A stretch of DNA of 64,000 nucleotides from assembly GCF_000688295.1 (NCBI RefSeq), contig NZ_JHZF01000013.1:1178001-1242000 (forward strand), written 5' to 3'. Below are positions 1 to 64,000 of the stretch, piece after piece. The DNA is from Pseudooceanicola nanhaiensis DSM 18065 (lineage in GTDB: Bacteria; Pseudomonadota; Alphaproteobacteria; Rhodobacterales; Rhodobacteraceae). The notes under the pieces were generated by a model. It was not told the DNA's origin and made no database searches. It saw only the letters and a program-made list of their open reading frames with translations. Position numbers and translations under genes: made by a program. The first letter of the stretch is position 1. The number at the start of each line of letters is the position of its first letter.

Positions 1-1
1 C

Positions 2-922
2 CGGATCGACTTCTTCGGGGCCTTCCTGCTGGCGACGCTGCTGAGCTGCGCCGTGCTGGTGGCCAACCTCGGCGGCGCGGTTCTGCCCTGGACCAGCCTG
101 CCGGTCGTCTGCCTGATGCTGCTCGCCCCGGCCGTGCTGGCCGCCTTCGTGGTCGTGGAACGCTCGGCGGCCGAGCCGATCATGCCGCCGAGCCTGTTCT
201 CGATCCGCAACTTCCAGGTCGCGAACTCGATGAACTTCCTCGTCGGCATGACGATGTTCGGCACCATCGCCTTCGTGCCGACCTTCCTGCAGGTGGTGAA
301 GGGACTCGACCCCGCGACCTCGGGCCTCTTCCTCGTGGCGATGATGGTCGGGCTGATCGGCACCTCGATGCTGGCCGGGCGCTTCATGTCCCAGACCGGG
401 CGTTACAAGTGGATGCCGACCGCCTCCACCGCCTTCCTCGCGGTCGCCATGCTGGTGCTCTGGACCATCGGGCCCGAGACGCCCTATTGGCGGCTCCTGC
501 TGTCGCTCTTCATGGTGGGGGTGGGGATCGGGCCGACGATGAGCGTGTCCATCGCCGCGATCCAGTCGGCGATCCCGGTCGAGAACCTCGGGATCGGCAC
601 CGCCTCGGTCAACATGTTCCGCCTCACGGGTGGCGCCATCGGCACGTCGCTCTTCGGCGGCATCTTCGCCATGGGCCTGACGCGGCACGTCCGCCCGCTG
701 CTGCCCGGAGAGGGCGATCAGGCGATCACCTACGAATTGGTCATGCAGCTCGACCCGGTGCTGCGGCAGGAGGTCGTGCAGGCCTTCGCGGACGCGATCA
801 CGCCGATCTACCTTGTCGCCTCGGCGCTGGCGGTCATCGCCTGCCTGATCTCGATCCGGCTGGAGGAGCTGCCGCTCGGCACCACCCTGCCGGACCGGCG
901 GAGCGCAACGCCGGCGGAGTGA
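2..922 (+). CDS. MFS drug:H+ antiporter (DHA2 type), 3' fragment
   Basis: The reading frame is already open at the left edge and runs to a TGA at 920-922, so the gene is cut by the window and its start is missing. About 306 residues remain. They contain several long hydrophobic segments separated by short polar loops, including a stretch that reads like the second half of a 14-helix major facilitator exporter (AGRFMSQTGRYKWMPT loop followed by helices rich in G and A). This pattern fits the DHA2/EmrB-type multidrug exporters of the inner membrane. The substrate cannot be told from sequence. It converges on the AAA+ ATPase gene, from which it is separated by about 60 bases. Confidence 0.8.
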   Translation, partial: RIDFFGAFLLATLLSCAVLVANLGGAVLPWTSLPVVCLMLLAPAVLAAFVVVERSAAEPIMPPSLFSIRNFQVANSMNFLVGMTMFGTIAFVPTFLQVVKGLDPATSGLFLVAMMVGLIGTSMLAGRFMSQTGRYKWMPTASTAFLAVAMLVLWTIGPETPYWRLLLSLFMVGVGIGPTMSVSIAAIQSAIPVENLGIGTASVNMFRLTGGAIGTSLFGGIFAMGLTRHVRPLLPGEGDQAITYELVMQLDPVLRQEVVQAFADAITPIYLVASALAVIACLISIRLEELPLGTTLPDRRSATPAE

Positions 923-982
923 ACGCGGCTGTCAGGCGGTGCAGCGCCGCGGCCGAGTGAACCACGCGCGAGGCGGACAGGA

Positions 983-2296
983 TCACTTCACGATGTGCTC
1001 GTCGCGGACGAACATGTTGGCCCAGGCGCGGTCGATCAGCTCGGGCGTCATCTGGTAGGGGATGCCCTCGAATTCGCAGATCGAGATCATCTGGTCGATC
1101 AGGAACACCGGCTGGTAATTCGCGAAGACATTGTCGATCGTCGGATACTTCCGCTTCAGCAGGTGGACCAGAGCCGGTTCGTTCAGCGGCATCTTCTTCT
1201 TGCGGGCCACCATGGCGAAGATCTTCAGGAAATTCTCTTGGTTCGGGCCGTCGATCTTGATCTTGAAGAAGATCCGCCGCAGGGCCGCCTGGTCGAAGAT
1301 CTCGTTCGGGTGGAAGTTGGTCGAGAAGATCACCAGCGTGTCGAAGGGCACCTCGAACTTCTCGCCCGATTGCAGGGCGAGGATGTCGCGGCCTTCCTCG
1401 AGCGGCACGATCCAGCGGTTGACCAGCGCCTGCGGCGGCTCGGCCTGCCGCCCGAGGTCGTCGACGATGAACACGCCGCCGGTGGCCTTCATCTGGAGCG
1501 GCGCCTGGTAGGTGCGCGCGACCGGGTTGTAGACGAGATCCAGCATGTCGAGCGTGAGCTCGCCCCCGGTCATCACCGTCGGGCGTTCGCAGAGCACGTA
1601 GCGATGGTCGAAGCGGTTGCCGGCGCGGCGCAGCGCGGTCGGGTCGTCGACCTGTTCTTCTGCGGCGGAATGCACGATCGGGTCGTAGACCGTGATCACC
1701 TGGCCCGCGTATTCGATCGCCTTGGGCACGTAGATCTTGTCGCCGAGCGCATCGCGGATGCCGTTCGAGAGCGAGGATTTCCCGTTGCCCGGCGGGCCGT
1801 ACAACAGGATGGACCGCCCGGAGGAGACCGCAGGCCCGAGGGTCGAGATCAGGTCGTCCGGCAGCACGAGGTGGCCCATGCTGGCGGTCAGGTGGTCGCG
1901 GGTGATCTGGAGGTTGCGGATCGACTGGCGCCTGATCTGCTCGTGATAGACCTCGAGCGGGACGGGCATCGCGCCGTAATATTCGGATTGCTGCAGCGCA
2001 TCCATCGCGCGGGAGCGCCCGTTGTCGGTCAGCTGATAGGCCATCTCGTTCGAGGCGGTGGCCTTCAGCGTGCCGGTCGCCTCCATCAGAAGCTGTTCGC
2101 GGGCGAGGTCGATCAGCTCCTGCGTCACCGGCGCGGGCAGCGAGATCGCCTGCGCGATGGTGCTGACGCGGTCAACGCTCTTGCGGAAGATCGTCTTCAG
2201 CAGGATGTCACGCATCATCACCATGGGCAGCTGCATCTCGTCGAGCGAGCGCGGCAGCGGAGGGGGCGTGACGCCGGTCTGGACCTGCATGTTCAT
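983..2296 (-). CDS. AAA+ family ATPase next to the Tad pilus genes
   Basis: A 437-residue cytoplasmic ATPase. The first ~100 residues look like a winged-helix or adaptor region, followed by an AAA+ core with Walker A LYGPPGNGKSS and a Walker B-like VFIVDDLG in which the second acidic residue is Asp rather than Glu. A sensor-like STNFHP and an arginine-finger-like ALRRIFFKI follow. The open frame continues 34 codons upstream of the chosen start (MNMQVQTGV), but that extension is Arg/Pro-rich and unlike a protein N-terminus. It is the last gene of the leftward Tad block, 188 bases beyond the prepilin peptidase. A role as accessory or regulatory ATPase of the pilus is inferred from position only. 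Confidence 0.75.
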   Translation of the reverse strand: MNMQVQTGVTPPPLPRSLDEMQLPMVMMRDILLKTIFRKSVDRVSTIAQAISLPAPVTQELIDLAREQLLMEATGTLKATASNEMAYQLTDNGRSRAMDALQQSEYYGAMPVPLEVYHEQIRRQSIRNLQITRDHLTASMGHLVLPDDLISTLGPAVSSGRSILLYGPPGNGKSSLSNGIRDALGDKIYVPKAIEYAGQVITVYDPIVHSAAEEQVDDPTALRRAGNRFDHRYVLCERPTVMTGGELTLDMLDLVYNPVARTYQAPLQMKATGGVFIVDDLGRQAEPPQALVNRWIVPLEEGRDILALQSGEKFEVPFDTLVIFSTNFHPNEIFDQAALRRIFFKIKIDGPNQENFLKIFAMVARKKKMPLNEPALVHLLKRKYPTIDNVFANYQPVFLIDQMISICEFEGIPYQMTPELIDRAWANMFVRDEHIVK

Positions 2297-2484
2297 CGGT
2301 ATCTGCTCGTTCCGTTTCCAACCCCTCATGCCGGCGGGCCGGCGCGGGACATCTCGGCGCGGGGACGTCGGCTTGCCCCGCTTTCGCCCAGAAACCACGG
2401 AAACTGCGGCGCAGCGGGGCGCAGAAACGGCTTTTTTGTGGAATTCGCTCCTGCCGCCGCAACGTCAACCGGACGGGCCGCGGC

Positions 2485-2979
2485 TCAGCCTCCGAGGAAG
2501 ATGCCGAGCAGGAGGTAGAGCGACAGGGTGCCTCCGAGCGCGAGGCCCATGGGGAAGTCCCGCCCGCGGCTCCAGCTTTCCCAGTCCGGCGCAAGGCGGC
2601 GCAGGCCGCTGTGCTTGGCCAGCCGGTGCGTCGCGAAGGCGGCCAGAAGGTTGGCGGTGAACAGCGCCAGCACGAATCGCAGGTCGCCGGCGGCGATGTA
2701 GGGTGCGGCGGCGGCCACGAATTTCGCATCGCCCGCCCCGACCAGCCCGCCGGCATTGGCGAGGATCCCCAGAACCAGCATCACGCCGAGCTGTGCGAGG
2801 CGCCAGAGGTAGGTCTCGAAGGGCATCAGGAAGGGCCCGAGGACCACGAACGCGCCCGCCAGCAGCAGCACGGTGCCGTTGGGAATGCGCATGCCGCGAA
2901 GGTCGCTCCAGCAGGTGTAGAGCGACAGCGGGATCGCCGGGATGGCGAGGACCAGCGCGGTGAGGCTGTCGATCTCCAT
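2485..2979 (-). CDS. cpaA: Prepilin peptidase, A24 family (CpaA/TadV)
   Basis: A 164-residue polytopic inner-membrane aspartic protease that removes the short leader from Flp-type prepilins. Both family aspartates are visible: the first in WSDLRGMRIPN near residue 25 and the second in the GAGDAKF motif near residue 85. At this length it has only the peptidase half and lacks the N-methylation/zinc domain of PilD, as expected for CpaA/TadV. A longer open frame extends upstream through the TPR gene but is out of frame with it; the ATG at 2979, 11 bases after the TPR stop, gives a normal membrane N-terminus. Likely substrates are the pilins at 12742-13282. Confidence 0.9.
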   Translation of the reverse strand: MEIDSLTALVLAIPAIPLSLYTCWSDLRGMRIPNGTVLLLAGAFVVLGPFLMPFETYLWRLAQLGVMLVLGILANAGGLVGAGDAKFVAAAAPYIAAGDLRFVLALFTANLLAAFATHRLAKHSGLRRLAPDWESWSRGRDFPMGLALGGTLSLYLLLGIFLGG

Positions 2980-2990
2980 CGGCGCGACGG

Positions 2991-3836
2991 TCAGGCCTCG
3001 AGGGCGCTGAGCGCCCGCACGGCCTCTTCGAAGTGCTGCGGATGGGTGGCGATGGCGTCGCGCATCAGGGTCTTGCCGGTCTCGATGTCGCCCTGCTTGA
3101 CGGCGGTCAGCCCGAGCGTCTGGAGAAGCTGGGCGCGTTCCACCTGGCTCATCGGGACGACGGGCAGGGAGTAGTTGCGCTGCGCGCCCCGGGCGAGCAC
3201 GAGGTTGTTCTTTGCGGTGAACATCGCGCTGTCCTGCCTCAGTGCCTCGCCGAAGAGCTTCTCGGCCCCGGCGAAATCGCCGCGGGTCAGCTTGGAATAG
3301 CCCCAGTTGTTCAGCACGCCGGCGGGCGTCGTGGTCAGCCCCGCGGCGACCTCGTAGAAGCTGTCGGCCTTCTGCCATTCCTTGTTGCTGTCGGCGACCA
3401 TCGCCTCGAGCCGGTAGCGCTTGTAGGTCTCGAAGGTCGGCGGGATCTTGTCGAGTTCGCGGTCCGCCTCTTCCCACTTGCCGTCGCGGATCAGCGCATC
3501 GGCATATTCGACGCGGTCCTCGTTGGTGGCCTGCGGATGCGCCGCCACCTGCGCCCAGACCGTCGCCGCCTCGGCCGGGCGCCTGGCGCGGACAAGGCTC
3601 TGGGCCAGCCCGCGCTGCACGTCGATCCGGTCGGGGTTGTCGGCGGCGGTGCGCTTGAAATAGGCCACGGCCTCGTTCGGGTCCGCGACGGTCATCATGA
3701 TGTCGTTCATGTTCGACTCGTCCACGACGTTCACGTCGCGGAAGGCGCGATTGACCTCAGACGCGGGTTTCTTGTCGCAGGCGGCGAGGGTCACGGCACC
3801 CGCGAGGCACAGGGTCACGAAAAGGGAATGGCGCAT
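2991..3836 (-). CDS. TPR-repeat lipoprotein of the Tad locus (TadD-like)
   Basis: A 281-residue exported protein. The N-terminus is a lipoprotein signal peptide ending in the lipobox LAAC at about residue 20, so it is probably anchored by lipid. The rest is helical and contains tetratricopeptide-like repeats (for example the NNWGYSKLTRGDFAGAEKLF segment). TadD-type proteins act as pilotins or scaffolds for the secretin and the Tad complex. Two such TPR lipoproteins are adjacent here, separated by a short gap, and both are read with tadBC. Which of the two is the functional TadD cannot be settled by reading. Confidence 0.8.
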   Translation of the reverse strand: MRHSLFVTLCLAGAVTLAACDKKPASEVNRAFRDVNVVDESNMNDIMMTVADPNEAVAYFKRTAADNPDRIDVQRGLAQSLVRARRPAEAATVWAQVAAHPQATNEDRVEYADALIRDGKWEEADRELDKIPPTFETYKRYRLEAMVADSNKEWQKADSFYEVAAGLTTTPAGVLNNWGYSKLTRGDFAGAEKLFGEALRQDSAMFTAKNNLVLARGAQRNYSLPVVPMSQVERAQLLQTLGLTAVKQGDIETGKTLMRDAIATHPQHFEEAVRALSALEA

Positions 3837-3869
3837 TTACTGCGTCCTTATGCTGCTCAGCCTCTGTCT

Positions 3870-4430
3870 TCAGGGTATCTGACGGATGAGGTATTCGCTG
3901 CTGCCCCGCCGTACCACCTTGTATTCTTGGTCTTCGTTATCCTCAGCATAGGCCGATTGTTCAAGTTTTTCGATGGCGAGCCTGAGATTGTCGCGGATTG
4001 CGTCACTTTCGCCATTGTCGAGCGCGTAGGCCCGCTTGAACACCTGCACCGCCTCGGCGGTCTTGCCCTGTTCCAGCAGCACGATGCCGAGGTTGTTCCA
4101 TGTCTCGGGGATGGCCTCGTCGCTCTCGATCGCCTCGCGAAGCTGCTTCTCCGCCTGGTTCAGGCGGCCGAGGCCGAGGTTGGCGGTGCCGATCGCCGAC
4201 AGCACGTCGACGGTCATGCCCTGTTCGCCGGCGGCGCGGGAGAATGCGTCGAGCGCCAGCTCGTATTCGCCGGCGGCCATCAACCGATGGCCGACCACGA
4301 GCCCGTCGACCGCCTTGGCCTGCGGCTTGATGCCGGGCGCGTAGACCTGGTCTTCCGACGGGGAAAAGCCGCCCGATGAACAGGCGGCCAGTCCGAAACT
4401 CGTGATGATGGCGAGGATCGTCTTCGCCAT
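3870..4430 (-). CDS. tadD: TPR-repeat lipoprotein TadD
   Basis: A 186-residue exported protein starting with a signal peptide and lipobox GLAAC at residue 16. At least three TPR-like helical pairs follow, including the well-formed ETWNNLGIVLLEQGKTAEAV. It directly follows tadC, leaving a 19-base gap, which is the usual place of tadD in Tad loci. TadD is the proposed pilotin needed for secretin (RcpA/CpaC) assembly in the outer membrane. It is shorter than the neighbouring TPR lipoprotein at 2991-3836, which may be a diverged duplicate or a separate scaffold. Confidence 0.82.
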   Translation of the reverse strand: MAKTILAIITSFGLAACSSGGFSPSEDQVYAPGIKPQAKAVDGLVVGHRLMAAGEYELALDAFSRAAGEQGMTVDVLSAIGTANLGLGRLNQAEKQLREAIESDEAIPETWNNLGIVLLEQGKTAEAVQVFKRAYALDNGESDAIRDNLRLAIEKLEQSAYAEDNEDQEYKVVRRGSSEYLIRQIP

Positions 4431-4449
4431 GTATGCCCTGCCTCTTAGC

Positions 4450-5421
4450 TCACGGGCCGAGAGAGCCCATCTGCGTGATCCCGTGCACCGACGGGCCGAC
4501 CAGGATGATCAGCAGCGGCGGCACGGTCAGCATCATTGTGGCAAGGGTCATCTTGGTCGGCAACTTGTTTGCCTTCTCCTCGGCGCGCATCACGCGCTTG
4601 TCCCGCATCTCGGCGGCGTAGACGCGCAGCGCCTCGGCGATCGAGGTGCCGAAGGTGGCCGACTGGATCAGCACGGTCACGAAGGAGGAGATGTCCATCA
4701 CGCCGCAGCGTTCGGCCATGTCGTTGAGGACGGTCGCCTTCTCCTTGCCGGCCTTGATCTCGTTCGAGACGGTCTCGAACTCGTCGGCGAGGGCGGGGTA
4801 GGAGGCGCGGATTTCCCTGGCGACCCGCAGGATCGCCTGGTCCATGGACTGGCCCGCCTCGACGCAGACGAGCAGCATGTCGAGCGCGTCGGGGAAGCCG
4901 TCCTGGATTTCTTCCTGCCGCTGCTGCTGGCGCTTGGTGACCCAGTATTTCGGGAACATGTAGCCCACGCCGCCCGGACCGAGGATCCACAGAAGGGTCT
5001 GCTGCGTGGTCGGTTCGTTGCCGGCCATGAAAAGCATGAAGTAGACCACCCCGAGGATGATCCCGAGGATCCCGAGCGCGAATTGCGCGAAGTGGTAGAA
5101 GCGCACGGCATCGCGCGAACGGTAGCCCGCCTGCAGCAGCTTCATCTTCACCGCCGAATATTCCTCAGCGTTCTGCGGTTCGAGGAAGTTGGAGTATTTC
5201 TCCAGCTTGTGGCTCTTCGTCCCGACGCGGAGCCGGTCCTTCTTGCCCTCTTTCTTCTTGTCCGCGAGGTTCTGCTGCTTGAGCTTCTCGATCGGGTCGG
5301 CCTGCTTCCTCAGCACCACCGGAAGGGTGATCAGGATGAGCAGGAGGCCGAGACCGCCGACCGCGTAGAGCGGGCCGAGCTGGCCGAACTGCTCGGTGAG
5401 CATCTGGTTGATCGCTTGCAT
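4450..5421 (-). CDS. tadC: Tad pilus inner-membrane platform protein TadC
   Basis: A 323-residue inner-membrane protein of the type II secretion F family. It has an N-terminal membrane segment (about residues 18-38), a Lys-rich cytoplasmic stretch, a central pair of hydrophobic segments, the cytoplasmic F-domain helices (around DALDMLLVCVEAGQSMDQAI) and a C-terminal membrane segment. TadC partners with TadB to form the platform on which the CpaF ATPase acts. It lies 10 bases after tadB in the same operon. Confidence 0.92.
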   Translation of the reverse strand: MQAINQMLTEQFGQLGPLYAVGGLGLLLILITLPVVLRKQADPIEKLKQQNLADKKKEGKKDRLRVGTKSHKLEKYSNFLEPQNAEEYSAVKMKLLQAGYRSRDAVRFYHFAQFALGILGIILGVVYFMLFMAGNEPTTQQTLLWILGPGGVGYMFPKYWVTKRQQQRQEEIQDGFPDALDMLLVCVEAGQSMDQAILRVAREIRASYPALADEFETVSNEIKAGKEKATVLNDMAERCGVMDISSFVTVLIQSATFGTSIAEALRVYAAEMRDKRVMRAEEKANKLPTKMTLATMMLTVPPLLIILVGPSVHGITQMGSLGP

Positions 5422-5431
5422 GTCGCTGCCC

Positions 5432-6400
5432 TCAGACCTTGATGTTCACCAGCATGCGCATGACGTAGAGGTTCGCTGCGAGGAACCCGGCCACGAACAG
5501 GCAGGCGTGGATGAAATAGGGGTGGTCCATCACGTCGTCGTAGTAATGCGGATCGAGGACGTTGATCACGATCAGCGCGACGATGGGGAAGGCCGAGAGG
5601 AACTTGCCGGACCATTGCGCCTCGGCGGTGATCGCCTTCACCCGGCGGAACAGGCGGAAGCGGGACCGGATCACCTTGGCCAGCCCGTCGAGCACCTCGG
5701 CGAGGTTGCCGCCCGATTGCTGCTGGATGGTGACGGCCACCGCGAGGAAGCGGAGATCCTGCATGTCGAGCCGTTCGGCCATCTCCTTGAGCGCCTCGCC
5801 CATGTCGCGGCCATAGGCGGCCTCGTCCGAGATGATCCCGAACTCGGAGGCGAGCGGATCCTGCACCTCCTTCGCGACGATGGCGATGGCCGAGGAGAAG
5901 GGGTGGCCGACCCGGAGCGAGCGGACCATCAGCTCGACCGCGTCGGGCAGCTGCTCCTCGATCATCGCGGCGCGCTTCTTGGCCTTCATGTTGACCCAGG
6001 TGTAGACCGAGCCGATGCCGATGCCGACCGAGATGACGCCCCGGATCACCGGCGCGGTCTCGGTCATGATCGTCAGCGCCATGAAGGCCACCGCCGACAG
6101 CAGGGCCATGATCATGATCAACTGGCGGGGCGTGAAGGCGATCGCCGCCTTCTGCGCCTTGGTCGCGAGGATGGCGTAGAGCGGGATCTGCCGCGACGCC
6201 ATGTGCTGCTGCATTTCCTTGCGCAGCTTCTCGAGGACCTCTTCGCGACCCGCGCCCTTCTCGAGCATCTCGAGACGGCGGTTCACGCGGCTGTTCATGC
6301 TGATCGACTTGCCGAAGAACACGAGATAGAGCCCTTCGACGAGGACGAGAACGCCCACGAAGATCAGCCCGTAGATGATGGGTGCGGCGGAAATGGCCAT
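5432..6400 (-). CDS. tadB: Tad pilus inner-membrane platform protein TadB
   Basis: A 322-residue type II secretion F-domain membrane protein with an N-terminal membrane anchor, a basic cytoplasmic linker (residues ~30-80), two central hydrophobic segments and a C-terminal one. The F-domain motif region VELMVRSLRVGHPFSSAIAI and the following QQQSGGNLAEVL segment are typical of TadB. It lies 6 bases after cpaF and 10 bases before tadC, consistent with co-translation of the platform pair. Confidence 0.92.
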   Translation of the reverse strand: MAISAAPIIYGLIFVGVLVLVEGLYLVFFGKSISMNSRVNRRLEMLEKGAGREEVLEKLRKEMQQHMASRQIPLYAILATKAQKAAIAFTPRQLIMIMALLSAVAFMALTIMTETAPVIRGVISVGIGIGSVYTWVNMKAKKRAAMIEEQLPDAVELMVRSLRVGHPFSSAIAIVAKEVQDPLASEFGIISDEAAYGRDMGEALKEMAERLDMQDLRFLAVAVTIQQQSGGNLAEVLDGLAKVIRSRFRLFRRVKAITAEAQWSGKFLSAFPIVALIVINVLDPHYYDDVMDHPYFIHACLFVAGFLAANLYVMRMLVNIKV

Positions 6401-6406
6401 GAGGGG

Positions 6407-7873
6407 TTACTCCGCCGCGACCGGTTCGAAGATCGAGGGCGGCAGGTCGTAGCCCCATTGCTTGAACCGGTCGGAGAAATGGGACCGCACGCCGGTCGCC
6501 GTGAAATGGCCGATGATCTTGCCGTCCGAGGCGAGGCCCACGCGCTGGAAGCGGAACACCTCCTGCATCGAGATGACTTCGCCTTCCATCCCGGTCACTT
6601 CGGTGATCGAGACCATGCGGCGCGAGCCGTCCTGCAGGCGCGAGGCCTGCACGATGAGATGCACGGCGCTCGCGATCTGCGAACGCACAGCCTTCAGCGG
6701 CATCTCGATCCCGGCCATGGCGACCATGTTCTCGAGACGGCTGATGCCGTCGCGCGCGGAGTTGGCGTGGATCGTGGTCATCGAGCCGTCGTGGCCGGTG
6801 TTCATCGCCTGCAGCATGTCGATGACCTCTTCGCCGCGGGTCTCCCCCACGATGATCCGGTCCGGACGCATCCGCAGGGCGTTCCGCAGGCAGTCGCGCT
6901 GGCTGACCGCGCCCTTGCCCTCGACGTTGGCGGGGCGGCTTTCCATCCGGCCCACATGGGTCTGCTGGAGCTGGAGTTCCGCCGTGTCCTCGATCGTCAG
7001 GATCCGTTCGTCATTGGCGATGAAGGAGGACAGGGCGTTCAGCGTGGTCGTCTTGCCCGACCCCGTCCCGCCCGAGACGATGACGTTCAGCCGGCAGGCG
7101 ACGGCGGCCTGAAGGTAGGCGGCCATCTCCTCGGAGAAGGCGCCGAACTTCACCAACTCGTCGATGCCGAGCTTCTCCTTCTTGAATTTCCGGATCGAGA
7201 CGAGCGAGCCGTCCACCGCGATCGGCGGCACCATGGCGTTGAAGCGCGAGCCGTCCGCGAGGCGGGCGTCGACATAGGGGTTCGATTCATCGACCCGCCG
7301 GCCGACGGCCGAGACGATCTTGTCGATGATCCGCAGAAGGTGCTTTTCATCCTTGAAGGTGACGTCGCTGAGCTCGAGCTTGCCGTTCCGTTCGACGAAG
7401 ATCTGCTGCGGGCCGTTCACCAGGATATCGGCGACGGTATCGTCCTTGAGCAGGCTCTCGAGCGGGCCGAGGCCCTTCACCTCGTCATAGAGCTCCTGGT
7501 TCAGGATGCCGCGTTCCTCGCGGTTGAGGACGATGCTCTTTTCCTGCAGCACCTCGGTGGCGATCGCGTTGATCTCCATCCGCAGGTCCTGCTCGGAGGC
7601 GGTGTCCAGCGCGGCGAGGTTGAGGTTGTCGAGCAGCGCGCGGTGCAGTTCGAGCTTGATCTCGCCCAGCCGTTCCTTGCGCTTGCGGTTCTTGTCCGCG
7701 GCGGTCGGCACGGCGGCGGCCTTGCCCATGGGCATCGGCTTGCGCATCGCCTTGGGCGCGGCCTGTTCGGCCGGCGTCACGGTGGCGCGCGGGGCGGTTT
7801 CACGGCCCGCAGAGGTGGCGGGAACCAGCTTCGGCTTATCCGGCTGGTTCGGCTTCTTGTACTTGGAAAACAT
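6407..7873 (-). CDS. cpaF: Tad pilus assembly ATPase CpaF/TadA
   Basis: A 488-residue hexameric secretion ATPase of the type II/IV family that powers Flp pilus assembly, acting on the TadB/TadC platform at the inner-membrane face. A basic, Pro/Ala-rich N-terminal tail (residues 1-65) precedes the N-terminal domain. The Walker A motif is [15 protein letters not shown]; the Asp box ([12 protein letters not shown]), Walker B region ([14 protein letters not shown]) and His box ([16 protein letters not shown]) follow in order. All catalytic motifs are intact. It sits between cpaE and tadB. Confidence 0.95.
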
Positions 7874-7899
7874 GTCTGTCTACCCTTCCGGGCCGCGTG

Positions 7900-9156
7900 T
7901 TAATCCGCGGTTTCCAATTCGGCTTCGGCCCCGACCTCGAAGATGGAACGGGCCAGTTTCGCTATTTCCTTGCGCAGGGCGTTCTTGCCCGCGGTCTTGG
8001 CCAGCGGCACGCCATGGTCGCCCGACTGGGCGATCTGCTTTCCGCCGTCCGGCAGCTGCAGCTCGATCGAGATGCCAAGGCTCTCTCCAAGGCGCTTGAC
8101 CCGCTGCTTGCCGTTCAGGTCGAACCCGGTCGGCGCCCGGTTGAGCGCGTAGCGGAGTTTCTCGACCGGCAGTTCCTCTGCCTGGAGCGCCCGTTTCAGG
8201 CGCTGGCAGTTCTGGGCCGATCTCATGTCGAGCTCCATCACCGCGAAATAGACCTGCGCCGCGTTCAGGACCGTCTCGGTCCAGTTCACCAGCGTCTTGG
8301 GCATGTCGATCACGACGTAGTCGAAATGCGACCGGGCCATGTCGATCAGCCGGGTGATGTCCTCGGCGTTCACGAAATCCAGCGGCAGCATCTCGCCCGG
8401 CGACGTCAGGACGTGCAGCCGGTCGTCGAAGCTCAGCAGCGCCTGCATGAAGACGTCGCCATCGAGCGCCTCGGTGTCCGACAGAAGCTCGTAGACCGCC
8501 TCGCGCCGGGGCAGGTCGAGATAGGTCGCGACGGTGCCGAACTGGAGGTCGAAATCCAGGATGCAGACGCGCGGGTTCTCCTCGCCCTTCTTGGCGACGT
8601 TCGCCAGCTCCCAGGCGAGGTTGACGGCCATGGTCGTGGCGCCGACACCGCCGGCAAGTCCGTGCGTCACCAGGACGGCGCCGTTTCGGTCGCCCTTCGC
8701 GCGCTTCTTGGACGGCGCGCCGGCCGCGATCTCGGGTTCCGGCTGGGGCGCCTGGATGCGTTCGATCGCGGCGGCCAGCTCGCCCTCGGGCAGCGGGTAG
8801 GGGACGAATTCGTCCGCGCCCTGCCGCAGAAGCTGGTGCAGGGCCGAGGGGCTCACGTCTTCGGCGATCAGGATCACCTTGATGCCGTGGGCCCGGGCCT
8901 GTGCGATGACTTCACCGAGCAGCGCGAGGTTCTTCTCGTCTTCCGCGTCGATGGCCATCGAGATGAATTCAAGGGAATCCGCTTCGGACTGATTGAAGAA
9001 CATCAGGGCTTCCGAGAAGCCGAGGTCGCCCCATTGTTCGCCCAGGGCCTCTTCCATGTCCTCGATCAGCAGGTCGAACCCGTCCGGTTCGCGCCGAATC
9101 GTGCAGGCGATCAGCGGGCTCGCGTCCGGCTGCTGCATTTCCGCATTCGATGTCAT
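7900..9156 (-). CDS. cpaE: Pilus assembly/localisation protein CpaE (TadZ), atypical MinD/ParA-like
   Basis: A 418-residue cytoplasmic protein with an N-terminal response-regulator-like domain (residues ~1-130) joined to a MinD/ParA-like domain beginning near residue 150. CpaE/TadZ is thought to place the Tad machine at a cell pole. The P-loop reads AGGVGATTMA, so both lysines of the canonical deviant Walker A (KGGxGKT) are replaced; atypical P-loops are known in TadZ proteins. A strong GGAAGGT lies upstream of the ATG. A 221-base gap separates it from the OmpA-like gene, so an internal promoter is possible. Confidence 0.9.
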   Translation of the reverse strand: MTSNAEMQQPDASPLIACTIRREPDGFDLLIEDMEEALGEQWGDLGFSEALMFFNQSEADSLEFISMAIDAEDEKNLALLGEVIAQARAHGIKVILIAEDVSPSALHQLLRQGADEFVPYPLPEGELAAAIERIQAPQPEPEIAAGAPSKKRAKGDRNGAVLVTHGLAGGVGATTMAVNLAWELANVAKKGEENPRVCILDFDLQFGTVATYLDLPRREAVYELLSDTEALDGDVFMQALLSFDDRLHVLTSPGEMLPLDFVNAEDITRLIDMARSHFDYVVIDMPKTLVNWTETVLNAAQVYFAVMELDMRSAQNCQRLKRALQAEELPVEKLRYALNRAPTGFDLNGKQRVKRLGESLGISIELQLPDGGKQIAQSGDHGVPLAKTAGKNALRKEIAKLARSIFEVGAEAELETAD

Positions 9157-9377
9157 GCCTCAATACCTTCCTACGCACGCCAAACGGACCGGGGACACGG
9201 GCTGCATGACTGCTCTCTGCGGCACCGTTCTGATCCGATCCGCATGCCCGGACGGCGGGCACGGCGTCTCTGATTGGAATATGTCAGTTAAGTTTGGCGG
9301 AAATGGGGCCGAAATCCTGAATTTGTTGGGTAATCGGCGACATTGGCTGGTTCTGCGCCTGGTTGTTTCCAACTCGC

Positions 9378-10046
9378 CTAGTCGGTCCCGCCGATGCCGG
9401 CAGCCGATTGCTGCACCCCGGTCAGGCCTGACGTCGGCACGGCCGACTGGACATATTCGCGATAGATGATCTGGGCATACTTGCCGTCCAGCACCAGAGG
9501 CGCGCTGCCCACGAAGCCCGAGACCTCGGTCACGGTGCGCCGGTTGCGGCGTTCGCGGCCCTGGGTCACGATCAGGGGCTGCGTTTCCCCGAAGGAGACG
9601 AGCGCCTCGAGCCGCGACCGCGAGACGCCGTTCGCCACGAGGTAGTTGACCACCGCATTGGCGCGGCGCAGGCCGAGCTGCTTGTTGTATTCGGCGCTGC
9701 CGACAAGATCGGTGTGACCGAAGACGCGGAACCGGACCTCGGGGAACTGGCGGATCCAATGCGCCTGCTGACGCACCGCGGCCTGCGCCGCGGGGCCGAG
9801 CACCGCGCTGTCGAAGGCGAAGGTCACGACGTCCTGCACCTCTTCCGAGAAGCGGTCGTTCAGCCCGACGATGTAATGCTTGTCGCCGTTCTGGATCTGC
9901 GTGTTGTTCATCGTGGCGTTGCCGAAGCCGGCGCTTTCGATGACCGAGCCGGCCTCCTGCGTCCAGGGCGAGGTGCCGGGGGCGCAGGCCGCGAGGGCGA
10001 GGAGCGAGGTGGCGGTCAGAAGACCCTTGTATCCCGGGAAGGTCAT
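9378..10046 (-). CDS. OmpA-family lipoprotein of the Tad locus
   Basis: A 222-residue exported protein starting with a signal peptide and lipobox LAAC (about residue 20). The C-terminal half carries an OmpA-type peptidoglycan-binding domain: FRVFGHTDLVGSAEYNKQLG and LRRANAVVNYLVANGVSRSR match the domain's core. It follows the secretin gene with only 5 bases between. It occupies the slot used by CpaD/RcpB in other Tad loci, so it probably ties the secretin to the cell wall. The open frame extends upstream of the chosen ATG at 10046, but only inside the secretin gene. Confidence 0.85.
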   Translation of the reverse strand: MTFPGYKGLLTATSLLALAACAPGTSPWTQEAGSVIESAGFGNATMNNTQIQNGDKHYIVGLNDRFSEEVQDVVTFAFDSAVLGPAAQAAVRQQAHWIRQFPEVRFRVFGHTDLVGSAEYNKQLGLRRANAVVNYLVANGVSRSRLEALVSFGETQPLIVTQGRERRNRRTVTEVSGFVGSAPLVLDGKYAQIIYREYVQSAVPTSGLTGVQQSAAGIGGTD

Positions 10047-10051
10047 CGGCC

Positions 10052-11482
10052 TCACTCCATCACGTAGCCGTAGGAACCGCTGAAGTCCTGCCGGGCGACC
10101 TCGCCCGCGGCGCCCCGGACCTGCCGGCCGCCGCTGTCGCGCGCGACATTGCCGAACAGGAAGAGATCCTTCTCGGACGGGGGCTTGATGCGGTCCGTCG
10201 GCAGGGCGAGCGCCTCGCCCCGGGTCGGCTGCACGAGATGCGCGGTGATGATGATCACCAACTCGGTCTGCGACCGCTGGTATTCGGCGCTGCGGAACAG
10301 CGCGCCGAGAACGGGGATGTCGCCAAGCCACGGCACCTGCGAGTTCCGGTCGCGGAAATCGTCCTTCAGAAGGCCCGCGATGGCGAAGCTCTGGCCGTCG
10401 CGCAGCTCGACCGTGGTCTCGGTGCTGCGCTTGGTGAAGGCGTCGATCGTCAGGTTGTCGAGCGTGAAGCCGTTGTTCGGGTCGATGGCCGAGACCGCGG
10501 CGGAGAGCTCGAGGTTGATGATGTCGCCGTCCACGACGCGCGGGATGAAGTTCATCTCGACGCCGAAGGGCTTGTATTCGACCGACACCGTGCCGCCGTC
10601 CTGCGAGACGGGGACGGGGTATTCGCCACCGGCGAGGAACTTGGCCTCCTGACCCGAGAGGGCGGTGAGGTTCGGTTCGGCCAGCGTACGGACGACACCC
10701 TTGGACTCGAGCGCCTCGAGCAGCGCGCTGACCTGCACCGCGCCGACGTCGAAGCCGAAGAGGATGGCGCCGGTGTTCGTGTTGGAGGCCGGCAGCGACC
10801 CGCCAAGCTGGCTGCCCTGTCCGCCGGCGTTCGAGGCGCGGCCGTTGCCGCCCTGCACGCCGACGTCGCCGCCGAAGACGCTGCCGCCGATGCCCAGCGA
10901 GGAGGAGAGCGATTTCGACACCGAGCGTTCCATCTCGGCGAAGCGGACCTTCAGCATGACCTGCTGGACGCCGCCCACCGACATCAGGTTCGACACCCGC
11001 TCGGGCGCGTAGCGTTCGGCCAGGTCGAGCGCGCGCTGCAGTTTCTGGGTCGACGAGACGGTGCCGGAGAGGACGATGCCGTCGTTGGCCGTGCGGACCT
11101 CGATATGCTCGCCGGGCAGGATCTGCCCGAGGCGCTCCTTGAATTCGGTGATGTCGGCCGCGACGACCACGTCCACGTTGGTGATCAGCTGGCCGTTCTG
11201 GTCCAGCAGGGTCAGCGTGGTGATCCCGGGCGCCTTGCCCAGCACGTAGATCGTGCGATCGCTCAGCGACGAGATGTCGGCGATCTGGGGATTGGCGATG
11301 GAAAGCTCGGCGAAGGGCGTGTCGCTCTCGACAACGATCGCGCGGTTCATCGCCACGCTGACCTTGGACGAGGTGCCGCGCTGCACGACGCGCAGATCCT
11401 CGGCGACCGAAGGTGCCGGCGCGCTTGCCGCAGCAAGAGACAGCCCCAGCAGGGCCGCCTGCAGAATTCCGTGTCTTTTCAT
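10052..11482 (-). CDS. cpaC: Outer-membrane secretin CpaC/RcpA
   Basis: A 476-residue secretin that forms the outer-membrane channel of the Tad pilus. The chosen ATG gives MKRHGILQAALLGLSLAAAS, a clean signal peptide, and is preceded by a GGAGAGGCAGG ribosome-binding region; the open frame upstream has no signal-like character. The N-terminal pilus-formation domain (residues ~35-110), a BON-like region (~115-190) and the secretin core follow. The core's conserved end is visible as VPWLGDIPVLGALFR near residue 400. It lies between cpaB and the OmpA-like lipoprotein. Confidence 0.93.
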   Translation of the reverse strand: MKRHGILQAALLGLSLAAASAPAPSVAEDLRVVQRGTSSKVSVAMNRAIVVESDTPFAELSIANPQIADISSLSDRTIYVLGKAPGITTLTLLDQNGQLITNVDVVVAADITEFKERLGQILPGEHIEVRTANDGIVLSGTVSSTQKLQRALDLAERYAPERVSNLMSVGGVQQVMLKVRFAEMERSVSKSLSSSLGIGGSVFGGDVGVQGGNGRASNAGGQGSQLGGSLPASNTNTGAILFGFDVGAVQVSALLEALESKGVVRTLAEPNLTALSGQEAKFLAGGEYPVPVSQDGGTVSVEYKPFGVEMNFIPRVVDGDIINLELSAAVSAIDPNNGFTLDNLTIDAFTKRSTETTVELRDGQSFAIAGLLKDDFRDRNSQVPWLGDIPVLGALFRSAEYQRSQTELVIIITAHLVQPTRGEALALPTDRIKPPSEKDLFLFGNVARDSGGRQVRGAAGEVARQDFSGSYGYVME

Positions 11483-11650
11483 GTGACCTGCCTCTCCGAT
11501 CACGCCCCAGGTGCGGGTCTTGAGGTGCCCGCGATTGCCGTCATCCTGCGGCAAGACCGGTTTTATTGCAATGAACAATGGTTTCCGGGGTTTTCTTTAT
11601 GTGGACAAGCGGCAACAGATCGCATGTCTCGCTCGCCCCCGGAACGACGA

Positions 11651-11675
11651 AAGGCGGCCCCGGGGGGACCGCCTT
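11651..11675 (-). terminator. Hairpin downstream of cpaB
   Basis: A 7-bp stem AAGGCGG/CCGCCTT with further C/G pairing inside lies 22 bases past the cpaB stop. On the minus strand it is followed by TCGTCGTT, only weakly U-rich. It may partly terminate the cpaB transcript, in which case cpaC would need its own promoter in 11483-11650. Confidence 0.45.
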
Positions 11676-11697
11676 CCCGAGGGGGATGTGGCGCCGG

Positions 11698-12549
11698 TCA
11701 GTCGGTGCAGGGGATCGGGATCATCACGACTTCCGAGCCGCGGCGGGTGCGGATCGCGCAGGGCTGCTTCTCTTCCTTGCGGATGATCTCCTTCGGCTCG
11801 GGCGTCTCAATGCCCAGAAGCGCGTTCTGATCGACCTCGATCGCCTCGGCGACGGTGTCGTCCTCGACCCCCACGAGCGACAGCGAGAGGCGGCCGGTCG
11901 ACTGGGCCTGGGCGAGGTTGGCGACCTGCTGCGGGTTTACCGCGACGGTGACGGTCCGCGCGATGGTCGTGCCCGCGTCGTCCATCGACGAGGTCTGGTC
12001 GACCGCGATCAGCTTCACGCCGGATTCGATCAGCTTCGTGACGTCGCCACCGCCGTTGCTGGCGATGCGGCCGGTCCAGTAGACGTCCACCCGGTCGGAC
12101 GGGCGCAGGAAGCCCGAGACGCCCGAGGCCACGTCGACGCGGATCGCGAAGGCGCGCATCCCGCGTTCGAGGCGGTTGGTGAGGCCGGCGTCCTCGCCGG
12201 GCTCGGTCACCTTCACGGCCATGATCGCCTCGTCCTTCTCCATCGAGCGGAGCACGAAGCGGTGCGGCCGGTTCTCGGGGAAGAGGACGGCGGCGTCCAT
12301 GAACGAGCCTTCCGGCACCGCGTTCTCGGGCCAGGCGACCTTGCGCACGTCCTCGGGATCGAGGGTCTCGCCATAGCGGAGCGGCGCCGTGGCGACATAG
12401 ACCTCGACGGTCGGGATCACCTCGGGACGCTGCGCGCGCTCCATCGCGAGCTGCTGTTCATAGCTCTGCATGTAGCCGTTGACCATGTAGACGGCGAAAC
12501 CGGCAAGGCCGATGCCGACGACGAGGACCAGTCCGAAAAGCGAGCGCAT
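11698..12549 (-). CDS. cpaB: Flp pilus assembly protein CpaB/RcpC
   Basis: A 283-residue exported protein anchored by an N-terminal hydrophobic segment (residues ~4-22). An SAF-like domain begins near residue 48 (VEVYVATAPLRYGETLDPED) and the RcpC/CpaB core follows, with FLRPSDRVDVYWTG typical of the family. CpaB proteins are thought to stabilise the secretin or gate the periplasmic path of the Flp pilus. The C-terminus contains two Cys (KQPCAIRTRRG and IPCTD), which could form a disulfide. It stands at the head of the cpaBC segment, separated from the pilin genes by a strong terminator. Confidence 0.9.
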   Translation of the reverse strand: MRSLFGLVLVVGIGLAGFAVYMVNGYMQSYEQQLAMERAQRPEVIPTVEVYVATAPLRYGETLDPEDVRKVAWPENAVPEGSFMDAAVLFPENRPHRFVLRSMEKDEAIMAVKVTEPGEDAGLTNRLERGMRAFAIRVDVASGVSGFLRPSDRVDVYWTGRIASNGGGDVTKLIESGVKLIAVDQTSSMDDAGTTIARTVTVAVNPQQVANLAQAQSTGRLSLSLVGVEDDTVAEAIEVDQNALLGIETPEPKEIIRKEEKQPCAIRTRRGSEVVMIPIPCTD

Positions 12550-12627
12550 GTCTCTACCTCATGTTCTCTTGTTGTACGGTGACGGCTTTCTGCCGCCTCC
12601 TGTTGTTACCCGCGACGGACACTGGCG

Positions 12628-12658
12628 GAGAATTGTGTCCAAAGATGGGACAATTCTC
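12628..12658. promoter_or_regulatory. Inverted repeat upstream of cpaB
   Basis: Arms GAGAATTGT (12628-12636) and ACAATTCTC (12650-12658) form a 9-bp dyad with a 13-base centre. It lies 79 bases upstream of the cpaB start and past the flp1 terminator, in an A/T-richer patch. It could be an operator or the 5' UTR of cpaB. No regulator can be named. Confidence 0.4.
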
Positions 12659-12671
12659 GTTTGTTGAATGT

Positions 12672-12699
12672 CAAAACCGCCCGTGTCGAAACAGGCGGT
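12672..12699 (-). terminator. Rho-independent terminator after the pilin genes
   Basis: On the minus strand, ACCGCC-TGT-TTCG-ACA-CG-GGCGGT is followed directly by TTTT. A 6-bp outer stem, a 2-base bulge and a 3-bp inner stem are closed by a UUCG tetraloop. It lies 43 bases after the flp1 stop and separates highly expressed pilins from the assembly genes. Confidence 0.75.
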
Positions 12700-12741
12700 C
12701 CGGTGTCATCGGGCTGTTCCTGAAGGCCGCGGGCGCCCGCG

Positions 12742-12915
12742 TCACTCGATCATGGCGCCCATGTGGGCGGCGGTGCCGTCCGTCAGCGACGTGGTGGCGG
12801 TCGTCATCAGGTTGGCGACGAGGACGGTCAGCGCGACGACGAGGGCCGTCAGGACGACCCAGTCGACCGTCACGGCACCATCTTCGCCGCGCAGGAATGC
12901 TGCCAGTTTCCGCAT
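12742..12915 (-). CDS. Flp-type pilin, second copy (short)
   Basis: A 57-residue protein: a basic leader MRKLAAFLRGEDG followed by AVTVDWVVLTALVVALTVLV and a short polar tail ending in MIE. The layout (short charged leader ending in Gly, then a hydrophobic helix of ~20 residues) is that of Flp prepilins cleaved after Gly by CpaA. The Flp signature has Glu at +5 and Tyr at +6 of the mature protein; here these are Asp and Trp. An AAGGA lies upstream of the ATG. It is the downstream partner of the pilin at 13064-13282 and shares its N-terminus almost exactly. It may be a minor pilin. Confidence 0.8.
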   Translation of the reverse strand: MRKLAAFLRGEDGAVTVDWVVLTALVVALTVLVANLMTTATTSLTDGTAAHMGAMIE

Positions 12916-13009
12916 GGGCTATCCTTCTCTCTCTGTGACGCGCCGCCCGGGAGCGGGCAGGCCGGCTACGGGTTCTCCGCCCGGCGGGGTGGTGCCCCCT
13001 GAACCGAAG

Positions 13010-13039
13010 ACGCCGCGCCCAAGGGAATGGGCGCGGCGT
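13010..13039 (-). terminator. Perfect 11-bp hairpin between the two pilin genes
   Basis: Arms ACGCCGCGCCC (13010-13020) and GGGCGCGGCGT (13029-13039) pair perfectly around an 8-base loop, 24 bases after the stop of the upstream pilin. There is no clear T-run on the minus strand, so it may be a 3' stabilising or attenuating hairpin that makes the first pilin more abundant than the second. Confidence 0.6.
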
Positions 13040-13063
13040 TATGACATCGGTCGCTCTTGGCGA

Positions 13064-13282
13064 TCACTGGGTGCTGTCGGTGCCGCTGTCGGCGGCGGGG
13101 GCGCCGTTCGGGTTCTGACCTTCCATGTAGGTCTCGACGTTGCCGGTCAGCGTGGTCGCACCGCTCTTGATCGAGGTGTAGGCCGCTGCGCTCAGGCCGA
13201 CGACAGCTGCGGTCAGAACGACCCAGTCAACGGTCACGGCGCCGGCTTCGTCTTTGCGGAAATTCTTGATGAACTTGAGCAT
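13064..13282 (-). CDS. flp: Flp-type major pilin candidate
   Basis: A 72-residue prepilin-like protein with leader MLKFIKNFRKDEAG and then AVTVDWVVLTAAVVGLSAAA, followed by a Ser/Thr/Asn-rich polar tail. The predicted cleavage is after Gly14. As in the second copy, positions +5/+6 are Asp-Trp rather than Glu-Tyr. The ribosome-binding site is strong (GGAGGGAC, with 5-6 bases to the ATG), and the gene is first in the leftward Tad block, both expected for the major subunit. The open frame continues upstream of this start but is not protein-like. Confidence 0.85.
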   Translation of the reverse strand: MLKFIKNFRKDEAGAVTVDWVVLTAAVVGLSAAAYTSIKSGATTLTGNVETYMEGQNPNGAPAADSGTDSTQ

Positions 13283-13675
13283 GGTAGTCCCTCCAAAGGA
13301 TCTCGTGGTTTCACTGTTCCGCTCAGGTTCGCGGTGCCCGTCTCTCTCAACACCCGGACACCACCTTCGCGGCACGGAGCGACTATAGCCGGGAGATTGG
13401 GGCAGCATTTTGGCGCCTTTCGTTCAAAACCTTAGTGCTTCCTTGTTCCCCCGCGCCACAAAATCCAAACCTCTGCCGGGCAAGGAAAAAACCCGTGAAG
13501 CGGTTGTAGTGAACGGTGAAACGTCCCTGCGCCTGTGGCGAAAATGCCCACCACAGGCGGGGATTGTTCGCGTTTGTGGCGCGAGGGCGCGTCATCTGGG
13601 ATAGTCTGGCGAGGACATGCAGGTGCCGGTCAACGGCCCGCGGACAGTGCAGTGACCAATCTCAGGCGTTCGGAC
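13283..13675. promoter_or_regulatory. 393-base divergent intergenic region, pilin and transglycosylase promoters
   Basis: No gene is seen here. On the minus strand a TATAGT at 13387-13382 could be the -10 element of the pilin promoter, but no convincing -35 is present at 16-18 bases. The segment 13410-13520 is noticeably more A/T-rich than its surroundings. A promoter for the rightward transglycosylase gene must also lie here. Confidence 0.35.
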
Positions 13676-14518
13676 ATGAGAAGATTCGCTCGATTCGGAT
13701 GGGCCGGCGTGATCGCCTGGGCCCTGGCCGCGCCCGTTCCGCTGATGGCGAACGGCGACGATTTCACGTTCAAGCGGGTCAAGCCGCCCTCTTCGGGGAC
13801 CGCGAAGCGCATCACGGTTCAGATCAAGCCCGGCGACGGACCGAAGCCGGTCAAGAAGAAGGAGCCGAAGCCCGCCGTCGCGGATGGCGCCGCTCCGGCG
13901 GTGCCTGCGGCGCCCGGCGCGCCTGCGGGGCGCTATGCCTGGTTCTGGGACACCGTCTCTCCGGCGCTGGCCGACAGCGGGCCCGGGCGGCTGGAGCCCG
14001 CGCTCAGCACGATCAGGAACGCGCCTGCGGGCGGGGCGGTGCGGGCGCCGCGGCTCGACACGATGATGGGGATCGCGCAGGCCCATGCCAAGGAGATCCT
14101 GCTGACCACCGCGGGCACGCGCGTGTCGCCGGCGCTGGTGCTGGCGGTGATCTCGGTCGAGAGCGCGGGCCGCGTGGACGCGGTCTCCCACGCCGGGGCG
14201 GAGGGGCTGATGCAGCTGATGCCCGCCACCGCGGCGCGGTTCGGGGTGAGCGACCGAAGGAACGCCGGGCAGAACATCCGCGGCGGGGTGGCCTTCCTCG
14301 ACTTCCTGATGGAGAAATTCGCGGGCGACCCGATCCTCGTGCTTGCGGGCTACAATGCGGGCGAGAATTCCATCGCCCCGAACGGCGGCGTGCCGCCCTA
14401 TGCCGAGACGCGGGATTACGTGCCCAAGGTGCTGGCGGCCTTCGAGGTGGCGCGGAGCCTGTGCATGACCCGGCCCGAGCTCGTCTCGGACGGCTGCGTG
14501 TTTTCCTTCCCGAGCTGA
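13676..14518 (+). CDS. Secreted lytic transglycosylase (SLT domain)
   Basis: A 280-residue exported muramidase. The ATG at 13676 gives MRRFARFGWAGVIAWALAAP, a normal signal peptide; the open frame begins 47 codons earlier but that part is not signal-like. A Lys/Pro-rich linker (residues ~25-85) precedes the SLT domain at about 120-240. The catalytic Glu sits in LAVISVESAGR, followed by AEGLMQLMPATA and the GYNAGE motif. It cleaves the glycan strands of peptidoglycan. It diverges from the Tad locus, so it may open the wall for the pilus, though the link rests on position alone. Confidence 0.88.
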   Translation: MRRFARFGWAGVIAWALAAPVPLMANGDDFTFKRVKPPSSGTAKRITVQIKPGDGPKPVKKKEPKPAVADGAAPAVPAAPGAPAGRYAWFWDTVSPALADSGPGRLEPALSTIRNAPAGGAVRAPRLDTMMGIAQAHAKEILLTTAGTRVSPALVLAVISVESAGRVDAVSHAGAEGLMQLMPATAARFGVSDRRNAGQNIRGGVAFLDFLMEKFAGDPILVLAGYNAGENSIAPNGGVPPYAETRDYVPKVLAAFEVARSLCMTRPELVSDGCVFSFPS

Positions 14519-14550
14519 GGTTGCGCCGGGCGATGCCCGTCGCGCGGGGA

Positions 14551-14620
14551 ACGGGCCACGCGGGCATCGAGCCCGCGCGGCCCGTGGCCTCCGGCGGGGA
14601 TATTTCCGGCAAGGGGAAGC
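14551..14620. repeat. Dispersed intergenic hairpin element, copy 1
   Basis: A hairpin (14551-14585) with arms ACGGGCC-x-CGCGGGC and GCCCGCG-x-GGCCCGT around the loop ATCGA is followed by the box GGGGATATTTCCGGCAAG and GGGAAGC. A second copy lies at 37473-37547 with the same loop and box. It sits between the 3' ends of two convergent genes, so it may serve as a bidirectional terminator. Confidence 0.7.
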
Positions 14621-14696
14621 AGGGGAGCCGCCTGACGCGCAGACGCCGCCCGGCTGGGGCGGCGTCGTCTTGCGTGGTCTTGCGTCGGCGGAGGGC

Positions 14697-15338
14697 TCAG
14701 GCGACGATCGTCGCCTCGGTCGCGTCGCGGATCTCCTGTTCGGTGACGCCGTCGGCGCATTCGACGATGCGCAGCCCGCCGTCCACCACGTCGAGCACGC
14801 CGAGGTTGGTGATGATGCGGTTCACCACGGCCTTGCCGGTCAGCGGCAGGGTGCAGGCCTTGAGCAGCTTCGATTCGCCCGCCTTGTTCTGGTGATCCAT
14901 CACCACGACGACCTTCTGCACGCCCGCCACGAGGTCCATCGCGCCGCCCATGCCCTTCACGAGCTTGCCGGGGATCATCCAGTTGGCGAGGTCGCCGGTT
15001 TCCGAGACCTCCATCGCGCCGAGGATCGCGGCCGCGATCTTGCCGCCGCGGATCATGCCGAAGGACATCGCGCTGTCGAAATAGGCGGTGCGCTTCAGCT
15101 CGGTGATGGTCTGCTTGCCGGCGTTGATGAGATCGGGATCCTCGTCACCCTCGAAGGGGAAGGGGCCCATGCCGAGCATGCCGTTCTCGGATTGCAGCGT
15201 GATGTCCTTGTCGCCGACGTAATTGGCGACAAGCGTCGGGATGCCGATCCCGAGGTTCACGTACATCCCGTCTTCGAGTTCTTGGGCCGCGCGGGCGGCC
15301 ATCCGGTTGCGGTCCCACCCCTTGATGTCACTGGGCAT
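14697..15338 (-). CDS. scoB: 3-oxoacid CoA-transferase subunit B
   Basis: A 213-residue beta subunit of succinyl-CoA:3-ketoacid CoA transferase, which activates acetoacetate with succinyl-CoA in ketone-body and PHB breakdown. The signature LQSENG with the catalytic Glu is present near residue 50 (LQSENGMLGMGP), and IGIPTLVANYV precedes it. The start ATG shares one base with the stop of scoA (TAATG), so the subunits are translationally coupled. It ends in a spacer carrying a dispersed hairpin repeat. Confidence 0.94.
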   Translation of the reverse strand: MPSDIKGWDRNRMAARAAQELEDGMYVNLGIGIPTLVANYVGDKDITLQSENGMLGMGPFPFEGDEDPDLINAGKQTITELKRTAYFDSAMSFGMIRGGKIAAAILGAMEVSETGDLANWMIPGKLVKGMGGAMDLVAGVQKVVVVMDHQNKAGESKLLKACTLPLTGKAVVNRIITNLGVLDVVDGGLRIVECADGVTEQEIRDATEATIVA

Positions 15339-16042
15339 TACGCGTCCTCCCTCGTGCGCACGGTGCGCTGTTCGATGCGTTTCTCGTGCTCGCCCTGGAT
15401 CAGGCGGTGGACGTAGACGCCGGGCAGGTGGATGTGGTCCGGGTCGAGCGAACCGGTCGGCACGATCTCCTCGACCTCGACCACGCAGGTCTTGCCGCAC
15501 ATCGCGGCGGGCGGGTTGAAGTTGCGCGCGGTCTTGCGGAAGACGAGGTTGCCCGTCTCGTCCGCCTTCCAGGCCTTCACGATCGACAGGTCCGCGAAGA
15601 TGCCGCGTTCGAGGATGTATTCCTCGCCGTCGAAGACCTTCACTTCCTTGCCCTCGGCGATCTGGGTGCCGACGCCGGTCTTGGTGTAGAAGCCCGGGAT
15701 CCCCGAGCCGCCGGCGCGCATGCGTTCGGCCAGCGTGCCCTGCGGGTTGAATTCGAGCTCGAGCTCGCCGCCGAGATACTGGCGCATGAACTCCTTGTTC
15801 TCGCCCACGTAGGAGGACATCATCTTCTTCACCTGCTTGGTCTGGAGCAGGACGCCCAGGCCGAAATCGTCGACGCCCGCGTTGTTGGACGCGACCGTGA
15901 GGTCCTTCGTGCCCGCGTCGCGGATCGCCGCGATCAGCAGTTCCGGGATGCCGCAGAGGCCGAAACCACCGGCGGCGATCAGCATGCCGTCGAACAGCAG
16001 ACCGTCCAGCGCCTCGGCGGCCGAGCCGTAGACTTTCTTCAT
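15338..16042 (-). CDS. scoA: 3-oxoacid CoA-transferase subunit A
   Basis: A 234-residue alpha subunit of the CoA transferase. The family signature GGFGLCGIPE is near residue 26, and ASNNAGVDDFGLGVLL follows. The ribosome-binding site AAGGAGGT, with 8 bases to the ATG at 16042, is ideal and decides this start over a long upstream open frame. It is the first gene of a two-gene operon with scoB and diverges from the glutamate dehydrogenase gene. Confidence 0.94.
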   Translation of the reverse strand: MKKVYGSAAEALDGLLFDGMLIAAGGFGLCGIPELLIAAIRDAGTKDLTVASNNAGVDDFGLGVLLQTKQVKKMMSSYVGENKEFMRQYLGGELELEFNPQGTLAERMRAGGSGIPGFYTKTGVGTQIAEGKEVKVFDGEEYILERGIFADLSIVKAWKADETGNLVFRKTARNFNPPAAMCGKTCVVEVEEIVPTGSLDPDHIHLPGVYVHRLIQGEHEKRIEQRTVRTREDA

Positions 16043-16210
16043 CTTGGAAACCTCCTTGGGTGAGATTGTCCCGTTTCTGACCGCCCCCCGGAACGAAGTC
16101 AACGCAACGCCGCGGCGCGGCGCGTCGCCCCGTGATGGATCTGAAGCCCGCGCCGATGCGTAATCCCTTCGGCCTGTCCCTTCCGGACCGGCATCGGAAG
16201 GAGACGACGG

Positions 16211-17488
16211 ATGACCGAATTCACGCTGCCCGACATGGTGCGCCGCATCTTCGAGGCCGAGGCGATCCCGGCCGACGCGCAGGAAATGCTCTCGGGACCG
16301 CAGCGCAGCCTCGGGGTGGCGGTGCCGCTGCGCCGCGACGACGGCGCGCTCGAGGTCTATCCCGGCTGGCGGGTCGTCTTCGACACGACGCTGGGCCCGG
16401 GCAAGGGCGGGATCCGGTTTCACCCGGGGACCGACGCCGGGGAATGCGCGCAGCTGGCCTTCTGGATGACGATCAAATGCGCGCTGATGGAGCTGCCCTT
16501 CGGCGGGGCCAAGGGCGGGATCCGGGTCGATCCGAAGGCGCTCTCGCCGCTCGAGGTCGAACGGCTGGCGCGCAGCTACGTCCGCGCGGTGGCGGACGTG
16601 ATCGGACCGGACACCGACATTCCGGCGCCCGACGTGAACACCGATGCCCGGGTGATGGGCTGGATGGCCGACGAATTCTCGCAGATCACCCGGCGCCACC
16701 AGCCGGCGGCGATCACCGGCAAGCCCGTGTGCCTCGGCGGGTCCGAGGGCCGGACCGCGGCGACGGGGCAGGGGGCGCTGATCGCGCTCGATGCCTGGCT
16801 GAAGCGGCAGGATCGCAGGCCGGAGGACACCACCATCGCGGTGCAGGGCTTCGGCAATGCGGGCGCGCATTTCGCGGGGCTGGCGCATGACGCGGGCTAC
16901 CGGGTGGTGGCGGTGTCGGACAGCAAGGCCGCGATCCATGCCGCGGGCGGGCTCGACCCCTGGCGGCTCAAGACGTTCAAGGACGAGGAGAAGGCGCTCT
17001 CGGGCGCCGTCTACGCGGGGCAATCCGTGAAGGACCGGAACGGCGACGAGGAGATCGGGCAGGATGCGCTTCTGGCGCTCGACGTCGACGTCCTTGCGCT
17101 GGCGGCGATGCAGGACGCGGTGACGGAGGACAACGCGGGCGAGATCCGTGCGGGCCTCGTGCTCGAGATCGCGAACGGGCCGGTGACGCCCGAGGCCGAC
17201 CGGCGGCTCGCCGAGGACGGCAAGGTGATCCTGCCGGACGTGCTGGCCAACGCGGGCGGGGTGACGGTCAGCCACCTCGAATGGGTCCAGTCCCGGACGG
17301 GCGATTACTGGGATGCCGACACGGTCCGCGAGCGGATGACGCGGCGGATGGAGGACGCGGCGCGGCGGTGTTACGAGCAGGCGGAAGCGGCGGACAGCAC
17401 CGTGCGCGAGGCCGCCTACACGCTGGCGATCCGCCGCATCGCGGAGGCGATCAGCAGCCGGGGCGACCGCAGCTATTTCTGCAGCTGA
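16211..17488 (+). CDS. gdhA: Glu/Leu/Phe/Val dehydrogenase (glutamate dehydrogenase)
   Basis: A 425-residue cytosolic dehydrogenase that interconverts glutamate with 2-oxoglutarate and ammonia. The catalytic Lys lies in the signature LPFGGAKGGIRVDP (residues ~97-110); PDVNTDARVMGWM follows, and the nucleotide-binding loop is VQGFGNAGAHFAG near residue 218. The length fits the short, typically NAD-dependent hexameric enzymes. GGAAGGAGACG precedes the ATG. Other amino-acid dehydrogenases of the superfamily share these motifs, so the substrate is probable but not certain. Confidence 0.88.
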   Translation: MTEFTLPDMVRRIFEAEAIPADAQEMLSGPQRSLGVAVPLRRDDGALEVYPGWRVVFDTTLGPGKGGIRFHPGTDAGECAQLAFWMTIKCALMELPFGGAKGGIRVDPKALSPLEVERLARSYVRAVADVIGPDTDIPAPDVNTDARVMGWMADEFSQITRRHQPAAITGKPVCLGGSEGRTAATGQGALIALDAWLKRQDRRPEDTTIAVQGFGNAGAHFAGLAHDAGYRVVAVSDSKAAIHAAGGLDPWRLKTFKDEEKALSGAVYAGQSVKDRNGDEEIGQDALLALDVDVLALAAMQDAVTEDNAGEIRAGLVLEIANGPVTPEADRRLAEDGKVILPDVLANAGGVTVSHLEWVQSRTGDYWDADTVRERMTRRMEDAARRCYEQAEAADSTVREAAYTLAIRRIAEAISSRGDRSYFCS

Positions 17489-17548
17489 GGCGCGCCCCGT
17501 GCGGGCGCCGGGGGCCGGACCCTGCGGGGCCCGGCTCGGCGCGTGGGG

Positions 17549-18124
17549 TCAGATGATGCGGACCTGCGTGCCGATCGGCGTGATCGCGAAGAGCTCTTCG
17601 ATGGCGAAATTGTAGAGCCCGATGCAGCCGTCCGAGGAGCGCCGCCCGATCTTGCGCGTGTCATGGGTGCCATGGATCAGGTAGGCGGGCCACGAGAGGT
17701 ACATCGCATGGGTGCCCAGCGGGTTGTCCGGGCCCGGCGGCATGTACTTCAGCTCGGGATTGCGCTCGACCATCGAGGGGGTCGGGGTCCAGTCGGGGCC
17801 GACCTTCTTGCGCACGACCTCGGTGTAGCCGCGCTTGGTCAGCTCGTCGGTCATCGGGACGGAGGTCGGGAAGATGCGGTAATCGGTGCCGTCGCCGGAC
17901 CAGAAATGCAGCGCGCGCGAGGTGGTGTCCGCGACGATGGCCGCCTTGCCCAGCTGGTCGAAATGCTCGCGCCAGTCCTGTCGGCGGAAGGAGGACACGT
18001 TGCGCCGCACCCCGGATTCCAGATCGCGGAAGCCATCCTCCGACTCGTTGGCCCGCAGAAGCGCGGGCGTGAAGAGGCTCGCCCCGGTTGCGGCCAGGAA
18101 GAGACGACGGGGGAAACGGGTCAT
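17549..18124 (-). CDS. L,D-transpeptidase (YkuD family), exported
   Basis: A 191-residue periplasmic enzyme. The N-terminus MTRFPRRLFLAATGASLFTP resembles a Tat-type signal with RRLFL. The YkuD catalytic site is complete: HGTHDTRKIGRRSSDGCIGL, with the nucleophilic Cys in SDGC. Such enzymes make 3-3 peptidoglycan cross-links or attach proteins to the wall. The chosen ATG at 18124 is the first to give a signal peptide; a longer open frame to the right is Arg/Pro-rich and not credible. Confidence 0.88.
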   Translation of the reverse strand: MTRFPRRLFLAATGASLFTPALLRANESEDGFRDLESGVRRNVSSFRRQDWREHFDQLGKAAIVADTTSRALHFWSGDGTDYRIFPTSVPMTDELTKRGYTEVVRKKVGPDWTPTPSMVERNPELKYMPPGPDNPLGTHAMYLSWPAYLIHGTHDTRKIGRRSSDGCIGLYNFAIEELFAITPIGTQVRII

Positions 18125-18245
18125 GGCTCGGATCTCCGGTTGTTTTGACTGATTGGTCGGCCAGGATTGCCTGCGCGCAGACCTTGTCCGAGCCGGCCGG
18201 GAGAAGCCAATCACGACTGCGTAAGCTGTGACCGCTTCCGCGCAA

Positions 18246-18265
18246 GGGCGGGTTTGCACCCGCCC
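18246..18265 (-). terminator. Hairpin downstream of topA
   Basis: A perfect 8-bp stem, GGGCGGGT paired with ACCCGCCC, is closed by the 4-base loop GCAA on the minus strand. It starts 7 bases past the topA stop. The U-tract is weak (TTGCGC). Confidence 0.55.
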
Positions 18266-18272
18266 CGCTGGT

Positions 18273-20909
18273 TCAGCCGGCCTTGCGGTCGGATGTCTTC
18301 TTCGGCGCGGCCTTCTTGGCGGGGGCTTTCTTGGCGGCCGCCTTCTTCGCCGGCGCCTTCTTGGCCGCGGTCTTCTTGGCGGGGGCCTTCTTGCCCGCCT
18401 TGGCGGCACGTTCGGCCAGCAGCTCGACCGCCTGCTCCATGGTCACGTCCTCGGGCTTCACCGTGTCGGGGATCGTCGCGTTCAGCTTCTCCCACTTCAC
18501 GTAGGGCCCGTACTTGCCGTCGTAGATCGCGACCATGCCGCCCGCATCGGGGTGCTCCCCCAGCTCGTGGATGGGAGTAGCGGCCTTGCCGCGGCCGCCC
18601 CGGCTCGCCACCTTCTCGGCCAGGAGCTGCACGGCGCGGTTCATGCCCACGGTCCAGACATCCTCGATCGTTTCGAGGTTGGCATTGGTGCCACCCCGGT
18701 CCGAGGTGCTCTCGGCATGCTTCAGGTAGGGGCCGTAGCGCCCGATGTTGGCCCAGACGTTCACCCCGTCCTCCGGGTGCGGGCCGATCAGCCGCGGGAG
18801 CACCAGCAGGCGCACGGCCTGTTCCAGCGTGATCTCCTCGGCGGGCCATTCCTTCGGCACCGACTGGCGCGGCGGTTTCTTGTTCTCTTCCGTCACCGCG
18901 CCGCGCTGGACATAGGGCCCGAACCGGCCCTTGAAGATGCGGATCTCGTCGCCCTCGTCCTCGCCCAGAAGCTTGCCCTCGGGCGGGATGGCGCTCGCCT
19001 CCGCTTCCGCGTCGGGCGGGCCGAAGGGGCGGGTGTAGCGGCATTCGGGGTAGTTCGAGCAGCCGATGAAGGCGCCGCCCGATCGGGCCGTGCGCATCGA
19101 GAGCCGGCCGTTGCCGCAGTTCGGGCAGGCGCGCGGGTCCGATCCGTCCTCGGTCGGCGGGAAGAGATGCGGCTCGAGCACCTCGTTGATCTTCTGGAGC
19201 ACCTCGGTGATCCGCAGCTCCGACGTCTCGGCGATGGCCGCCGAGAAATCGCGCCAGAAGCGGGCCAGCACGTCCTTGTAATCGCGGTCGCCGGCGGAGA
19301 CGTCGTCGAGCTCTTCCTCCAGCCCGGCGGTGAAGTCGTATTCGACGTAGCGGCGGAAGTAGTTCTCGAGGAACGCCGTCACCAGCCGCCCCTTGTCCTC
19401 GGCGATCAGGCGGTTCTTGTCCTTGCGGACATAGCCCCGGTCCTGGATCGTCGTGACGATCGACGCATAGGTCGACGGGCGCCCGATCCCGAGCTCTTCC
19501 ATCTTCTTGACCAGCGTCGCCTCGGTGTAGCGCGGCGGGGGCTGGGTGAAGTGCTGCTCGGGCGTGATCGTGCCCTTCTTCGCGGCCTCGCCTTCGGAGA
19601 TCTGCGGCAGGCGCTTGTCGTCGTCATCGACGACCACGTCGTCGCGGCCTTCCTCGTAGACCTTCATGAACCCGTCGAAGAGCACGACCTGCCCGGTCGC
19701 GCGCAGCTCGACCTGCCCGTCGGCCGAGCCCACGTCGACCGTCGTCCGCTCCAGCCGGGCGCCCGCCATCTGGCAGGCCAGCGTCCGTTTCCAGATCAGG
19801 TCGTAGAGCTTGCGCTGGTCCGCGTCCTGGATCTTCAGCGCGGCGACGTCCTTGTCCATCTCGGTGGGCCGGATGCACTCGTGCGCTTCCTGCGCGTTCT
19901 TGGCCTTGTTCTTGTAGGTCCGGGGGGAGTCCGGCACGTATTTCTCGCCGTAGCGGTCCTTGATCGCGGCGCGGGCGGCCTGCACCGCCTCGGGCGCCAT
20001 GTCGATGCCGTCGGTCCGCATGTAGGTGATGTGCCCGGCCTCGTAGAGCCGCTGCGCCGCGCTCATGGTCTGGCGGGCGCCCATGCCGAACTTGCGGCTT
20101 GCCTCCTGCTGGAGGGTCGAGGTCATGAAGGGCGGGGAGGGGTTGCGCGAGGTCGGTTTCGCCTCGACCGACTTCACCGTCAGCTCGCGCGAGGTGACGG
20201 CCTGCACGGCGAGGTCGGCCTGCGTCTCGTTCGAGATGTCGTACCGGTCGAGCTTCTTGCCCGCGAGCACCGTCAGCCGGGCCTCGTATTCCTGGCCCCT
20301 CGGGGTCGAGAGGATGGCCTTCACCGACCAGTATTCACGCGGCCGGAACGCCTCGATCTCCATTTCGCGCTCGACGATGAGGCGCAGGCAGACCGACTGC
20401 ACGCGTCCGGCCGATTTCGCGCCGGGGAGCTTGCGCCAGAGCACCGGGCTCAGGTTGAAGCCCACGAGGTAGTCGAGCGCGCGGCGGGCGAGGTAGGCCT
20501 CCACCAGCGGCGCATCGACCTGGCGCGGGTTCTTCATCGCCTCGGTGACGGCGGTCTTGGTGATCGCGTTGAAGACGACGCGGGAAACCGGCGTGTCCTT
20601 GCGGATCGCCTTGCGGTTTCTCAGCGCCTCTTCGAGGTGCCACGAGATCGCCTCCCCCTCGCGGTCGGGGTCGGTGGCGAGGATCAGGGCGTTGTCGTCC
20701 TTGAGCGCGTCGGCGATCGCCTTCACGTGCTTGCGACTGTCCGCCGCGATCTCCCATTTCATGTCGAATTCATGCTCGGTATCGACGGAGCCGTCCTTCG
20801 GAGGCAGGTCGCGGACATGACCATAGGAGGCCAGAACGGTGTAATCGGGGCCGAGATATTTGTTGATAGTCTTGGCTTTGGCCGGGGATTCCACCACGAC
20901 GACGGGCAT
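18273..20909 (-). CDS. topA: DNA topoisomerase I
   Basis: An 878-residue type IA topoisomerase that relaxes negative supercoils. The N-terminus VVVESPAKAKTINKYLG starts the TOPRIM domain, with metal-binding ATDPDREGEAISWHL at about 80-95. The active-site Tyr is in ITYMRTDGIDM near 310. One four-Cys zinc finger (CPNCGNG ... CSNYPEC) is near 590, followed by further beta-rich C-terminal repeats. The last ~45 residues are a Lys/Ala/Pro repeat tail (repeating KKAPAKKA), which probably binds DNA non-specifically. It follows dprA on the same strand. Confidence 0.96.
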   Translation of the reverse strand: MPVVVVESPAKAKTINKYLGPDYTVLASYGHVRDLPPKDGSVDTEHEFDMKWEIAADSRKHVKAIADALKDDNALILATDPDREGEAISWHLEEALRNRKAIRKDTPVSRVVFNAITKTAVTEAMKNPRQVDAPLVEAYLARRALDYLVGFNLSPVLWRKLPGAKSAGRVQSVCLRLIVEREMEIEAFRPREYWSVKAILSTPRGQEYEARLTVLAGKKLDRYDISNETQADLAVQAVTSRELTVKSVEAKPTSRNPSPPFMTSTLQQEASRKFGMGARQTMSAAQRLYEAGHITYMRTDGIDMAPEAVQAARAAIKDRYGEKYVPDSPRTYKNKAKNAQEAHECIRPTEMDKDVAALKIQDADQRKLYDLIWKRTLACQMAGARLERTTVDVGSADGQVELRATGQVVLFDGFMKVYEEGRDDVVVDDDDKRLPQISEGEAAKKGTITPEQHFTQPPPRYTEATLVKKMEELGIGRPSTYASIVTTIQDRGYVRKDKNRLIAEDKGRLVTAFLENYFRRYVEYDFTAGLEEELDDVSAGDRDYKDVLARFWRDFSAAIAETSELRITEVLQKINEVLEPHLFPPTEDGSDPRACPNCGNGRLSMRTARSGGAFIGCSNYPECRYTRPFGPPDAEAEASAIPPEGKLLGEDEGDEIRIFKGRFGPYVQRGAVTEENKKPPRQSVPKEWPAEEITLEQAVRLLVLPRLIGPHPEDGVNVWANIGRYGPYLKHAESTSDRGGTNANLETIEDVWTVGMNRAVQLLAEKVASRGGRGKAATPIHELGEHPDAGGMVAIYDGKYGPYVKWEKLNATIPDTVKPEDVTMEQAVELLAERAAKAGKKAPAKKTAAKKAPAKKAAAKKAPAKKAAPKKTSDRKAG

Positions 20910-21104
20910 TCGGCGTCCTTTCCTCAGGGAATTGCGCGTTGGCGGCGGACCATGTGGGGTTTGACGGGCCGTTGTCAATGCGGCCCCCGGCCCGGACCGG
21001 GCGATGGAGGGCCGGCGGTCAACCGTTGGGCGTTCGCGGGGGACCTCTGCGCCGGGGCCGGGATCGGGGGGCCGAGGAGGGGTGCGGCGGCGGGCCGGGC
21101 GGCG

Positions 21105-22286
21105 TCAGGAATGCCCGGCGCCCGAGGCCTGGGGCGCCCTCGTCCGCAGCGACAGCAGCCCGCCCGCCTGGCGTTCGACCTCGCCCGACAGCTCGAGGTC
21201 GACCAGCACCGGCGTCACTTCGCGCGCGGGGGCGCCGAGATCGCGGATCAGCTGGTCCTCGGCGAGCGGCGAGGGAGAGAGCCGCGACAGGATGGCGCCG
21301 TGCAGCGCCGCGGTTTCCTGCAGGCTGCGCCTTTCGGGCGGCGGGGCGGGGATCGCTTCGAGCGGGAGGCGCGGCTGGGGCACGGGCGCGTCCCGTGGCG
21401 GCAGCGCCTCGATCACGTCGGCGGCGTTGCGCACCAGCCGCGCGCCGTCGCGGATCAGCATGTTGCACCCGGCGCTGCGCCCGTCCATCGGGTGGCCGGG
21501 CACTGCCATCACCTCGCGCCCCTGGTCGAGTGCGGCGCGGGCGGTGATCAGGGATCCGGACCGGCCCGCCGCCTCGATCACCACGACGGCGCGGGCGAGG
21601 CCCGAGACGAGCCGGTTGCGGTGCGGGAAGTGCCGGGCCTGCGGCTGGAGTCCCATCGGCTGTTCGGACAGCCGCAGCCCCTTGTCGAGCAGGGCCTCCG
21701 CAAGCGCGGCGTTCTCGGCCGGGTAGAGCATGTCGACGCCGCCGGCCATGACGGCGATGGTCCCGTGGTCCAGCACCGCCGAATGGGCCGCGGCATCGAC
21801 CCCCCGCGCGAGGCCCGAGACGATCACGTAGCCCTCGGCGGCGAGCTCGGCGGCCAGCGCCCGCGCCATGCGGGTGCCGAGCGAGGAGGCGTTGCGGGCC
21901 CCGACCACGGCGATCCGGGGGGCATCGAGCGCGGCGGGATTGCCCTTGATCCAGAGAAGCGGCGGCGGATCGTCGAGGTCGAGAAGATCCTGCGGGTAGC
22001 CGGGCCCGCCGACGCAGACGAGCCGCGCCCCGGCGTCCCTGCCGGCCCGCAGTTCGGCCCGGGCGACGCCTTCGGGGCAGGGGGCATAGCCCGCCACGCC
22101 CGCTGCGGCGGCGATGCCGGGCAGCGCCTCGAGTGCGGCCTCGGCCGAGCCGTGTTCGGCGATCAGCCGGTAGAAGGTTGCGATGCCGACCCGTCGTGAG
22201 CGCAAGAGACGAAGCCACGACAGCCGACCATCTTCCTCGGTGGGTGGGAGTGGGGGGTGAGTGGAAGGATGATAATCCTCGACCAT
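21105..22286 (-). CDS. dprA: DNA-processing protein DprA
   Basis: A 393-residue protein that loads RecA on single-stranded DNA during natural transformation. The Rossmann-like core includes IAVVGARNASSLGTRMARAL and VIVSGLARGVDAAAHSAVL, and MLIRDGARLVRNAADVIEAL follows; the last ~70 residues are a winged-helix DML1-type domain. The start chosen (MVEDYHPSTHPP) has a GGCGGAG upstream; the open frame extends 17 codons further. It lies upstream of topA on the same strand, separated by 195 bases. Confidence 0.92.
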   Translation of the reverse strand: MVEDYHPSTHPPLPPTEEDGRLSWLRLLRSRRVGIATFYRLIAEHGSAEAALEALPGIAAAAGVAGYAPCPEGVARAELRAGRDAGARLVCVGGPGYPQDLLDLDDPPPLLWIKGNPAALDAPRIAVVGARNASSLGTRMARALAAELAAEGYVIVSGLARGVDAAAHSAVLDHGTIAVMAGGVDMLYPAENAALAEALLDKGLRLSEQPMGLQPQARHFPHRNRLVSGLARAVVVIEAAGRSGSLITARAALDQGREVMAVPGHPMDGRSAGCNMLIRDGARLVRNAADVIEALPPRDAPVPQPRLPLEAIPAPPPERRSLQETAALHGAILSRLSPSPLAEDQLIRDLGAPAREVTPVLVDLELSGEVERQAGGLLSLRTRAPQASGAGHS

Positions 22287-22446
22287 CGTGGCTCCGCCTG
22301 CTTGCAGAATCACTTCTATCCCGTGCCGGTTAACCAAGGATGAATGGCTTGGTTAACGGTCACTTGACGACCCCGTGCATCGGGCTTGAAGCGGAGCGCC
22401 CGGTTGCGCATTGTTGCGCAGGGGGCGGACATATCACGGGGGAGGC

Positions 22447-23085
22447 ATGGCGCCAGCATCGGGACAGGACCGGCGGCAGCAGATCGTCAGGGGCGCTTTC
22501 GAGGCGCTGCAGGAGCGTGGCTTGCCGCACATGTCCTACGACGTGATCGCCGAACATGCGGGGCTGACGCGCCAGCTGATCCGGTATCACTACCCCGAGC
22601 CGGACGAGCTGATGCTCGATCTCTGCGACATGATCGCGTCGATCTACCGGGACGTTCTGATCTCGACGGCGGGCAGCCTGCAGGGCGCCGCGCGGGTGGA
22701 CGCCTTCCTGGATTTCTATTTCGACCTGCTGGACGGCACGCCGAAGCCGCGCGACGACAAGGTCTACGATGCGATGATGTCGCTCACCGCCAGCTCGCCC
22801 GAGCTCAAGCTGCGCCTCGGCGAGCAGTACCGGATGATCGGGCAGGTCCTCGCCCACGAATTCGCGGTGCAGTACCCCGACCTGGACCAGCAGGGCGCGG
22901 AGGAGCTGTCGTGGCTCTTCGTCTGCCTGATGTACGGTCACTGGAAGATGGTGGCCGCGCTCGGCTACGACGAATCGCACAGGGTGATTTCCCGGCGGGC
23001 GATGGACCGGCTGATTCGGTCCTATTGCGCGGAAAGCAGCGACGGCGCCGCGCGGGTCAAGGTCTTTGGCAGACCGACCGCGTGA
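22447..23085 (+). CDS. TetR-family transcriptional regulator
   Basis: A 212-residue regulator with an N-terminal helix-turn-helix (residues ~8-55; FEALQERGLPHMSYDVIAEH followed by AGLTRQLIRYHY) and a helical C-terminal ligand or dimer domain. The frame opens at TTG 22411, but the first ATG is at 22447; its GGGGGAGG lies unusually close (about 1-2 bases), so the true start is somewhat uncertain. It diverges from dprA and has no obvious target gene beside it. The ligand is unknown. Confidence 0.8.
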   Translation: MAPASGQDRRQQIVRGAFEALQERGLPHMSYDVIAEHAGLTRQLIRYHYPEPDELMLDLCDMIASIYRDVLISTAGSLQGAARVDAFLDFYFDLLDGTPKPRDDKVYDAMMSLTASSPELKLRLGEQYRMIGQVLAHEFAVQYPDLDQQGAEELSWLFVCLMYGHWKMVAALGYDESHRVISRRAMDRLIRSYCAESSDGAARVKVFGRPTA

Positions 23086-23520
23086 GGCGCACTTTCATTT
23101 CGACAGGATTTGCCGCAACCTATGCGGGAAACCCCGGATCCGTGGCTGCAAGTTTCCGTAGGGGAAAGGTTTTCCGATCGGCCCACGAGGGGGTGGGGGA
23201 GGGCAAGACTGTCATTCCGAAAATCAGGCGCTTTGCCGTTTGACAGGACGCGCCCTGTCGTGTGCCCTTGCGTCATTCATTGACCTAAGGACTGACGACA
23301 AAAGCATTTTTCAGAATTGGTAACGGTATGCTAGGGGAGTGTCGCGTTGGTTTTTGAGCCAGACGATAGCGCGCGCTCCGCCTCCGTTGCCGGAGGATCG
23401 CTGCTTCGCATCCTCCGGAGGGGAGCCCCCCATTCCCTCGTCAAACAGGTCCGGCGACACCCATCCGCTGCTTCGCGGCGGTGACGGGGGCGGTGCCGCC
23501 GGCCGGGGGGATCGGCGATG
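23086..23520. other. 435-base intergenic region without a gene
   Basis: No credible gene is seen on either strand. A 9-bp inverted repeat CCGGAGGAT/ATCCTCCGG lies at 23390-23418, and a 10-bp one (GGATCGGCGA/TCGCCGATCC, 23509-23538) overlaps the end of tldD. The stretch 23230-23360 is A/T-richer than the flanks. The region sits between the 3' ends of convergent genes. Confidence 0.5.
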
Positions 23521-24945
23521 TCATCCCGTCGCCGATCCTCCAACCCGCAGCCCGCCGATCAGCACGGTGGGCTGGCCGACGCCGACCGGCACCCACTGGC
23601 CCGCCTTGCCGCAATTGCCCATGCCCGGATCGAGCGCCATGTCGTTGCCGAGCGCGCGGATCTTCTGCAGCGCCGTCGCCCCGTCCCCGATCAGCGTGGC
23701 GCCCTTCACCGGGGCGCCGACCTTGCCGTTCTTCACGCGATAAGCCTCGGTGCAGGAGAAGACGAACTTGCCGTTGGTGATGTCGACCTGCCCGCCGCCG
23801 AAGCCCACGGCGTAGATGCCGTCCTTCAGCTCGGCCACGACCTCCTCGCGGGTGGCCTCGCCGCCCAGCATGTAGGTGTTCGTCATGCGCGGCATCGGGG
23901 CGTGGGCATAGCTCTCGCGCCGCCCGTTGCCCGTCGGCTCGACCCCCATGAGCCGGGCGTTCTGCCGGTCCTGCATGTAGCCGACGAGGATGCCGTCCTC
24001 GATCAGGACGTTCCTGCCCGAGGGCGTGCCTTCGTCGTCCACGGTGATCGAGCCGCGCCGGTCCGGGATCGTGCCGTCGTCCAGCACCGTCACGCCGGGG
24101 GCGGCGACCCGCTGCCCGAGAAGCCCCGCGAAGGCCGAGGTCTTCTTGCGGTTGAAGTCGCCCTCCAGCCCGTGACCGACGGCCTCGTGCAGCAGGATGC
24201 CGGGCCAGCCGGGGCCGAGCACCACGTCCATCACGCCGGCGGGTGCCGGTTCCGCGTCGAGGTTCACCAGCGCGATCCGGAGCGCCTCGCGCGCCTTCGC
24301 CTGCCAGTCCGCGGGCTCGAGCAGCCCGTCGAGACCGAGACGCCCGCCGCCGCCCGCGGTGCCCGATTCCCGGCGGCCGTCCTGTTCGACGATGACCGAG
24401 ACGTTCACCCGCGTCATCGGGCGCAGGTCGCGGACAAGCCCGCCCTCGGGGCGCAGGATCTCCACCTCCTGGCAGGAGGCCATGATCGTGGCCGAGACCT
24501 GCACGACGCGCGGGTCGAGGTCGCGGGCGAAGGCGTCGATCTCGCGCAGGGTCTCGACCTTCACCGGGAAGGCGGCCCCGGCGATCGGGTCGATCTCCTG
24601 GTAGAGCTTGCGGTTGGTGGCCCGGGGCGGGGACGCCATCGTGCCGCCGCCGTCACCGACGGCGAGCCGCGCCGTCTCGACCGCGCGGGTCAGGGCGGAT
24701 TCGCTGATCTCGGTCGCATGGGCGTATCCGGCGACCTCTCCGCGCACCGCGCGCAGGCCGAATCCCTCGGAGGCGTCGTAGCTCGCCGTTTTTACCCGAC
24801 CGTCGTCGAACACCAGCACTTCCGAGCGCCGCCGCTCGAGAAACAGCTCCCCGTCGTCGGCGCCAGCCACCGCTTCGCGCAGCAGGGCAAGGGCCCGGGC
24901 CTCGTCGAGCTGGGTTTCGAACGGGCGGAATGGGCTGTCTGACAT
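23521..24945 (-). CDS. tldD: Metalloprotease TldD
   Basis: A 474-residue TldD/PmbA-family zinc protease. The HExxxH-type motif is seen in [13 protein letters not shown] near residue 250, followed by [19 protein letters not shown]. The Gly-rich C-terminus ([20 protein letters not shown]) is typical. With PmbA/TldE it forms the protease used in microcin maturation and CcdA degradation in E. coli; its partner is not in this window. It diverges from the cytochrome oxidase operon, and an ideal FNR-type box lies 34 bases upstream of its start. Confidence 0.93.
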
Positions 24946-24978
24946 GGGCTCTGACCTCGGGTTTCCCGGCGTCTGCGG

Positions 24979-24992
24979 TTGATCTGGATCAA
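24979..24992. promoter_or_regulatory. FNR/FnrL-type box TTGAT-CTGG-ATCAA
   Basis: The sequence TTGATCTGGATCAA matches the FNR/FnrL consensus TTGAT-N4-ATCAA at all ten defined positions. It lies in the 179-base divergent region between tldD (34 bases to its ATG) and coxB (132 bases to its ATG). Oxygen-responsive control of the oxidase operon is the natural reading; direction and sign are not visible. Confidence 0.75.
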
Positions 24993-25124
24993 AAAAGCGT
25001 CCGTTTGCCGCAAGCGCGATTATTGTGGTGTTGGGAAGAATATGGTTTTAAGCGGCGACAAACAACGCGGGGAGGGTCGGTCGGGCCCGGTCCGTGGCCG
25101 AACACTCAACCATCAGGGTGCATC

Positions 25125-26027
25125 ATGCGACGCATACTCAGCCTCTTCGCCCTTCTGGCCGCTACCGCGGCACCCGTTGCCGCGCAGGACGGCGCCGTCG
25201 GCAAGCCCCAAGAGGGCGGGATCGGCTTCCAGGAAGCCGCGACGAAGCTGGCGCGGGATATCCACTGGCTGGATCACATGATCCTCATCATCATCACCGC
25301 GATCGTGATCCTGGTCTGCGTGCTGCTGGCGATCGTGATCCTGCGCTACAACAGCCGGGCGAACCCGAAGCCGGCGAGCTTCACGCACAACACCCCGGTC
25401 GAGGTCGCATGGACGATCATCCCGATCGTGATCCTGGTCTTCATCGGCGCCTTCTCCCTTCCGGTCCTCTTCGACCAGCAGGAGATCCCCGAGGGCGAGG
25501 TCAACATCAAGGTGACCGGCAATCAGTGGTACTGGTCCTATGAATACACCGATGTCGAGGACGTGGCCTTCGACAGCTACATGATCGGCCAGCCCGCGAC
25601 GATGACCTCGGAAGACGAGGACGCCGGCGCGACCGCCTACATCAAGTCGGACGCCATGGTGCAGAAGCTGGTGGACGCTGGCTACAACGAGGACGAGTTC
25701 CTCCTGGCCGTCGACAACGCCGTGGTCATCCCGGTGGGCCGGGTCGTCGTGATGGACGTGACCGGCTCCGACGTGATCCACTCCTGGACCATTCCGGCCT
25801 TCGGGGTGAAGCAGGACGCCGTGCCCGGCCGGATCGCGCAGCTGTGGTTCGAGGCGGAAGAGGAAGGCATCTTCTTCGGCCAGTGCTCCGAGCTCTGCGG
25901 CAAGGACCACGCCTACATGCCGATCGCGGTGAAGGTGGTCAGCCAAGCCCAGTACGACGCCTGGCTCGCCGCGATTCAGGATGCCGGTGAATACGTTCAG
26001 GTCGAAGACGTCGCCCTGACCAACTGA
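25125..26027 (+). CDS. coxB: Cytochrome c oxidase subunit II
   Basis: A 300-residue CuA-containing subunit of the aa3 oxidase that takes electrons from cytochrome c. A cleaved signal peptide (residues ~1-21) is followed by two membrane helices (~50-75, ~90-112) and a periplasmic cupredoxin domain. The CuA ligands are visible: HSW near residue 225 and [12 protein letters not shown] near 260; [10 protein letters not shown] is the conserved aromatic electron-entry region. The ATG at 25125 is preceded by AGGGTG and gives the signal peptide; the open frame starts earlier. It is the first gene of coxB-ctaB-orf-ctaG-ctaE. Confidence 0.95.
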
Positions 26028-26077
26028 GTCCCGCGCCGCGCCGGCCCCGTCCGGCGCGCGCCATCAAGGCCCCGGAA

Positions 26078-27016
26078 ATGACCGACGCAAGCATCAATAC
26101 GCAGGTTCAGGACGGCGAGGCGCAGTTCGGCGATTTCGTCGCGCTGCTGAAGCCGCGCGTCATGTCGCTGGTTGTCTTCACCGCCGCCGTCGGCCTGATC
26201 GCCGCGCCCGTGCCGGTGCACCCCTTCGTCGCCTTCTGCGCCATCCTGTTCATCGCCCTCGGCGGCGGCGCCTCGGGCGCGCTGAACATGTGGTACGATG
26301 CCGACATCGACGCGGTGATGAAGCGCACCTCGAAGCGCCCCATCCCGACCGGCCGCGTCACCCCCGGTGACGCGCTCGCGCTCGGGCTCGGGCTGTCCGG
26401 CGCCTCGGTGCTGATGCTGGGGCTCGCCGCGAACTGGCTGGCGGCCGGGCTGCTGGCCTTCACGATCTTCTTCTACGCCGTGATCTACACGATGTGGCTC
26501 AAGCGCTGGACGCCGCAGAACATCGTCATCGGCGGCGCCGCGGGCGCCTTCCCTCCGATGATCGGCTGGGCGGTGGCGACCGGCGGCATCTCGGTCGAAT
26601 CCGTCCTGATGTTCGCGCTGACCTTCATGTGGACGCCGCCGCACTTCTGGGCGCTCGCGCTGTTCATGAATTCGGATTACGAGAAGGCCGGCGTGCCGAT
26701 GCTGACCGTCACCCACGGCCGCACCTCGACCCGCCGCCATGTCTTCGTCTACACGCTGCTGCTCGCGCCCGTGGCGCTCGGCATCGGCTTCACCTCGATC
26801 GGCGGGCCGCTCTACCTGGCGGTGGCGACGGTGCTGAACCTGCTCTTCATCAAGGGCGCATGGGACATCCTGCGCCGTGACGAGGCAACCGCCGAGGCCG
26901 ACAAGTACCGCGTCGAGAAGCGGTTCTTCGCGCTGTCGCTGCTCTATCTCTTCCTGCACTTCGGCGCGATCCTCGCCGAAGCCGTTCTGCGGCCCTGGGG
27001 CCTGGGGGGATGGTGA
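26078..27016 (+). CDS. ctaB: Protoheme IX farnesyltransferase (heme O synthase)
   Basis: A 312-residue UbiA-superfamily membrane prenyltransferase that adds the farnesyl group to heme B to make heme O, the precursor of heme A. Motif I is [19 protein letters not shown] near residue 70 and the second conserved loop is [14 protein letters not shown] near 205. About nine hydrophobic helices can be counted. The stop overlaps the start of the following small gene (TGATG). Confidence 0.94.
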
Positions 27017-27201
27017 TGCAATTCCGCGAAGAGCACGAGATCCACAGCCGCAAGCGCAGCATGAACCGCGGCGTCGGCCTGGTGCTGGCGGCCTTCGTGG
27101 CGCTGGTCTTCGGGCTGACCGTCGTGAAGGTCTCGAACCTCGATTTCTCCGAGATGCCGGGCGCCGAAGCGCCCGCTTCGGGCGCCGAGGTGACGCAATG
27201 A
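27016..27201 (+). CDS. Small single-span membrane protein between ctaB and ctaG
   Basis: A 61-residue protein: a charged N-terminus ([19 protein letters not shown]), one hydrophobic helix (~20-42) and a short polar tail. The stop of ctaB and this ATG overlap (TGATG); an in-frame ATG two codons earlier (27010) is also possible. The end overlaps ctaG (ATGA). Small single-helix proteins at this position are common in alphaproteobacterial oxidase operons and are often labelled assembly proteins; the function is not proven. Confidence 0.8.
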   Translation: MQFREEHEIHSRKRSMNRGVGLVLAAFVALVFGLTVVKVSNLDFSEMPGAEAPASGAEVTQ

Positions 27202-27785
27202 AGAGCACGACCAAGACCCTTCTGCTGACCGTCGGCACCGTCGTGACCATGGGCGCGCTGGCCTGGGCCTCGGTGCCCTTCTACAACTGGTTCTGCCGGG
27301 TGACCGGCTTCGGCGGCGTGACCAACGTGGCCGAGGCGGGCAGCGACACGGTGCTCGACCGCACGATCAAGGTCCGCTTCGACGCGAACACCGCCCCCGG
27401 CATGCCCTGGGAGTTCAAGCCGGTGCAGCGCGAGGTCGAGCTGCGGATCGGCGAGACGGGGATCGCCTTCTACGAGGCCTACAACCCGACCGACCGGGCC
27501 GTGGCGGGCACGGCCAGCTACAACGTGGCCCCCTACGACGCGGGCTACTACTTCACCAAGATCGACTGCTTCTGCTTCACCATGCAGGTGCTGCAGCCGG
27601 GTGAGCGGGTCGAGATGCCCGTGACCTTCTACGTCGATCCCGAGATGGTCGACGATCGCGATGCGAAGTATATCAAGAGCATCACCCTGTCCTATACATT
27701 CTACGAAACCGAGATGCCCGAAGAGCAGGATGTCGCGGCCGGTACGGCCGGGGCGGATGCCGAGGGCAAGACCGGACTGAACTGA
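27198..27785 (+). CDS. ctaG: Cytochrome c oxidase assembly protein CtaG (Cox11)
   Basis: A 195-residue inner-membrane protein with one N-terminal helix (residues ~7-25) and a periplasmic immunoglobulin-like domain. The Cox11 copper site is the conserved KIDCFCF pair near residue 118, and [15 protein letters not shown] is the classic start of the domain, with a third conserved Cys. It inserts CuB into subunit I. It overlaps the preceding small gene by 4 bases. The C-terminal ~20 residues are acidic and low in complexity. Confidence 0.95.
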
Positions 27786-27807
27786 GAGGCTCCAACGAGG
27801 GACCGAG

Positions 27808-28608
27808 ATGGCGCACGAAAAGAACCACGACTACCATATTCTGACCCCGTCGATCCAACCGTTCCTCGGTGCGATCGCGGCCTTCATCATGCTGTTCGGT
27901 GCCGTCCTGTGGTTCCATGACAGCGGCCCCTGGATGTTCCTGATCGGCTTCGCGCTGACCGCCTACGTCATGTTCGCCTGGTGGGCCGAGACCATCGCAG
28001 AGAACAACGCCGGCGATCACACGCCGGTCGTCCGGCTGGGCCTGAAATACGGCTTCATCCTCTTCATCATGTCCGAGGTGATGTTCTTCTCGGCCTGGTT
28101 CTGGACCTTCTTCAAGCACGCGCTCTACCCGATGGGGCCGGACAGCCCGATGGTCGACGGCGTCTGGCCGCCCGCGGGGATCGAGACCTTCGACCCCTGG
28201 CACCTGCCGCTGATCAACACGCTGATCCTGCTCTGCTCGGGCGCGGCATGCACCTGGGCGCACCACGCGCTGGTGCACGAGAACAACCGCCAGGACGTGA
28301 AATGGGGCCTGATCCTCGCGATCGTTCTGGGCGTGATCTTCACCTTCTTCCAGGCCTACGAATATTCCCACGCGGCCTTCGGCTTCTCGGGCAACATCTA
28401 CGGCGCGACCTTCTTCATGGCGACCGGCTTCCACGGGGCCCACGTCATCATCGGGACGATCTTCCTCTTCGTCTGCCTGATGCGGGTCTATGCCGGGCAT
28501 TTCACGCCGACCGACCACACCGGGTTCGAGATGGCGGCCTGGTACTGGCACTTCGTCGACGTGGTGTGGCTCTTCCTGTTCTGCGTGATCTACATCTGGG
28601 GCAGCTGA
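27808..28608 (+). CDS. ctaE: Cytochrome c oxidase subunit III
   Basis: A 266-residue subunit III with seven hydrophobic helices. Typical segments are [33 protein letters not shown]-like ([17 protein letters not shown]) and [15 protein letters not shown] with the conserved His. It helps keep the proton pump stable. GAGGGACCGAG precedes the ATG. A strong rho-independent terminator follows at 28650. Confidence 0.95.
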
Positions 28609-28612
28609 GCCC

Positions 28613-28636
28613 GCGCCGGGCTGACGCCCGGCCTAC
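28613..28636. repeat. Dispersed GCCGGGC/GCCCGGC-CTAC hairpin, copy A
   Basis: GCCGGGC (28615-28621) and GCCCGGC (28626-28632) form a 7-bp hairpin with a 4-base loop, followed by CTAC. The same arms and CTAC tail recur at 32617-32638. It lies 6 bases past the ctaE stop. Confidence 0.6.
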
Positions 28637-28649
28637 GGCCTGAACGACC

Positions 28650-28685
28650 GGGGCGCGGGGGAGGATCCCGCGCCCCTTCCCTTTT
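28650..28685 (+). terminator. Rho-independent terminator after ctaE
   Basis: A perfect 10-bp GC-only stem GGGGCGCGGG/CCCGCGCCCC with a 7-base loop is followed by TTCCCTTTT. It lies 41 bases past ctaE and 12 bases before the surf1 ATG, so surf1-thrC downstream depends on read-through or its own promoter. Confidence 0.8.
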
Positions 28686-28697
28686 GACGGAGACGAC

Positions 28698-29378
28698 ATG
28701 GCCCGCAAACTCTTCATGATCGCCGTGATCGGCCTTGGCGGGGTCGCGGTCCTGCTGTGGCTCGGCTTCTGGCAGATCGACCGGCTGGCCGAGAAGGAGG
28801 CGATCCTGCGCGCGATCGAGAGCCGCATCGCCGATGCGACCGTGGCCTTGCCCGAGCTTCCCGATGCCGAGCGCGACCAGTACCTGCCGGTCGCCGTCGA
28901 GGGGCGGATCGACGGCAGGCCGCTGCAGGTCCTGACCAGCCGCAAGAATGTCGGCGCGGGCCACCGGCTGGTGGTGCCCTTCGCGACCGGGGAGCGGCGC
29001 CTGCTGCTCGATCTGGGCTTCGTGCCGCAGGGCGCCGCGATGCCCGACCTGCCGCCGGGCCGGATCGCGGTGATCGGCAACCTGCACTGGCCGGACGAGC
29101 GCGACAGCTTCACCCCGGATCCGGACATGTCCAGCCGGCTCTGGTTCGCCCGCGACGTGCCCGCCATGGCCGCCACGCTCGACACCGAGCCGGTGCTGAT
29201 CGTCCGGCGCGCGGGCGACGACATTCCGGGCATCACGCCCTGGCCGGTCGACACCACGGGCATTCCGAACGATCACCTCGGCTATGCGATCACGTGGTTC
29301 TCGCTGGCCGCGATCTGGCTGGCGATGACGGGGATTCTGGTCTATCGCATGCGCAAACCTGAAGGGGGCACGGCGTGA
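28698..29378 (+). CDS. SURF1 family cytochrome oxidase assembly protein
   Basis: A 226-residue protein with an N-terminal helix (residues ~5-25), a soluble periplasmic domain and a C-terminal helix (~197-217), the two-helix layout of SURF1/Shy1. GFWQIDRLAEKEAIL near the N-terminus and NDHLGYAITWFSLA near the C-terminus match the family's conserved ends. SURF1 assists heme A insertion into subunit I. It follows the ctaE terminator and overlaps thrC by four bases (GTGA). Confidence 0.92.
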   Translation: MARKLFMIAVIGLGGVAVLLWLGFWQIDRLAEKEAILRAIESRIADATVALPELPDAERDQYLPVAVEGRIDGRPLQVLTSRKNVGAGHRLVVPFATGERRLLLDLGFVPQGAAMPDLPPGRIAVIGNLHWPDERDSFTPDPDMSSRLWFARDVPAMAATLDTEPVLIVRRAGDDIPGITPWPVDTTGIPNDHLGYAITWFSLAAIWLAMTGILVYRMRKPEGGTA

Positions 29379-30763
29379 AATACATCTCCACCCGCGGGCA
29401 GGCGCCCGTTCTGAGCTTCGAGGAAGCGATGCTGACCGGGCTGGCCCGGGACGGCGGCCTCTACGTGCCCGAGGAGATCCCGACCTTCTCCGAGGACGAC
29501 ATCGCGGCGCTCGCGGGTCTCAGCTACGAGGACGCGGCCTTCCGGGTGATGAAGCCCTTCATCGGCGACGCCTTCGACGACCGCGAATTCCGCTCGATCA
29601 TCGGCCGCGCCTACGAGGGGTTCGAGCACATCGCCCGCGCGCCCCTGAAGCAGCTCGACAGCAACCACTTCCTGCTCGAGCTCTTCCACGGTCCGACGCT
29701 GGCGTTCAAGGACTTCGCCATGCAGCTGATCGGCCAGCTCTTCCAGGCGTCTCTGGCGCGCTCGGGCAACCGGGTGACCATCGTCGGCGCGACCTCCGGC
29801 GACACCGGCTCGGCCGCGATCGAGGCCTTCGCGGGGCTCGACAATGTCGATGTCTTCGTCCTCTACCCGCACGGCCGGGTGTCCGAGGTGCAGCGCCGCC
29901 AGATGACGACGCCCGATGCCGAGAACGTCCATGCCATCGCGCTCGACGGGCATTTCGACGATTGCCAGGCGCGGCTGAAGGACATGTTCAACGACCACGC
30001 CTTCCGCGACGAGGTGGGGCTCGCGGGCGTGAACTCGATCAACTGGGCGCGGGTGCTGGCGCAGGTGGTCTATTACTTCACCTCCGCCGTCTCGCTCGGT
30101 GCGCCGCACCGGAACGTGTCCTTCACCGTGCCCACGGGCAATTTCGGCGACATCTTCGCGGGCTCCATCGCCAAGCGGATGGGCCTGCCCATCGACCGGC
30201 TGGTGATCGCGACGAACCAGAACGACATCCTGCACCGCTGCATGACGACCGGTGAATACCGCACCGACAAGGTGATCCCCTCGATCAGCCCGTCGATGGA
30301 CATCCAGGTCAGCTCCAACTTCGAACGCGCGCTCTTCGACGCCTACGGGCGCGACGGGGCGGCGGTGGCGCAGCTGATGGAGGAGCTGAAGTCGGGCGGC
30401 TTCAAGGTCTCCCAGGGCGCGCTGGAGGCGCTGCGCGAGGATTACGACAGCGGCATGGCCACCGAGGACGAGACGCTGGCCACGATCAGCCACATCGCCG
30501 AGGTGACGGGAGAGGTGCTCTGCCCCCATTCCGCGGTCGGCGTGAAGGTGGCCGAGGAGATGCGCAATCCCGAGGTCCCGATGATCACCTTGGCGACGGC
30601 GCACCCGGCCAAGTTCCCTGACGCGGTGGAAGAGGCGACCGGCGACCGCCCGGGGCTTCCCCCTTTCATGGCTTCCCTGTATGACCGACCGGAACGGGTG
30701 ACGGAGGCAAAGAACGACCTCGCCGCCCTGCAATCCCTGATCCGAGAACGGCGCACGACTTGA
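29375..30763 (+). CDS. thrC: Threonine synthase
   Basis: A 462-residue PLP enzyme converting O-phosphohomoserine to threonine. The PLP Lys is in GPTLAFKDFAMQ near residue 110 and GATSGDTGSAAIEAF follows as the phosphate-binding loop. The N-terminal YISTRGQAPVLSFEEAMLTG is typical of the long bacterial class. It starts with GTG inside the surf1 stop (GTGA), with AAGGGGG upstream, and ends inside the TTG start of the M16 peptidase, so three genes are translationally coupled. Confidence 0.95.
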   Translation: MKYISTRGQAPVLSFEEAMLTGLARDGGLYVPEEIPTFSEDDIAALAGLSYEDAAFRVMKPFIGDAFDDREFRSIIGRAYEGFEHIARAPLKQLDSNHFLLELFHGPTLAFKDFAMQLIGQLFQASLARSGNRVTIVGATSGDTGSAAIEAFAGLDNVDVFVLYPHGRVSEVQRRQMTTPDAENVHAIALDGHFDDCQARLKDMFNDHAFRDEVGLAGVNSINWARVLAQVVYYFTSAVSLGAPHRNVSFTVPTGNFGDIFAGSIAKRMGLPIDRLVIATNQNDILHRCMTTGEYRTDKVIPSISPSMDIQVSSNFERALFDAYGRDGAAVAQLMEELKSGGFKVSQGALEALREDYDSGMATEDETLATISHIAEVTGEVLCPHSAVGVKVAEEMRNPEVPMITLATAHPAKFPDAVEEATGDRPGLPPFMASLYDRPERVTEAKNDLAALQSLIRERRTT

Positions 30764-32022
30764 CGACGCAGTATCACACGCTTTCCAACGGCTTCCGCAT
30801 CGTGACCGAAGAGATGCCGGGCCTGCAATCCGCCGCCATCGGCATCTGGGTCTCGGCCGGTGGCCGCAACGAGACCGAGGTGCAGAACGGCATCGCCCAT
30901 TTCCTCGAGCACATGGCCTTCAAGGGGACCAAGACCCGGTCCGCCCTGAAGATCGCCGAAGAGATCGAGGACGTCGGCGGCTACATCAACGCCTATACCT
31001 CGCGCGAGGTGACGGCCTATTACGCGCGGGTGCTGAAGGACGATGTCGGCCTCGCACTGGACGTGATCGCGGACATCCTGCGGAACCCGACCTTCGAGGA
31101 TTCGGAGATCGAGGTGGAGCGCGGCGTGATCCTCTCCGAGATCGGGCAGGCGCTCGACACCCCCGACGACGTGATCTTCGACTGGCTCCAGGAACAGGCC
31201 TATCCCGACCAGCCGCTTGGCCGCACCATCCTCGGCCCGGCCGAACGGGTGAAGGCCTTCTCGCGCGCGGACCTGTCGGAATTCGTCGGCCAGCACTACG
31301 GGCCCGAGCAGATGATCCTCTCGGCCACCGGCGCGGTCGATCACGACGCCATCGTCCTGCTGGCCGAGGCGCTCTTCGGTGACATGGCCCCGCAGGGGCA
31401 GGACGTGGTGTCGCCCGCCCGCTTCCGCGGCGGCGAGGTGCGGCAGGTGAAGAAGCTCGAACAGGCCCATTTCGCGCTGGCCTTCGAGAGCCCGGATTAC
31501 TGCTCGCCCGACGCCTACACCGCGCAGATCTACGCCACCGCGCTCGGCGGCGGCATGTCCTCGCGCCTGTTCCAGGAGATCCGCGAGAAGCGCGGGCTCT
31601 GCTACACGATCTTCTCGCAGGCGGGCGCCTATTCCGACACCGGGATGATGACGATCTACGCCGGCACCCATGGCGAACAGCTCAAGGGCCTGGCCGAGAT
31701 CACGATCGACGAGATGAAACGTGCCGCAGAGGACATGACCGAGGAAGAGGTCGCCCGCGCCCGCGCCCAGATGAAGGCCGGGATGCTGATGGGGCTCGAA
31801 GGCCCGTCCTCGCGCGCCGAGCGGCAGGCCCGGATGCTCCAGATCTGGGGCCGGGTGCCCGAGCTCGACGAGGTGGTGCAGAAGATCGACGCGGTCACCG
31901 TCGCCGACATCAAGTCCTTCGCGGAACGGATGGCCGTCGAGGCGCCGATGGCGCTGGCGCTCTACGGTCCGGCGGGCGATGCGCCCGGGCTGGAGGCATT
32001 GCAGGAAAGGCGCGCCGCCTGA
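30760..32022 (+). CDS. M16 family zinc peptidase (processing-peptidase-like)
   Basis: A 420-residue member of the mitochondrial-processing-peptidase beta/PqqL group. The inverted zinc motif HFLEHMAFKGT (HxxEH) is near residue 47, with the third ligand Glu about 75 residues on (VERGVILSEIG). The R/Y pair needed for substrate binding is suggested by GGGMSSRLFQEIREKRGLCY. The start is TTG, overlapping the thrC stop (TTGA). Linkage of thrC and this peptidase is widely seen in alphaproteobacteria; its natural substrate is unknown. Confidence 0.92.
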   Translation: MTTQYHTLSNGFRIVTEEMPGLQSAAIGIWVSAGGRNETEVQNGIAHFLEHMAFKGTKTRSALKIAEEIEDVGGYINAYTSREVTAYYARVLKDDVGLALDVIADILRNPTFEDSEIEVERGVILSEIGQALDTPDDVIFDWLQEQAYPDQPLGRTILGPAERVKAFSRADLSEFVGQHYGPEQMILSATGAVDHDAIVLLAEALFGDMAPQGQDVVSPARFRGGEVRQVKKLEQAHFALAFESPDYCSPDAYTAQIYATALGGGMSSRLFQEIREKRGLCYTIFSQAGAYSDTGMMTIYAGTHGEQLKGLAEITIDEMKRAAEDMTEEEVARARAQMKAGMLMGLEGPSSRAERQARMLQIWGRVPELDEVVQKIDAVTVADIKSFAERMAVEAPMALALYGPAGDAPGLEALQERRAA

Positions 32023-32606
32023 TGCTCGGCGCGCGTCGGCGGGTCAGGATCGAGACCGAGCGCATGACGCTGCGCCCGCCCGTCCACGGAGACTGGCGGA
32101 GCTGGTCCGACCTGCGGCGCGAGAGCCAGGAGTTCCTCGTCCCGTGGGAGCCGACCTGGGCCACCGACCACCTCAGCCGCAAGGCCTTCACCAACCGCGT
32201 CTACTGGGCGCAGCGCTCGGTCTCCTCGGGGACGGCGGTGCCGCTCTTCCTCGTCCGGCGCGACGACGATGCGCTGCTCGGGGCGATCACCCTCGACAAC
32301 ATCCGCCGCGGTCCGGCGCAATCCGGCACGCTCGGCTACTGGATCGGCGAACGCTTCTCGCGCCGCGGCTACATGCGCGAGGCCATCATCGCGGTCGTGC
32401 ACCACGCTTTCCACCGGCTCGACCTGAGCCGGATCGAGGCCGCCTGCCTGCCCGAAAACGCCCCCTCCCGCGCGCTGCTGGAGAGCTGCGGCTTCAAGTA
32501 TGAAGGGGTGGCGCAGAGCTATCTGCAGATCGGCGGACGCTGGCGGACCCATGTCCTCTATGCCGCGCTGCGGATGGACCGGCGCGGGAAGACGGATGTC
32601 GGGTAG
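32022..32606 (+). CDS. GNAT N-acetyltransferase (RimJ/RimL type)
   Basis: A 194-residue acetyltransferase. The N-terminus RRVRIETERMTLRPPVHGDW is the RimJ/RimL opening, and the acetyl-CoA loop region reads GTLGYWIGERFSRRGYMREA. IEAACLPENAPSRALLESCG is the conserved second half, where N and E/L contact CoA. It may acetylate ribosomal-protein N-termini, but substrates of this group vary. The ATG overlaps the M16 peptidase stop (TGATG). Confidence 0.88.
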   Translation: MLGARRRVRIETERMTLRPPVHGDWRSWSDLRRESQEFLVPWEPTWATDHLSRKAFTNRVYWAQRSVSSGTAVPLFLVRRDDDALLGAITLDNIRRGPAQSGTLGYWIGERFSRRGYMREAIIAVVHHAFHRLDLSRIEAACLPENAPSRALLESCGFKYEGVAQSYLQIGGRWRTHVLYAALRMDRRGKTDVG

Positions 32607-32616
32607 GGCGGGCGGC

Positions 32617-32638
32617 GCCGGGCTCAAGCCCGGCCTAC
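32617..32638. repeat. Dispersed GCCGGGC/GCCCGGC-CTAC hairpin, copy B
   Basis: GCCGGGC (32617-32623), loop TCAA, GCCCGGC (32628-32634), then CTAC. It repeats copy A at 28613-28636, including the flanking GGC-rich bases, and lies 11 bases past the acetyltransferase stop. Confidence 0.6.
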
Positions 32639-32679
32639 ACCTGACCTTCGAGGTCGCCGCATCAAGGACGCTGCCGTAG

Positions 32680-32699
32680 GGTGCGTGCTTGCACGCACC
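32680..32699. repeat. Hairpin GGTGCGTGC-TT-GCACGCACC
   Basis: A perfect 9-bp stem with a two-base centre. It is a typical REP-like intergenic palindrome. It lies 42 bases beyond copy B of the other hairpin in the same spacer, between convergent genes. Confidence 0.6.
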
Positions 32700-32818
32700 A
32701 TCCGCCGTCGCCGCCAAGCGAAAGACGGACAAGCGCCGGCCCGTGGGATGGCGCTTCGCAACCTTCGAGCCTCGCGCTTTATGCCAGCCGTGGTCACGCC
32801 TCCCGCGGGGCAGGGGGC

Positions 32819-34447
32819 TCAGTGCCCCCCGAGGATCCCCGTCCGCACGCCGTAATCCACCGCGAGAGCGTATTCCGGGTCGTCGTCGCTGTCGACCATC
32901 AGGTGCCCGGCGCGGGTCAGCAGCTTGTGGCAGTCGCGCGAAAGGTGGCGGAGCTGCACCCGCTTGCCGGCCGCCTCGTATTTCGCGGCGACCGCCTCGA
33001 TCGCCTGCAGCGCGGACTGGTCCACGACGCGGCTGTCGGCGAAGTCGATGATGACGGCGGTCGGGTCGGACTTCACGTCGAAGAGCTCCACGAAGCCGTC
33101 GGAGGAGCCGAAGAAGAGCGGTCCGCGCAGCTGGTAGACCTTGGCGCCCTCGGGGGTGACGTAGCTCTTGGCGCCGATCCGGCTCGCCGCGTTCCAGGCA
33201 TAGGCCAGCGCCGAGACGATCACGCCCACGACGACCGCCACGGCGAGGTCGGAAAGCACGGTGACCACGGTCACCAGCAGGATCACGAAGGCATCCGTGG
33301 TGGGCACCTTGGCGAGGATCTTGATCGAGTTCCACGCGAAGGTCCCGATCACCACCATGAACATCACGCCGACGAGCGCGGCCAGCGGGATCAGCTCGAT
33401 CACAGACGACCCGACGAGGATGAAGAGCAGCAGGCAGACCGCCGCCGCGACGCCCGCGATCCGGGTCCGGCCCCCCGAGTTCACGTTGATCATCGATTGC
33501 CCGATCATCGCGCAGCCGCCCATGCCGCCGAAGAAGCCGGTGACCACGTTGGCGGTGCCCTGGGCGATGCACTCCTGCGAGGCGCCGCCGCGCTGGCCGG
33601 TGATCTCGCCGACGAGGTTCAGCGTCAGCAGGCTTTCGATCAGGCCGATGGCGGCGAGGATCATCGCGTAGGGCAGGATGATCTCGAGCGTCTCCAGGTT
33701 CAGCGGCACCATCGGGATGTGGAAGGACGGCAGCCCGCCCTCGATCGAGGCGAGATCGCCCACCACCGGCACGTTCAGCCCGAAGCCGATGACGAGCGCG
33801 GCGGTGATGCCGATGCCCATGAGCGGCGCGGGGATGATCCGGGTGATGCGCGGTGTGACCCAGATGATGAACATCGTCAGGAAGGTCAGCCCCAGCATCA
33901 GCCAGAGCTGCGGGCCGGACAGCCATTCGCCGCCGCCCATGCCATGGCCCTCGGCCTCGGCCGTGCCGGGCACCTTGAACTGGGTGAGCTGCGCCATGAA
34001 GATCACGATGGCGAGCCCGTTGACGAAGCCCAGCATGACCGGGTGCGGCACCAGACGGATGAACTTGCCCCATCTCAGCACGCCCGCCAGCACCTGCAGG
34101 ATGCCCATGAGCACCACGGTCGCGAAGAGGTATTCGACCCCGTGCTCCGCCACCAGCGCCACCATCACCACCGCCAGCGCGCCCGTCGCGCCCGAGATCA
34201 TGCCGGGCCGGCCGCCGATCAGCGCGGTGATGAGCCCGACGAGGAAGGCGGCGTAGAGCCCGACCAGCGGTTCGACCCCCGCGACGAAGGCGAAGGCCAC
34301 CGCCTCGGGCACCAGCGCGAGGGCCACGGTCAGCCCCGAGAGCAGCTCGGTGCGGATACCGCCCGGCGTCAGGCGTCCGGTCGGCGCGATCCTGAGATCG
34401 GGCATGTCGATACGTTTGGCGAAGGCGGCAAAGGCTGCGCGGGTCAC
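32819..34447 (-). CDS. SulP family anion permease with STAS domain
   Basis: A 542-residue inner-membrane transporter. About 11-12 hydrophobic helices are followed by a cytoplasmic STAS domain in the last ~120 residues (VIIDFADSRVVDQSALQAIE). The N-terminal GLTVALALVPEAVAFAFVAG is the conserved SulP entry. Substrates in this family include sulfate, bicarbonate and other anions; none can be picked here. The frame opens with GTG at 34447; an in-frame ATG at 34405 is the alternative start. Neither has a good ribosome-binding site. Confidence 0.9.
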   Translation of the reverse strand: MTRAAFAAFAKRIDMPDLRIAPTGRLTPGGIRTELLSGLTVALALVPEAVAFAFVAGVEPLVGLYAAFLVGLITALIGGRPGMISGATGALAVVMVALVAEHGVEYLFATVVLMGILQVLAGVLRWGKFIRLVPHPVMLGFVNGLAIVIFMAQLTQFKVPGTAEAEGHGMGGGEWLSGPQLWLMLGLTFLTMFIIWVTPRITRIIPAPLMGIGITAALVIGFGLNVPVVGDLASIEGGLPSFHIPMVPLNLETLEIILPYAMILAAIGLIESLLTLNLVGEITGQRGGASQECIAQGTANVVTGFFGGMGGCAMIGQSMINVNSGGRTRIAGVAAAVCLLLFILVGSSVIELIPLAALVGVMFMVVIGTFAWNSIKILAKVPTTDAFVILLVTVVTVLSDLAVAVVVGVIVSALAYAWNAASRIGAKSYVTPEGAKVYQLRGPLFFGSSDGFVELFDVKSDPTAVIIDFADSRVVDQSALQAIEAVAAKYEAAGKRVQLRHLSRDCHKLLTRAGHLMVDSDDDPEYALAVDYGVRTGILGGH

Positions 34448-34622
34448 AAGGCGTCCGGTGTCTGGGAAAATTGAACCCTCCCCTTAACGAAAAACTGCCC
34501 GGAAAGCCACGCTGCGTCGCAGAAACCCGACATGTGTGTCGCGCATGCCTCCCATGCCGAACTCGCAGGATCGTGACCGCGCGGTTTCCCGGGCCTGCTA
34601 AGCTGGCCCGAGGAGGTCCGCC

Positions 34623-35471
34623 ATGATCCGTCGCCCGCGCCTGACCCTGAAGACCGTCGCCCTTGCTCTCGCCGTGCCTGTCCTGCCCGCGCTCGCGCAG
34701 GACGAGGGCCGCCGCCTGAGCCATTGCATCGCCATCGCGGATGCGACGCCGGGCGTGGAGTTCATCCACAAGGCCTCGTTCCGCGATCCGGTGCCGGAGT
34801 TCTCGGCCCGGATCAGCTATATCGATCATTCGATGTTCCTGATCCAGACGCCCGGCGGGGTCTCGGCGATCACCGATTACAACGGCTGGCACGGCAACGT
34901 GGACTTCATCCCCGACGTGGTCACGATGAACCACGCCCATTCCAGCCACTGGACCGGCGCGCCCGATCCCGCGATCCCGCACGCGCTCAACGGCTGGTCC
35001 GAGACCTACGGAGAGGCGGCCGACCATTACCTCGACCTCGACGAGATGCTGATCCGCAATGTCTCGACCGACATCCGCTCCATGGGCGGGGTGGAGGAGA
35101 ACGGCAACTCGATCTTCATCTTCGAGGTGGAGGGCCTGTGCATCGGCCATCTCGGCCACCTGCACCACGAGCCGAACGAGGAGCAATATGCCGCGCTCGG
35201 CCGCATCGACGTGCTGATGGCGCCGGTGGACGGGGGGATGACGCTCGACCTGCCGACGATGACGCGGGTGGTGGAGCGGCTGAAAAGCTCGGTGGTGCTG
35301 CCGATGCACTGGTTCTCGGACGCGTCGCTGCGCTGGTTCCTCGAAGGCGTGTCCGACCAGTTCGAGATCGTCGACGACGGGCGGAGCGCGCTGACCGTCT
35401 CGCTGCGCGACCTGCCGTCCCGTCCGACGGTGATCGTCCTCCGGCCGCGGCCCCTGACGGAGCCCGAGTGA
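34623..35471 (+). CDS. Exported metallo-beta-lactamase-fold hydrolase
   Basis: A 282-residue protein with a signal peptide ending near LPALAQ (residue ~26). The body resembles a UlaG-like MBL-fold hydrolase: the metal motif reads NHAHSSHW instead of the usual THxHxDH, and later H residues (GHLGHLHHEP, LPMHWFSD) may complete the site. The absence of the Asp of HxHxDH is unusual, so metal content and activity are unsure. GAGGAGGT precedes the ATG. The substrate is unknown. Confidence 0.72.
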   Translation: MIRRPRLTLKTVALALAVPVLPALAQDEGRRLSHCIAIADATPGVEFIHKASFRDPVPEFSARISYIDHSMFLIQTPGGVSAITDYNGWHGNVDFIPDVVTMNHAHSSHWTGAPDPAIPHALNGWSETYGEAADHYLDLDEMLIRNVSTDIRSMGGVEENGNSIFIFEVEGLCIGHLGHLHHEPNEEQYAALGRIDVLMAPVDGGMTLDLPTMTRVVERLKSSVVLPMHWFSDASLRWFLEGVSDQFEIVDDGRSALTVSLRDLPSRPTVIVLRPRPLTEPE

Positions 35472-35537
35472 CACCGCATCCGTGACGGCGCGCGGCACGG
35501 TCTTTACCGCGCCGGCGCCGGTGATACTGTCGGCGCC

Positions 35538-36956
35538 ATGACCCATGCCCCTGCCGATGCGGCCTTTGCCGACACCCTCCGCGACCGCCTGTCGCCCAAG
35601 GCCTTCCGCGAGGCCGAGCCCCGCTATTTCGAGGAACCGCGCGGCCGCTGGAGTTCTCCGAACGGGCTGGTGCTCGCCCCCGGCGACGTGGAGGAGGTCC
35701 GCACCATCCTGATGGCCGCGAACGAGGCCCGGGTCCGGGTGGTCCCCTATGGCGGCGGCACCGGGCTGGTCGGCGGACAGGTGATCGGCGCCGGTGCCGC
35801 GCCGCTGGTCCTCTCGATGGAGCGGATGAACCGGATCCGGGAGGTTTTCCCGGAGGAGAACGTCATCGTCGCGGAAGCGGGCGTGATCCTGCAGGATCTG
35901 CATGACGCGGCCGAGAAGGTCGATCGGCTGTTCCCGATGTCGCTGGCCGCCAAGGGCACGGCACGGATCGGCGGCAACCTCGCCACCAACGCGGGCGGCG
36001 TGAACGTGCTGCGCTACGGGAACACGCGGGAGCTCTGCCTCGGGCTCGAGGCGGTGCTGCCGGACGGGCGGGTGCTGAGCGGCCTGACGCGGCTCAGGAA
36101 GGACAACACGGGCTATGACCTGCGGAACCTTCTGATCGGGTCCGAGGGCACGCTGGCCGTGATCACGGCCGCGGCGCTGAAGCTTGCGCCGGTGCCGCCG
36201 GAACAGGGCACGGCGATCCTCGTGGTGGAGAGCCCCGAGGCGGCTCTGAGCCTCCTGTCGCTGGCGCGCGGACAGCTGGGCGACGGCGTCTCGGCCTTCG
36301 AGCTGATCGACGGCACCGGGCTCGACTTCCTCGAGGAGACGATGCCGCAGGTGAAGCGGCCCTTCGCACCGGCGCCGCCGTGGATGGTGCTGATCGACGT
36401 CGGGCTCGCCCGCGGCAACGACCCGCAGGAGGCGCTGATGGCGCTTTTCGAGGCGGCGGCCGGGGAGGGCCTCGTCTCGGACGGGGTGATCGCCCAGTCC
36501 GAGGGCCAGCGCGCCGAGCTCTGGGACCTTCGCGAGACGATCCCGCTCGCCAATCGCGAGATCGGCGGCGTCTGTTCGCACGACGTCTCGCTGCCGCTGT
36601 CGGTGATACCGGACTTCATCCGCCGCGGCGCGGAGCTGGTGGCCGGTCTGGGACCGTTCCGGATCAACTGCTTCGGCCACCTCGGCGACGGGAACCTGCA
36701 TTACAACCTGTTCCCGCCGAAGGGCGAGACGCGCGACGCCTACATGCCCCGGACGGCCGAGATCTACGAGGCGGTGCATGACCTCGTCGTCTCGCTCGGC
36801 GGCTCGTTCAGCGCGGAGCATGGCGTCGGGCGGCTGAAGGTCGGGGAACTCGAGCGCTACGGGGATCCGGTCCGGCTGGAGCTGATGCGCGGGATCAAGC
36901 GCCTGTTCGATCCGAACGGCATCATGAACCCCGGCGCGGTGCTGGCCGCGGGCTGA
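35538..36956 (+). CDS. FAD-linked 2-hydroxyacid dehydrogenase (GlcD/D-2-HGDH type)
   Basis: A 472-residue flavoprotein. The FAD_binding_4 fold shows VVPYGGGTGLVGGQ near residue 70 and GGNLATNAGGVNVLRYGNTR near 150. The C-terminal oxidase domain has the metal-binding GHLGDGNLHYN near 375 and the end motif SAEHGVGRLK near 420. These fit D-lactate, glycolate or D-2-hydroxyglutarate dehydrogenases; the single-subunit layout without GlcE/F nearby favours the D-2-hydroxyglutarate type. No ribosome-binding site is seen. Confidence 0.87.
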   Translation: MTHAPADAAFADTLRDRLSPKAFREAEPRYFEEPRGRWSSPNGLVLAPGDVEEVRTILMAANEARVRVVPYGGGTGLVGGQVIGAGAAPLVLSMERMNRIREVFPEENVIVAEAGVILQDLHDAAEKVDRLFPMSLAAKGTARIGGNLATNAGGVNVLRYGNTRELCLGLEAVLPDGRVLSGLTRLRKDNTGYDLRNLLIGSEGTLAVITAAALKLAPVPPEQGTAILVVESPEAALSLLSLARGQLGDGVSAFELIDGTGLDFLEETMPQVKRPFAPAPPWMVLIDVGLARGNDPQEALMALFEAAAGEGLVSDGVIAQSEGQRAELWDLRETIPLANREIGGVCSHDVSLPLSVIPDFIRRGAELVAGLGPFRINCFGHLGDGNLHYNLFPPKGETRDAYMPRTAEIYEAVHDLVVSLGGSFSAEHGVGRLKVGELERYGDPVRLELMRGIKRLFDPNGIMNPGAVLAAG

Positions 36957-36957
36957 G

Positions 36958-37374
36958 CTAGTCCAGGGCCACGCGCAGCCGGTAGCCGACCGTGCGGCCG
37001 CCCTCGCGCGCGTCGCCCCAGAGGTAGAGCCGGAGGGTGTAATCGCCGCTCTCGGCCAGGCTCATCCGGCCGGCACGGCCCTGGGTCCGTCCGACGAACA
37101 TCGCCTCGTAATCCGAGCCCGGCGGCAGGACGTCGAAGAAGACCGGACCCTCGCCCGCGATCACGGCGACATCGGCGCTCATGGTCTGCCCGCTGCGGCC
37201 GCCAAAGTGGTAATCGGCGGTGGCGTGGCCGGTCAGGCTGCTTTCGATCGTCGCGGTGCCCGCCACCGGATCGAGTTCGATCCGGAGGTCTCCGGGCTGG
37301 TGGGCGGCCGCCGGCGTCGCAATCGCGGCGGCGAGGCAGAGGGGGGCGAGGATGTGACGCAGCGGCTTGGGCAT
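36958..37374 (-). CDS. Small periplasmic beta-rich protein of unknown function
   Basis: A 138-residue exported protein with a signal peptide (residues ~1-25, ending AAAHQ). The body has a beta-sandwich pattern and ends SGDYTLRLYLWGDAREGGRT, similar to pre-peptidase C-terminal (PPC)-like domains or the g-type lysozyme inhibitor fold. AGGAG lies 8 bases before the ATG at 37374. The stop is one base past the convergent dehydrogenase stop. The function is not known. Confidence 0.7.
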   Translation of the reverse strand: MPKPLRHILAPLCLAAAIATPAAAHQPGDLRIELDPVAGTATIESSLTGHATADYHFGGRSGQTMSADVAVIAGEGPVFFDVLPPGSDYEAMFVGRTQGRAGRMSLAESGDYTLRLYLWGDAREGGRTVGYRLRVALD

Positions 37375-37472
37375 GGGGATGGCTCCTGCACCGACGGGGA
37401 TCCTGCGAGGATCGCGCGAAACGGTGAGTCTGCCAAGCCCGTTGCGCCGCCCCCGGGGCGGCGCCCGGGGAA

Positions 37473-37547
37473 TGTCCGGGGCGCGGGCATCGAGCCCGCG
37501 CCCCGGACATGGCGCGCCGCGCGGGGATATTTCCGGCAAGAGGAAGC
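37473..37547. repeat. Dispersed intergenic hairpin element, copy 2
   Basis: A perfect 16-bp hairpin, TGTCCGGGGCGCGGGC (37473-37488) with its complement at 37494-37509, around the loop ATCGA is followed by GCGGGGATATTTCCGGCAAG and AGGAAGC. It repeats copy 1 (14551-14620) in loop, inner stem and downstream box. Confidence 0.75.
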
Positions 37548-37553
37548 GGGCGG

Positions 37554-38225
37554 TCAGCCCGTGGGCATCACGAAGACCTCGCGCACGTCCGCATGGGCCG
37601 GGCGGGTGAGCGCGAAGAGGACCGCTTCGGCGATGTCCTCGGGCTTCAGCTTGTCGGGCTTGGCCTCGTCGAAGAAGGGCGTGTCGACCATGCCGGGCGC
37701 GATCACCGTGCAGCGGCCGCCCCATTCGCGCATCTCCTCGGACATGTTGCCGCCGTAGCCGTGCACGAACCATTTGGTGGCCCCGTAGACCGAGCCCGCG
37801 ATATGGCGGCGACCCGCGGCGGAGCCGGTCAGGACGAGGTGCCCCTTCGTCTTGCGCAGCTCGGGCAGGGCGGCGCGGGCGGTGTGCAGCAGGCCGAGGA
37901 TGTTGAGCTCGATGAGCCCGCGGAGATCGTCGGGGTCGGCCTTCTCGGTCCCGGCCGTCTTCAAGCCGCGGCCCGCATTGGCGAAGGCCGCGTCGAGCCC
38001 GCCGAACTGCGCCGTGGTGCGGGCGACGGCGTCCTCGACCGCGGCAAGGTCGGTGACGTCGCCCTCGATCGCGAGCGCCCGGTCGCCGAGTTCCTCCGCC
38101 AGTGTCTCGAGCTTGTCGGCCGACCGCGCGACGAGCGCGACGTTCCAGCCCTGCGCCACCGCCTCGCGCGCGGTGGCCGCGCCGATGCCGGACGAGGCGC
38201 CGGTGATGAGAAGGGTGCGTGCCAT
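37554..38225 (-). CDS. Short-chain dehydrogenase/reductase (SDR)
   Basis: A 223-residue classical SDR. The cofactor motif is TGASSGIG at residues 8-15, NAG near 87, and the catalytic YxxxK is YGATK near 156. The Arg after the Gly motif (VARSADK) suggests NADP preference. A short-chain oxidoreductase is certain; its substrate is not. It ends 7 bases past the dispersed hairpin element. Confidence 0.88.
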   Translation of the reverse strand: MARTLLITGASSGIGAATAREAVAQGWNVALVARSADKLETLAEELGDRALAIEGDVTDLAAVEDAVARTTAQFGGLDAAFANAGRGLKTAGTEKADPDDLRGLIELNILGLLHTARAALPELRKTKGHLVLTGSAAGRRHIAGSVYGATKWFVHGYGGNMSEEMREWGGRCTVIAPGMVDTPFFDEAKPDKLKPEDIAEAVLFALTRPAHADVREVFVMPTG

Positions 38226-38310
38226 GGGGGGCCTCCTGTGCTGTGCGTTTCGGGCAGGAGGGTGGCCCCGGGACGGGCGAAGGCAAGGGACGGCGCGCGC
38301 TGTCCCGGCG

Positions 38311-38844
38311 TCAGAGCCCGTCGAAGGCGCAGAGCGTGTGGAGCGTCATGCCCAGACCCTCGAGCCGCTTGCGGCCGCCGAGCTCGGGCAGGTCGATGAT
38401 GAAGGCGCAGCCCGCGATCACCCCGCCCAGCTGTTCGATCAGCGCGATCCCGGCCTCGGCGGTGCCGCCGGTGGCGAGCAGGTCGTCGACCAGCAGGATC
38501 GTCTCGCCGGCCGCGATGGCATCGTCGTGGATCTCGACCTCGGCCTCGCCGTATTCCAGCTGGTACTTGCGCGAGAGCGTCGCGGCGGGCAGCTTGCCCG
38601 CCTTGCGCACCGGCACGAAGCCGCAGGAGAGCTGGTGCGCCACCGCGCCGCCAAGGATGAAGCCGCGCGCCTCGAGGCCCACCACCTTGTCGATCCGCCG
38701 CCCGGCCCAGGGCGCGACCAGCCGGTCGACCGCCATGCGGAAGCCGCGCGGGTCGGCGAAGAGCGTGGTCACGTCCCGGAAGAGGATGCCCTCGTGCGGG
38801 AAGTCGGGGATGGTGCGGATGTAGTCGCGCAGGTCGTCGGACAT
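38311..38844 (-). CDS. apt: Adenine phosphoribosyltransferase
   Basis: A 177-residue type I phosphoribosyltransferase that salvages adenine to AMP. The PRPP-binding motif is [17 protein letters not shown] near residue 120, and the N-terminal hood region reads [19 protein letters not shown] 38844 gives the usual APT length; a much longer open frame upstream is spurious. It and mtnP (39923) are on the same strand with two rightward genes between them. Confidence 0.95.
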
Positions 38845-39056
38845 GGGGATCCGTTGCTTTTCCGTGGGTCGGGGCATTCCTTCCCACGAGGCGCGGTCAA
38901 AGTCCACGCGGAATTCCGGCAGCCTGCGCGGGGCGACCGGTTGTCGAAATTTGATCGACTCAACCAAAGGTGGTATGGTGCCCCATTCCAGACGATCCCG
39001 CGGGCCATTAGCCCCGCGCAAGACCCCCAGATCATTCCATTCAAGGTCCATTCGCC

Positions 39057-39170
39057 ATGAGATATCTGCTTCCGCTCCTTCTGCTTCTTGCCGCACCCGC
39101 CCTGCGCGCGGACGACGGCTGTTCCGACAAGCATTACCGCTGCGCCCCCGGCGTCTGCTGCCCCAGGTGA
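39057..39170 (+). CDS. Small secreted Cys-rich peptide (37 residues)
   Basis: A short frame of 37 codons. Residues 1-18 are a signal peptide ([18 protein letters not shown]) and the mature part is 19 residues with four Cys in the pattern C-x6-C-x4-CC, enough for two disulfides. A ribosome-binding AAGGT lies about 10 bases upstream. The stop is 10 bases before the ATG of the downstream membrane-protein gene, so the two look co-transcribed. No known family is recognised; it is too short to be listed by most gene callers. Confidence 0.6.
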
Positions 39171-39180
39171 GGGCGCGACC

Positions 39181-39915
39181 ATGCTGCGGACATTTATGAT
39201 AACGCTGGCGAGTTTCGTCGCCGCCCTGGTCGCGTTCTCGTTCCTGATGGGCGTCAGCAAGATGGACGTCTCGATCAAGCACGAGATGCAGCGCCATGTC
39301 GTCGCCGAGCCCTTCGAGGCGGGCGACGTGATCGAGGTCTCGCCGGACGGGCAGCGCATCCTCTCGGTGCTCTGCCCGTCGCGGCTGCCCGCCGCCAAGC
39401 GGCTCTCGACCGAGGTGCAATCGGGTTATTACAACATCGTCGACCGCTCGCAGGAGAAGTTCATCGCCTTCGTGCGGAACATGCAGGGCGTGCTGGGCGT
39501 GCCGGTGACCGAAGCGACGCCGCTGCCCTTCTCGGACATGCTGCCCTTCGTGGGCGAGGTGAACCGCGTCTCGGGCGATTTCGAGGAGATGCTGGACACG
39601 GCGTGCTTCTGCCGGATCGCCCGCGCGGTGGTCGAAGCCCGGAGCATCGCCTGCGTGGTCGAGAAATCGCTGGTCGAGACCGAGCTTGTGACCAGCCCCA
39701 CCGGGCCGCTGCTGAAGCGCCGGACGATGGGGCTGTCCTTCCGCGAGGCGCCTTACGAGTTCGACGATCTCTCGGCGCTCGAACCGCTCTGCCCCGGGCT
39801 CAACACGGCTGCCATCGCGCCGAAATCGCAGCAATGCGTCGGGCAGAGCGGGTTCACCTTCGACGTGCGGGCGAAATCCAGGATCGGGCTGATCCGGGAG
39901 ATCGCGCTCGACTGA
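39181..39915 (+). CDS. Membrane-anchored protein of unknown function
   Basis: A 244-residue protein with one N-terminal hydrophobic helix (residues ~4-24); the remainder is soluble and probably periplasmic. Six Cys are present, including the pair CFC near residue 141 and others near 62, 158, 205 and 220, spaced as if for disulfides or a metal site. AGGG precedes the ATG at 39181. It follows the Cys-rich peptide gene by 10 bases and converges on mtnP. No domain is recognised. Confidence 0.7.
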
Positions 39916-39922
39916 CGGAGGC

Positions 39923-40792
<870 letters not shown>

Positions 40793-40881
40793 GCTCTGCC
40801 CCTGTCGTTTCGGGGCGATCCTATCGCAGCGCGCGCGGGGGGCAATCGCCCCCGGCCCGCAGGGGGCCGATTTCGCGGCGC

Positions 40882-41985
40882 TCAGGCCGTCGACGCCGGA
40901 TCGGGCAGCGGATTCCAGTCGAAGACCGCCCGGACGATGCCGTGATCCGTGGCCCCGATCGCCTGATGGCTCTCGCGGTTGAGGTGGTCGTTGACCACCT
41001 CCATGTCCCGGAAGCTCCAGCGCCGCTTGCGGGAGTGGTCGTAGAACTCCTCGGACACCAGGATGTGGTCGAGGCTCTCGCGCTTGTTCTCGAAGATATG
41101 CGTGTAATAGACGTGCCGGAGCGAGCGGTATTGCTGCAGCCGCTCGACCGTGTAGAGCCCCTTGTCCGACGTGCCCCCGGCGCGGGATTTCGACGACAGC
41201 CGGTAGGGCGGCGCGCCGGTGACGAGCTCGGTCGTCACGCTCAGCGAATCGTCGTTGAGATCGCCCATCACCACCGTGGGGGAAAGGTCGTCCTCCTCGA
41301 CCGAGGTCATCGTCTCGTCCAGCAGCGCGCGCAGCGCGGCGGCTTCCATCACCCGCCGGATGTGCGATGTCGCCGCCCTAGTGAGCTCGGCGTAGCGCGC
41401 CAGAGCCACGGGCAGGGGCCGCGCGAAGGACAGGCGGTTCGGACCCTTCGATTTCAGATGCGCCACGTAGATCGTCACCGGCGGCGGCGTCGGCGACGTC
41501 CCTTCGGACTGGATGCGGGCCCGCAGCACCGGGCGCGAGAACTGGCCGATCGTGACGGTGATCTCCTCCTGCGCGCCCTGGGTCTCGCGCAGGCCGTCGA
41601 AGGTGAAATCCGCGGGGAAGTCCGCGATCCACTCCGCGCCGGGCAGAAGCTGGCTTTCGCCGTGGCGGTCCCTGCGCACGGCCAGCGCCACCTGCGGGCG
41701 TCCCCGGCCGGGGGCGTCGCGGGCGACGAGGTCGTACCGGTCGAGCAGGCGCGCCTCCTCGAACAGGTCGCGCAGGGCGCGGGCGGACCAGAGCTCCTGG
41801 AAGGCGATGACCTCGGCCTCGATCTCGCGCAGGCGCGCGGCGAGCCAGACAAGGCGCATCCGGTATTCCGCCTGCCCCTCGGGCGTGTCGGGGAGGGGCG
41901 GGTCGGTGTCGTAGGTGATCCCGCCCGGCACCTGCAGGTTCAGCAGGTTGATCGTGGCGAAGGACAGGTCGCGCATGTTGGGCAT
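40882..41985 (-). CDS. Endonuclease/exonuclease/phosphatase family protein
   Basis: A 367-residue protein of the EEP (DNase I-like) superfamily. The N-terminal INLLNLQ is the metal-binding Asn region, VIAFQELW carries the catalytic Glu, VMGDLNDD the paired Asp/Asn, and ATDHGIV the C-terminal Asp-His. It has no signal peptide. The ribosome-binding site GAGGAGGG lies 5 bases before the ATG. Substrate (DNA, RNA or phospholipid) is unknown. Confidence 0.85.
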   Translation of the reverse strand: MPNMRDLSFATINLLNLQVPGGITYDTDPPLPDTPEGQAEYRMRLVWLAARLREIEAEVIAFQELWSARALRDLFEEARLLDRYDLVARDAPGRGRPQVALAVRRDRHGESQLLPGAEWIADFPADFTFDGLRETQGAQEEITVTIGQFSRPVLRARIQSEGTSPTPPPVTIYVAHLKSKGPNRLSFARPLPVALARYAELTRAATSHIRRVMEAAALRALLDETMTSVEEDDLSPTVVMGDLNDDSLSVTTELVTGAPPYRLSSKSRAGGTSDKGLYTVERLQQYRSLRHVYYTHIFENKRESLDHILVSEEFYDHSRKRRWSFRDMEVVNDHLNRESHQAIGATDHGIVRAVFDWNPLPDPASTA

Positions 41986-42073
41986 CGCGCCCTCCTCTGA
42001 CAGCTGGTCCGTGCCGCCAGTCTAGACGCGATGCCCCCGGGGGCGAATAGGGGTATTCCGGACCCCGCGCCGG

Positions 42074-42679
42074 TCAGTCGTCCGGGCGCTTGAGGCTGAA
42101 GAGCTCGGAGATCTTCGCGTAGTCGCGATAGCCCAGGCGGGTCAGCGGCTGGTAGGTGGTCACGTCGAAGATCCCGTCGCGCAGGCAGTCGTCGCGCATG
42201 TGGACGCCCGTGACCTCGCCGAAGACGGTGAAGTTGGCCTCGCCCGGCAGCTTCACGATCTCGGTCAGGCGGCATTCGAGCGCGGCGGGGGCGGCGGCCA
42301 CGTAGGGGCAGTTCACCGTCTTCGCCTCGGCCTTCTCGATGCCGGCCTCGACGAATTCGTCGGTGCCCGCCGGGAAGCCGGCCGAAGAGACGTTCATGAC
42401 GTCGCGCATCGCGTATTCCACGATGTTCACGCAGAAGACCCCGGTCTCGCGGATCACGGCGACGCTGTCCTTGGTCCCGTCCCGGTCCTCCTTGGCCGAG
42501 GTCGAGGCGAACATCACCTGCGGCGGCACGTAGGCCACGGCGTTGAAGAAGGAATAGGGGGCCAGGTTGTCGCGGCCGTCGCTGTCGCGGGTCGAGATCC
42601 AGCCGATCGGACGCGGCGTGACGATGGCGTTGAACGGATTGTGCGGCAGGCCGTGGCCGTCTTTCGGTTCGTAGAACAA
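42074..42679 (-). CDS. Flavin reductase-like FMN-binding protein
   Basis: A 201-residue split-barrel FMN protein. The N-terminal half has PFNAIVTPRPIGWISTRD and the FMN-contacting NLAPYSFFNAVAYVPPQVMF, both standard for the flavoredoxin/flavin reductase group. The start is TTG (MFYEPKDGHG), supported by GGGGAG at the correct distance; there is no nearby ATG. The electron donor and partner oxygenase are not evident. Confidence 0.88.
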   Translation of the reverse strand: MFYEPKDGHGLPHNPFNAIVTPRPIGWISTRDSDGRDNLAPYSFFNAVAYVPPQVMFASTSAKEDRDGTKDSVAVIRETGVFCVNIVEYAMRDVMNVSSAGFPAGTDEFVEAGIEKAEAKTVNCPYVAAAPAALECRLTEIVKLPGEANFTVFGEVTGVHMRDDCLRDGIFDVTTYQPLTRLGYRDYAKISELFSLKRPDD

Positions 42680-42759
42680 AAGTGTCTCCCCGGGTGTGTG
42701 TTTGCCCCGCTGATAGCGTCATGCTAGGCCCCTTGGCCAGAACAAGATGAGGCAGGCCG

Positions 42760-43245
42760 GTGTACACCTTCGCACAGGAAGCGCCCGAGGATTGGTGGGA
42801 GGTCGAGGCGCTCTTCGACCTGTGTTTCGCGCCCGGACGGACGGCCCTGTCGTCCTACCGCCTGCGCGAGAACGTGCCGCAGGTGGCAGAGCTGTCCCGC
42901 GTGGCGCGCGACGGGGACGGAACCCTCGCGGGGGCGATCCGCTACTGGCCGGTCCGGGTGGGGCGCCGGATGACGCTGCTGCTGGGCCCCGTGGCGGTTC
43001 ACCCGACCCGTCAGGGCGAGGGGCTGGCGGCCGAACTCATCCGGCACTCGCTGGCGCTCGGCACCGCGCGGGGCTGGGAAAGGGTGATGCTCGTGGGCGA
43101 CGAGCCCTATTACCGCCGCTTCGGATTCACCCGGCTCGAGGGCGTGCTGATGCCGCCGCCGACCAACCCGGACCGTGTCCTGGGGCTGGAGCTGACGCCC
43201 GGCGCATGGGCCGGCGTGACGGGCACGGTGGAACGTCCCTATTGA
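42760..43245 (+). CDS. GNAT N-acetyltransferase
   Basis: A 161-residue acetyltransferase with the acetyl-CoA motif LLLGPVAVHPTRQGEGLAAE near residues 72-91 and the end motif YYRRFGFTRLEG near 127, typical of the YhbS-like group. It starts with GTG. It does not resemble the RimJ-type protein at 32022, so it has a different substrate. Confidence 0.88.
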   Translation: MYTFAQEAPEDWWEVEALFDLCFAPGRTALSSYRLRENVPQVAELSRVARDGDGTLAGAIRYWPVRVGRRMTLLLGPVAVHPTRQGEGLAAELIRHSLALGTARGWERVMLVGDEPYYRRFGFTRLEGVLMPPPTNPDRVLGLELTPGAWAGVTGTVERPY

Positions 43246-43296
43246 AATCCCGCGCCCGGGGACGATGTTCTAAGGGCGTTTGCCCGAGGATATCCC

Positions 43297-44061
43297 ATGG
43301 ACGACACCCCCGAACTGCCGCAGCCGGTCAAGGCCGAACTCGACATGCTCGCCCGCCGCTACAAGCGCGCCGGCGGGCTTGGCATGCAGGTTCTGAACGT
43401 GATCGGCGTGACCGCCGAGAGCCTGATCGACCGCCTTCCGAAGGAGCTGCGCGGCCGGCTGGACCGCGCGACCGAGGTCGCCCTCGCGGCCGGGATGCGG
43501 ACCGCGCACGGCTCGCGCGGGATGCTGAAGGACCAGCCCGACTGGCTGAACAGCGCCTTCACCACGGCCATGGGCGCGGCGGGGGGCTTCGGCGGCCTGC
43601 CGACGGCGATGGCCGAGATCCCGGTGACCACGATGGTGCTCCTGCGGATCATCGAGGGCGTCGCGGCCGAGCACGGTTTCGACACCGAATCCGAGAACGT
43701 GCAGTTCGACGTGATCCAGGTCTTCGCCGCCGCGGGTCCGCTGGGCCGGGGCGAGGGGGCGGACCTCGGGTTCCTGACATCCCGCATGGCGCTTTCGGGG
43801 GGGACCGTGCGCGCGATGATCACCCGCGTCGCGCCGCGCTTCGCGACCGTGCTCGGCCAGAAGCTGGCCGCCCAGACCGTCCCGGTGCTGGGCGCCATGG
43901 CGGGGGCGGCGACGAACTATGCCTTCACCAGCTATTACAACGAGATGGCGCATGTGCATTTCGGGCTGAGACGGCTCGCGATCGAGGCCGACTTGCCGCA
44001 TGACGACCTGGTGGAGCACCTTCGGGTGCGGATCGAACGGCCACGGGTGAAGGCGGCCTGA
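43297..44061 (+). CDS. EcsC family protein
   Basis: A 254-residue helical protein with Gly/Ala-rich amphipathic stretches (TTAMGAAGGFGGLPTAMAEI, then TTMVLLRIIEGVAAEHGF) and GAMAGAATNYAFTSYYNEMA near the C-terminus. These are hallmarks of the EcsC family, whose role is unknown. It is named from B. subtilis EcsC, encoded with an ABC transporter; no transporter is nearby here. It is probably membrane-associated. Confidence 0.8.
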   Translation: MDDTPELPQPVKAELDMLARRYKRAGGLGMQVLNVIGVTAESLIDRLPKELRGRLDRATEVALAAGMRTAHGSRGMLKDQPDWLNSAFTTAMGAAGGFGGLPTAMAEIPVTTMVLLRIIEGVAAEHGFDTESENVQFDVIQVFAAAGPLGRGEGADLGFLTSRMALSGGTVRAMITRVAPRFATVLGQKLAAQTVPVLGAMAGAATNYAFTSYYNEMAHVHFGLRRLAIEADLPHDDLVEHLRVRIERPRVKAA

Positions 44062-44292
44062 CCGTCCGGGCCGACGGTTCGGCCTGTGCGCCGGTCCGGC
44101 TTTGCCGGGGCGCGCGGACGTGACCCGGTGGTGATTGCGGAAATCACGCGCGCTGGTCATGGGGCGGAACAGGGCCGAGGCCCCGCCCGCGGACATCGGT
44201 CGCGGCCTGCGCCAGCGCCTGTCAGGCGAAGGTCTTCCCCGGGGCGCCGCCCGCGCGGCGGCTCGCCCCGGGGCTCCGCCCGTTCGCCGCTC

Positions 44293-44333
44293 GGAACGTC
44301 CACTGGACGTTCCGCCGGCCGCAGGGCGGCCGG
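44293..44333. repeat. Tandem perfect palindromes downstream of ptsP
   Basis: GGAACGTCCA-C-TGGACGTTCC (44293-44313, 10-bp arms) is followed at once by CCGGCCGC-AGG-GCGGCCGG (44315-44333, 8-bp arms). They lie 9 bases past the ptsP stop and in a 280-base spacer with no gene. They probably terminate or stabilise the ptsP transcript; no T-run follows. Confidence 0.6.
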
Positions 44334-44341
44334 ATCGCGGC

Positions 44342-46585
44342 TCACCCCTGGGTCTTGAGCCATTCCATGACGGCGGGGCGGACCGATTGGTGGCCCTCCT
44401 CGCGCGCCTTGTGGATCACCTCGCGCAGCTCGGCGAGGTTCGTGCGGATCAGCAGCGACTTCACCGGTCCGATCGAGGCCGGGCGCATCGACAGTGCGTC
44501 GAGGCCGATCGCGGCGAGACAGATCGCCTCCACCGGCCGACCGGCATCCTCGCCGCAGAACGACAGCGGCGTGCCGGTCTCGCGGCAGCGCTCCACGATG
44601 TTCTCCAGGAAGGTCAGGAACGACACGTTGAGCGTGTCGTAGCGCCGGCGGACCCGCTCGTTCTCGCGGTCGGCGGCGAAGAAGAACTGCTTCAGGTCGT
44701 TGCCCCCGATCGACAGGAAGTCCACGTCGCGGAAGAACTGGGTCGGCGCAAAGGCGAGTGACGGCGTCTCGAGCATCGCGCCGACCTCGAGCGACTCGGG
44801 CAGGGGGTGGCCGAGGATGCGCTCGCGGTCCATCGCCTTGTCGACCTCGGCCAGCGCGGCGCGGTATTCGTCATATTGCGCCACGAAGGGGAACATCACC
44901 GTCAGCGGTCGCCCCTTGGCCGCCCGGATCAGCGCCTGCAGCTGCATCCGCATCACCCCGGGCTTGTCCAGCCCGACGCGGATCGCGCGCCAGCCGAGCG
45001 CCGGGTTGGGCTCGTCGGTGGGCTTCATGTAGCTCAGCACCTTGTCCGAGCCGATGTCGAGGGTGCGGAAGACCACCCGCCGCCCGCCCGCGGAATCGAG
45101 CACGCGCGAATAGAGCGCGGCCAGCTCGGTCCGGGTCGGCATCTTGTTGCGGATCAGGAACTGCAGCTCGGTCCGGAAGAGGCCCACGCCCTCGGCCCCC
45201 GAGCCTTCGAGCGAGGGCAGGTCGGCCATCAGCCCGGCATTCATCGTCAGCGCGATCCGGCGCCCGCAGGGCGTCACCGCCGGCGTGTCGCGGATCGAGG
45301 CATAGCGTTCCTGCGCCTCTTCCCGCATGGCGATCTTGTCGCGGAAGGCGGTGACGATGGTGTCCTCGGGCCGCAGGTGCACCACCCCCGCGTCGCCGTC
45401 CACGATGATCGGGTCGCCGTTCAGCGCCTCGGTCGTGATCCGCTCGGCGTGGATCACCAGCGGGATCGCCAGGGAGCGCGCGACGATGGCCGCGTGCGAG
45501 CCGACCGAGCCCTCTTCCAGCACCACGCCGCGCAGCAGGCGGCCGTAATCGAGCAGCTCCGCGGGGCCGATGTTGCGGGCGACGAGGATCGGGTCCACCG
45601 GCATCTCGGCGCCCGTCTCCTTGCCCTGCCCGGTGAGGATGCGCAGCAGCCGGTTCGACAGGTCGTCGAGGTCGTGCAGCCGCTCGCGCAGGTAGGAATC
45701 GCTCGCCGTCTCCATCCGGGCGCGGGCGATGGACTGCTCCTTCTCGACCGCGGCCTCGGCAGAGAGGCCGACGGCGATGTCCTCCTCCATCCGCTTCAGC
45801 CAGCCGCGGGAATTGGCGAACATCCGGTAGGCCTCGAGCACCTCGCGATGCTCGGCATCCGCGCCGGCCACGCCTTCGAGCATCTGATCGACCGAGACAC
45901 GCAGGGAATCGACCGCCTCGCGCAGTCGCTCGGTCTCGCGGACCGGGTCGTCGGCGATCGGGTTCGTCACCACCACCCGCGGCTCGTGCAGCCAGACATG
46001 CCCCTCGGCCGTGCCCTCCTGCCCGGTCGCGCCGCGGAAGGCGACGGGGTTCTTGTGCCGGGCCGACAGCGCCGCGCCCTCGCCGACGAAGACGCCGAGT
46101 TCGGTCATCTCGGCCAGCACCATCGCGACGACCTCGAGCGCGTAGACCTCTTCCTCGGAATATTGCCGGGCGGTCTTCGACTGCACGACCAGCACGCCCA
46201 GCTTCTCGCCCAGACGCTGGATCGGGAAACCGGCGAAGGAGGAATATATCTCCTCGCCCGTCTCGGGCATGTAGCGGAACCCGTGCTCCTTCGGCGCGTC
46301 GGCGGTGTTCACCGCCTTGCCGGTCCGGGCCACCCGCCCGACGAGCCCCTCGCCGAGCCGCATGCGGGTCTGGTGCACGGCCTCGGCCTTCAGGCCCTCG
46401 GTGGCGCAGAGCTCCAGCGTCTCCGAATCGCGGAACAGGTAGATCGAGCAGACCTCGGTGTTCATTTCGCAGGCGATGAGCTGGGTGATCTGGTCGAGCC
46501 GCGTCTGGCCGGTGGCTTCCTCGGCCATCACCTCGCGCAGGCGGCCGAGCAACTGGCGGCTGTCGGTCTGATGTCGGTCCGTCAT
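44342..46585 (-). CDS. ptsP: PTS-Ntr enzyme I (PtsP)
   Basis: A 747-residue nitrogen-related phosphotransferase enzyme I. An N-terminal GAF domain (residues ~15-165, with CSIYLFRDSETLELCAT) is joined to the PEP-utilising enzyme I core. The phospho-His is in VGSHAAIVARSLAIPLV near residue 350, and the C-terminal PEP barrel has GAEGVGLFRTELQFL and LSIGGNDLKQFFFAADREN. It passes phosphate from PEP to NPr and EIIA-Ntr. The ATG at 46585 gives MTDRHQTDSRQ; a few upstream codons are open but less likely. lysC lies on the same strand 1.5 kb upstream. Confidence 0.95.
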   Translation of the reverse strand: MTDRHQTDSRQLLGRLREVMAEEATGQTRLDQITQLIACEMNTEVCSIYLFRDSETLELCATEGLKAEAVHQTRMRLGEGLVGRVARTGKAVNTADAPKEHGFRYMPETGEEIYSSFAGFPIQRLGEKLGVLVVQSKTARQYSEEEVYALEVVAMVLAEMTELGVFVGEGAALSARHKNPVAFRGATGQEGTAEGHVWLHEPRVVVTNPIADDPVRETERLREAVDSLRVSVDQMLEGVAGADAEHREVLEAYRMFANSRGWLKRMEEDIAVGLSAEAAVEKEQSIARARMETASDSYLRERLHDLDDLSNRLLRILTGQGKETGAEMPVDPILVARNIGPAELLDYGRLLRGVVLEEGSVGSHAAIVARSLAIPLVIHAERITTEALNGDPIIVDGDAGVVHLRPEDTIVTAFRDKIAMREEAQERYASIRDTPAVTPCGRRIALTMNAGLMADLPSLEGSGAEGVGLFRTELQFLIRNKMPTRTELAALYSRVLDSAGGRRVVFRTLDIGSDKVLSYMKPTDEPNPALGWRAIRVGLDKPGVMRMQLQALIRAAKGRPLTVMFPFVAQYDEYRAALAEVDKAMDRERILGHPLPESLEVGAMLETPSLAFAPTQFFRDVDFLSIGGNDLKQFFFAADRENERVRRRYDTLNVSFLTFLENIVERCRETGTPLSFCGEDAGRPVEAICLAAIGLDALSMRPASIGPVKSLLIRTNLAELREVIHKAREEGHQSVRPAVMEWLKTQG

Positions 46586-46678
46586 GGCGCGGGGTGAAGT
46601 CCTGTCGAAAGTGCCGGTCCGACTAGAGCACATGTGACGCTGAAGCGAAACGGCTAAGGCCGGGGAGAGTGCGGAAAC

Positions 46679-47125
46679 TCAACCGGAGGGTGAAGGGGGT
46701 TCCAGATTGGCCGAGATTTGCCGCAGAACCGAGAGCGCCGTCGCGGCAGCTTCGGGAGGGATGCCCGCCATTGCCTGCGCGATGAGCGGTTCGATGACCG
46801 CCAGGACCCTCGGGCGGAGGGCATCGGCGGCCTCCGTGGCCGCGATGGCGACGACCCGCCGGTCCTCGTCCGGCGCGCGGCGGAGGACGAGGCCCTTCTT
46901 CACCATCCGGTCGACGATCCGCGTCACCGTGGTCCGGTCCCGGAGCGTCACCGCGGCGAGGTCGGTCATCCGCTGCGGCCCGCGCCCCCAGAGGACCATG
47001 AGCACCGCCCATTCCTCGGGGGCAAGGTCAAGCCCGGCCTCGGAGAATCCCGCCTGCGCCGTGGCGCGGATCTGGAAGGACAGCCGGTTGATCCAGTGCG
47101 GCAGGGTGGCGGCGAAATCGAACAT
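46679..47125 (-). CDS. MarR-family transcriptional regulator
   Basis: A 148-residue winged-helix repressor-type protein. The DNA-binding helix region reads RMTDLAAVTLRDRTTVTRIV (residues ~52-71) and the wing is VLRRAPDEDRRVVAI. Start MFDFAATLPHW is chosen; the frame is open 12 codons upstream. It diverges from the unknown gene at 47194, and a perfect 16-bp palindrome, the likely operator, lies between. It probably represses both itself and its neighbour. Confidence 0.88.
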   Translation of the reverse strand: MFDFAATLPHWINRLSFQIRATAQAGFSEAGLDLAPEEWAVLMVLWGRGPQRMTDLAAVTLRDRTTVTRIVDRMVKKGLVLRRAPDEDRRVVAIAATEAADALRPRVLAVIEPLIAQAMAGIPPEAAATALSVLRQISANLEPPSPSG

Positions 47126-47145
47126 GGCGCGTTCCTTGACTCTTA

Positions 47146-47161
47146 ATGTGCATATGCACAT
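47146..47161. promoter_or_regulatory. Perfect palindrome ATGTGCATATGCACAT, likely MarR operator
   Basis: A 16-bp perfect palindrome in the 68-base divergent spacer between marR and the unknown gene at 47194. A related TGCAGATGCA lies 4 bases further right (47164-47173), suggesting a second, weaker site. Confidence 0.75.
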
Positions 47162-47193
47162 ATTGCAGATGCACTTACAGACGGAGACCTAGC

Positions 47194-47958
47194 ATGGACG
47201 GCGGCGAAGAGACAGCCCTCGTGACGACCGGGCAGGAGGGGTGTTTCCGGAAGGTCTCCCTCGTGGCGCCGGACCGGCGGATCTACCTCTGGATCGGGGC
47301 CGAGGTGGATCACCGCCCGCCGTTCTTCTTCTGGTTGAAAAGTGCTGCCAAACGCCGCGCCCTGGCCCGGCTGAAGGCCGCGGCCGCGGCGTTGCGCCAG
47401 GCGGCGGCGGAGGAGGCGGTGGTCTTCGAGGCCCTCGCCGTCCCGCCCGGTCGCGGCGACTACCTCTCGCAGCGCCCGGACATCGTCGTGCGCCCCTACG
47501 ACGCGGTGCTGCTCGCGGCCTTCGCCACGGAGGCGGAGGCGCGGGCGTGGCGCGACGGGCCGGCGGCGGAGGGGCTGATGGCGGAGCTCCGCGCCGAGGC
47601 GCGGGCCGCGGATGTCGCGCTTGCGGTGAACGGGCGCCGGATCGGGGCGGTGGATCACGAGCGGCCGGGGGTGTTCCTGTTCAACTACTTCATCGCCGAG
47701 AGCCGCGCGCGGAACCTCGCGGTCTGGGAGCATACGGCGGGCTGGTTCCAGGAGAAGACCGGCCTCGACAATTCGACCCTGCTGGTGCCTCAGGCGGGGG
47801 AGGCGATCCCGCAGAGCGTGATCAACCATTGCCGCTGGGACCGGCTGCGGGACATCCTTCCGGCGCTGATCATCCGCCCGAGCTTCCGGAGCTTCGTGCT
47901 GCGCGCGTTCGCGTTGAACCGGACGGCAGCGGTCCCGGTCCTGTACCGGTTGGCGTGA
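47194..47958 (+). CDS. Conserved protein of unknown function, MarR-linked
   Basis: A 254-residue protein with no signal peptide or membrane helix. An N-terminal half rich in Arg and Ala is followed by GVFLFNYFIAESRARNLAVW and EHTAGWFQEKTGLDNSTLLV, which have the look of a conserved enzyme-like domain, with a His/Trp-rich set of residues (HTAGWF, NHCRWDR). No family is recognised. It is divergently transcribed from a MarR regulator across a perfect palindrome, with CGGAG 8 bases before the ATG. It may be a stress or aromatic-compound response gene; that is inference. Confidence 0.72.
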   Translation: MDGGEETALVTTGQEGCFRKVSLVAPDRRIYLWIGAEVDHRPPFFFWLKSAAKRRALARLKAAAAALRQAAAEEAVVFEALAVPPGRGDYLSQRPDIVVRPYDAVLLAAFATEAEARAWRDGPAAEGLMAELRAEARAADVALAVNGRRIGAVDHERPGVFLFNYFIAESRARNLAVWEHTAGWFQEKTGLDNSTLLVPQAGEAIPQSVINHCRWDRLRDILPALIIRPSFRSFVLRAFALNRTAAVPVLYRLA

Positions 47959-48024
47959 GGTCCCCGGGGCGCCGGAGAATGCTGCCCGACGAGACAGGGG
48001 CGCGCGACGCGGCCGCCCCCCGCA

Positions 48025-48044
48025 GGCCGGGCGTCGGCCCGGCC
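48025..48044 (-). terminator. Hairpin downstream of lysC
   Basis: A perfect 8-bp stem GGCCGGGC/GCCCGGCC with the loop GTCG, 13 bases past the lysC stop. There is no T-run, so termination efficiency is uncertain. Confidence 0.45.
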
Positions 48045-48057
48045 GCCAGGCGCGAGG

Positions 48058-49293
48058 TTACGCCTTCTCCAGCTCGAAGGCGTCGTGCAGGGCCTGCACC
48101 GCAAGCTCCATGTACTTCCGGTCGATCAGCACCGAGATCTTGATCTCGGAGGTCGCGATGACCTTGATGTTGATCCCCTCGTCCGAGAGCGTCTTGAACA
48201 TCTTCGCCGCGACGCCCGACTGCGACCGCATCCCGATGCCCACGGCCGAGACCTTGGCCACGTTCTTGTCCGCCACGAGGTCGTGGAAGTTGATCGCGCC
48301 GCTCTCCTTTGCCGCGTTCAGCGCCTTCTCGGCGCGCAGCACCTGGTCGACGGGGCAGGAGAAGGTCATGTCGGTGCGACCTTCCTCGGCGATGTTCTGG
48401 ATGATCATGTCGACGTTCACGCCCGCCTCGGCCAGTGGTCCGAAGATCGCGGCGGCGATGCCCGGACGGTCGGCGACCGAGATCAGCGTCATCTTGGCCT
48501 CGTCGCGGGAATAGGCGATGCCGTTGACCACTTTGGATTCCATGATGTCCTCCTCGGCACAGACCAGCGTGCCGGCGTTGTCGTCCATTTCCTCGAAGCT
48601 CGACAGAACCCGAAGTTTCACGTTGTAGCGCATCGCAAGCTCGACCGAGCGCGTCTGCAGAACCTTGGCGCCCAGCGAGGCGAGCTCGAGCATCTCCTCG
48701 AAGGCGATGCGGTCCAGCTTGCGGGCGTTCGAGCTGATCCGGGGATCGGTGGTATAGACCCCGTCCACGTCCGTGTAGATGTCGCAGCGCTCGGCCCCGA
48801 AGGCGGCGGCGAAGGCCACCGCGGTGGTGTCCGATCCGCCCCGGCCCAGCGTCGTCAGCCGCCCCTCGGGCGAGATGCCCTGGAAGCCCGCGACGACGGC
48901 GACCTTCATGCCCTCGCCGAACTTCTGCATGATGTTGTCGGTGGGGATCTCCTCGATCCGCGCCGAGGAATGTGCCGAGGTCGTCTTGACCGGAACCTGC
49001 CAGCCCTGCCAGGACCGCGCAGGCACGTCCATCTCCTGCAGCACCAGCGCCATGAGGCCCGCGGTCACGTTCTCGCCCGAGGAGACGACGGCGTCGTATT
49101 CCCGCGCATCGTAGAGCGGAGAGATCTCGCCGACCCAGCCGACCATCTCGTTGGTCTTGCCGGCCATGGCCGAGACGATGACGATGACGTCGTAGCCCTT
49201 GGCCACCTCGACGCCGACGCGTTTGGCCGCACGGCGGATGCGGTCGATATTGGCGACCGAGGTGCCGCCGAACTTCATGACGAGAACGGGCAT
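48058..49293 (-). CDS. lysC: Aspartate kinase
   Basis: A 411-residue aspartokinase, the first enzyme of Lys/Thr/Met synthesis. The N-terminal KFGGTSV is the kinase signature, [20 protein letters not shown] the ATP/Asp-binding stretch, and [20 protein letters not shown]-like sequence starts the regulatory part, which carries two ACT domains near the C-terminus (around [20 protein letters not shown]). It is probably feedback-regulated by Lys/Thr. It reads toward ptsP, from which it is separated by the MarR pair. Confidence 0.95.
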
Positions 49294-49526
49294 TGAGAAC
49301 TTTCCCGGAAACCGAATTGCCGGGCGGTTTACGCGGGACGCAGGGGGCGTGCAAGATGCTCCGCAGGGCTGCGGGCCTTATGTCGCGCGGTGCGGCCTGC
49401 CGGTCGCGGCGTCACGCGGGAGGGCGTGCAGATCCCGCGTGGCACCGGGGCGCGAAGCGGGTAGCATGGCGGCGAGGGCACCCCGCGCCGCCCCCCGGGC
49501 CCGGCGCCAGGCAGAGGAGACGCGCC

Positions 49527-49988
49527 ATGCGGCTGATCGTGAACGGGCAGGAAGCCGAGGTGGATGTCGAGGGCGACATGCCGCTGCTCTGGGTGCTCCG
49601 CGACGAACTGGGCCTGACCGGGACGAAATACGGCTGCGGCATCGCGCAATGCGGCGCCTGCACCGTGCACATGGACGGGCTGGCGGTCCGGTCCTGCCAG
49701 GTTCCGGCCAGCGCCGCCGAGGGCGCGGAGGTCACCACCATCGAGGGGCTCGGCACGCCCGAGGCGCTGCACGCGGTCCAGAAGGCGTGGATCGACGAAC
49801 AGGTCGCGCAATGCGGCTATTGCCAGGCGGGGCAGATCATGCAGGCGGCCTGGCTGCTCGACATGAGCCCCGACCCGACGGAGGCCGAGATCGACCGCGT
49901 GATGAGCGGCAACCTCTGCCGCTGCGGCACCTATCCCCGCATCCGCGCCGCGATCCGTGCCGCCAGCGCCGCCATGAAGGAGGCCTGA
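49527..49988 (+). CDS. Molybdenum hydroxylase 2Fe-2S subunit (IorA-like)
   Basis: A 153-residue small subunit with two [2Fe-2S] clusters. The plant-type cluster is in [17 protein letters not shown], with the fourth Cys in VRSCQVP; the second cluster is at [11 protein letters not shown] and [11 protein letters not shown]. It transfers electrons from the molybdenum subunit encoded next. GAGGAGA precedes the ATG. The pair is of the isoquinoline 1-oxidoreductase (two-subunit, no FAD subunit) type. Confidence 0.93.
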
Positions 49989-49989
49989 G

Positions 49990-52227
49990 ATGGGACGCGC
50001 GCGCACCATCACCCGCCGCAGCCTGCTTGTCGGCGCCACCGCCATCGCCGGGGGCGTGGCCTTCGGCGCCTATGTCGTCCGCCGTCCGCCGGCCAATCCG
50101 CTCGCCGCCGGTCTGGGGCCGGGCGCGGCGACCTTCAACCCGTGGGTCCGGATCGACGGCGAGACGATCACCCTCATCACCCCGCATGCCGACATCGGGC
50201 AGGGCGCGACGCATATGCAGGCGCTGCTGATCGCCGAGGAGATGGACCTCGAGCCCGGTCAGTTCGTGACCGGTTTCGGCCCGCCCGCCGCGGCCTATTA
50301 CAACACCGCCATGGCCGACGAGGTCGGCGCCGGGATCTCGGCCACGACGCCGGTGCCCCCGGCCTATGCCTCGGCCGCGGCCGGGACGATCATGAAGGTG
50401 CTGGGTTTCCAGGGCACCGGCGGCTCGAGCTCGACGCCCGACAGCTTCGTGAAGCTGCGCGAGGCCGGCGCCATGGCACGCGAGACGCTGAAGGCCGCCG
50501 CCGCGGTCGAGACGGGCGTGCCGGTGGCCGATCTGCGCACCGAGGCGGGGCAGGTGATCCTGCCGGACGGCACGGCGATCCCCTACACCGGCCTTGCCGC
50601 CCGCGCGGGACAGATCGCGCCCGTCGAGGGCACGCCGCTGCGCGACCCGGCGCTCTGGCGCTACATCGGCAAGCCGACGCAGCGGCTGGACATCGTGGCG
50701 AAATCGACCGGCACGCAGCTCTACGGCATCGACTTCACCGCAGAGGGCATGCTGCACGCCGCCGTCCGCACAAGCCCCCGGCGCGGCAGGCTCATCTCCT
50801 ACGACGCCAGTGCCGCCGAGGGGATGCGCGGCGTCGTGGCGATCGTCGAGGTCACGGACGGCGTGGCGGTGATCGCCGACAACACGTGGCGGGCCTTCCG
50901 CGCGCTCGATGCCATCCGGTTCGACTGGGGGCCCGCAGACTACCCCGCCGAGCAGTCGGAGCATTGGGACATCGTCGCCCGCGCGTTCTCCGACGGTCCG
51001 CTGAACGCCGTCTGGCGCAACGACGGCGCCTCCGAGGAGAGGCTGGCCTCGGGCGAGGTGGTCGAGGCCGAGTTCCGCGCGCCCTATGTCGCGCACCAGC
51101 CGCTCGAGCCGCTGACCGCCGTCGTGCGGGTGAACGAGGACAGCACCGACGTCTGGACCGCCACCCAGATCCCGCGCTTCCTGCAATCGGTCGTGGGCGG
51201 CGTCACCGGCCATGCGTCCGACGACGTGCGGGTCCACAACCTTTATGCCGGCGGCTCCTTCGGGCACCGGCTCGAGGCCGCGCAGGTCCGCATCGCGGCC
51301 GAGATCGCGAACCGGCGCCGCGGCGTGCCGGTGCAGCTGACCTATTCGCGCGAGGAGGATTTCGCGCAGGATTTCCCCCGCCATATCGCGATGGCCCGGG
51401 CGCGCGGCAAGGTGGCCGACGGCAGGGTGACGGCGCTCGACATCTCGGTCGCGGCCGCGCCGATCATGTCGTCGCAGGCGGGACGGCTGGGATACGCGGT
51501 GAACGGGCCGGATGCGCAGATGGCGGCCGGCATCTGGAACGCGCCCTACGCCCTGCCCGACTTCCGCGTCCGCGCCTTCGAGGCGCGCGGCCTCGCCCCC
51601 GTCTCCTCCTGGCGCTCGGTCGGGGCCTCCTGCGGGGGGTTCTTCCTGGAGACCTTCCTCGACGAGCTGATCCATGCCGCCGGCGCCGATCCGGTGGCCG
51701 AGCGGCTGCGCCTGATCGACGATCCGGTCGCCCGCCGCGTGCTGGAGACCGCCGCCGACATGGCCGGCTGGGGCCGGGCGCCCGCACCGGGGCGGGGTTT
51801 CGGCGTCGCGCTGGTCGAGAGCTTCGGCGTTCCCGTGGCCGAGATCGTGGAGGTCGCCGCAACCGGCTCCGGGATCCGGATCGAGAACGTCTGGGTCGTC
51901 GCGGATCCCGGCACCGTCATCGACCCGGTGAACATCGAAAACCATGTGCAGGGCGCCGTGGTCTGGGGCCTCGGGCACGCGATGAACTCCGAGATCACCT
52001 ATTCCGACGGCATGGCGCAGCAGACCAATTACCACGACGCCGAGGGGATGCGGCTGCACCAGTGCCCCGAGATCCACGTGCGCGTGCTCGAGGACAACCC
52101 CGTGCTGCGCGGTATCGGCGAACCCCCGGTGCCGCCCGCGGCCCCGGCGCTCGCCAACGCCATCTTCGCGCTGACCGGCACGCGTCTGCGCGAGATGCCG
52201 TTCAGCCGCCATGTGCAATTCGTCTGA
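49990..52227 (+). CDS. Molybdopterin-binding hydroxylase large subunit (IorB-like)
   Basis: A 745-residue large subunit of the xanthine-oxidase family. The N-terminus has a Tat-type signal (TRRSLLVGATAIAGGVAF), so the enzyme is periplasmic. Mo-pterin binding segments include ITLITPHADIGQGATHMQAL and AGGSFGHRLEAAQV; the catalytic Glu lies in GIGEPPVPPAAPALA near the C-terminus. The Tat-signalled two-subunit layout is that of isoquinoline 1-oxidoreductase-like aldehyde oxidases. It starts 1 base after the small subunit stop. The substrate is unknown. Confidence 0.92.
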   Translation: MGRARTITRRSLLVGATAIAGGVAFGAYVVRRPPANPLAAGLGPGAATFNPWVRIDGETITLITPHADIGQGATHMQALLIAEEMDLEPGQFVTGFGPPAAAYYNTAMADEVGAGISATTPVPPAYASAAAGTIMKVLGFQGTGGSSSTPDSFVKLREAGAMARETLKAAAAVETGVPVADLRTEAGQVILPDGTAIPYTGLAARAGQIAPVEGTPLRDPALWRYIGKPTQRLDIVAKSTGTQLYGIDFTAEGMLHAAVRTSPRRGRLISYDASAAEGMRGVVAIVEVTDGVAVIADNTWRAFRALDAIRFDWGPADYPAEQSEHWDIVARAFSDGPLNAVWRNDGASEERLASGEVVEAEFRAPYVAHQPLEPLTAVVRVNEDSTDVWTATQIPRFLQSVVGGVTGHASDDVRVHNLYAGGSFGHRLEAAQVRIAAEIANRRRGVPVQLTYSREEDFAQDFPRHIAMARARGKVADGRVTALDISVAAAPIMSSQAGRLGYAVNGPDAQMAAGIWNAPYALPDFRVRAFEARGLAPVSSWRSVGASCGGFFLETFLDELIHAAGADPVAERLRLIDDPVARRVLETAADMAGWGRAPAPGRGFGVALVESFGVPVAEIVEVAATGSGIRIENVWVVADPGTVIDPVNIENHVQGAVVWGLGHAMNSEITYSDGMAQQTNYHDAEGMRLHQCPEIHVRVLEDNPVLRGIGEPPVPPAAPALANAIFALTGTRLREMPFSRHVQFV

Positions 52228-52237
52228 GGGCCACGCC

Positions 52238-52858
52238 ATGAAACCCTTCGCCATCGTCGCCGCCCTCGCGCTCGCCGGACCGGCCCTCGCCGAACAGGCG
52301 GTCGTCGCGCCGCCCGAGGCGGGTTCGGTCAGCCGCGCCGACGGGCTCGCCGCATGGGACCGCGTCTACGAGGTCGTCTCGCATCCGCGCTGCGCCAATT
52401 GCCACGTGGGGCCCGACAACATCCCGATGTGGTCGGGGCCGAGCTATGGCACCGCCCGCAAACACGGCATGAACATCAACGCGGGCGAAAGCCGGATGGG
52501 CGCGGAATACGTGCCCTGCGCGGCCTGCCACGTGCAGCGCGCGCAGGAGGACCTCGCCGACAACGGCCCGAACGAGCCGCCGCAGGTCGCGCTGGCGTGG
52601 CAGCTCGCGCCGGTGGAGTTCCAGTGGTTCGGCAAGACCTCGGCCGAGATCTGCGCCCAGATGGCCGACCCCGAACGGACCGGCGGGCGGGACTGGGTGG
52701 CGCTGGCCGAACATCTGGCCGAGGACGCGCATCACGGCGGCTTCGTCGCCTGGGGCTGGAACCCCGGCGGCGGGCGGGAGCCCGCGCCCTACGACCTCCA
52801 GCGCCATATCGACGACGTCCTGGCCTGGGGCGCTGCCGGCACCCCCTGCGCGGATTGA
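52238..52858 (+). CDS. Periplasmic c-type cytochrome of the molybdenum hydroxylase operon
   Basis: A 206-residue exported protein with a signal peptide (residues ~1-18, ending GPALAEQ) and two CxxCH heme-binding motifs: CANCH near residue 52 and CAACH near 90. This makes it a candidate diheme cytochrome that takes electrons from the 2Fe-2S subunit to the respiratory chain. The ATG at 52238 gives the signal peptide; the frame is open a little upstream within the large subunit gene. GAGGG precedes it. Confidence 0.82.
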   Translation: MKPFAIVAALALAGPALAEQAVVAPPEAGSVSRADGLAAWDRVYEVVSHPRCANCHVGPDNIPMWSGPSYGTARKHGMNINAGESRMGAEYVPCAACHVQRAQEDLADNGPNEPPQVALAWQLAPVEFQWFGKTSAEICAQMADPERTGGRDWVALAEHLAEDAHHGGFVAWGWNPGGGREPAPYDLQRHIDDVLAWGAAGTPCAD

Positions 52859-52871
52859 GGAGGCAGCGCCC

Positions 52872-53216
52872 ATGTCCAACTTCGCCACACTCGGCTTCGC
52901 CGGACGCCTGCTGATCGTGCTGGCGGCGGTGCATGTGATCGCCGTCGCCTTCACCGGCTTCGACGCCGCCGCGATGGAGACCCTGCCGTGGGGTCTGCTG
53001 GCCGCCATCGCCGGGATCGCGCTGACACGCGGCTGGCGCTGGTTCGGCTGGTGCGCGCTGGTCGGCTGCATCGTGGCGGTCGGCGCGGTGCTGGGCGGGG
53101 TGGGCGTCTCGGCCCTGCCGGCCTCGGCGCTTTATGCGCTCGCGGCGCTGCTCGCGCTGACCGCGGCCTCGCTCTTTGCGACGCTCTGGAAGCCGCGGCC
53201 AGACGCGCTCAGTTGA
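52872..53216 (+). CDS. Small polytopic membrane protein of unknown function
   Basis: A 114-residue protein with four hydrophobic segments (about residues 8-28, 36-55, 60-77 and 82-104) and few charges. It follows the cytochrome gene at 13 bases with GAGGAGG before its ATG, so it is probably the fourth gene of the molybdenum hydroxylase operon. Its stop overlaps the stop of tonB on the other strand by 8 bases. The function is unknown; it could be a membrane anchor or quinone-linked partner, which is inference. Confidence 0.65.
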   Translation: MSNFATLGFAGRLLIVLAAVHVIAVAFTGFDAAAMETLPWGLLAAIAGIALTRGWRWFGWCALVGCIVAVGAVLGGVGVSALPASALYALAALLALTAASLFATLWKPRPDALS

Positions 53217-54243
53217 AGGCCATCGGCAGCGAGAAGCTGTAGCTCCCCCTGGTCAGCCCGGCCGGCGCGCGCGGCATCCGGCCTGCGCTCCGCACCGCCT
53301 GCAGCGCGGCCCGGTCGAGCCGCGGGTTCCCCGACGAGCGCGCGATGCCCGCCGCCGCGACCTGGCCCGCGGGGGTGACCGTCAGCGCGATCACCACCTG
53401 GCCGCCGCGGCCGCCCGGGTGGCGCTTGCGGCTCTCGATCCGGGCGCGCACCTGGGCGCCCCAGGAGGCGACGAGGCTCTGCTCCTGCCCGCGCGACAGC
53501 GTCTTGGCGGCCGACCGCGTGGCGGTGCCCGCCTGCGACGCGCCGCCGGAGCCCGCGGATCTCTGCGCCTGCCGCGGCGCGCTGTCCTGTTCGGCATTCG
53601 ACGGCGTCCGCTCGGCACGCCTCACCTCGGGTTTCGGCGGCTGCGGCCGTTCGGGCGGCGGGCGAAGGCTGGCCTTCGGCGCCAGCTCGGACTCGGGCGG
53701 CGGCGGCGCCTCGGTGTCGATCTCGGGCAGGGCGGCGAGGTCGGTGGGCGCGGGGCGCGGGGCCTCTCTCTGCGGCCGCTCGGGCGCCGCGTCGGGGGTG
53801 GAGCGGGGCGCGTCCTGCGCCACGTCGGGCGGCGGCGGCATGTCCGGCACCGCGACCTCGAAGCTCGTGTCGGGCGCGGGCGGCAGCGGGGTGTCGGGAT
53901 CGACCGTCGGCAGCGCGGCCATGTCGGGACGGGCCTCGGGCAGCGCGGCGAGGGCCGCGCGCGGCGGAGGCGCGTCGGCCTCGGCCTGCGGGCGTTCGGG
54001 CGTGTCGCCCTGGGGCGGCGGTGCGTCCGGGCTCTCGACCTCGGCCGCGGTGTCGGGCGGGCGGTCCCATTGCTCGACCAGCGCCGCGACCTGTTCGGAG
54101 GCGGGCGCGACCGAGGCCGCGTTCTCGCCGCCCTGGCCGCCGGTGTCCGCACCGCCCTCGTGCGAGGGCAGCCGGACCGCCAGCGCGAGGTGCAGCCCCG
54201 CGGCCAGCGCGACGAAGGCGGTGATCTCGAGCGCGCGCCTCAT
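53209..54243 (-). CDS. tonB: TonB energy-transducing protein
   Basis: A 344-residue TonB. An N-terminal membrane helix (residues ~5-24) is followed by a long Pro-rich periplasmic spacer (~30-220, with many PPP runs and Asp/Glu-Pro motifs). The C-terminal TonB domain begins near residue 255 (QVVIALTVTPAGQVAAAGIA) and includes NPRLDRAALQAVRSAGR. It conducts proton-motive energy from ExbB/ExbD to outer-membrane iron and heme receptors. It is the last gene of exbB-exbD-exbD-tonB, overlapping the upstream exbD by 4 bases. Confidence 0.93.
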   Translation of the reverse strand: MRRALEITAFVALAAGLHLALAVRLPSHEGGADTGGQGGENAASVAPASEQVAALVEQWDRPPDTAAEVESPDAPPPQGDTPERPQAEADAPPPRAALAALPEARPDMAALPTVDPDTPLPPAPDTSFEVAVPDMPPPPDVAQDAPRSTPDAAPERPQREAPRPAPTDLAALPEIDTEAPPPPESELAPKASLRPPPERPQPPKPEVRRAERTPSNAEQDSAPRQAQRSAGSGGASQAGTATRSAAKTLSRGQEQSLVASWGAQVRARIESRKRHPGGRGGQVVIALTVTPAGQVAAAGIARSSGNPRLDRAALQAVRSAGRMPRAPAGLTRGSYSFSLPMAFN

Positions 54244-54629
54244 TCCGGCGCGACCACCAGCGCGACATCCGTCAGCCCGCGCCCCGCGAGGTCACGGAGG
54301 GCGCGCGCGACGGCCTTCGCCTCGGCCTCGGCATCGGCGCGGAACAGCGGCGGGGCGTCCGCCGCCGCGGCCTCTTCGGCGAAGGCGGTCATGGCGGGCG
54401 CGCCGGTCAGGTCGCGGAACGCCAGCGTGCCGTCGGCGCCCATGAACAGGATGACCTGCGCGGATGTCCCCTCTTCGCCGGTCGCCCGGGGCGGGGTCAC
54501 CTCGATCGGTTCCGGCGGCGCCAGCTGCGAGGTCATCAGGAAGAACACCAGCAGCAGGAAGACGACGTTGATCATCGGCACGATCGATTCGCCGCGCGGG
54601 CGTTTCCGGGGGGGCGCGAAATCCATCAT
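54240..54629 (-). CDS. ExbD paralogue with Asn at the transmembrane Asp
   Basis: A 129-residue ExbD/TolR family protein: a cytoplasmic N-tail (residues 1-17), one membrane helix (~18-38) and a periplasmic domain. In ExbD the helix begins with a conserved Asp that carries protons (PMID in the paralogue just upstream); here the segment reads PMINVVFLLLVFFLM, so that residue is Asn21. The codon is AAC, read directly at 54569-54567. It overlaps tonB and the other exbD by 4 bases each. A heteromeric, half-active ExbD pair is possible. Confidence 0.9.
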   Translation of the reverse strand: MMDFAPPRKRPRGESIVPMINVVFLLLVFFLMTSQLAPPEPIEVTPPRATGEEGTSAQVILFMGADGTLAFRDLTGAPAMTAFAEEAAAADAPPLFRADAEAEAKAVARALRDLAGRGLTDVALVVAPE

Positions 54630-55003
54630 TCGACCAGCACCACGCTGGTGAACCCGGCCTGCCGCAGCGCGGTCGCGACGCTCACCACGGCCTGCAGCTT
54701 CGTCCCTTCGGCGCCGCGCAGCACGATGGTGTCGTCGGGCGTCTCGGTCAGGTCCGCCAGCGCCGCGGGCAGGGCGGCGGGATCGGTGGCCATGCCGTTC
54801 AGCGTCAGCCCCCCGGGCCGCAGCTCGACCAGCCGTGGCGGGCCGGAATAGCCCGCGCCGCTGCCCGCCAGCGGCACCGGCAGGACGTCGTCGAGGCCGA
54901 AGCGCGAGGCCAGCATGAAGAACACCAGCAGCAGGAAGACCACGTCGATCATCGGCGTGAGGCTCGGCCTGCGGCGCGGCCGGGGGGGTGGCGCGAGGTC
55001 CAT
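54626..55003 (-). CDS. exbD: ExbD biopolymer transport protein
   Basis: A 125-residue ExbD with a Pro/Arg-rich N-tail, one membrane helix starting PMIDVVFLLLVFFML (the conserved Asp is residue 20) and a periplasmic domain. It is encoded between exbB and the second exbD and overlaps the latter by 4 bases. With ExbB it forms the proton channel that energises TonB. Confidence 0.93.
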   Translation of the reverse strand: MDLAPPPRPRRRPSLTPMIDVVFLLLVFFMLASRFGLDDVLPVPLAGSGAGYSGPPRLVELRPGGLTLNGMATDPAALPAALADLTETPDDTIVLRGAEGTKLQAVVSVATALRQAGFTSVVLVE

Positions 55004-55007
55004 CCGC

Positions 55008-55970
55008 TCACTCCGCGGCGAGGTCGATCTCGCGCAGGCTGCCCTTGGGCCGCTCCGCCACGAAGATCCGGGCGGCGAGGTCCTCCATGTCGGCGCGGAC
55101 CGCGTCGATCACCGATTCGAACCAGGTCAGCGCGGCCGAGGCGGGGATCGCGACGGCCATGCCGGCGGCGGTGGTCAGCAGCGCCTCCCAGATGCCGCCC
55201 GCGAGCAGGGCGGGATCGGCGCGGTTGCCGGCCTCCTGCAGCGCCTGGAAAGCCGCGATCATGCCCAGAACGGTGCCCAGCAGACCCAGCAGCGGCGCGA
55301 TGGTCGCGATCAGTTCCAGCGCGCGCAGGCCCGAGGACTGGTCGGCCAGCAGCCGTTTCGCCACGCGCGAGGTCTCTTCCCGCGCCGAGGCGTCGTCGAG
55401 CTGCATCCGGGCCTCGAGCGCCGTGCGCGCCAGCCGGCTGCGCAGCCCGCGCCGCTTCTCGAGCCGCCGGAGCGCCTCGGTGGCACGGCCCTGTTCCCAG
55501 AGCGCGACCGCCTCGGCCGAGGGCTTGCGGGACCATGCTCCGGCAAGCGACAGGCGCCACGTCTTCCACAGGATCAACGCCAGCGTGATGACCGAGAGCG
55601 CGGTGATCGCCCAGATCGCCGGGCCGCCGTTTTCGAGGAAGGCGAGCGCCCGGGACAGCGCGTCCTGCGGCACCTCGGCGGCCGGCGCCTCGGCCGGGAT
55701 GTCGGCAGTGGCGGGGGTGTCGGACCGGAGGTCGGCGGCGGCCGGGGCGGTGTCCGCCGGGTCGGCGGTCGCTCCGGCACCGTCCTGCGCAATGTCGGGG
55801 CTTTGGGTGGCGGCGGGGCCGGTGTCGGCCTCGGGCACGGTCGGAGCGGCGGGGGCTTCGAAACTCGGCGCGGCGGGCGCCTCGGTCTGTTGCGCGGCGA
55901 GCGGGGCGGCGATGGCGCCGGCGAGCAGGCCCGCCGCGAGTGCCCTGGTGAATCCTGCCGAAACGCTCAT
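55008..55970 (-). CDS. exbB: ExbB/TolQ/MotA family proton-channel protein with long N-terminus
   Basis: A 320-residue ExbB. A signal-like N-terminus (residues ~1-24) and a low-complexity Ala/Pro/Asp-rich periplasmic region (~25-130) precede the three-helix ExbB core. The core starts about residue 138 (GPAIWAITALSVITLALILW) and its conserved helix pair is LIATIAPLLGLLGTVLGMIA and AALLTTAAGMAVAIPA-like sequence (EALLTTAAGMAVAIPA). An extended N-terminus of this sort is known in some alphaproteobacterial ExbB proteins. It is the first gene of the TonB operon and diverges from hemP. Confidence 0.9.
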   Translation of the reverse strand: MSVSAGFTRALAAGLLAGAIAAPLAAQQTEAPAAPSFEAPAAPTVPEADTGPAATQSPDIAQDGAGATADPADTAPAAADLRSDTPATADIPAEAPAAEVPQDALSRALAFLENGGPAIWAITALSVITLALILWKTWRLSLAGAWSRKPSAEAVALWEQGRATEALRRLEKRRGLRSRLARTALEARMQLDDASAREETSRVAKRLLADQSSGLRALELIATIAPLLGLLGTVLGMIAAFQALQEAGNRADPALLAGGIWEALLTTAAGMAVAIPASAALTWFESVIDAVRADMEDLAARIFVAERPKGSLREIDLAAE

Positions 55971-56248
55971 GTCGTCTCCAATCCTGATACTGCCCGACGG
56001 CCCGCGCCGTGCTCCGGCCGGGACACGGCTTTGCGCCCCGGGTAGTGAAACCTAGAAAAAGAGTCAAGTTATAGCGGCCGGAGGCGTATCGGCTCCCCCC
56101 GGCCCTGGCGGGGCAGCGGGATGGTCCATTGGGGTCTGGAGGCGCGCGCCGCCTTCTGGTAGCGAAGATGTCAGGAAAAAACCTATTAAAAGAATCGGAT
56201 ATGTGGGCGGGCGCGGTCCCGGCCCACGCGCGCCCCGGAGGGCCCGCC
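55971..56248. promoter_or_regulatory. Divergent exbB/hemP control region
   Basis: A 278-base spacer with an A/T-rich segment (about 56045-56075) that includes AGTCAAG at 56062-56068, the same AGTCAA core seen upstream of the first imelysin gene. No -10/-35 set can be called with confidence. Joint iron-responsive control of TonB and HemP is likely. Confidence 0.4.
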
Positions 56249-56431
56249 ATGGACGGCATGAATGACGACGACCGGCCAGACATCACCCCGGCTCGGGACG
56301 CGACGGAGGGCATGCCGACCTACGACGCCCGCGCGCTGACCGGGGGCGGGGCGCTTGCCGGGATCGTGCTGGACGGTCAGCTCTACATGCTGCGGATCAC
56401 CAAGGCCGGGAAACTGATCCTGACCAAGTGA
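56249..56431 (+). CDS. hemP: Hemin uptake protein HemP
   Basis: A 60-residue protein. The C-terminal 36 residues match the HemP family: YDARALTGGGALAGIVLDGQ, then LYMLRITKAGKLILTK as the family's last conserved stretch. The N-terminal part is Asp-rich. The ATG at 56249 has GGAGGG 8 bases upstream; the open frame begins further left but with weak context. HemP is a small regulator/partner of heme uptake in many proteobacteria. It diverges from exbB-tonB and sits before DUF1513. Confidence 0.9.
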   Translation: MDGMNDDDRPDITPARDATEGMPTYDARALTGGGALAGIVLDGQLYMLRITKAGKLILTK

Positions 56432-56434
56432 GGC

Positions 56435-57502
56435 TCAGGCGATCCGGACGAGGTGGTTGTCCCACGCCCGGTCGCCCTGCGCGGTCAGCACCAGGGCGCC
56501 GCCGGTTTCGGCCAGGACGTGGCCCAGCCCGTCGGTCGCGACGAACCCCGCCCGGCCCGCGGCGAGGCCGCAGATGTCGGGCTGGCGGTGGCTCGCCTCG
56601 AACCCGCCGTCGGGGCGGAAGACATGCAGCCGGGCGCCGCGCGGAGAGGTGATCCCGACCATGCCCTCCGGCGAGATCGCGACGGACCCGGCATACCCCT
56701 CCATCGCCATCTGCTCGGCAAGGTCCGCGGTGCAGAGGATCGGCGCCGCGCCGCGCCGGTGCAGGCCGAGAAGCGGGGCGGGATCGGGCAGCTCGCCCTG
56801 CCACTGCATCGCGAAGGCGACCGTCCCGTCCCGCGCGGCGAGATGCCGGATGGAGTTCATGCGAAGTTCGGGCTCAAGTTCGACCACCTCCAGCAGGCCG
56901 AGGTCGGCGTCGACATAGGCGAGATTGGGCCGCATCGTGTCGATGTTCAGCTTTTCGCGGCCGCGGTCGGGGCGGGTGCGGATGCCGCCGTTGGCCACCG
57001 CCAGCACGTCGCCATCCAGCCGCAGGATGTCATGCGGACCGGTCCCGCCCGAGGCGATCTCTCCGATCCGCCGGTACTTCTCGCGCCGCGACCAGAGGCC
57101 GAGCCGGCCCGCGCCGGTCTCCCAGTCGTTCTCGGGGGTGACCAGCACGTCGCCATTGGCGATGAAGGCGCCGTGACCGTAGAAATGCCGCCCCTCGGGC
57201 GCGTGGAGCCGGTGCTTCAGGCTGCCAGAGACGCAGTCGATGACCAGCGCGAAGGTGCCGGGGCGGCGGGCGAAGGCCACCGCCTCGGGCGCGGTCGGGT
57301 GGGCGGCGGCGGCATGGCCCCGATCGGGCAGCGCGATGCGGAAGACGTCCTGCCCCGAGGCGGCCAGCCCGAAGAGCGCATGGGCGCCCGAGGGTTCCTT
57401 CGCGGCGGCGAGGTAGGCGGGGCTGCCCGCATCCGCCCAGGAGAGCGATGGCGCGGAGGCGGCGGCGAGGAGGCCCGCGAGAAAGCTGCGCCGCGTGGTC
57501 AT
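56435..57502 (-). CDS. DUF1513 domain protein of the imelysin cluster
   Basis: A 355-residue exported protein with a Tat-like start (TTRRSFLAGLLAAASAPSLS) and a beta-propeller-like body containing GHGAFIANGDVLVTPENDW and GGTGPHDILRLDGDVLAVAN. This matches the DUF1513 proteins that accompany imelysins and di-heme oxidoreductases in iron-regulated clusters. It starts 2 bases after the imelysin stop. Its biochemical role is unknown; a heme- or metal-handling periplasmic protein is inferred from context. Confidence 0.87.
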   Translation of the reverse strand: MTTRRSFLAGLLAAASAPSLSWADAGSPAYLAAAKEPSGAHALFGLAASGQDVFRIALPDRGHAAAAHPTAPEAVAFARRPGTFALVIDCVSGSLKHRLHAPEGRHFYGHGAFIANGDVLVTPENDWETGAGRLGLWSRREKYRRIGEIASGGTGPHDILRLDGDVLAVANGGIRTRPDRGREKLNIDTMRPNLAYVDADLGLLEVVELEPELRMNSIRHLAARDGTVAFAMQWQGELPDPAPLLGLHRRGAAPILCTADLAEQMAMEGYAGSVAISPEGMVGITSPRGARLHVFRPDGGFEASHRQPDICGLAAGRAGFVATDGLGHVLAETGGALVLTAQGDRAWDNHLVRIA

Positions 57503-57503
57503 C

Positions 57504-58490
57504 TCAATCCCCGTCCGCCGAGTTGAAGCCCTCGGTCACGCCGAGCTGGTCGCCGATCTCGCCCGCCACGGCGGCGGCGACGGCGTCGATGCGCTGCTGC
57601 AGGATCTCGACCTTCAGCCGCCCGGCCGGGTCCTCGACCCCGGCGAAGACCGGGTCGTCCAGATCGGCCGCCGTCTCCAGCGCGGTGGCGAAGGCCGCTT
57701 CCGTCACCGGGATCGGCTGGTCCGAAAGCGCGCGGGCCAGGTCGCGCAGCGCCTCCAGCGACAGCGTCACGTTGCGCAGCGACCGGCCCGAACGGCGCGC
57801 CTCGGCCCGGGTGGGGCGGGGGCGGTCGAAGGTGCCGAGCGGACGGGCGATCCTTGTATCCGCGTCGAATTCCAGCGCGGCCTGCAGCGCGGTGTAGAAT
57901 TGCTGCTGCACCTCCTTTTCCGAAAGGTAGCGGCGGTCGGCCGACCCTGCCGGATCGAGAAGCAGCGGCGCCTCGGTCTCGCGCCATTCGGTTTCGACCT
58001 CGGCCGCCATCCGGGCGAGGTCGGTCGCGGTCGCGGCGACGAGGCGGCAGGTGTAGCTGCCCTCGGCGTAGCCCTTGTAGGCCGGGTCGTAGAGCAGGTG
58101 TTCCAGCGCGAAGAGCCCGCGGGCGGCGACCGAGACCTCGGCAAAGGCGGCGGGATCGTCGATCGCCGCGTCCGCGTCGGCGATCAGCCGGGCGAGGGCG
58201 GCCGGAACCATGCCGCGGGTGTCGGGCCAGAAGGCGATGGCGAGGTTGCGGCCCTGCTGCTCCACCGGGCCGAAGCTCAGGTGCGAGGCCCCCAGCCAGG
58301 CGTCGAAGGCAGCGTGGAAGGCGGGGCGCACGGCCTCGGCGGTGCAATCCTGCGCCGCCGTGTCGGCCAGTGCCTGCGCGCCCGCCGTGAAGCCCGCGAA
58401 GGCCGGAAGGGCGTGATCCTCGACCGCCTCCCGGACACCGGCCTGCAGGGGGGAGGCGAGGCAGAGGAGGAGGACGAGGGGACGTATCAT
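57504..58490 (-). CDS. Imelysin family protein (iron-regulated, periplasmic)
   Basis: A 328-residue exported protein with a signal peptide ending near LQAG (residue ~18). It has the helical imelysin fold: VRPAFHAAFDAWLGASHLSF, FALEHLLYDPAYKG, and a long C-terminal helix. The metal motif GxHxxE of the typical family is replaced here by ARGLFALEHLLY, so the site differs. It overlaps the DHOR gene by ATGA. It is the second, shorter imelysin of the cluster; the first is at 60842. Confidence 0.87.
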   Translation of the reverse strand: MIRPLVLLLCLASPLQAGVREAVEDHALPAFAGFTAGAQALADTAAQDCTAEAVRPAFHAAFDAWLGASHLSFGPVEQQGRNLAIAFWPDTRGMVPAALARLIADADAAIDDPAAFAEVSVAARGLFALEHLLYDPAYKGYAEGSYTCRLVAATATDLARMAAEVETEWRETEAPLLLDPAGSADRRYLSEKEVQQQFYTALQAALEFDADTRIARPLGTFDRPRPTRAEARRSGRSLRNVTLSLEALRDLARALSDQPIPVTEAAFATALETAADLDDPVFAGVEDPAGRLKVEILQQRIDAVAAAVAGEIGDQLGVTEGFNSADGD

Positions 58491-60076
58491 AGGCTCTCCA
58501 GGAATTTCACGAGCGCCGCGCGGTCCTCTGGCGGCATCTCCACGACCCGGTCGCGGGCGGGCTGCGCCTCGCCGCCGTGCCACAGCACCGCCTCGAGCAG
58601 GGAGCGTGCCCGGCCGTCGTGCAGGTAGTAGCTGTGCCCGTTGACCTGCGGGGTCAGCCCGATCCCCCAGAGCGGCGCGGTGCGCCATTCGCGCCCCGAT
58701 GCCGCGCCCTCGGGCCGGTTGTCGGCAAGCCCCTCGCCCATGTCGTGCAGCAGAAGGTCGGTGTAGGGCCAGATCAGCTGGAAGCTCTGCTCGGGGCGGT
58801 CCTCGAGCCGGGCGGTGACGAACTTGGGCGTGTGGCAGGCGGTGCAGCCGGTGTCGTGGAAGACCTGCTTTCCGCGCAGCACCTCCGGGTCGTCCATGTC
58901 GCGCCGGGCGGGAACGGCAAGGTTGCGGCTGTAGAAGGTCACGAGGTCCAGCCCCTCGGCATCCACCTCGGTGCCGCGTTCGTCGCCGTCGCCGTGCGGA
59001 CCCGCGCGGCAGGCGGCCTCGGCCTCGGTGCAATCGCCCCAGGGGGCCTCGAAAACGGGGGTGGAGATGCCGATGTCGCCCGCGAAGGCGGCGGCGCTCT
59101 GTTCGCGGATCGTGGGGGCGCCGGCCTTCCAGCCGAAGCGGCCCAACATGGGGCGATGGTGATCGAAGGACCAGACGGCCTGCGGGCGGCCCGAGATGCC
59201 GTCGCCGTCGCGGTCCGCGGGGTCGGCATGGGCAAGGATGTCGGCGGCCGGGATCGCCTCGAGCAGGCCGAGGCCGATCATCTGCGGCGCCACCCGGGGA
59301 GAGAGCATCGCGCCCTCGGCCAGCGGGCCATACCCCAGGTCGTCGGCGCGCCATGTGGGGCTGCGGAGCGACGCGGTCTCGCCGCCGGACAGGGTGACGG
59401 GCACCTCCTCCCACGCCACGCCCAGCCTGTATTCCGCCGTCTGGCCCGGGGTGGCGAAGTCCTGCAGCTGACCGCCGTAGACCGGATCGGGGCGGGTGCG
59501 GGGGGTCTCGTCGCCGATCGACAGCAGGAACGCCTCGATCTCGGACATCTCGCCGCCCTCGGGGGCGGGGACGGAGATGCGCAGGAACATCGAGGTCGCG
59601 TCGTCCTCGGGCCCCTCGGGCGGATGGCCGCGGCCGTCCTTCAGGTGGCAGCGCTGGCAGGACCGGGCGTTGTAGAGCGGGCCCAGCCCGTCCGAGGCAA
59701 GCGTCGAGGAGGGGGCCGAGACCCAGAGCTTCCTGAACAGTCCGTTGCCGACCTTGAACTCCAGCTCCTGCTCGAACGACAGGTTCGCCGAGAACTGGGA
59801 GAAGGCGTTGCTGTCCGGCAGCACCCGCACGGTGGCGGCGCCGGCGGGATTTCCCTCGAAAGGCTCGGGTTCGGAGAAATCGGTGGCGGGCGCGGTGACG
59901 CCCGCGATCCGCTTCGCCTCGTCCTCGGTGCGCGGCACCACCGAGAGGTGCGGGTCGCCGGCAAGCTCGGCCGGATCGGCCGCCCAGAGACCGGAGGCGG
60001 AGAGGCCGGTCAGAAGACCGGCCACCAGCGTCGTGCGAAAGGGACGGGTCAGGCCTGTCCGGTCACTCGGCGTCAT
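58487..60076 (-). CDS. Di-heme oxidoreductase (DHOR, DUF1111-type)
   Basis: A 529-residue exported c-type heme protein. The signal peptide covers residues ~1-32 ([20 protein letters not shown]). Two CxxCH motifs are visible, CQRCH near residue 130 and CTACH near 405, in the positions of the DHOR family (related to di-heme peroxidases). Its start lies 14 bases inside the bfr gene, with the next in-frame start not credible. It belongs to the imelysin-DHOR-imelysin-DUF1513 arrangement known from iron-regulated loci. Confidence 0.87.
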
Positions 60077-60548
60077 CGGCCGATTTGGCCTGAAGCAGTG
60101 CGAAGCCCTGGAGCCCGAGCGACTCGTGGAGCTCGAGCTGGGTTTCGAGGAAGTCGATATGACCTTCTTCATCGGCAATCAGTTCTTCGAAGAGGTTCTT
60201 GGAGACGTAATCCCGCACCTTCTCGCAATGATCGCGGGCCTCGATGTAGAGGTTGCGCGCGTCATGCTCGCCGGCGAGGTCGGCCTCCATCGTCTCTTTC
60301 AGGTTTTCCCCGATCCGGAGCGGATCGAGCTTCTGCAGGTTCGGGTGGCCTTCGAGGAAGATGATCCGCTGGATCAGCTTGTCCGCATGGTGCATCTCCT
60401 CGATGCTTTCGGCGCGCGACTTGTCCGCGATCTTGCCGAAGCCCCAGTCTTCCTGGAGCCGGTAGTGCAGCCAGTACTGGCTCACCGCCGTCAGTTCACT
60501 CCTGAGAGCTGCGTTGAGATACTCGATGACCTTCTCGTCGCCCTTCAT
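60063..60548 (-). CDS. bfr: Bacterioferritin
   Basis: A 161-residue 24-mer iron-storage protein. All ferroxidase ligands align at the classical numbers: Glu18, Glu51, His54, Glu94, Glu127 and His130; the heme ligand Met52 is present in EEMHHADK. It oxidises and stores Fe(II). It overlaps bfd upstream by 4 bases and the DHOR gene downstream by 14 bases, an unusually tight fit. Confidence 0.96.
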
Positions 60549-60787
60549 CGCGCCACGTCCTTCTTCCTGTTGCGGAGGTTACGCAGCACCCGCGGCACGG
60601 CGAGACTGTCGTTCAGCTCCATTGTGTCCAGGAAGTTCGGCAGGCAACCGCCGCAATCGGGCCGTTTGCCCAGGGCCCGATAGACCTTCCCGGGGGTCAC
60701 GATCGTATCCGGGTCCGCGGCCCGCATCCAGTCGATGGCGGCGTGAATCTCGCGGTCGGTGATCGAGGCACAGTGGCAGACAATCAT
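60545..60787 (-). CDS. bfd: Bacterioferritin-associated ferredoxin
   Basis: An 80-residue [2Fe-2S] protein. The four cluster Cys are Cys4 and Cys6 (IVCHCAS) and Cys45 and Cys48 (PDCGGCLPN), the Bfd arrangement. It reduces the bacterioferritin heme to mobilise stored iron. The C-terminal ~25 residues ([14 protein letters not shown]) are strongly basic and extend beyond the 64 residues of E. coli Bfd. It is encoded immediately before bfr. Confidence 0.94.
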
Positions 60788-60841
60788 GTCGGTGATCCCG
60801 GGACAAGCGGAAGGCGCCGCGGGGCGCCCGCCGCGCTGTGG

Positions 60842-62104
60842 TTACTGGAAAACGGCGTTCGGGTTGTCGAGGCTGTCGGACCCTTCGAATCCGATCCGGT
60901 CAAGCTCGAGCGCCGTGACGGCGCGTTCGATCGAACGGGTCTGCTGCACGAGCGCGTCGACGGCGGCCATGATGATCGCCTCGCCGCCCTCGTCGCCGCG
61001 GGCGAGCATCTGGTCGTAGGAGAAGCCGCCCTCGGCCGCGGCCTTCAGCTGGCCCAGCTTGACCATCGTCGCGTTCAGGTCGGCCTGCAGGGCGGCGTCG
61101 ACCTCGGGGTCGGCGGCCGCCACCAGTTCGGACAGGGACGGCCCGTTGATGACGGTGCCGTCGACGCCGACGTATTGCCCGAAATAGACGTTGTGGATGC
61201 CGAGCCCGTCGTAGAAGTGGCTGTTGTGGGTGTTGTCGGAGAAGCAGTCATGCTCCTCCTCCGGGTCGTTCAGCATGACGCCGAGCTTCATCCGCTCGCC
61301 CGCCTGCTCCCCATAGGACAGCGAGCCCATGCCGGTCAGCATCGCCGTCAGGCCCGCCGCCTCGTCCGAGGTGACGGCCATGCGGGCATCGCCGCCCTCG
61401 GCCCATTGCCGCGTCATCCATTCGAGATCCGAGATCAGCAGGTCGGTCGCCGCCGTCAGGTAGGCCGCGCGCCGGTCGCAATTGCCGTTCGTGCAATCGT
61501 CGCCCTGGGCATAATCTGTGTAGGGCCGGTCGCCCGCGCCGTGTTCGACGCCGTTCAGGTCCTGCCCCCAGAGCAGGAACTCGATCGCGTGGTAGCCGCT
61601 GGCGACATTGGCCTCGACCTCGTCGGCCTCGTGCAGCCTGTCCGAGATCAACTCGGGCGTGATCTCGGCCGCGTCGATCTCTTCGCCCGAGAGGGTGAAC
61701 GTCGGGTTCGCGACCACGTTGAGCGCGGCATAGGCGTTCTCGTCCGTCGCGCCGCCATAGGTGGCGTCGACATAGTCGATCAGCCCCTCGTCCAGCGGCC
61801 AGGCGTTCACCTTGCCCTCCCAGTCGTCCACGATCGGGTTGCCGAAGCGGAACGCCTCGGTCTGCTGATAGGGGACCCGGGCGCGGATCCAGGCCGCGCG
61901 CGCCTCGGCCAGCGTCCGGTCGGAGGGATCGGCCAGCAGCGCCTCGATCGCGGTCGCCAGATCCTGCGCGGTGGAGAGGCTGTCGCCATAGGCCGCCTCG
62001 GCGATGTCTGCGTAGGTCTCGAGCACGGCGGCCCGGTCCTGCGCGGCGGCCGGAAGGGTGAGGGCGGTGGTCATGGCGAGGCTGGCGGTCAGCGTCCGGA
62101 TCAT
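60842..62104 (-). CDS. Imelysin family periplasmic protein (iron-regulated)
   Basis: A 420-residue exported protein with a signal peptide (residues ~1-22, ending LPAAAQ). The imelysin-family GxHxxE motif is intact: SGYHAIEFLLWGQD near residue 150. NDNTHNS-like Asn/His-rich segments follow. Members of this ICMP-type group are cell-surface or periplasmic proteins raised under iron limitation. It is read toward bfd, 54 bases away, and begins the cluster. Confidence 0.9.
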   Translation of the reverse strand: MIRTLTASLAMTTALTLPAAAQDRAAVLETYADIAEAAYGDSLSTAQDLATAIEALLADPSDRTLAEARAAWIRARVPYQQTEAFRFGNPIVDDWEGKVNAWPLDEGLIDYVDATYGGATDENAYAALNVVANPTFTLSGEEIDAAEITPELISDRLHEADEVEANVASGYHAIEFLLWGQDLNGVEHGAGDRPYTDYAQGDDCTNGNCDRRAAYLTAATDLLISDLEWMTRQWAEGGDARMAVTSDEAAGLTAMLTGMGSLSYGEQAGERMKLGVMLNDPEEEHDCFSDNTHNSHFYDGLGIHNVYFGQYVGVDGTVINGPSLSELVAAADPEVDAALQADLNATMVKLGQLKAAAEGGFSYDQMLARGDEGGEAIIMAAVDALVQQTRSIERAVTALELDRIGFEGSDSLDNPNAVFQ

Positions 62105-62171
62105 GCGGGGTCCTTTCGAGTGTCCGTGATCGGAATCGGCCGGCGGCCGGGTCCGGGTGTCACCCCATTTC

Positions 62172-62188
62172 CTGACTGATTAAGTCAG
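62172..62188. promoter_or_regulatory. Dyad CTGACT-GATTA-AGTCAG upstream of imelysin
   Basis: A 6-bp-arm dyad with a 5-base centre, 68 bases upstream of the imelysin ATG, followed 3 bases on by a second AGTCAA half-site (62192-62197). AGTCAA also occurs upstream of exbB/hemP. It is a candidate iron-responsive operator, perhaps the IscR-type Iron-Rhodo box described for Rhodobacterales, though the consensus was not checked. Confidence 0.6.
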
Positions 62189-62234
62189 CCAAGTCAAATC
62201 CGATTGTTTTGCTTGGTCACCCCCGCGTGAGCGC

Positions 62235-62268
62235 CAAAAGAAAAGGCCGGCCCCGTGAGGGGCCGGCC
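62235..62268 (-). terminator. Rho-independent terminator after the curlin-repeat gene
   Basis: A perfect 10-bp stem GGCCGGCCCC/GGGGCCGGCC with a 4-base loop (TCAC on the transcript) is followed by TTTTCTTTTG. It starts 25 bases past the gene's stop. This is the clearest terminator in the window. Confidence 0.9.
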
Positions 62269-62292
62269 AGGGTATCGCGACGTTCGGAAGGC

Positions 62293-63570
62293 TTACTGCG
62301 AGATCGCGGCGTTGTTGCCCGAGCCGACCTGCGAGAAGCCCGCGGTGTTGGCGTCGCCGACCTGCACCACGGCAACCTGGTTGCCCGCGCCGAAGCCGGT
62401 GCTGTCCTGCTTGCCGGTGATGACGTTGTCGCTGCCGAGCTGGGCGGCTGCGAAGACGTTGTTGTTGCCGAAGACGTCCATCGTGAAGCTGTTGTCGCTG
62501 CCGAACTGCCCGATGACACCAGCGGGCAGCAGCATGCTGGCTGCGTCGCTGCCTGCGGTGAAGCCGAGCGCGCCGCCGTTGAAGTCGCCGTCCACGTTCA
62601 GGTCGATCCCGTTCGCGCTGCCGACCTGCAACATCCCGACTTCGTTCGAGTCGCCGGAAATGACGGTGCCGTTCAGGTTGGTGTTGCCGACCTGCGTGAA
62701 CCCGATGTTGTTCGAGTCCCCGGTGATGGCCGCCACCGAGATCGTGTTGCCGCTGCCGTTCTGGTACGCGCCGATCTGGTTGAGGTCGCCGGAGATCGTG
62801 ATCGTGCCGACGGTATTGCTGCCGCCGAGCTGGGTGGTCCCGAACTGGTTCTGCTCACCGCTGATGTCGAGCGTCGCGGTGGTGTTGCCGCCACCGATGC
62901 TCGTGTTCTGGATGAGCGAGGAGGTCGTTGCACCCGACAGGTCGGCAAAGCCGGACAGCGCGCCGTTGCCGTTGTCCGACCCGGTCATGGTGACGGTCAG
63001 CAGGTTGCGCCTGTTGCCGCCGATGCCCGAGGTCTGGCGGATCAGCGCGATGGTGTCGCCGGCGCCGTCCTGCGTGACGGTGGCGTAGTTCGCCGTGCTG
63101 GAGCCCTTGGACTGGAGGAGCGCCTCGATGGTGTTGTCGTCGCCGCTCTGGGTCAGGGTGGCGCGGTTGTTGGTGAAATCGCCCGTGGAACCCGAGTTCT
63201 GGACCGCGGTGCCGATCTCGTTGCGGTCGCCGCTCTGGAGCACGGTCATCGCGTTGCCGGCGCGGGTGCCGGTGGCCGAGCCGTTGTGGTTCTGGCGGAC
63301 GCCCGAGACGCCGTTGAACGCGGTCGTGCCTTCGCCGAGGCTGTTGTTCGCACCCGACTGGGTCACGTCCACATCGTTGCGCGCGCCGTTCTGGCGCAGG
63401 TTCTGCGACGCGGAGCCGGCCACGTTGTTGCTGCCGCCGCTCTGGTCGATCAGGGCGGCGTTGCCGGTGCCGGCCTGGTCGAGATAGGCGTCGTTGCCGT
63501 CTGCATAGGCCGCGGACATGGACAGGCCGAGCGCGGTGCTTGCTGCCAGTGCGTATTTGATGGTCGTCAT
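62293..63570 (-). CDS. Secreted curlin-repeat protein (amyloid-type)
   Basis: A 425-residue protein. Residues 1-23 are a signal peptide (MTTIKYALAASTALGLSMSA then AYA). The mature part consists of imperfect repeats of about 20-23 residues with the pattern Q-x-G-x-x-N-x5-Q, as in CsgA/CsgB: for example QSGDDNTIEALLQ, TQLGGSNTVGTITISGDLNQ and VGDANTAGFSQVGSGNNA. It has almost no Cys, Lys or Trp and is very rich in Gly, Asn, Ser and Thr. Curli assembly genes (csgC, E, F, G) are not present in the window. AAGGGA lies 8 bases before the ATG at 63570. The product is probably a biofilm or surface amyloid. Confidence 0.85.
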   Translation of the reverse strand: MTTIKYALAASTALGLSMSAAYADGNDAYLDQAGTGNAALIDQSGGSNNVAGSASQNLRQNGARNDVDVTQSGANNSLGEGTTAFNGVSGVRQNHNGSATGTRAGNAMTVLQSGDRNEIGTAVQNSGSTGDFTNNRATLTQSGDDNTIEALLQSKGSSTANYATVTQDGAGDTIALIRQTSGIGGNRRNLLTVTMTGSDNGNGALSGFADLSGATTSSLIQNTSIGGGNTTATLDISGEQNQFGTTQLGGSNTVGTITISGDLNQIGAYQNGSGNTISVAAITGDSNNIGFTQVGNTNLNGTVISGDSNEVGMLQVGSANGIDLNVDGDFNGGALGFTAGSDAASMLLPAGVIGQFGSDNSFTMDVFGNNNVFAAAQLGSDNVITGKQDSTGFGAGNQVAVVQVGDANTAGFSQVGSGNNAAISQ

Positions 63571-63659
63571 GATCGTTCCCTTCATGAAATCCGGCGCGCC
63601 CCGGAATGCCCCCCCGGGCCTTGCGGAGGAGGGCGGCGCCGTTTTTTTATCCTGCCCGG

Positions 63660-63683
63660 AAAAAGCCGGGGCCAAGCCCCGGC
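63660..63683 (-). terminator. Terminator-like hairpin in the curlin gene's upstream region
   Basis: On the minus strand GCCGGGGC-TTG-GCCCCGGC is followed by TTTTT. It lies 89 bases upstream of the curlin gene's ATG, on the same strand. It either ends an earlier transcript from beyond the window or acts as an attenuator in the curlin leader. Confidence 0.65.
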
Positions 63684-64000
63684 AGCGTTGAAATTATTTT
63701 GGAATTGGCAATCGCTGGTTGAAACCTCGTCTTCGTCCCGATTCCGGCAATTCAGTTTCGGGCGTTAATAGAGGTTAACAACCAAATGGGATGACGTAAC
63801 GCAAGCTTCTTGCACGTTCTTGCCCCAAAAAAGACAATATTAACGGTCTCGACGTGTCTGAAACCGGGAATGGCGCTTTATTGTTTCCGGAAGCGAACCG
63901 AATCCGCAAACTTCGCGCGGCAAATCGGGCCACAAGATGGCGAAACGGGTGAGTCGCGCCCCATTTCCGCCCGGGCGCTCAGGCTGCTCAGTGCTCGACC
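63684..64000. other. Upstream region of the curlin gene, no gene seen
   Basis: The last 317 bases hold no credible coding frame. They are markedly A/T-rich around 63690-63860 (runs such as AAATTATTTT and CAAAAAAG), unlike the rest of the window, which suits a promoter with DNA-bending or activator control. The window ends inside this stretch. Confidence 0.5.

Follow-up and report, generated by a model that had tools for sequence, protein, structure and literature searches.

Short exported cysteine-containing proteins in described systems

Among the described systems closest to the locus reported here are two upstream translational regulators, CutF of Rhodobacter capsulatus, which acts on CutO, and CruR, which acts on bfrG, as far as the portions of the two accounts drawn on here go (PMC9973294, PMC9426467). 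In those portions, CutF-like proteins are shorter than 150 aa, carry an N-terminal export signal and a PP within the last 15 residues, and are followed by a metal homeostasis gene, and in CutF itself a stem-loop shields the downstream ribosome-binding site (PMC9973294); CruR/DUF2946 is presented with a CXXC and a C-terminal RAPP 45 residues apart (PMC9426467).

A two-gene unit found in alphaproteobacteria resembles both in outline. With CutF it shares a short Cys-containing ORF, an N-terminal export signal and an exported or membrane protein encoded 3' in the same operon, and with CruR the position as first gene of the operon, the export signal and the cysteines. The CutF-like combination of size and export signal is present in the family (36–57 aa, with an AXA-like site, by a simple pattern, in 21 of 22 peptides). 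Measured against the same portions of the two accounts, the differences are that PP occurs in 1 of the 22 peptides, that there is no consistent occluding stem-loop and no recognised metal gene 3' (PMC9973294), and that CXXC and RAPP occur in 0/22, with no DUF2946 match in the six peptides scanned (PMC9426467).

The peptide gene

The window is a stretch of 64,000 nucleotides from contig NZ_JHZF01000013.1 of Pseudooceanicola nanhaiensis DSM 18065, whose genome comprises 4.66 Mb. A first-pass annotation of the window had proposed a gene for a secreted Cys-rich peptide, and the 37-codon ORF, the signal-peptide-like start, the C-x6-C-x4-CC arrangement and the 10 bases separating the ORF from the next gene, all of which it described, are present in the sequence (Table 1). 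The ribosome-binding site that it mentioned is there as well and is moderate, an AAGG about 10 bases 5' of the ATG, and predicted cleavage after LRA would leave the same 19-residue mature peptide. The Shine-Dalgarno-like sequence of the partner gene, AGGTGAGGG, overlaps the stop codon of the peptide gene.

Table 1. Features of the two-gene unit and its flanks (positions are those of the window)
Feature	Position	Strand	Basis
Exported Cys micropeptide gene, 37 aa	39057..39170, stop included	+	ORF; relatives elsewhere (21 peptides from other genomes)
Segment resembling a Sec signal peptide: MR, then a core rich in leucine; probable cleavage after LRA	39057..39110	+	Sequence inspection; end estimated
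Conserved four-cysteine core, 16 aa	39120..39167	+	Alignments of 9, 13, 14, then all 22 peptides; four Cys invariant
Spacer, 10 bases, peptide stop to partner ATG	39171..39180	+	Sequence; partner ATG at 39181
Partner, 244 aa, putative N-terminal membrane anchor and periplasmic domain, 6 Cys, subfamily A	39181..39915	+	Topology predicted from sequence
apt, adenine phosphoribosyltransferase, flanking, outside unit	38311..38844	-	Pfam Pribosyltran E 1.9e-14
mtnP, methylthioadenosine phosphorylase type, flanking, outside unit	39923..40792	-	Pfam PNP_UDP_1 E 2e-42

The 64 kb of the window contain one instance of the motif C-x6-C-x(3-4)-CC ending no more than two residues from a stop, and 20 shuffles of the window in two-base blocks (1.28 Mb) contain none; a single unrelated chance match, L091, was met in 399,059 bases examined. 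Because the motif recurs directly 5' of homologous partners in distant genera, chance is excluded. The 37-codon ORF at 39057-39170 is very probably a real gene, one that is easily overlooked and whose product appears to be exported. It opens a conserved unit of two genes with a scattered occurrence in alphaproteobacteria.

An ORF that arose fortuitously 5' of a real gene might be suspected from the mere 37 codons, the GC-rich DNA and the moderate ribosome-binding site, and also from two of the four pairs in which codons of the mature core were compared, where amino-acid changes outnumber silent ones (silent to non-silent 3:4 in L047/L106 and 1:6 in window/L047). Comparison already contradicts this reading, to which we give next to no weight: 22 related peptides have invariant cysteines, 20 of them are encoded directly 5' of homologous genes, and in the other two pairs the mature motif changes mostly silently (5:1 in L101/L103 and 7:1 in L102/L075).

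Recovery of relatives

A plain search with the window partner had no match at E <= 0.001 in 146 of 147 related genomes, the remaining one being its own, and a partner scan of a genome collection (84,980 species) gave one relative, in Salipiger pentaromativorans, with 53% identity; directly 5' of that partner lies a 46-codon ORF ending CPETHYQCGPGICCPK. With a two-sequence partner profile, four distant partners appeared at E <= 2e-5 among 394 family genomes, all four with a four-Cys ORF immediately 5' (10 of the 394 genomes matched at E <= 0.1, the window's own included, and the five weaker ones stand outside the counts). A six-sequence partner profile matched 8 of the 394 genomes, and the three new ones likewise have the peptide.

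Searches with the peptide extended the family further. Among the 394 genomes, 73 matched at E <= 0.1, which revealed L073-L076; the new loci inspected were L073-L078, L080, L082, L088 and L091, of which these four were kept, the remaining weak matches standing outside the counts. L074-L076 have partners of a second subfamily, B; a profile of it matches 4 of the 394 genomes, and the fourth member, L098, again has a peptide. A further search with the peptide, in 225 genomes belonging to the order, yielded 11 matches: two already known, eight new (L099-L106) and one, L107, to a different, larger Cys-rich protein. The peptides number 22 in total (the window, L047, L049-L052, L063-L065, L073-L076 and L098-L106), and peptide counts are lower bounds, since the true peptide of one genome (G290) was missed by the 394-genome peptide search and recovered later.

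A peptide that stands without a partner is visible only in the peptide searches (394 and 225 genomes), and a partner without a peptide only in the partner searches (the 84,980-species scan and the 394-genome profiles); among the partners confirmed by the latter, none was without a peptide. In the window's own genome a second peptide match, L002 (E 0.56), was dropped as a candidate paralogue in view of its unrelated context; of the weak same-genus matches (E 0.014 and worse) L028 alone was inspected, and none was added to the family.

Features of the peptides

Every one of the 22 peptides keeps the four cysteines, with the CC placed 2-5 residues before the stop. Proline follows the first cysteine in 21/22 and glycine follows the second in 21/22, the window peptide being the exception to both. 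The loop between the second and third cysteines varies by one residue, as would be tolerated in a disulfide loop, and two peptides (L099, L106) have C-terminal extensions past the motif. Leaders are hydrophobic, the AXA-like sites lie 5' of the first cysteine, and a lipobox ([LVI][ASTVI][GAS]C) occurs in 0/22. As judged by eye together with the simple AXA-like pattern, the leaders look Sec-like when set against the double-glycine leader, with its dedicated exporter, of bacteriocins; about 1.5 kb around most loci was covered. The proposal of a real gene for an exported Cys-rich peptide is well supported.

The partner protein

The adjoining membrane protein, named from the outset as a possible partner and as rich in cysteine, fits both descriptions well: all six cysteines of the 244-aa protein lie beyond residue 35, and a homologous partner is encoded 3' of 20 of the 22 peptides, 12 in subfamily A and 8 in subfamily B. 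The bacteriocin, signal and metal-chelator roles that the first-pass annotation also suggested are candidates only. Of eight partners that came later, seven are recognised in the expected subfamily by profiles built from the first 13 (single-comparison E 2e-64 to 1.8e-34). The eighth, at L104, reaches a best single-comparison E of only 0.0022 against the partner profiles, and we treat it as a similar protein of tentative homology. At L073 there is no partner, and a convergent gene comes next. Comparison by hhalign establishes homology between subfamilies A and B (91.3%, E 9.3e-7; 70%, E 4e-5 in another comparison), and their matches fall in different genomes (8 and 4 of the 394).

All 21 partners have four or six cysteines beyond residue 35, a cut chosen to leave out the anchor; six of them have further cysteines before it. 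In subfamily A, four cysteines are invariant, and C144 and C204 (the latter judged within one alignment column) are both present in 7/12 and both absent in 5/12. This constant pairing in presence or absence suggests a C144-C204 disulfide, and the even cysteine counts suggest structural disulfides more broadly. The counts bear on the idea that the four peptide cysteines bind copper or zinc in the periplasm, or shuttle disulfides with the partner. A histidine accompanies the four cysteines in 11 of 12 A peptides and a CxC motif is found in 7 of 12 A partners, as such metal or redox handling might lead one to expect, but the histidine is absent from all 8 B peptides and the CxC from 5 of the 12 A partners, and the neighbours within about 1.5 kb include no evident metal gene, being mainly what we take to be mtnP, apt and a transporter of LysE type. 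With the cysteine numbers pointing to a structural role, metal or redox handling seems to us quite improbable.

Comparison with known families and structures

Both genes gave weak matches at most in the family and structure searches made here. Against Pfam, neither the window peptide nor the window partner matched at E <= 1; nine A partners had weak matches (best E 0.018), as did ten further partners (best E 0.11; L098 and L106 were outside these scans), and the best of six peptides reached E 0.037. Against NCBIfam, the window partner had no match at E <= 1, six A partners had weak ones (best E 0.044, in a scan that covered subfamily A), and among 14 peptides the best reached E 0.0068, at 16 bits against a cut-off of 40.

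Comparison of the partner with PDB profiles gave at best E 0.076, to a RuvB-like helicase without evident relation, and that of nine peptides E 0.22 (2m7p), which is not significant. A CxxGYFPCGN-like stretch is shared with the first lobe of an LDL-receptor class A module; that module has six cysteines, whereas the micropeptide has four. A two-sequence structure model was poor (pLDDT 51.2), and Foldseek with that model returned nothing at E <= 0.001. A limited literature search found no description of such a peptide-partner pair.

Gene spacing and the case for a regulatory leader

Peptide and partner genes are separated by -4 to +13 bases, the -4 values hinging on the ATG chosen; at L106 the gap is 4 bases from coordinates. 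Such closeness would suit a regulatory leader (uORF), whose translation would set that of the partner through ribosome stalling, through the supply of cysteine or through a nascent chain that senses metal. The peptide gene is 5' wherever the partner exists and is very short, its conserved portion adjoins the stop codon, and CutF-like proteins too, in the part of their description used here, join signal peptides and cysteines, some with short or overlapping spacers (PMC9973294). In the window, moreover, the Shine-Dalgarno region is less accessible than in shuffles (0.28 vs 0.47), and 12 of 21 loci fall below their own shuffle mean.

Taken over all 21 loci, however, the region around the partner start has no excess structure (mean MFE z -0.32), and the Shine-Dalgarno region is unpaired at about 0.40 on average against 0.43 in shuffles; at the window partner start, too, overall folding energy is ordinary (z 0.2). 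The one PP within the last 15 residues belongs to L103, the window peptide having none, and the motif is compatible with an indel of one residue and with extra residues at the C terminus (L099, L106). A chain of 36-57 residues is mostly within the ribosome at termination, which would make sensing outside the membrane unlikely. The short size, the motifs missing in 21/22 and the want of a consistent occluding structure lead us to regard a regulatory leader as the less likely function, and unlikely in itself.

Matching of peptide and partner types

Peptide type tracks partner type. The histidine at motif position 5 is found in 11/12 A peptides and in 0/8 B peptides, and distances among peptides correlate with distances among partners (rho 0.62, n=21), also after the mtnP distance has been removed (partial 0.59, n=17; p <= 0.0002). 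Taken separately, subfamily A shows a weak correlation (rho 0.23, n=12, p 0.04; 0.25 with the mtnP distance removed, n=10, p 0.04) and subfamily B none (rho -0.18, n=8, p 0.77), so the overall correlation comes mostly from the A/B split. Two genes inherited together as a cassette would yield the same correlation without any binding.

We favour, with about even confidence, a disulfide-bonded exported micropeptide that works with a co-translated envelope partner as its ligand or small subunit, the pair moving as a cassette. The 37-aa product would be exported via Sec, and its mature part, about 16-20 residues in most members, would fold around two disulfides. It would be translated together with the membrane-anchored partner, whose exported domain may be held by two or three disulfides, and would bind that domain in the periplasm as a dedicated ligand or small subunit; the pair would travel between genomes as one unit. 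This explanation draws on the observed gene conservation, adjacency, type matching and even cysteine numbers. Several findings speak against the ligand model: the partnerless peptide at L073, the weak homology of the L104 partner, the weak correlation within A and the lack of one within B, the low confidence of the structure model, and the failure of silent changes to dominate in window/L047 and L047/L106.

A more specific form, which we put forward tentatively and think rather doubtful, is a dedicated peptide-receptor pair in the Gram-negative envelope, in which a disulfide ligand encoded by a gene and about 16 residues long, remarkably short by bacterial standards, would be specific for its own co-translated membrane partner and would pass from species to species, in interchangeable types, at a single place in the chromosome. 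For small-protein biology the unit is a clean test object, a minimal four-Cys micropeptide whose partner comes with it genetically. Because it exists in two subfamilies, has conserved flanks and is naturally missing from sister species, deletion, swap and binding tests are direct.

Genomic site and distribution

In the window the pair sits between two genes on the opposite strand which, going beyond their Pfam matches, we presume to be apt and mtnP. In the stretch examined at each locus, mtnP is near 17 of the 21 partner loci; at L065 and L099 that stretch has no mtnP but does have apt or what is presumably a LysE-type neighbour, and L049 and L104 are located elsewhere. The unit is patchy, being present in 12 of 394 family genomes. 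Within one genus (g229) a type A pair (L105) in one species and a type B pair (L102) in another both adjoin mtnP. The unit would thus behave like a cassette that genomes gain, lose and exchange.

Stop codons or frameshifts in close relatives had been named beforehand as grounds for doubting the gene, and no such case was found. Around 20 other same-genus mtnP loci, covered as mtnP with 1.5 kb on each side, neither profile searches nor the motif detected the pair (one mtnP match was partial, and three of the stretches did not include apt); in five of the 20 (L007-L009, L015 and L017) hardly any space is left between apt and mtnP. The single apt-mtnP interval read, 625 bases in a close sister (L005:876-1500), holds another gene, presumably LysE-type, and not a decayed pair. 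A presumed LysE-type transporter also neighbours the pair in several other genomes. At L073 (1498-1611) a typical peptide gene without partner adjoins such a gene and faces one of LuxR type; either the partner has been lost or the peptide acts alone.

Patchiness, together with a layout in which a small exported peptide precedes a membrane protein, would also fit an antibacterial peptide with its own membrane immunity protein, as would A and B types beside mtnP in one genus and the position of the L104 pair, with its tentative partner, near transposase-like and presumably dnd-like genes. Yet the peptide core is conserved while the partner evolves fast, L073 has a peptide without a partner, and bacteriocin immunity proteins are not usually as large as this partner, which has about 215-260 aa and ordered cysteines. 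The small disulfide peptide recalls gallocin A, which the part of its description used here gives as a streptococcal bacteriocin made of two peptides; the unit described here would pair one putative peptide with a large membrane partner. We consider a bacteriocin quite improbable, and keep to a ligand or small subunit as the preferred reading.

Single-sequence searches gave no match to the window partner in plasmids, phages or viral contigs and none to the window peptide in plasmids; this mode missed most family members in genomes, so that these results exclude close relatives only. In L108 (4408-16000; genome G478) the L104 pair lies between an ORF which we take to be caspase-like, others presumably transposase-like, and a run resembling dnd phosphorothioation genes.

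Upstream of the unit, a CtrA-like site (TTAA-N7-TTAA, <=1 mismatch) occurs within 200 bases 5' at 6 of the first 14 loci (L050, L063, L064, L065, L073 and L075), against a Markov mean of 0.50, with 0/2000 samples reaching six and 19 of 1708 tiled control windows positive. It is absent in the window and found in none of eight fresh loci (Markov mean 0.92). With 6/22 overall and none of the fresh loci positive, CtrA control was rejected as a general feature.

A larger multi-Cys protein is encoded next to an aspartate carbamoyltransferase-like gene at L088:1408-2097 and L107:490-2085. The L088 protein bears near its start a CGTTCC-type unit similar to the micropeptide, and this larger protein is a possible longer relative of it.
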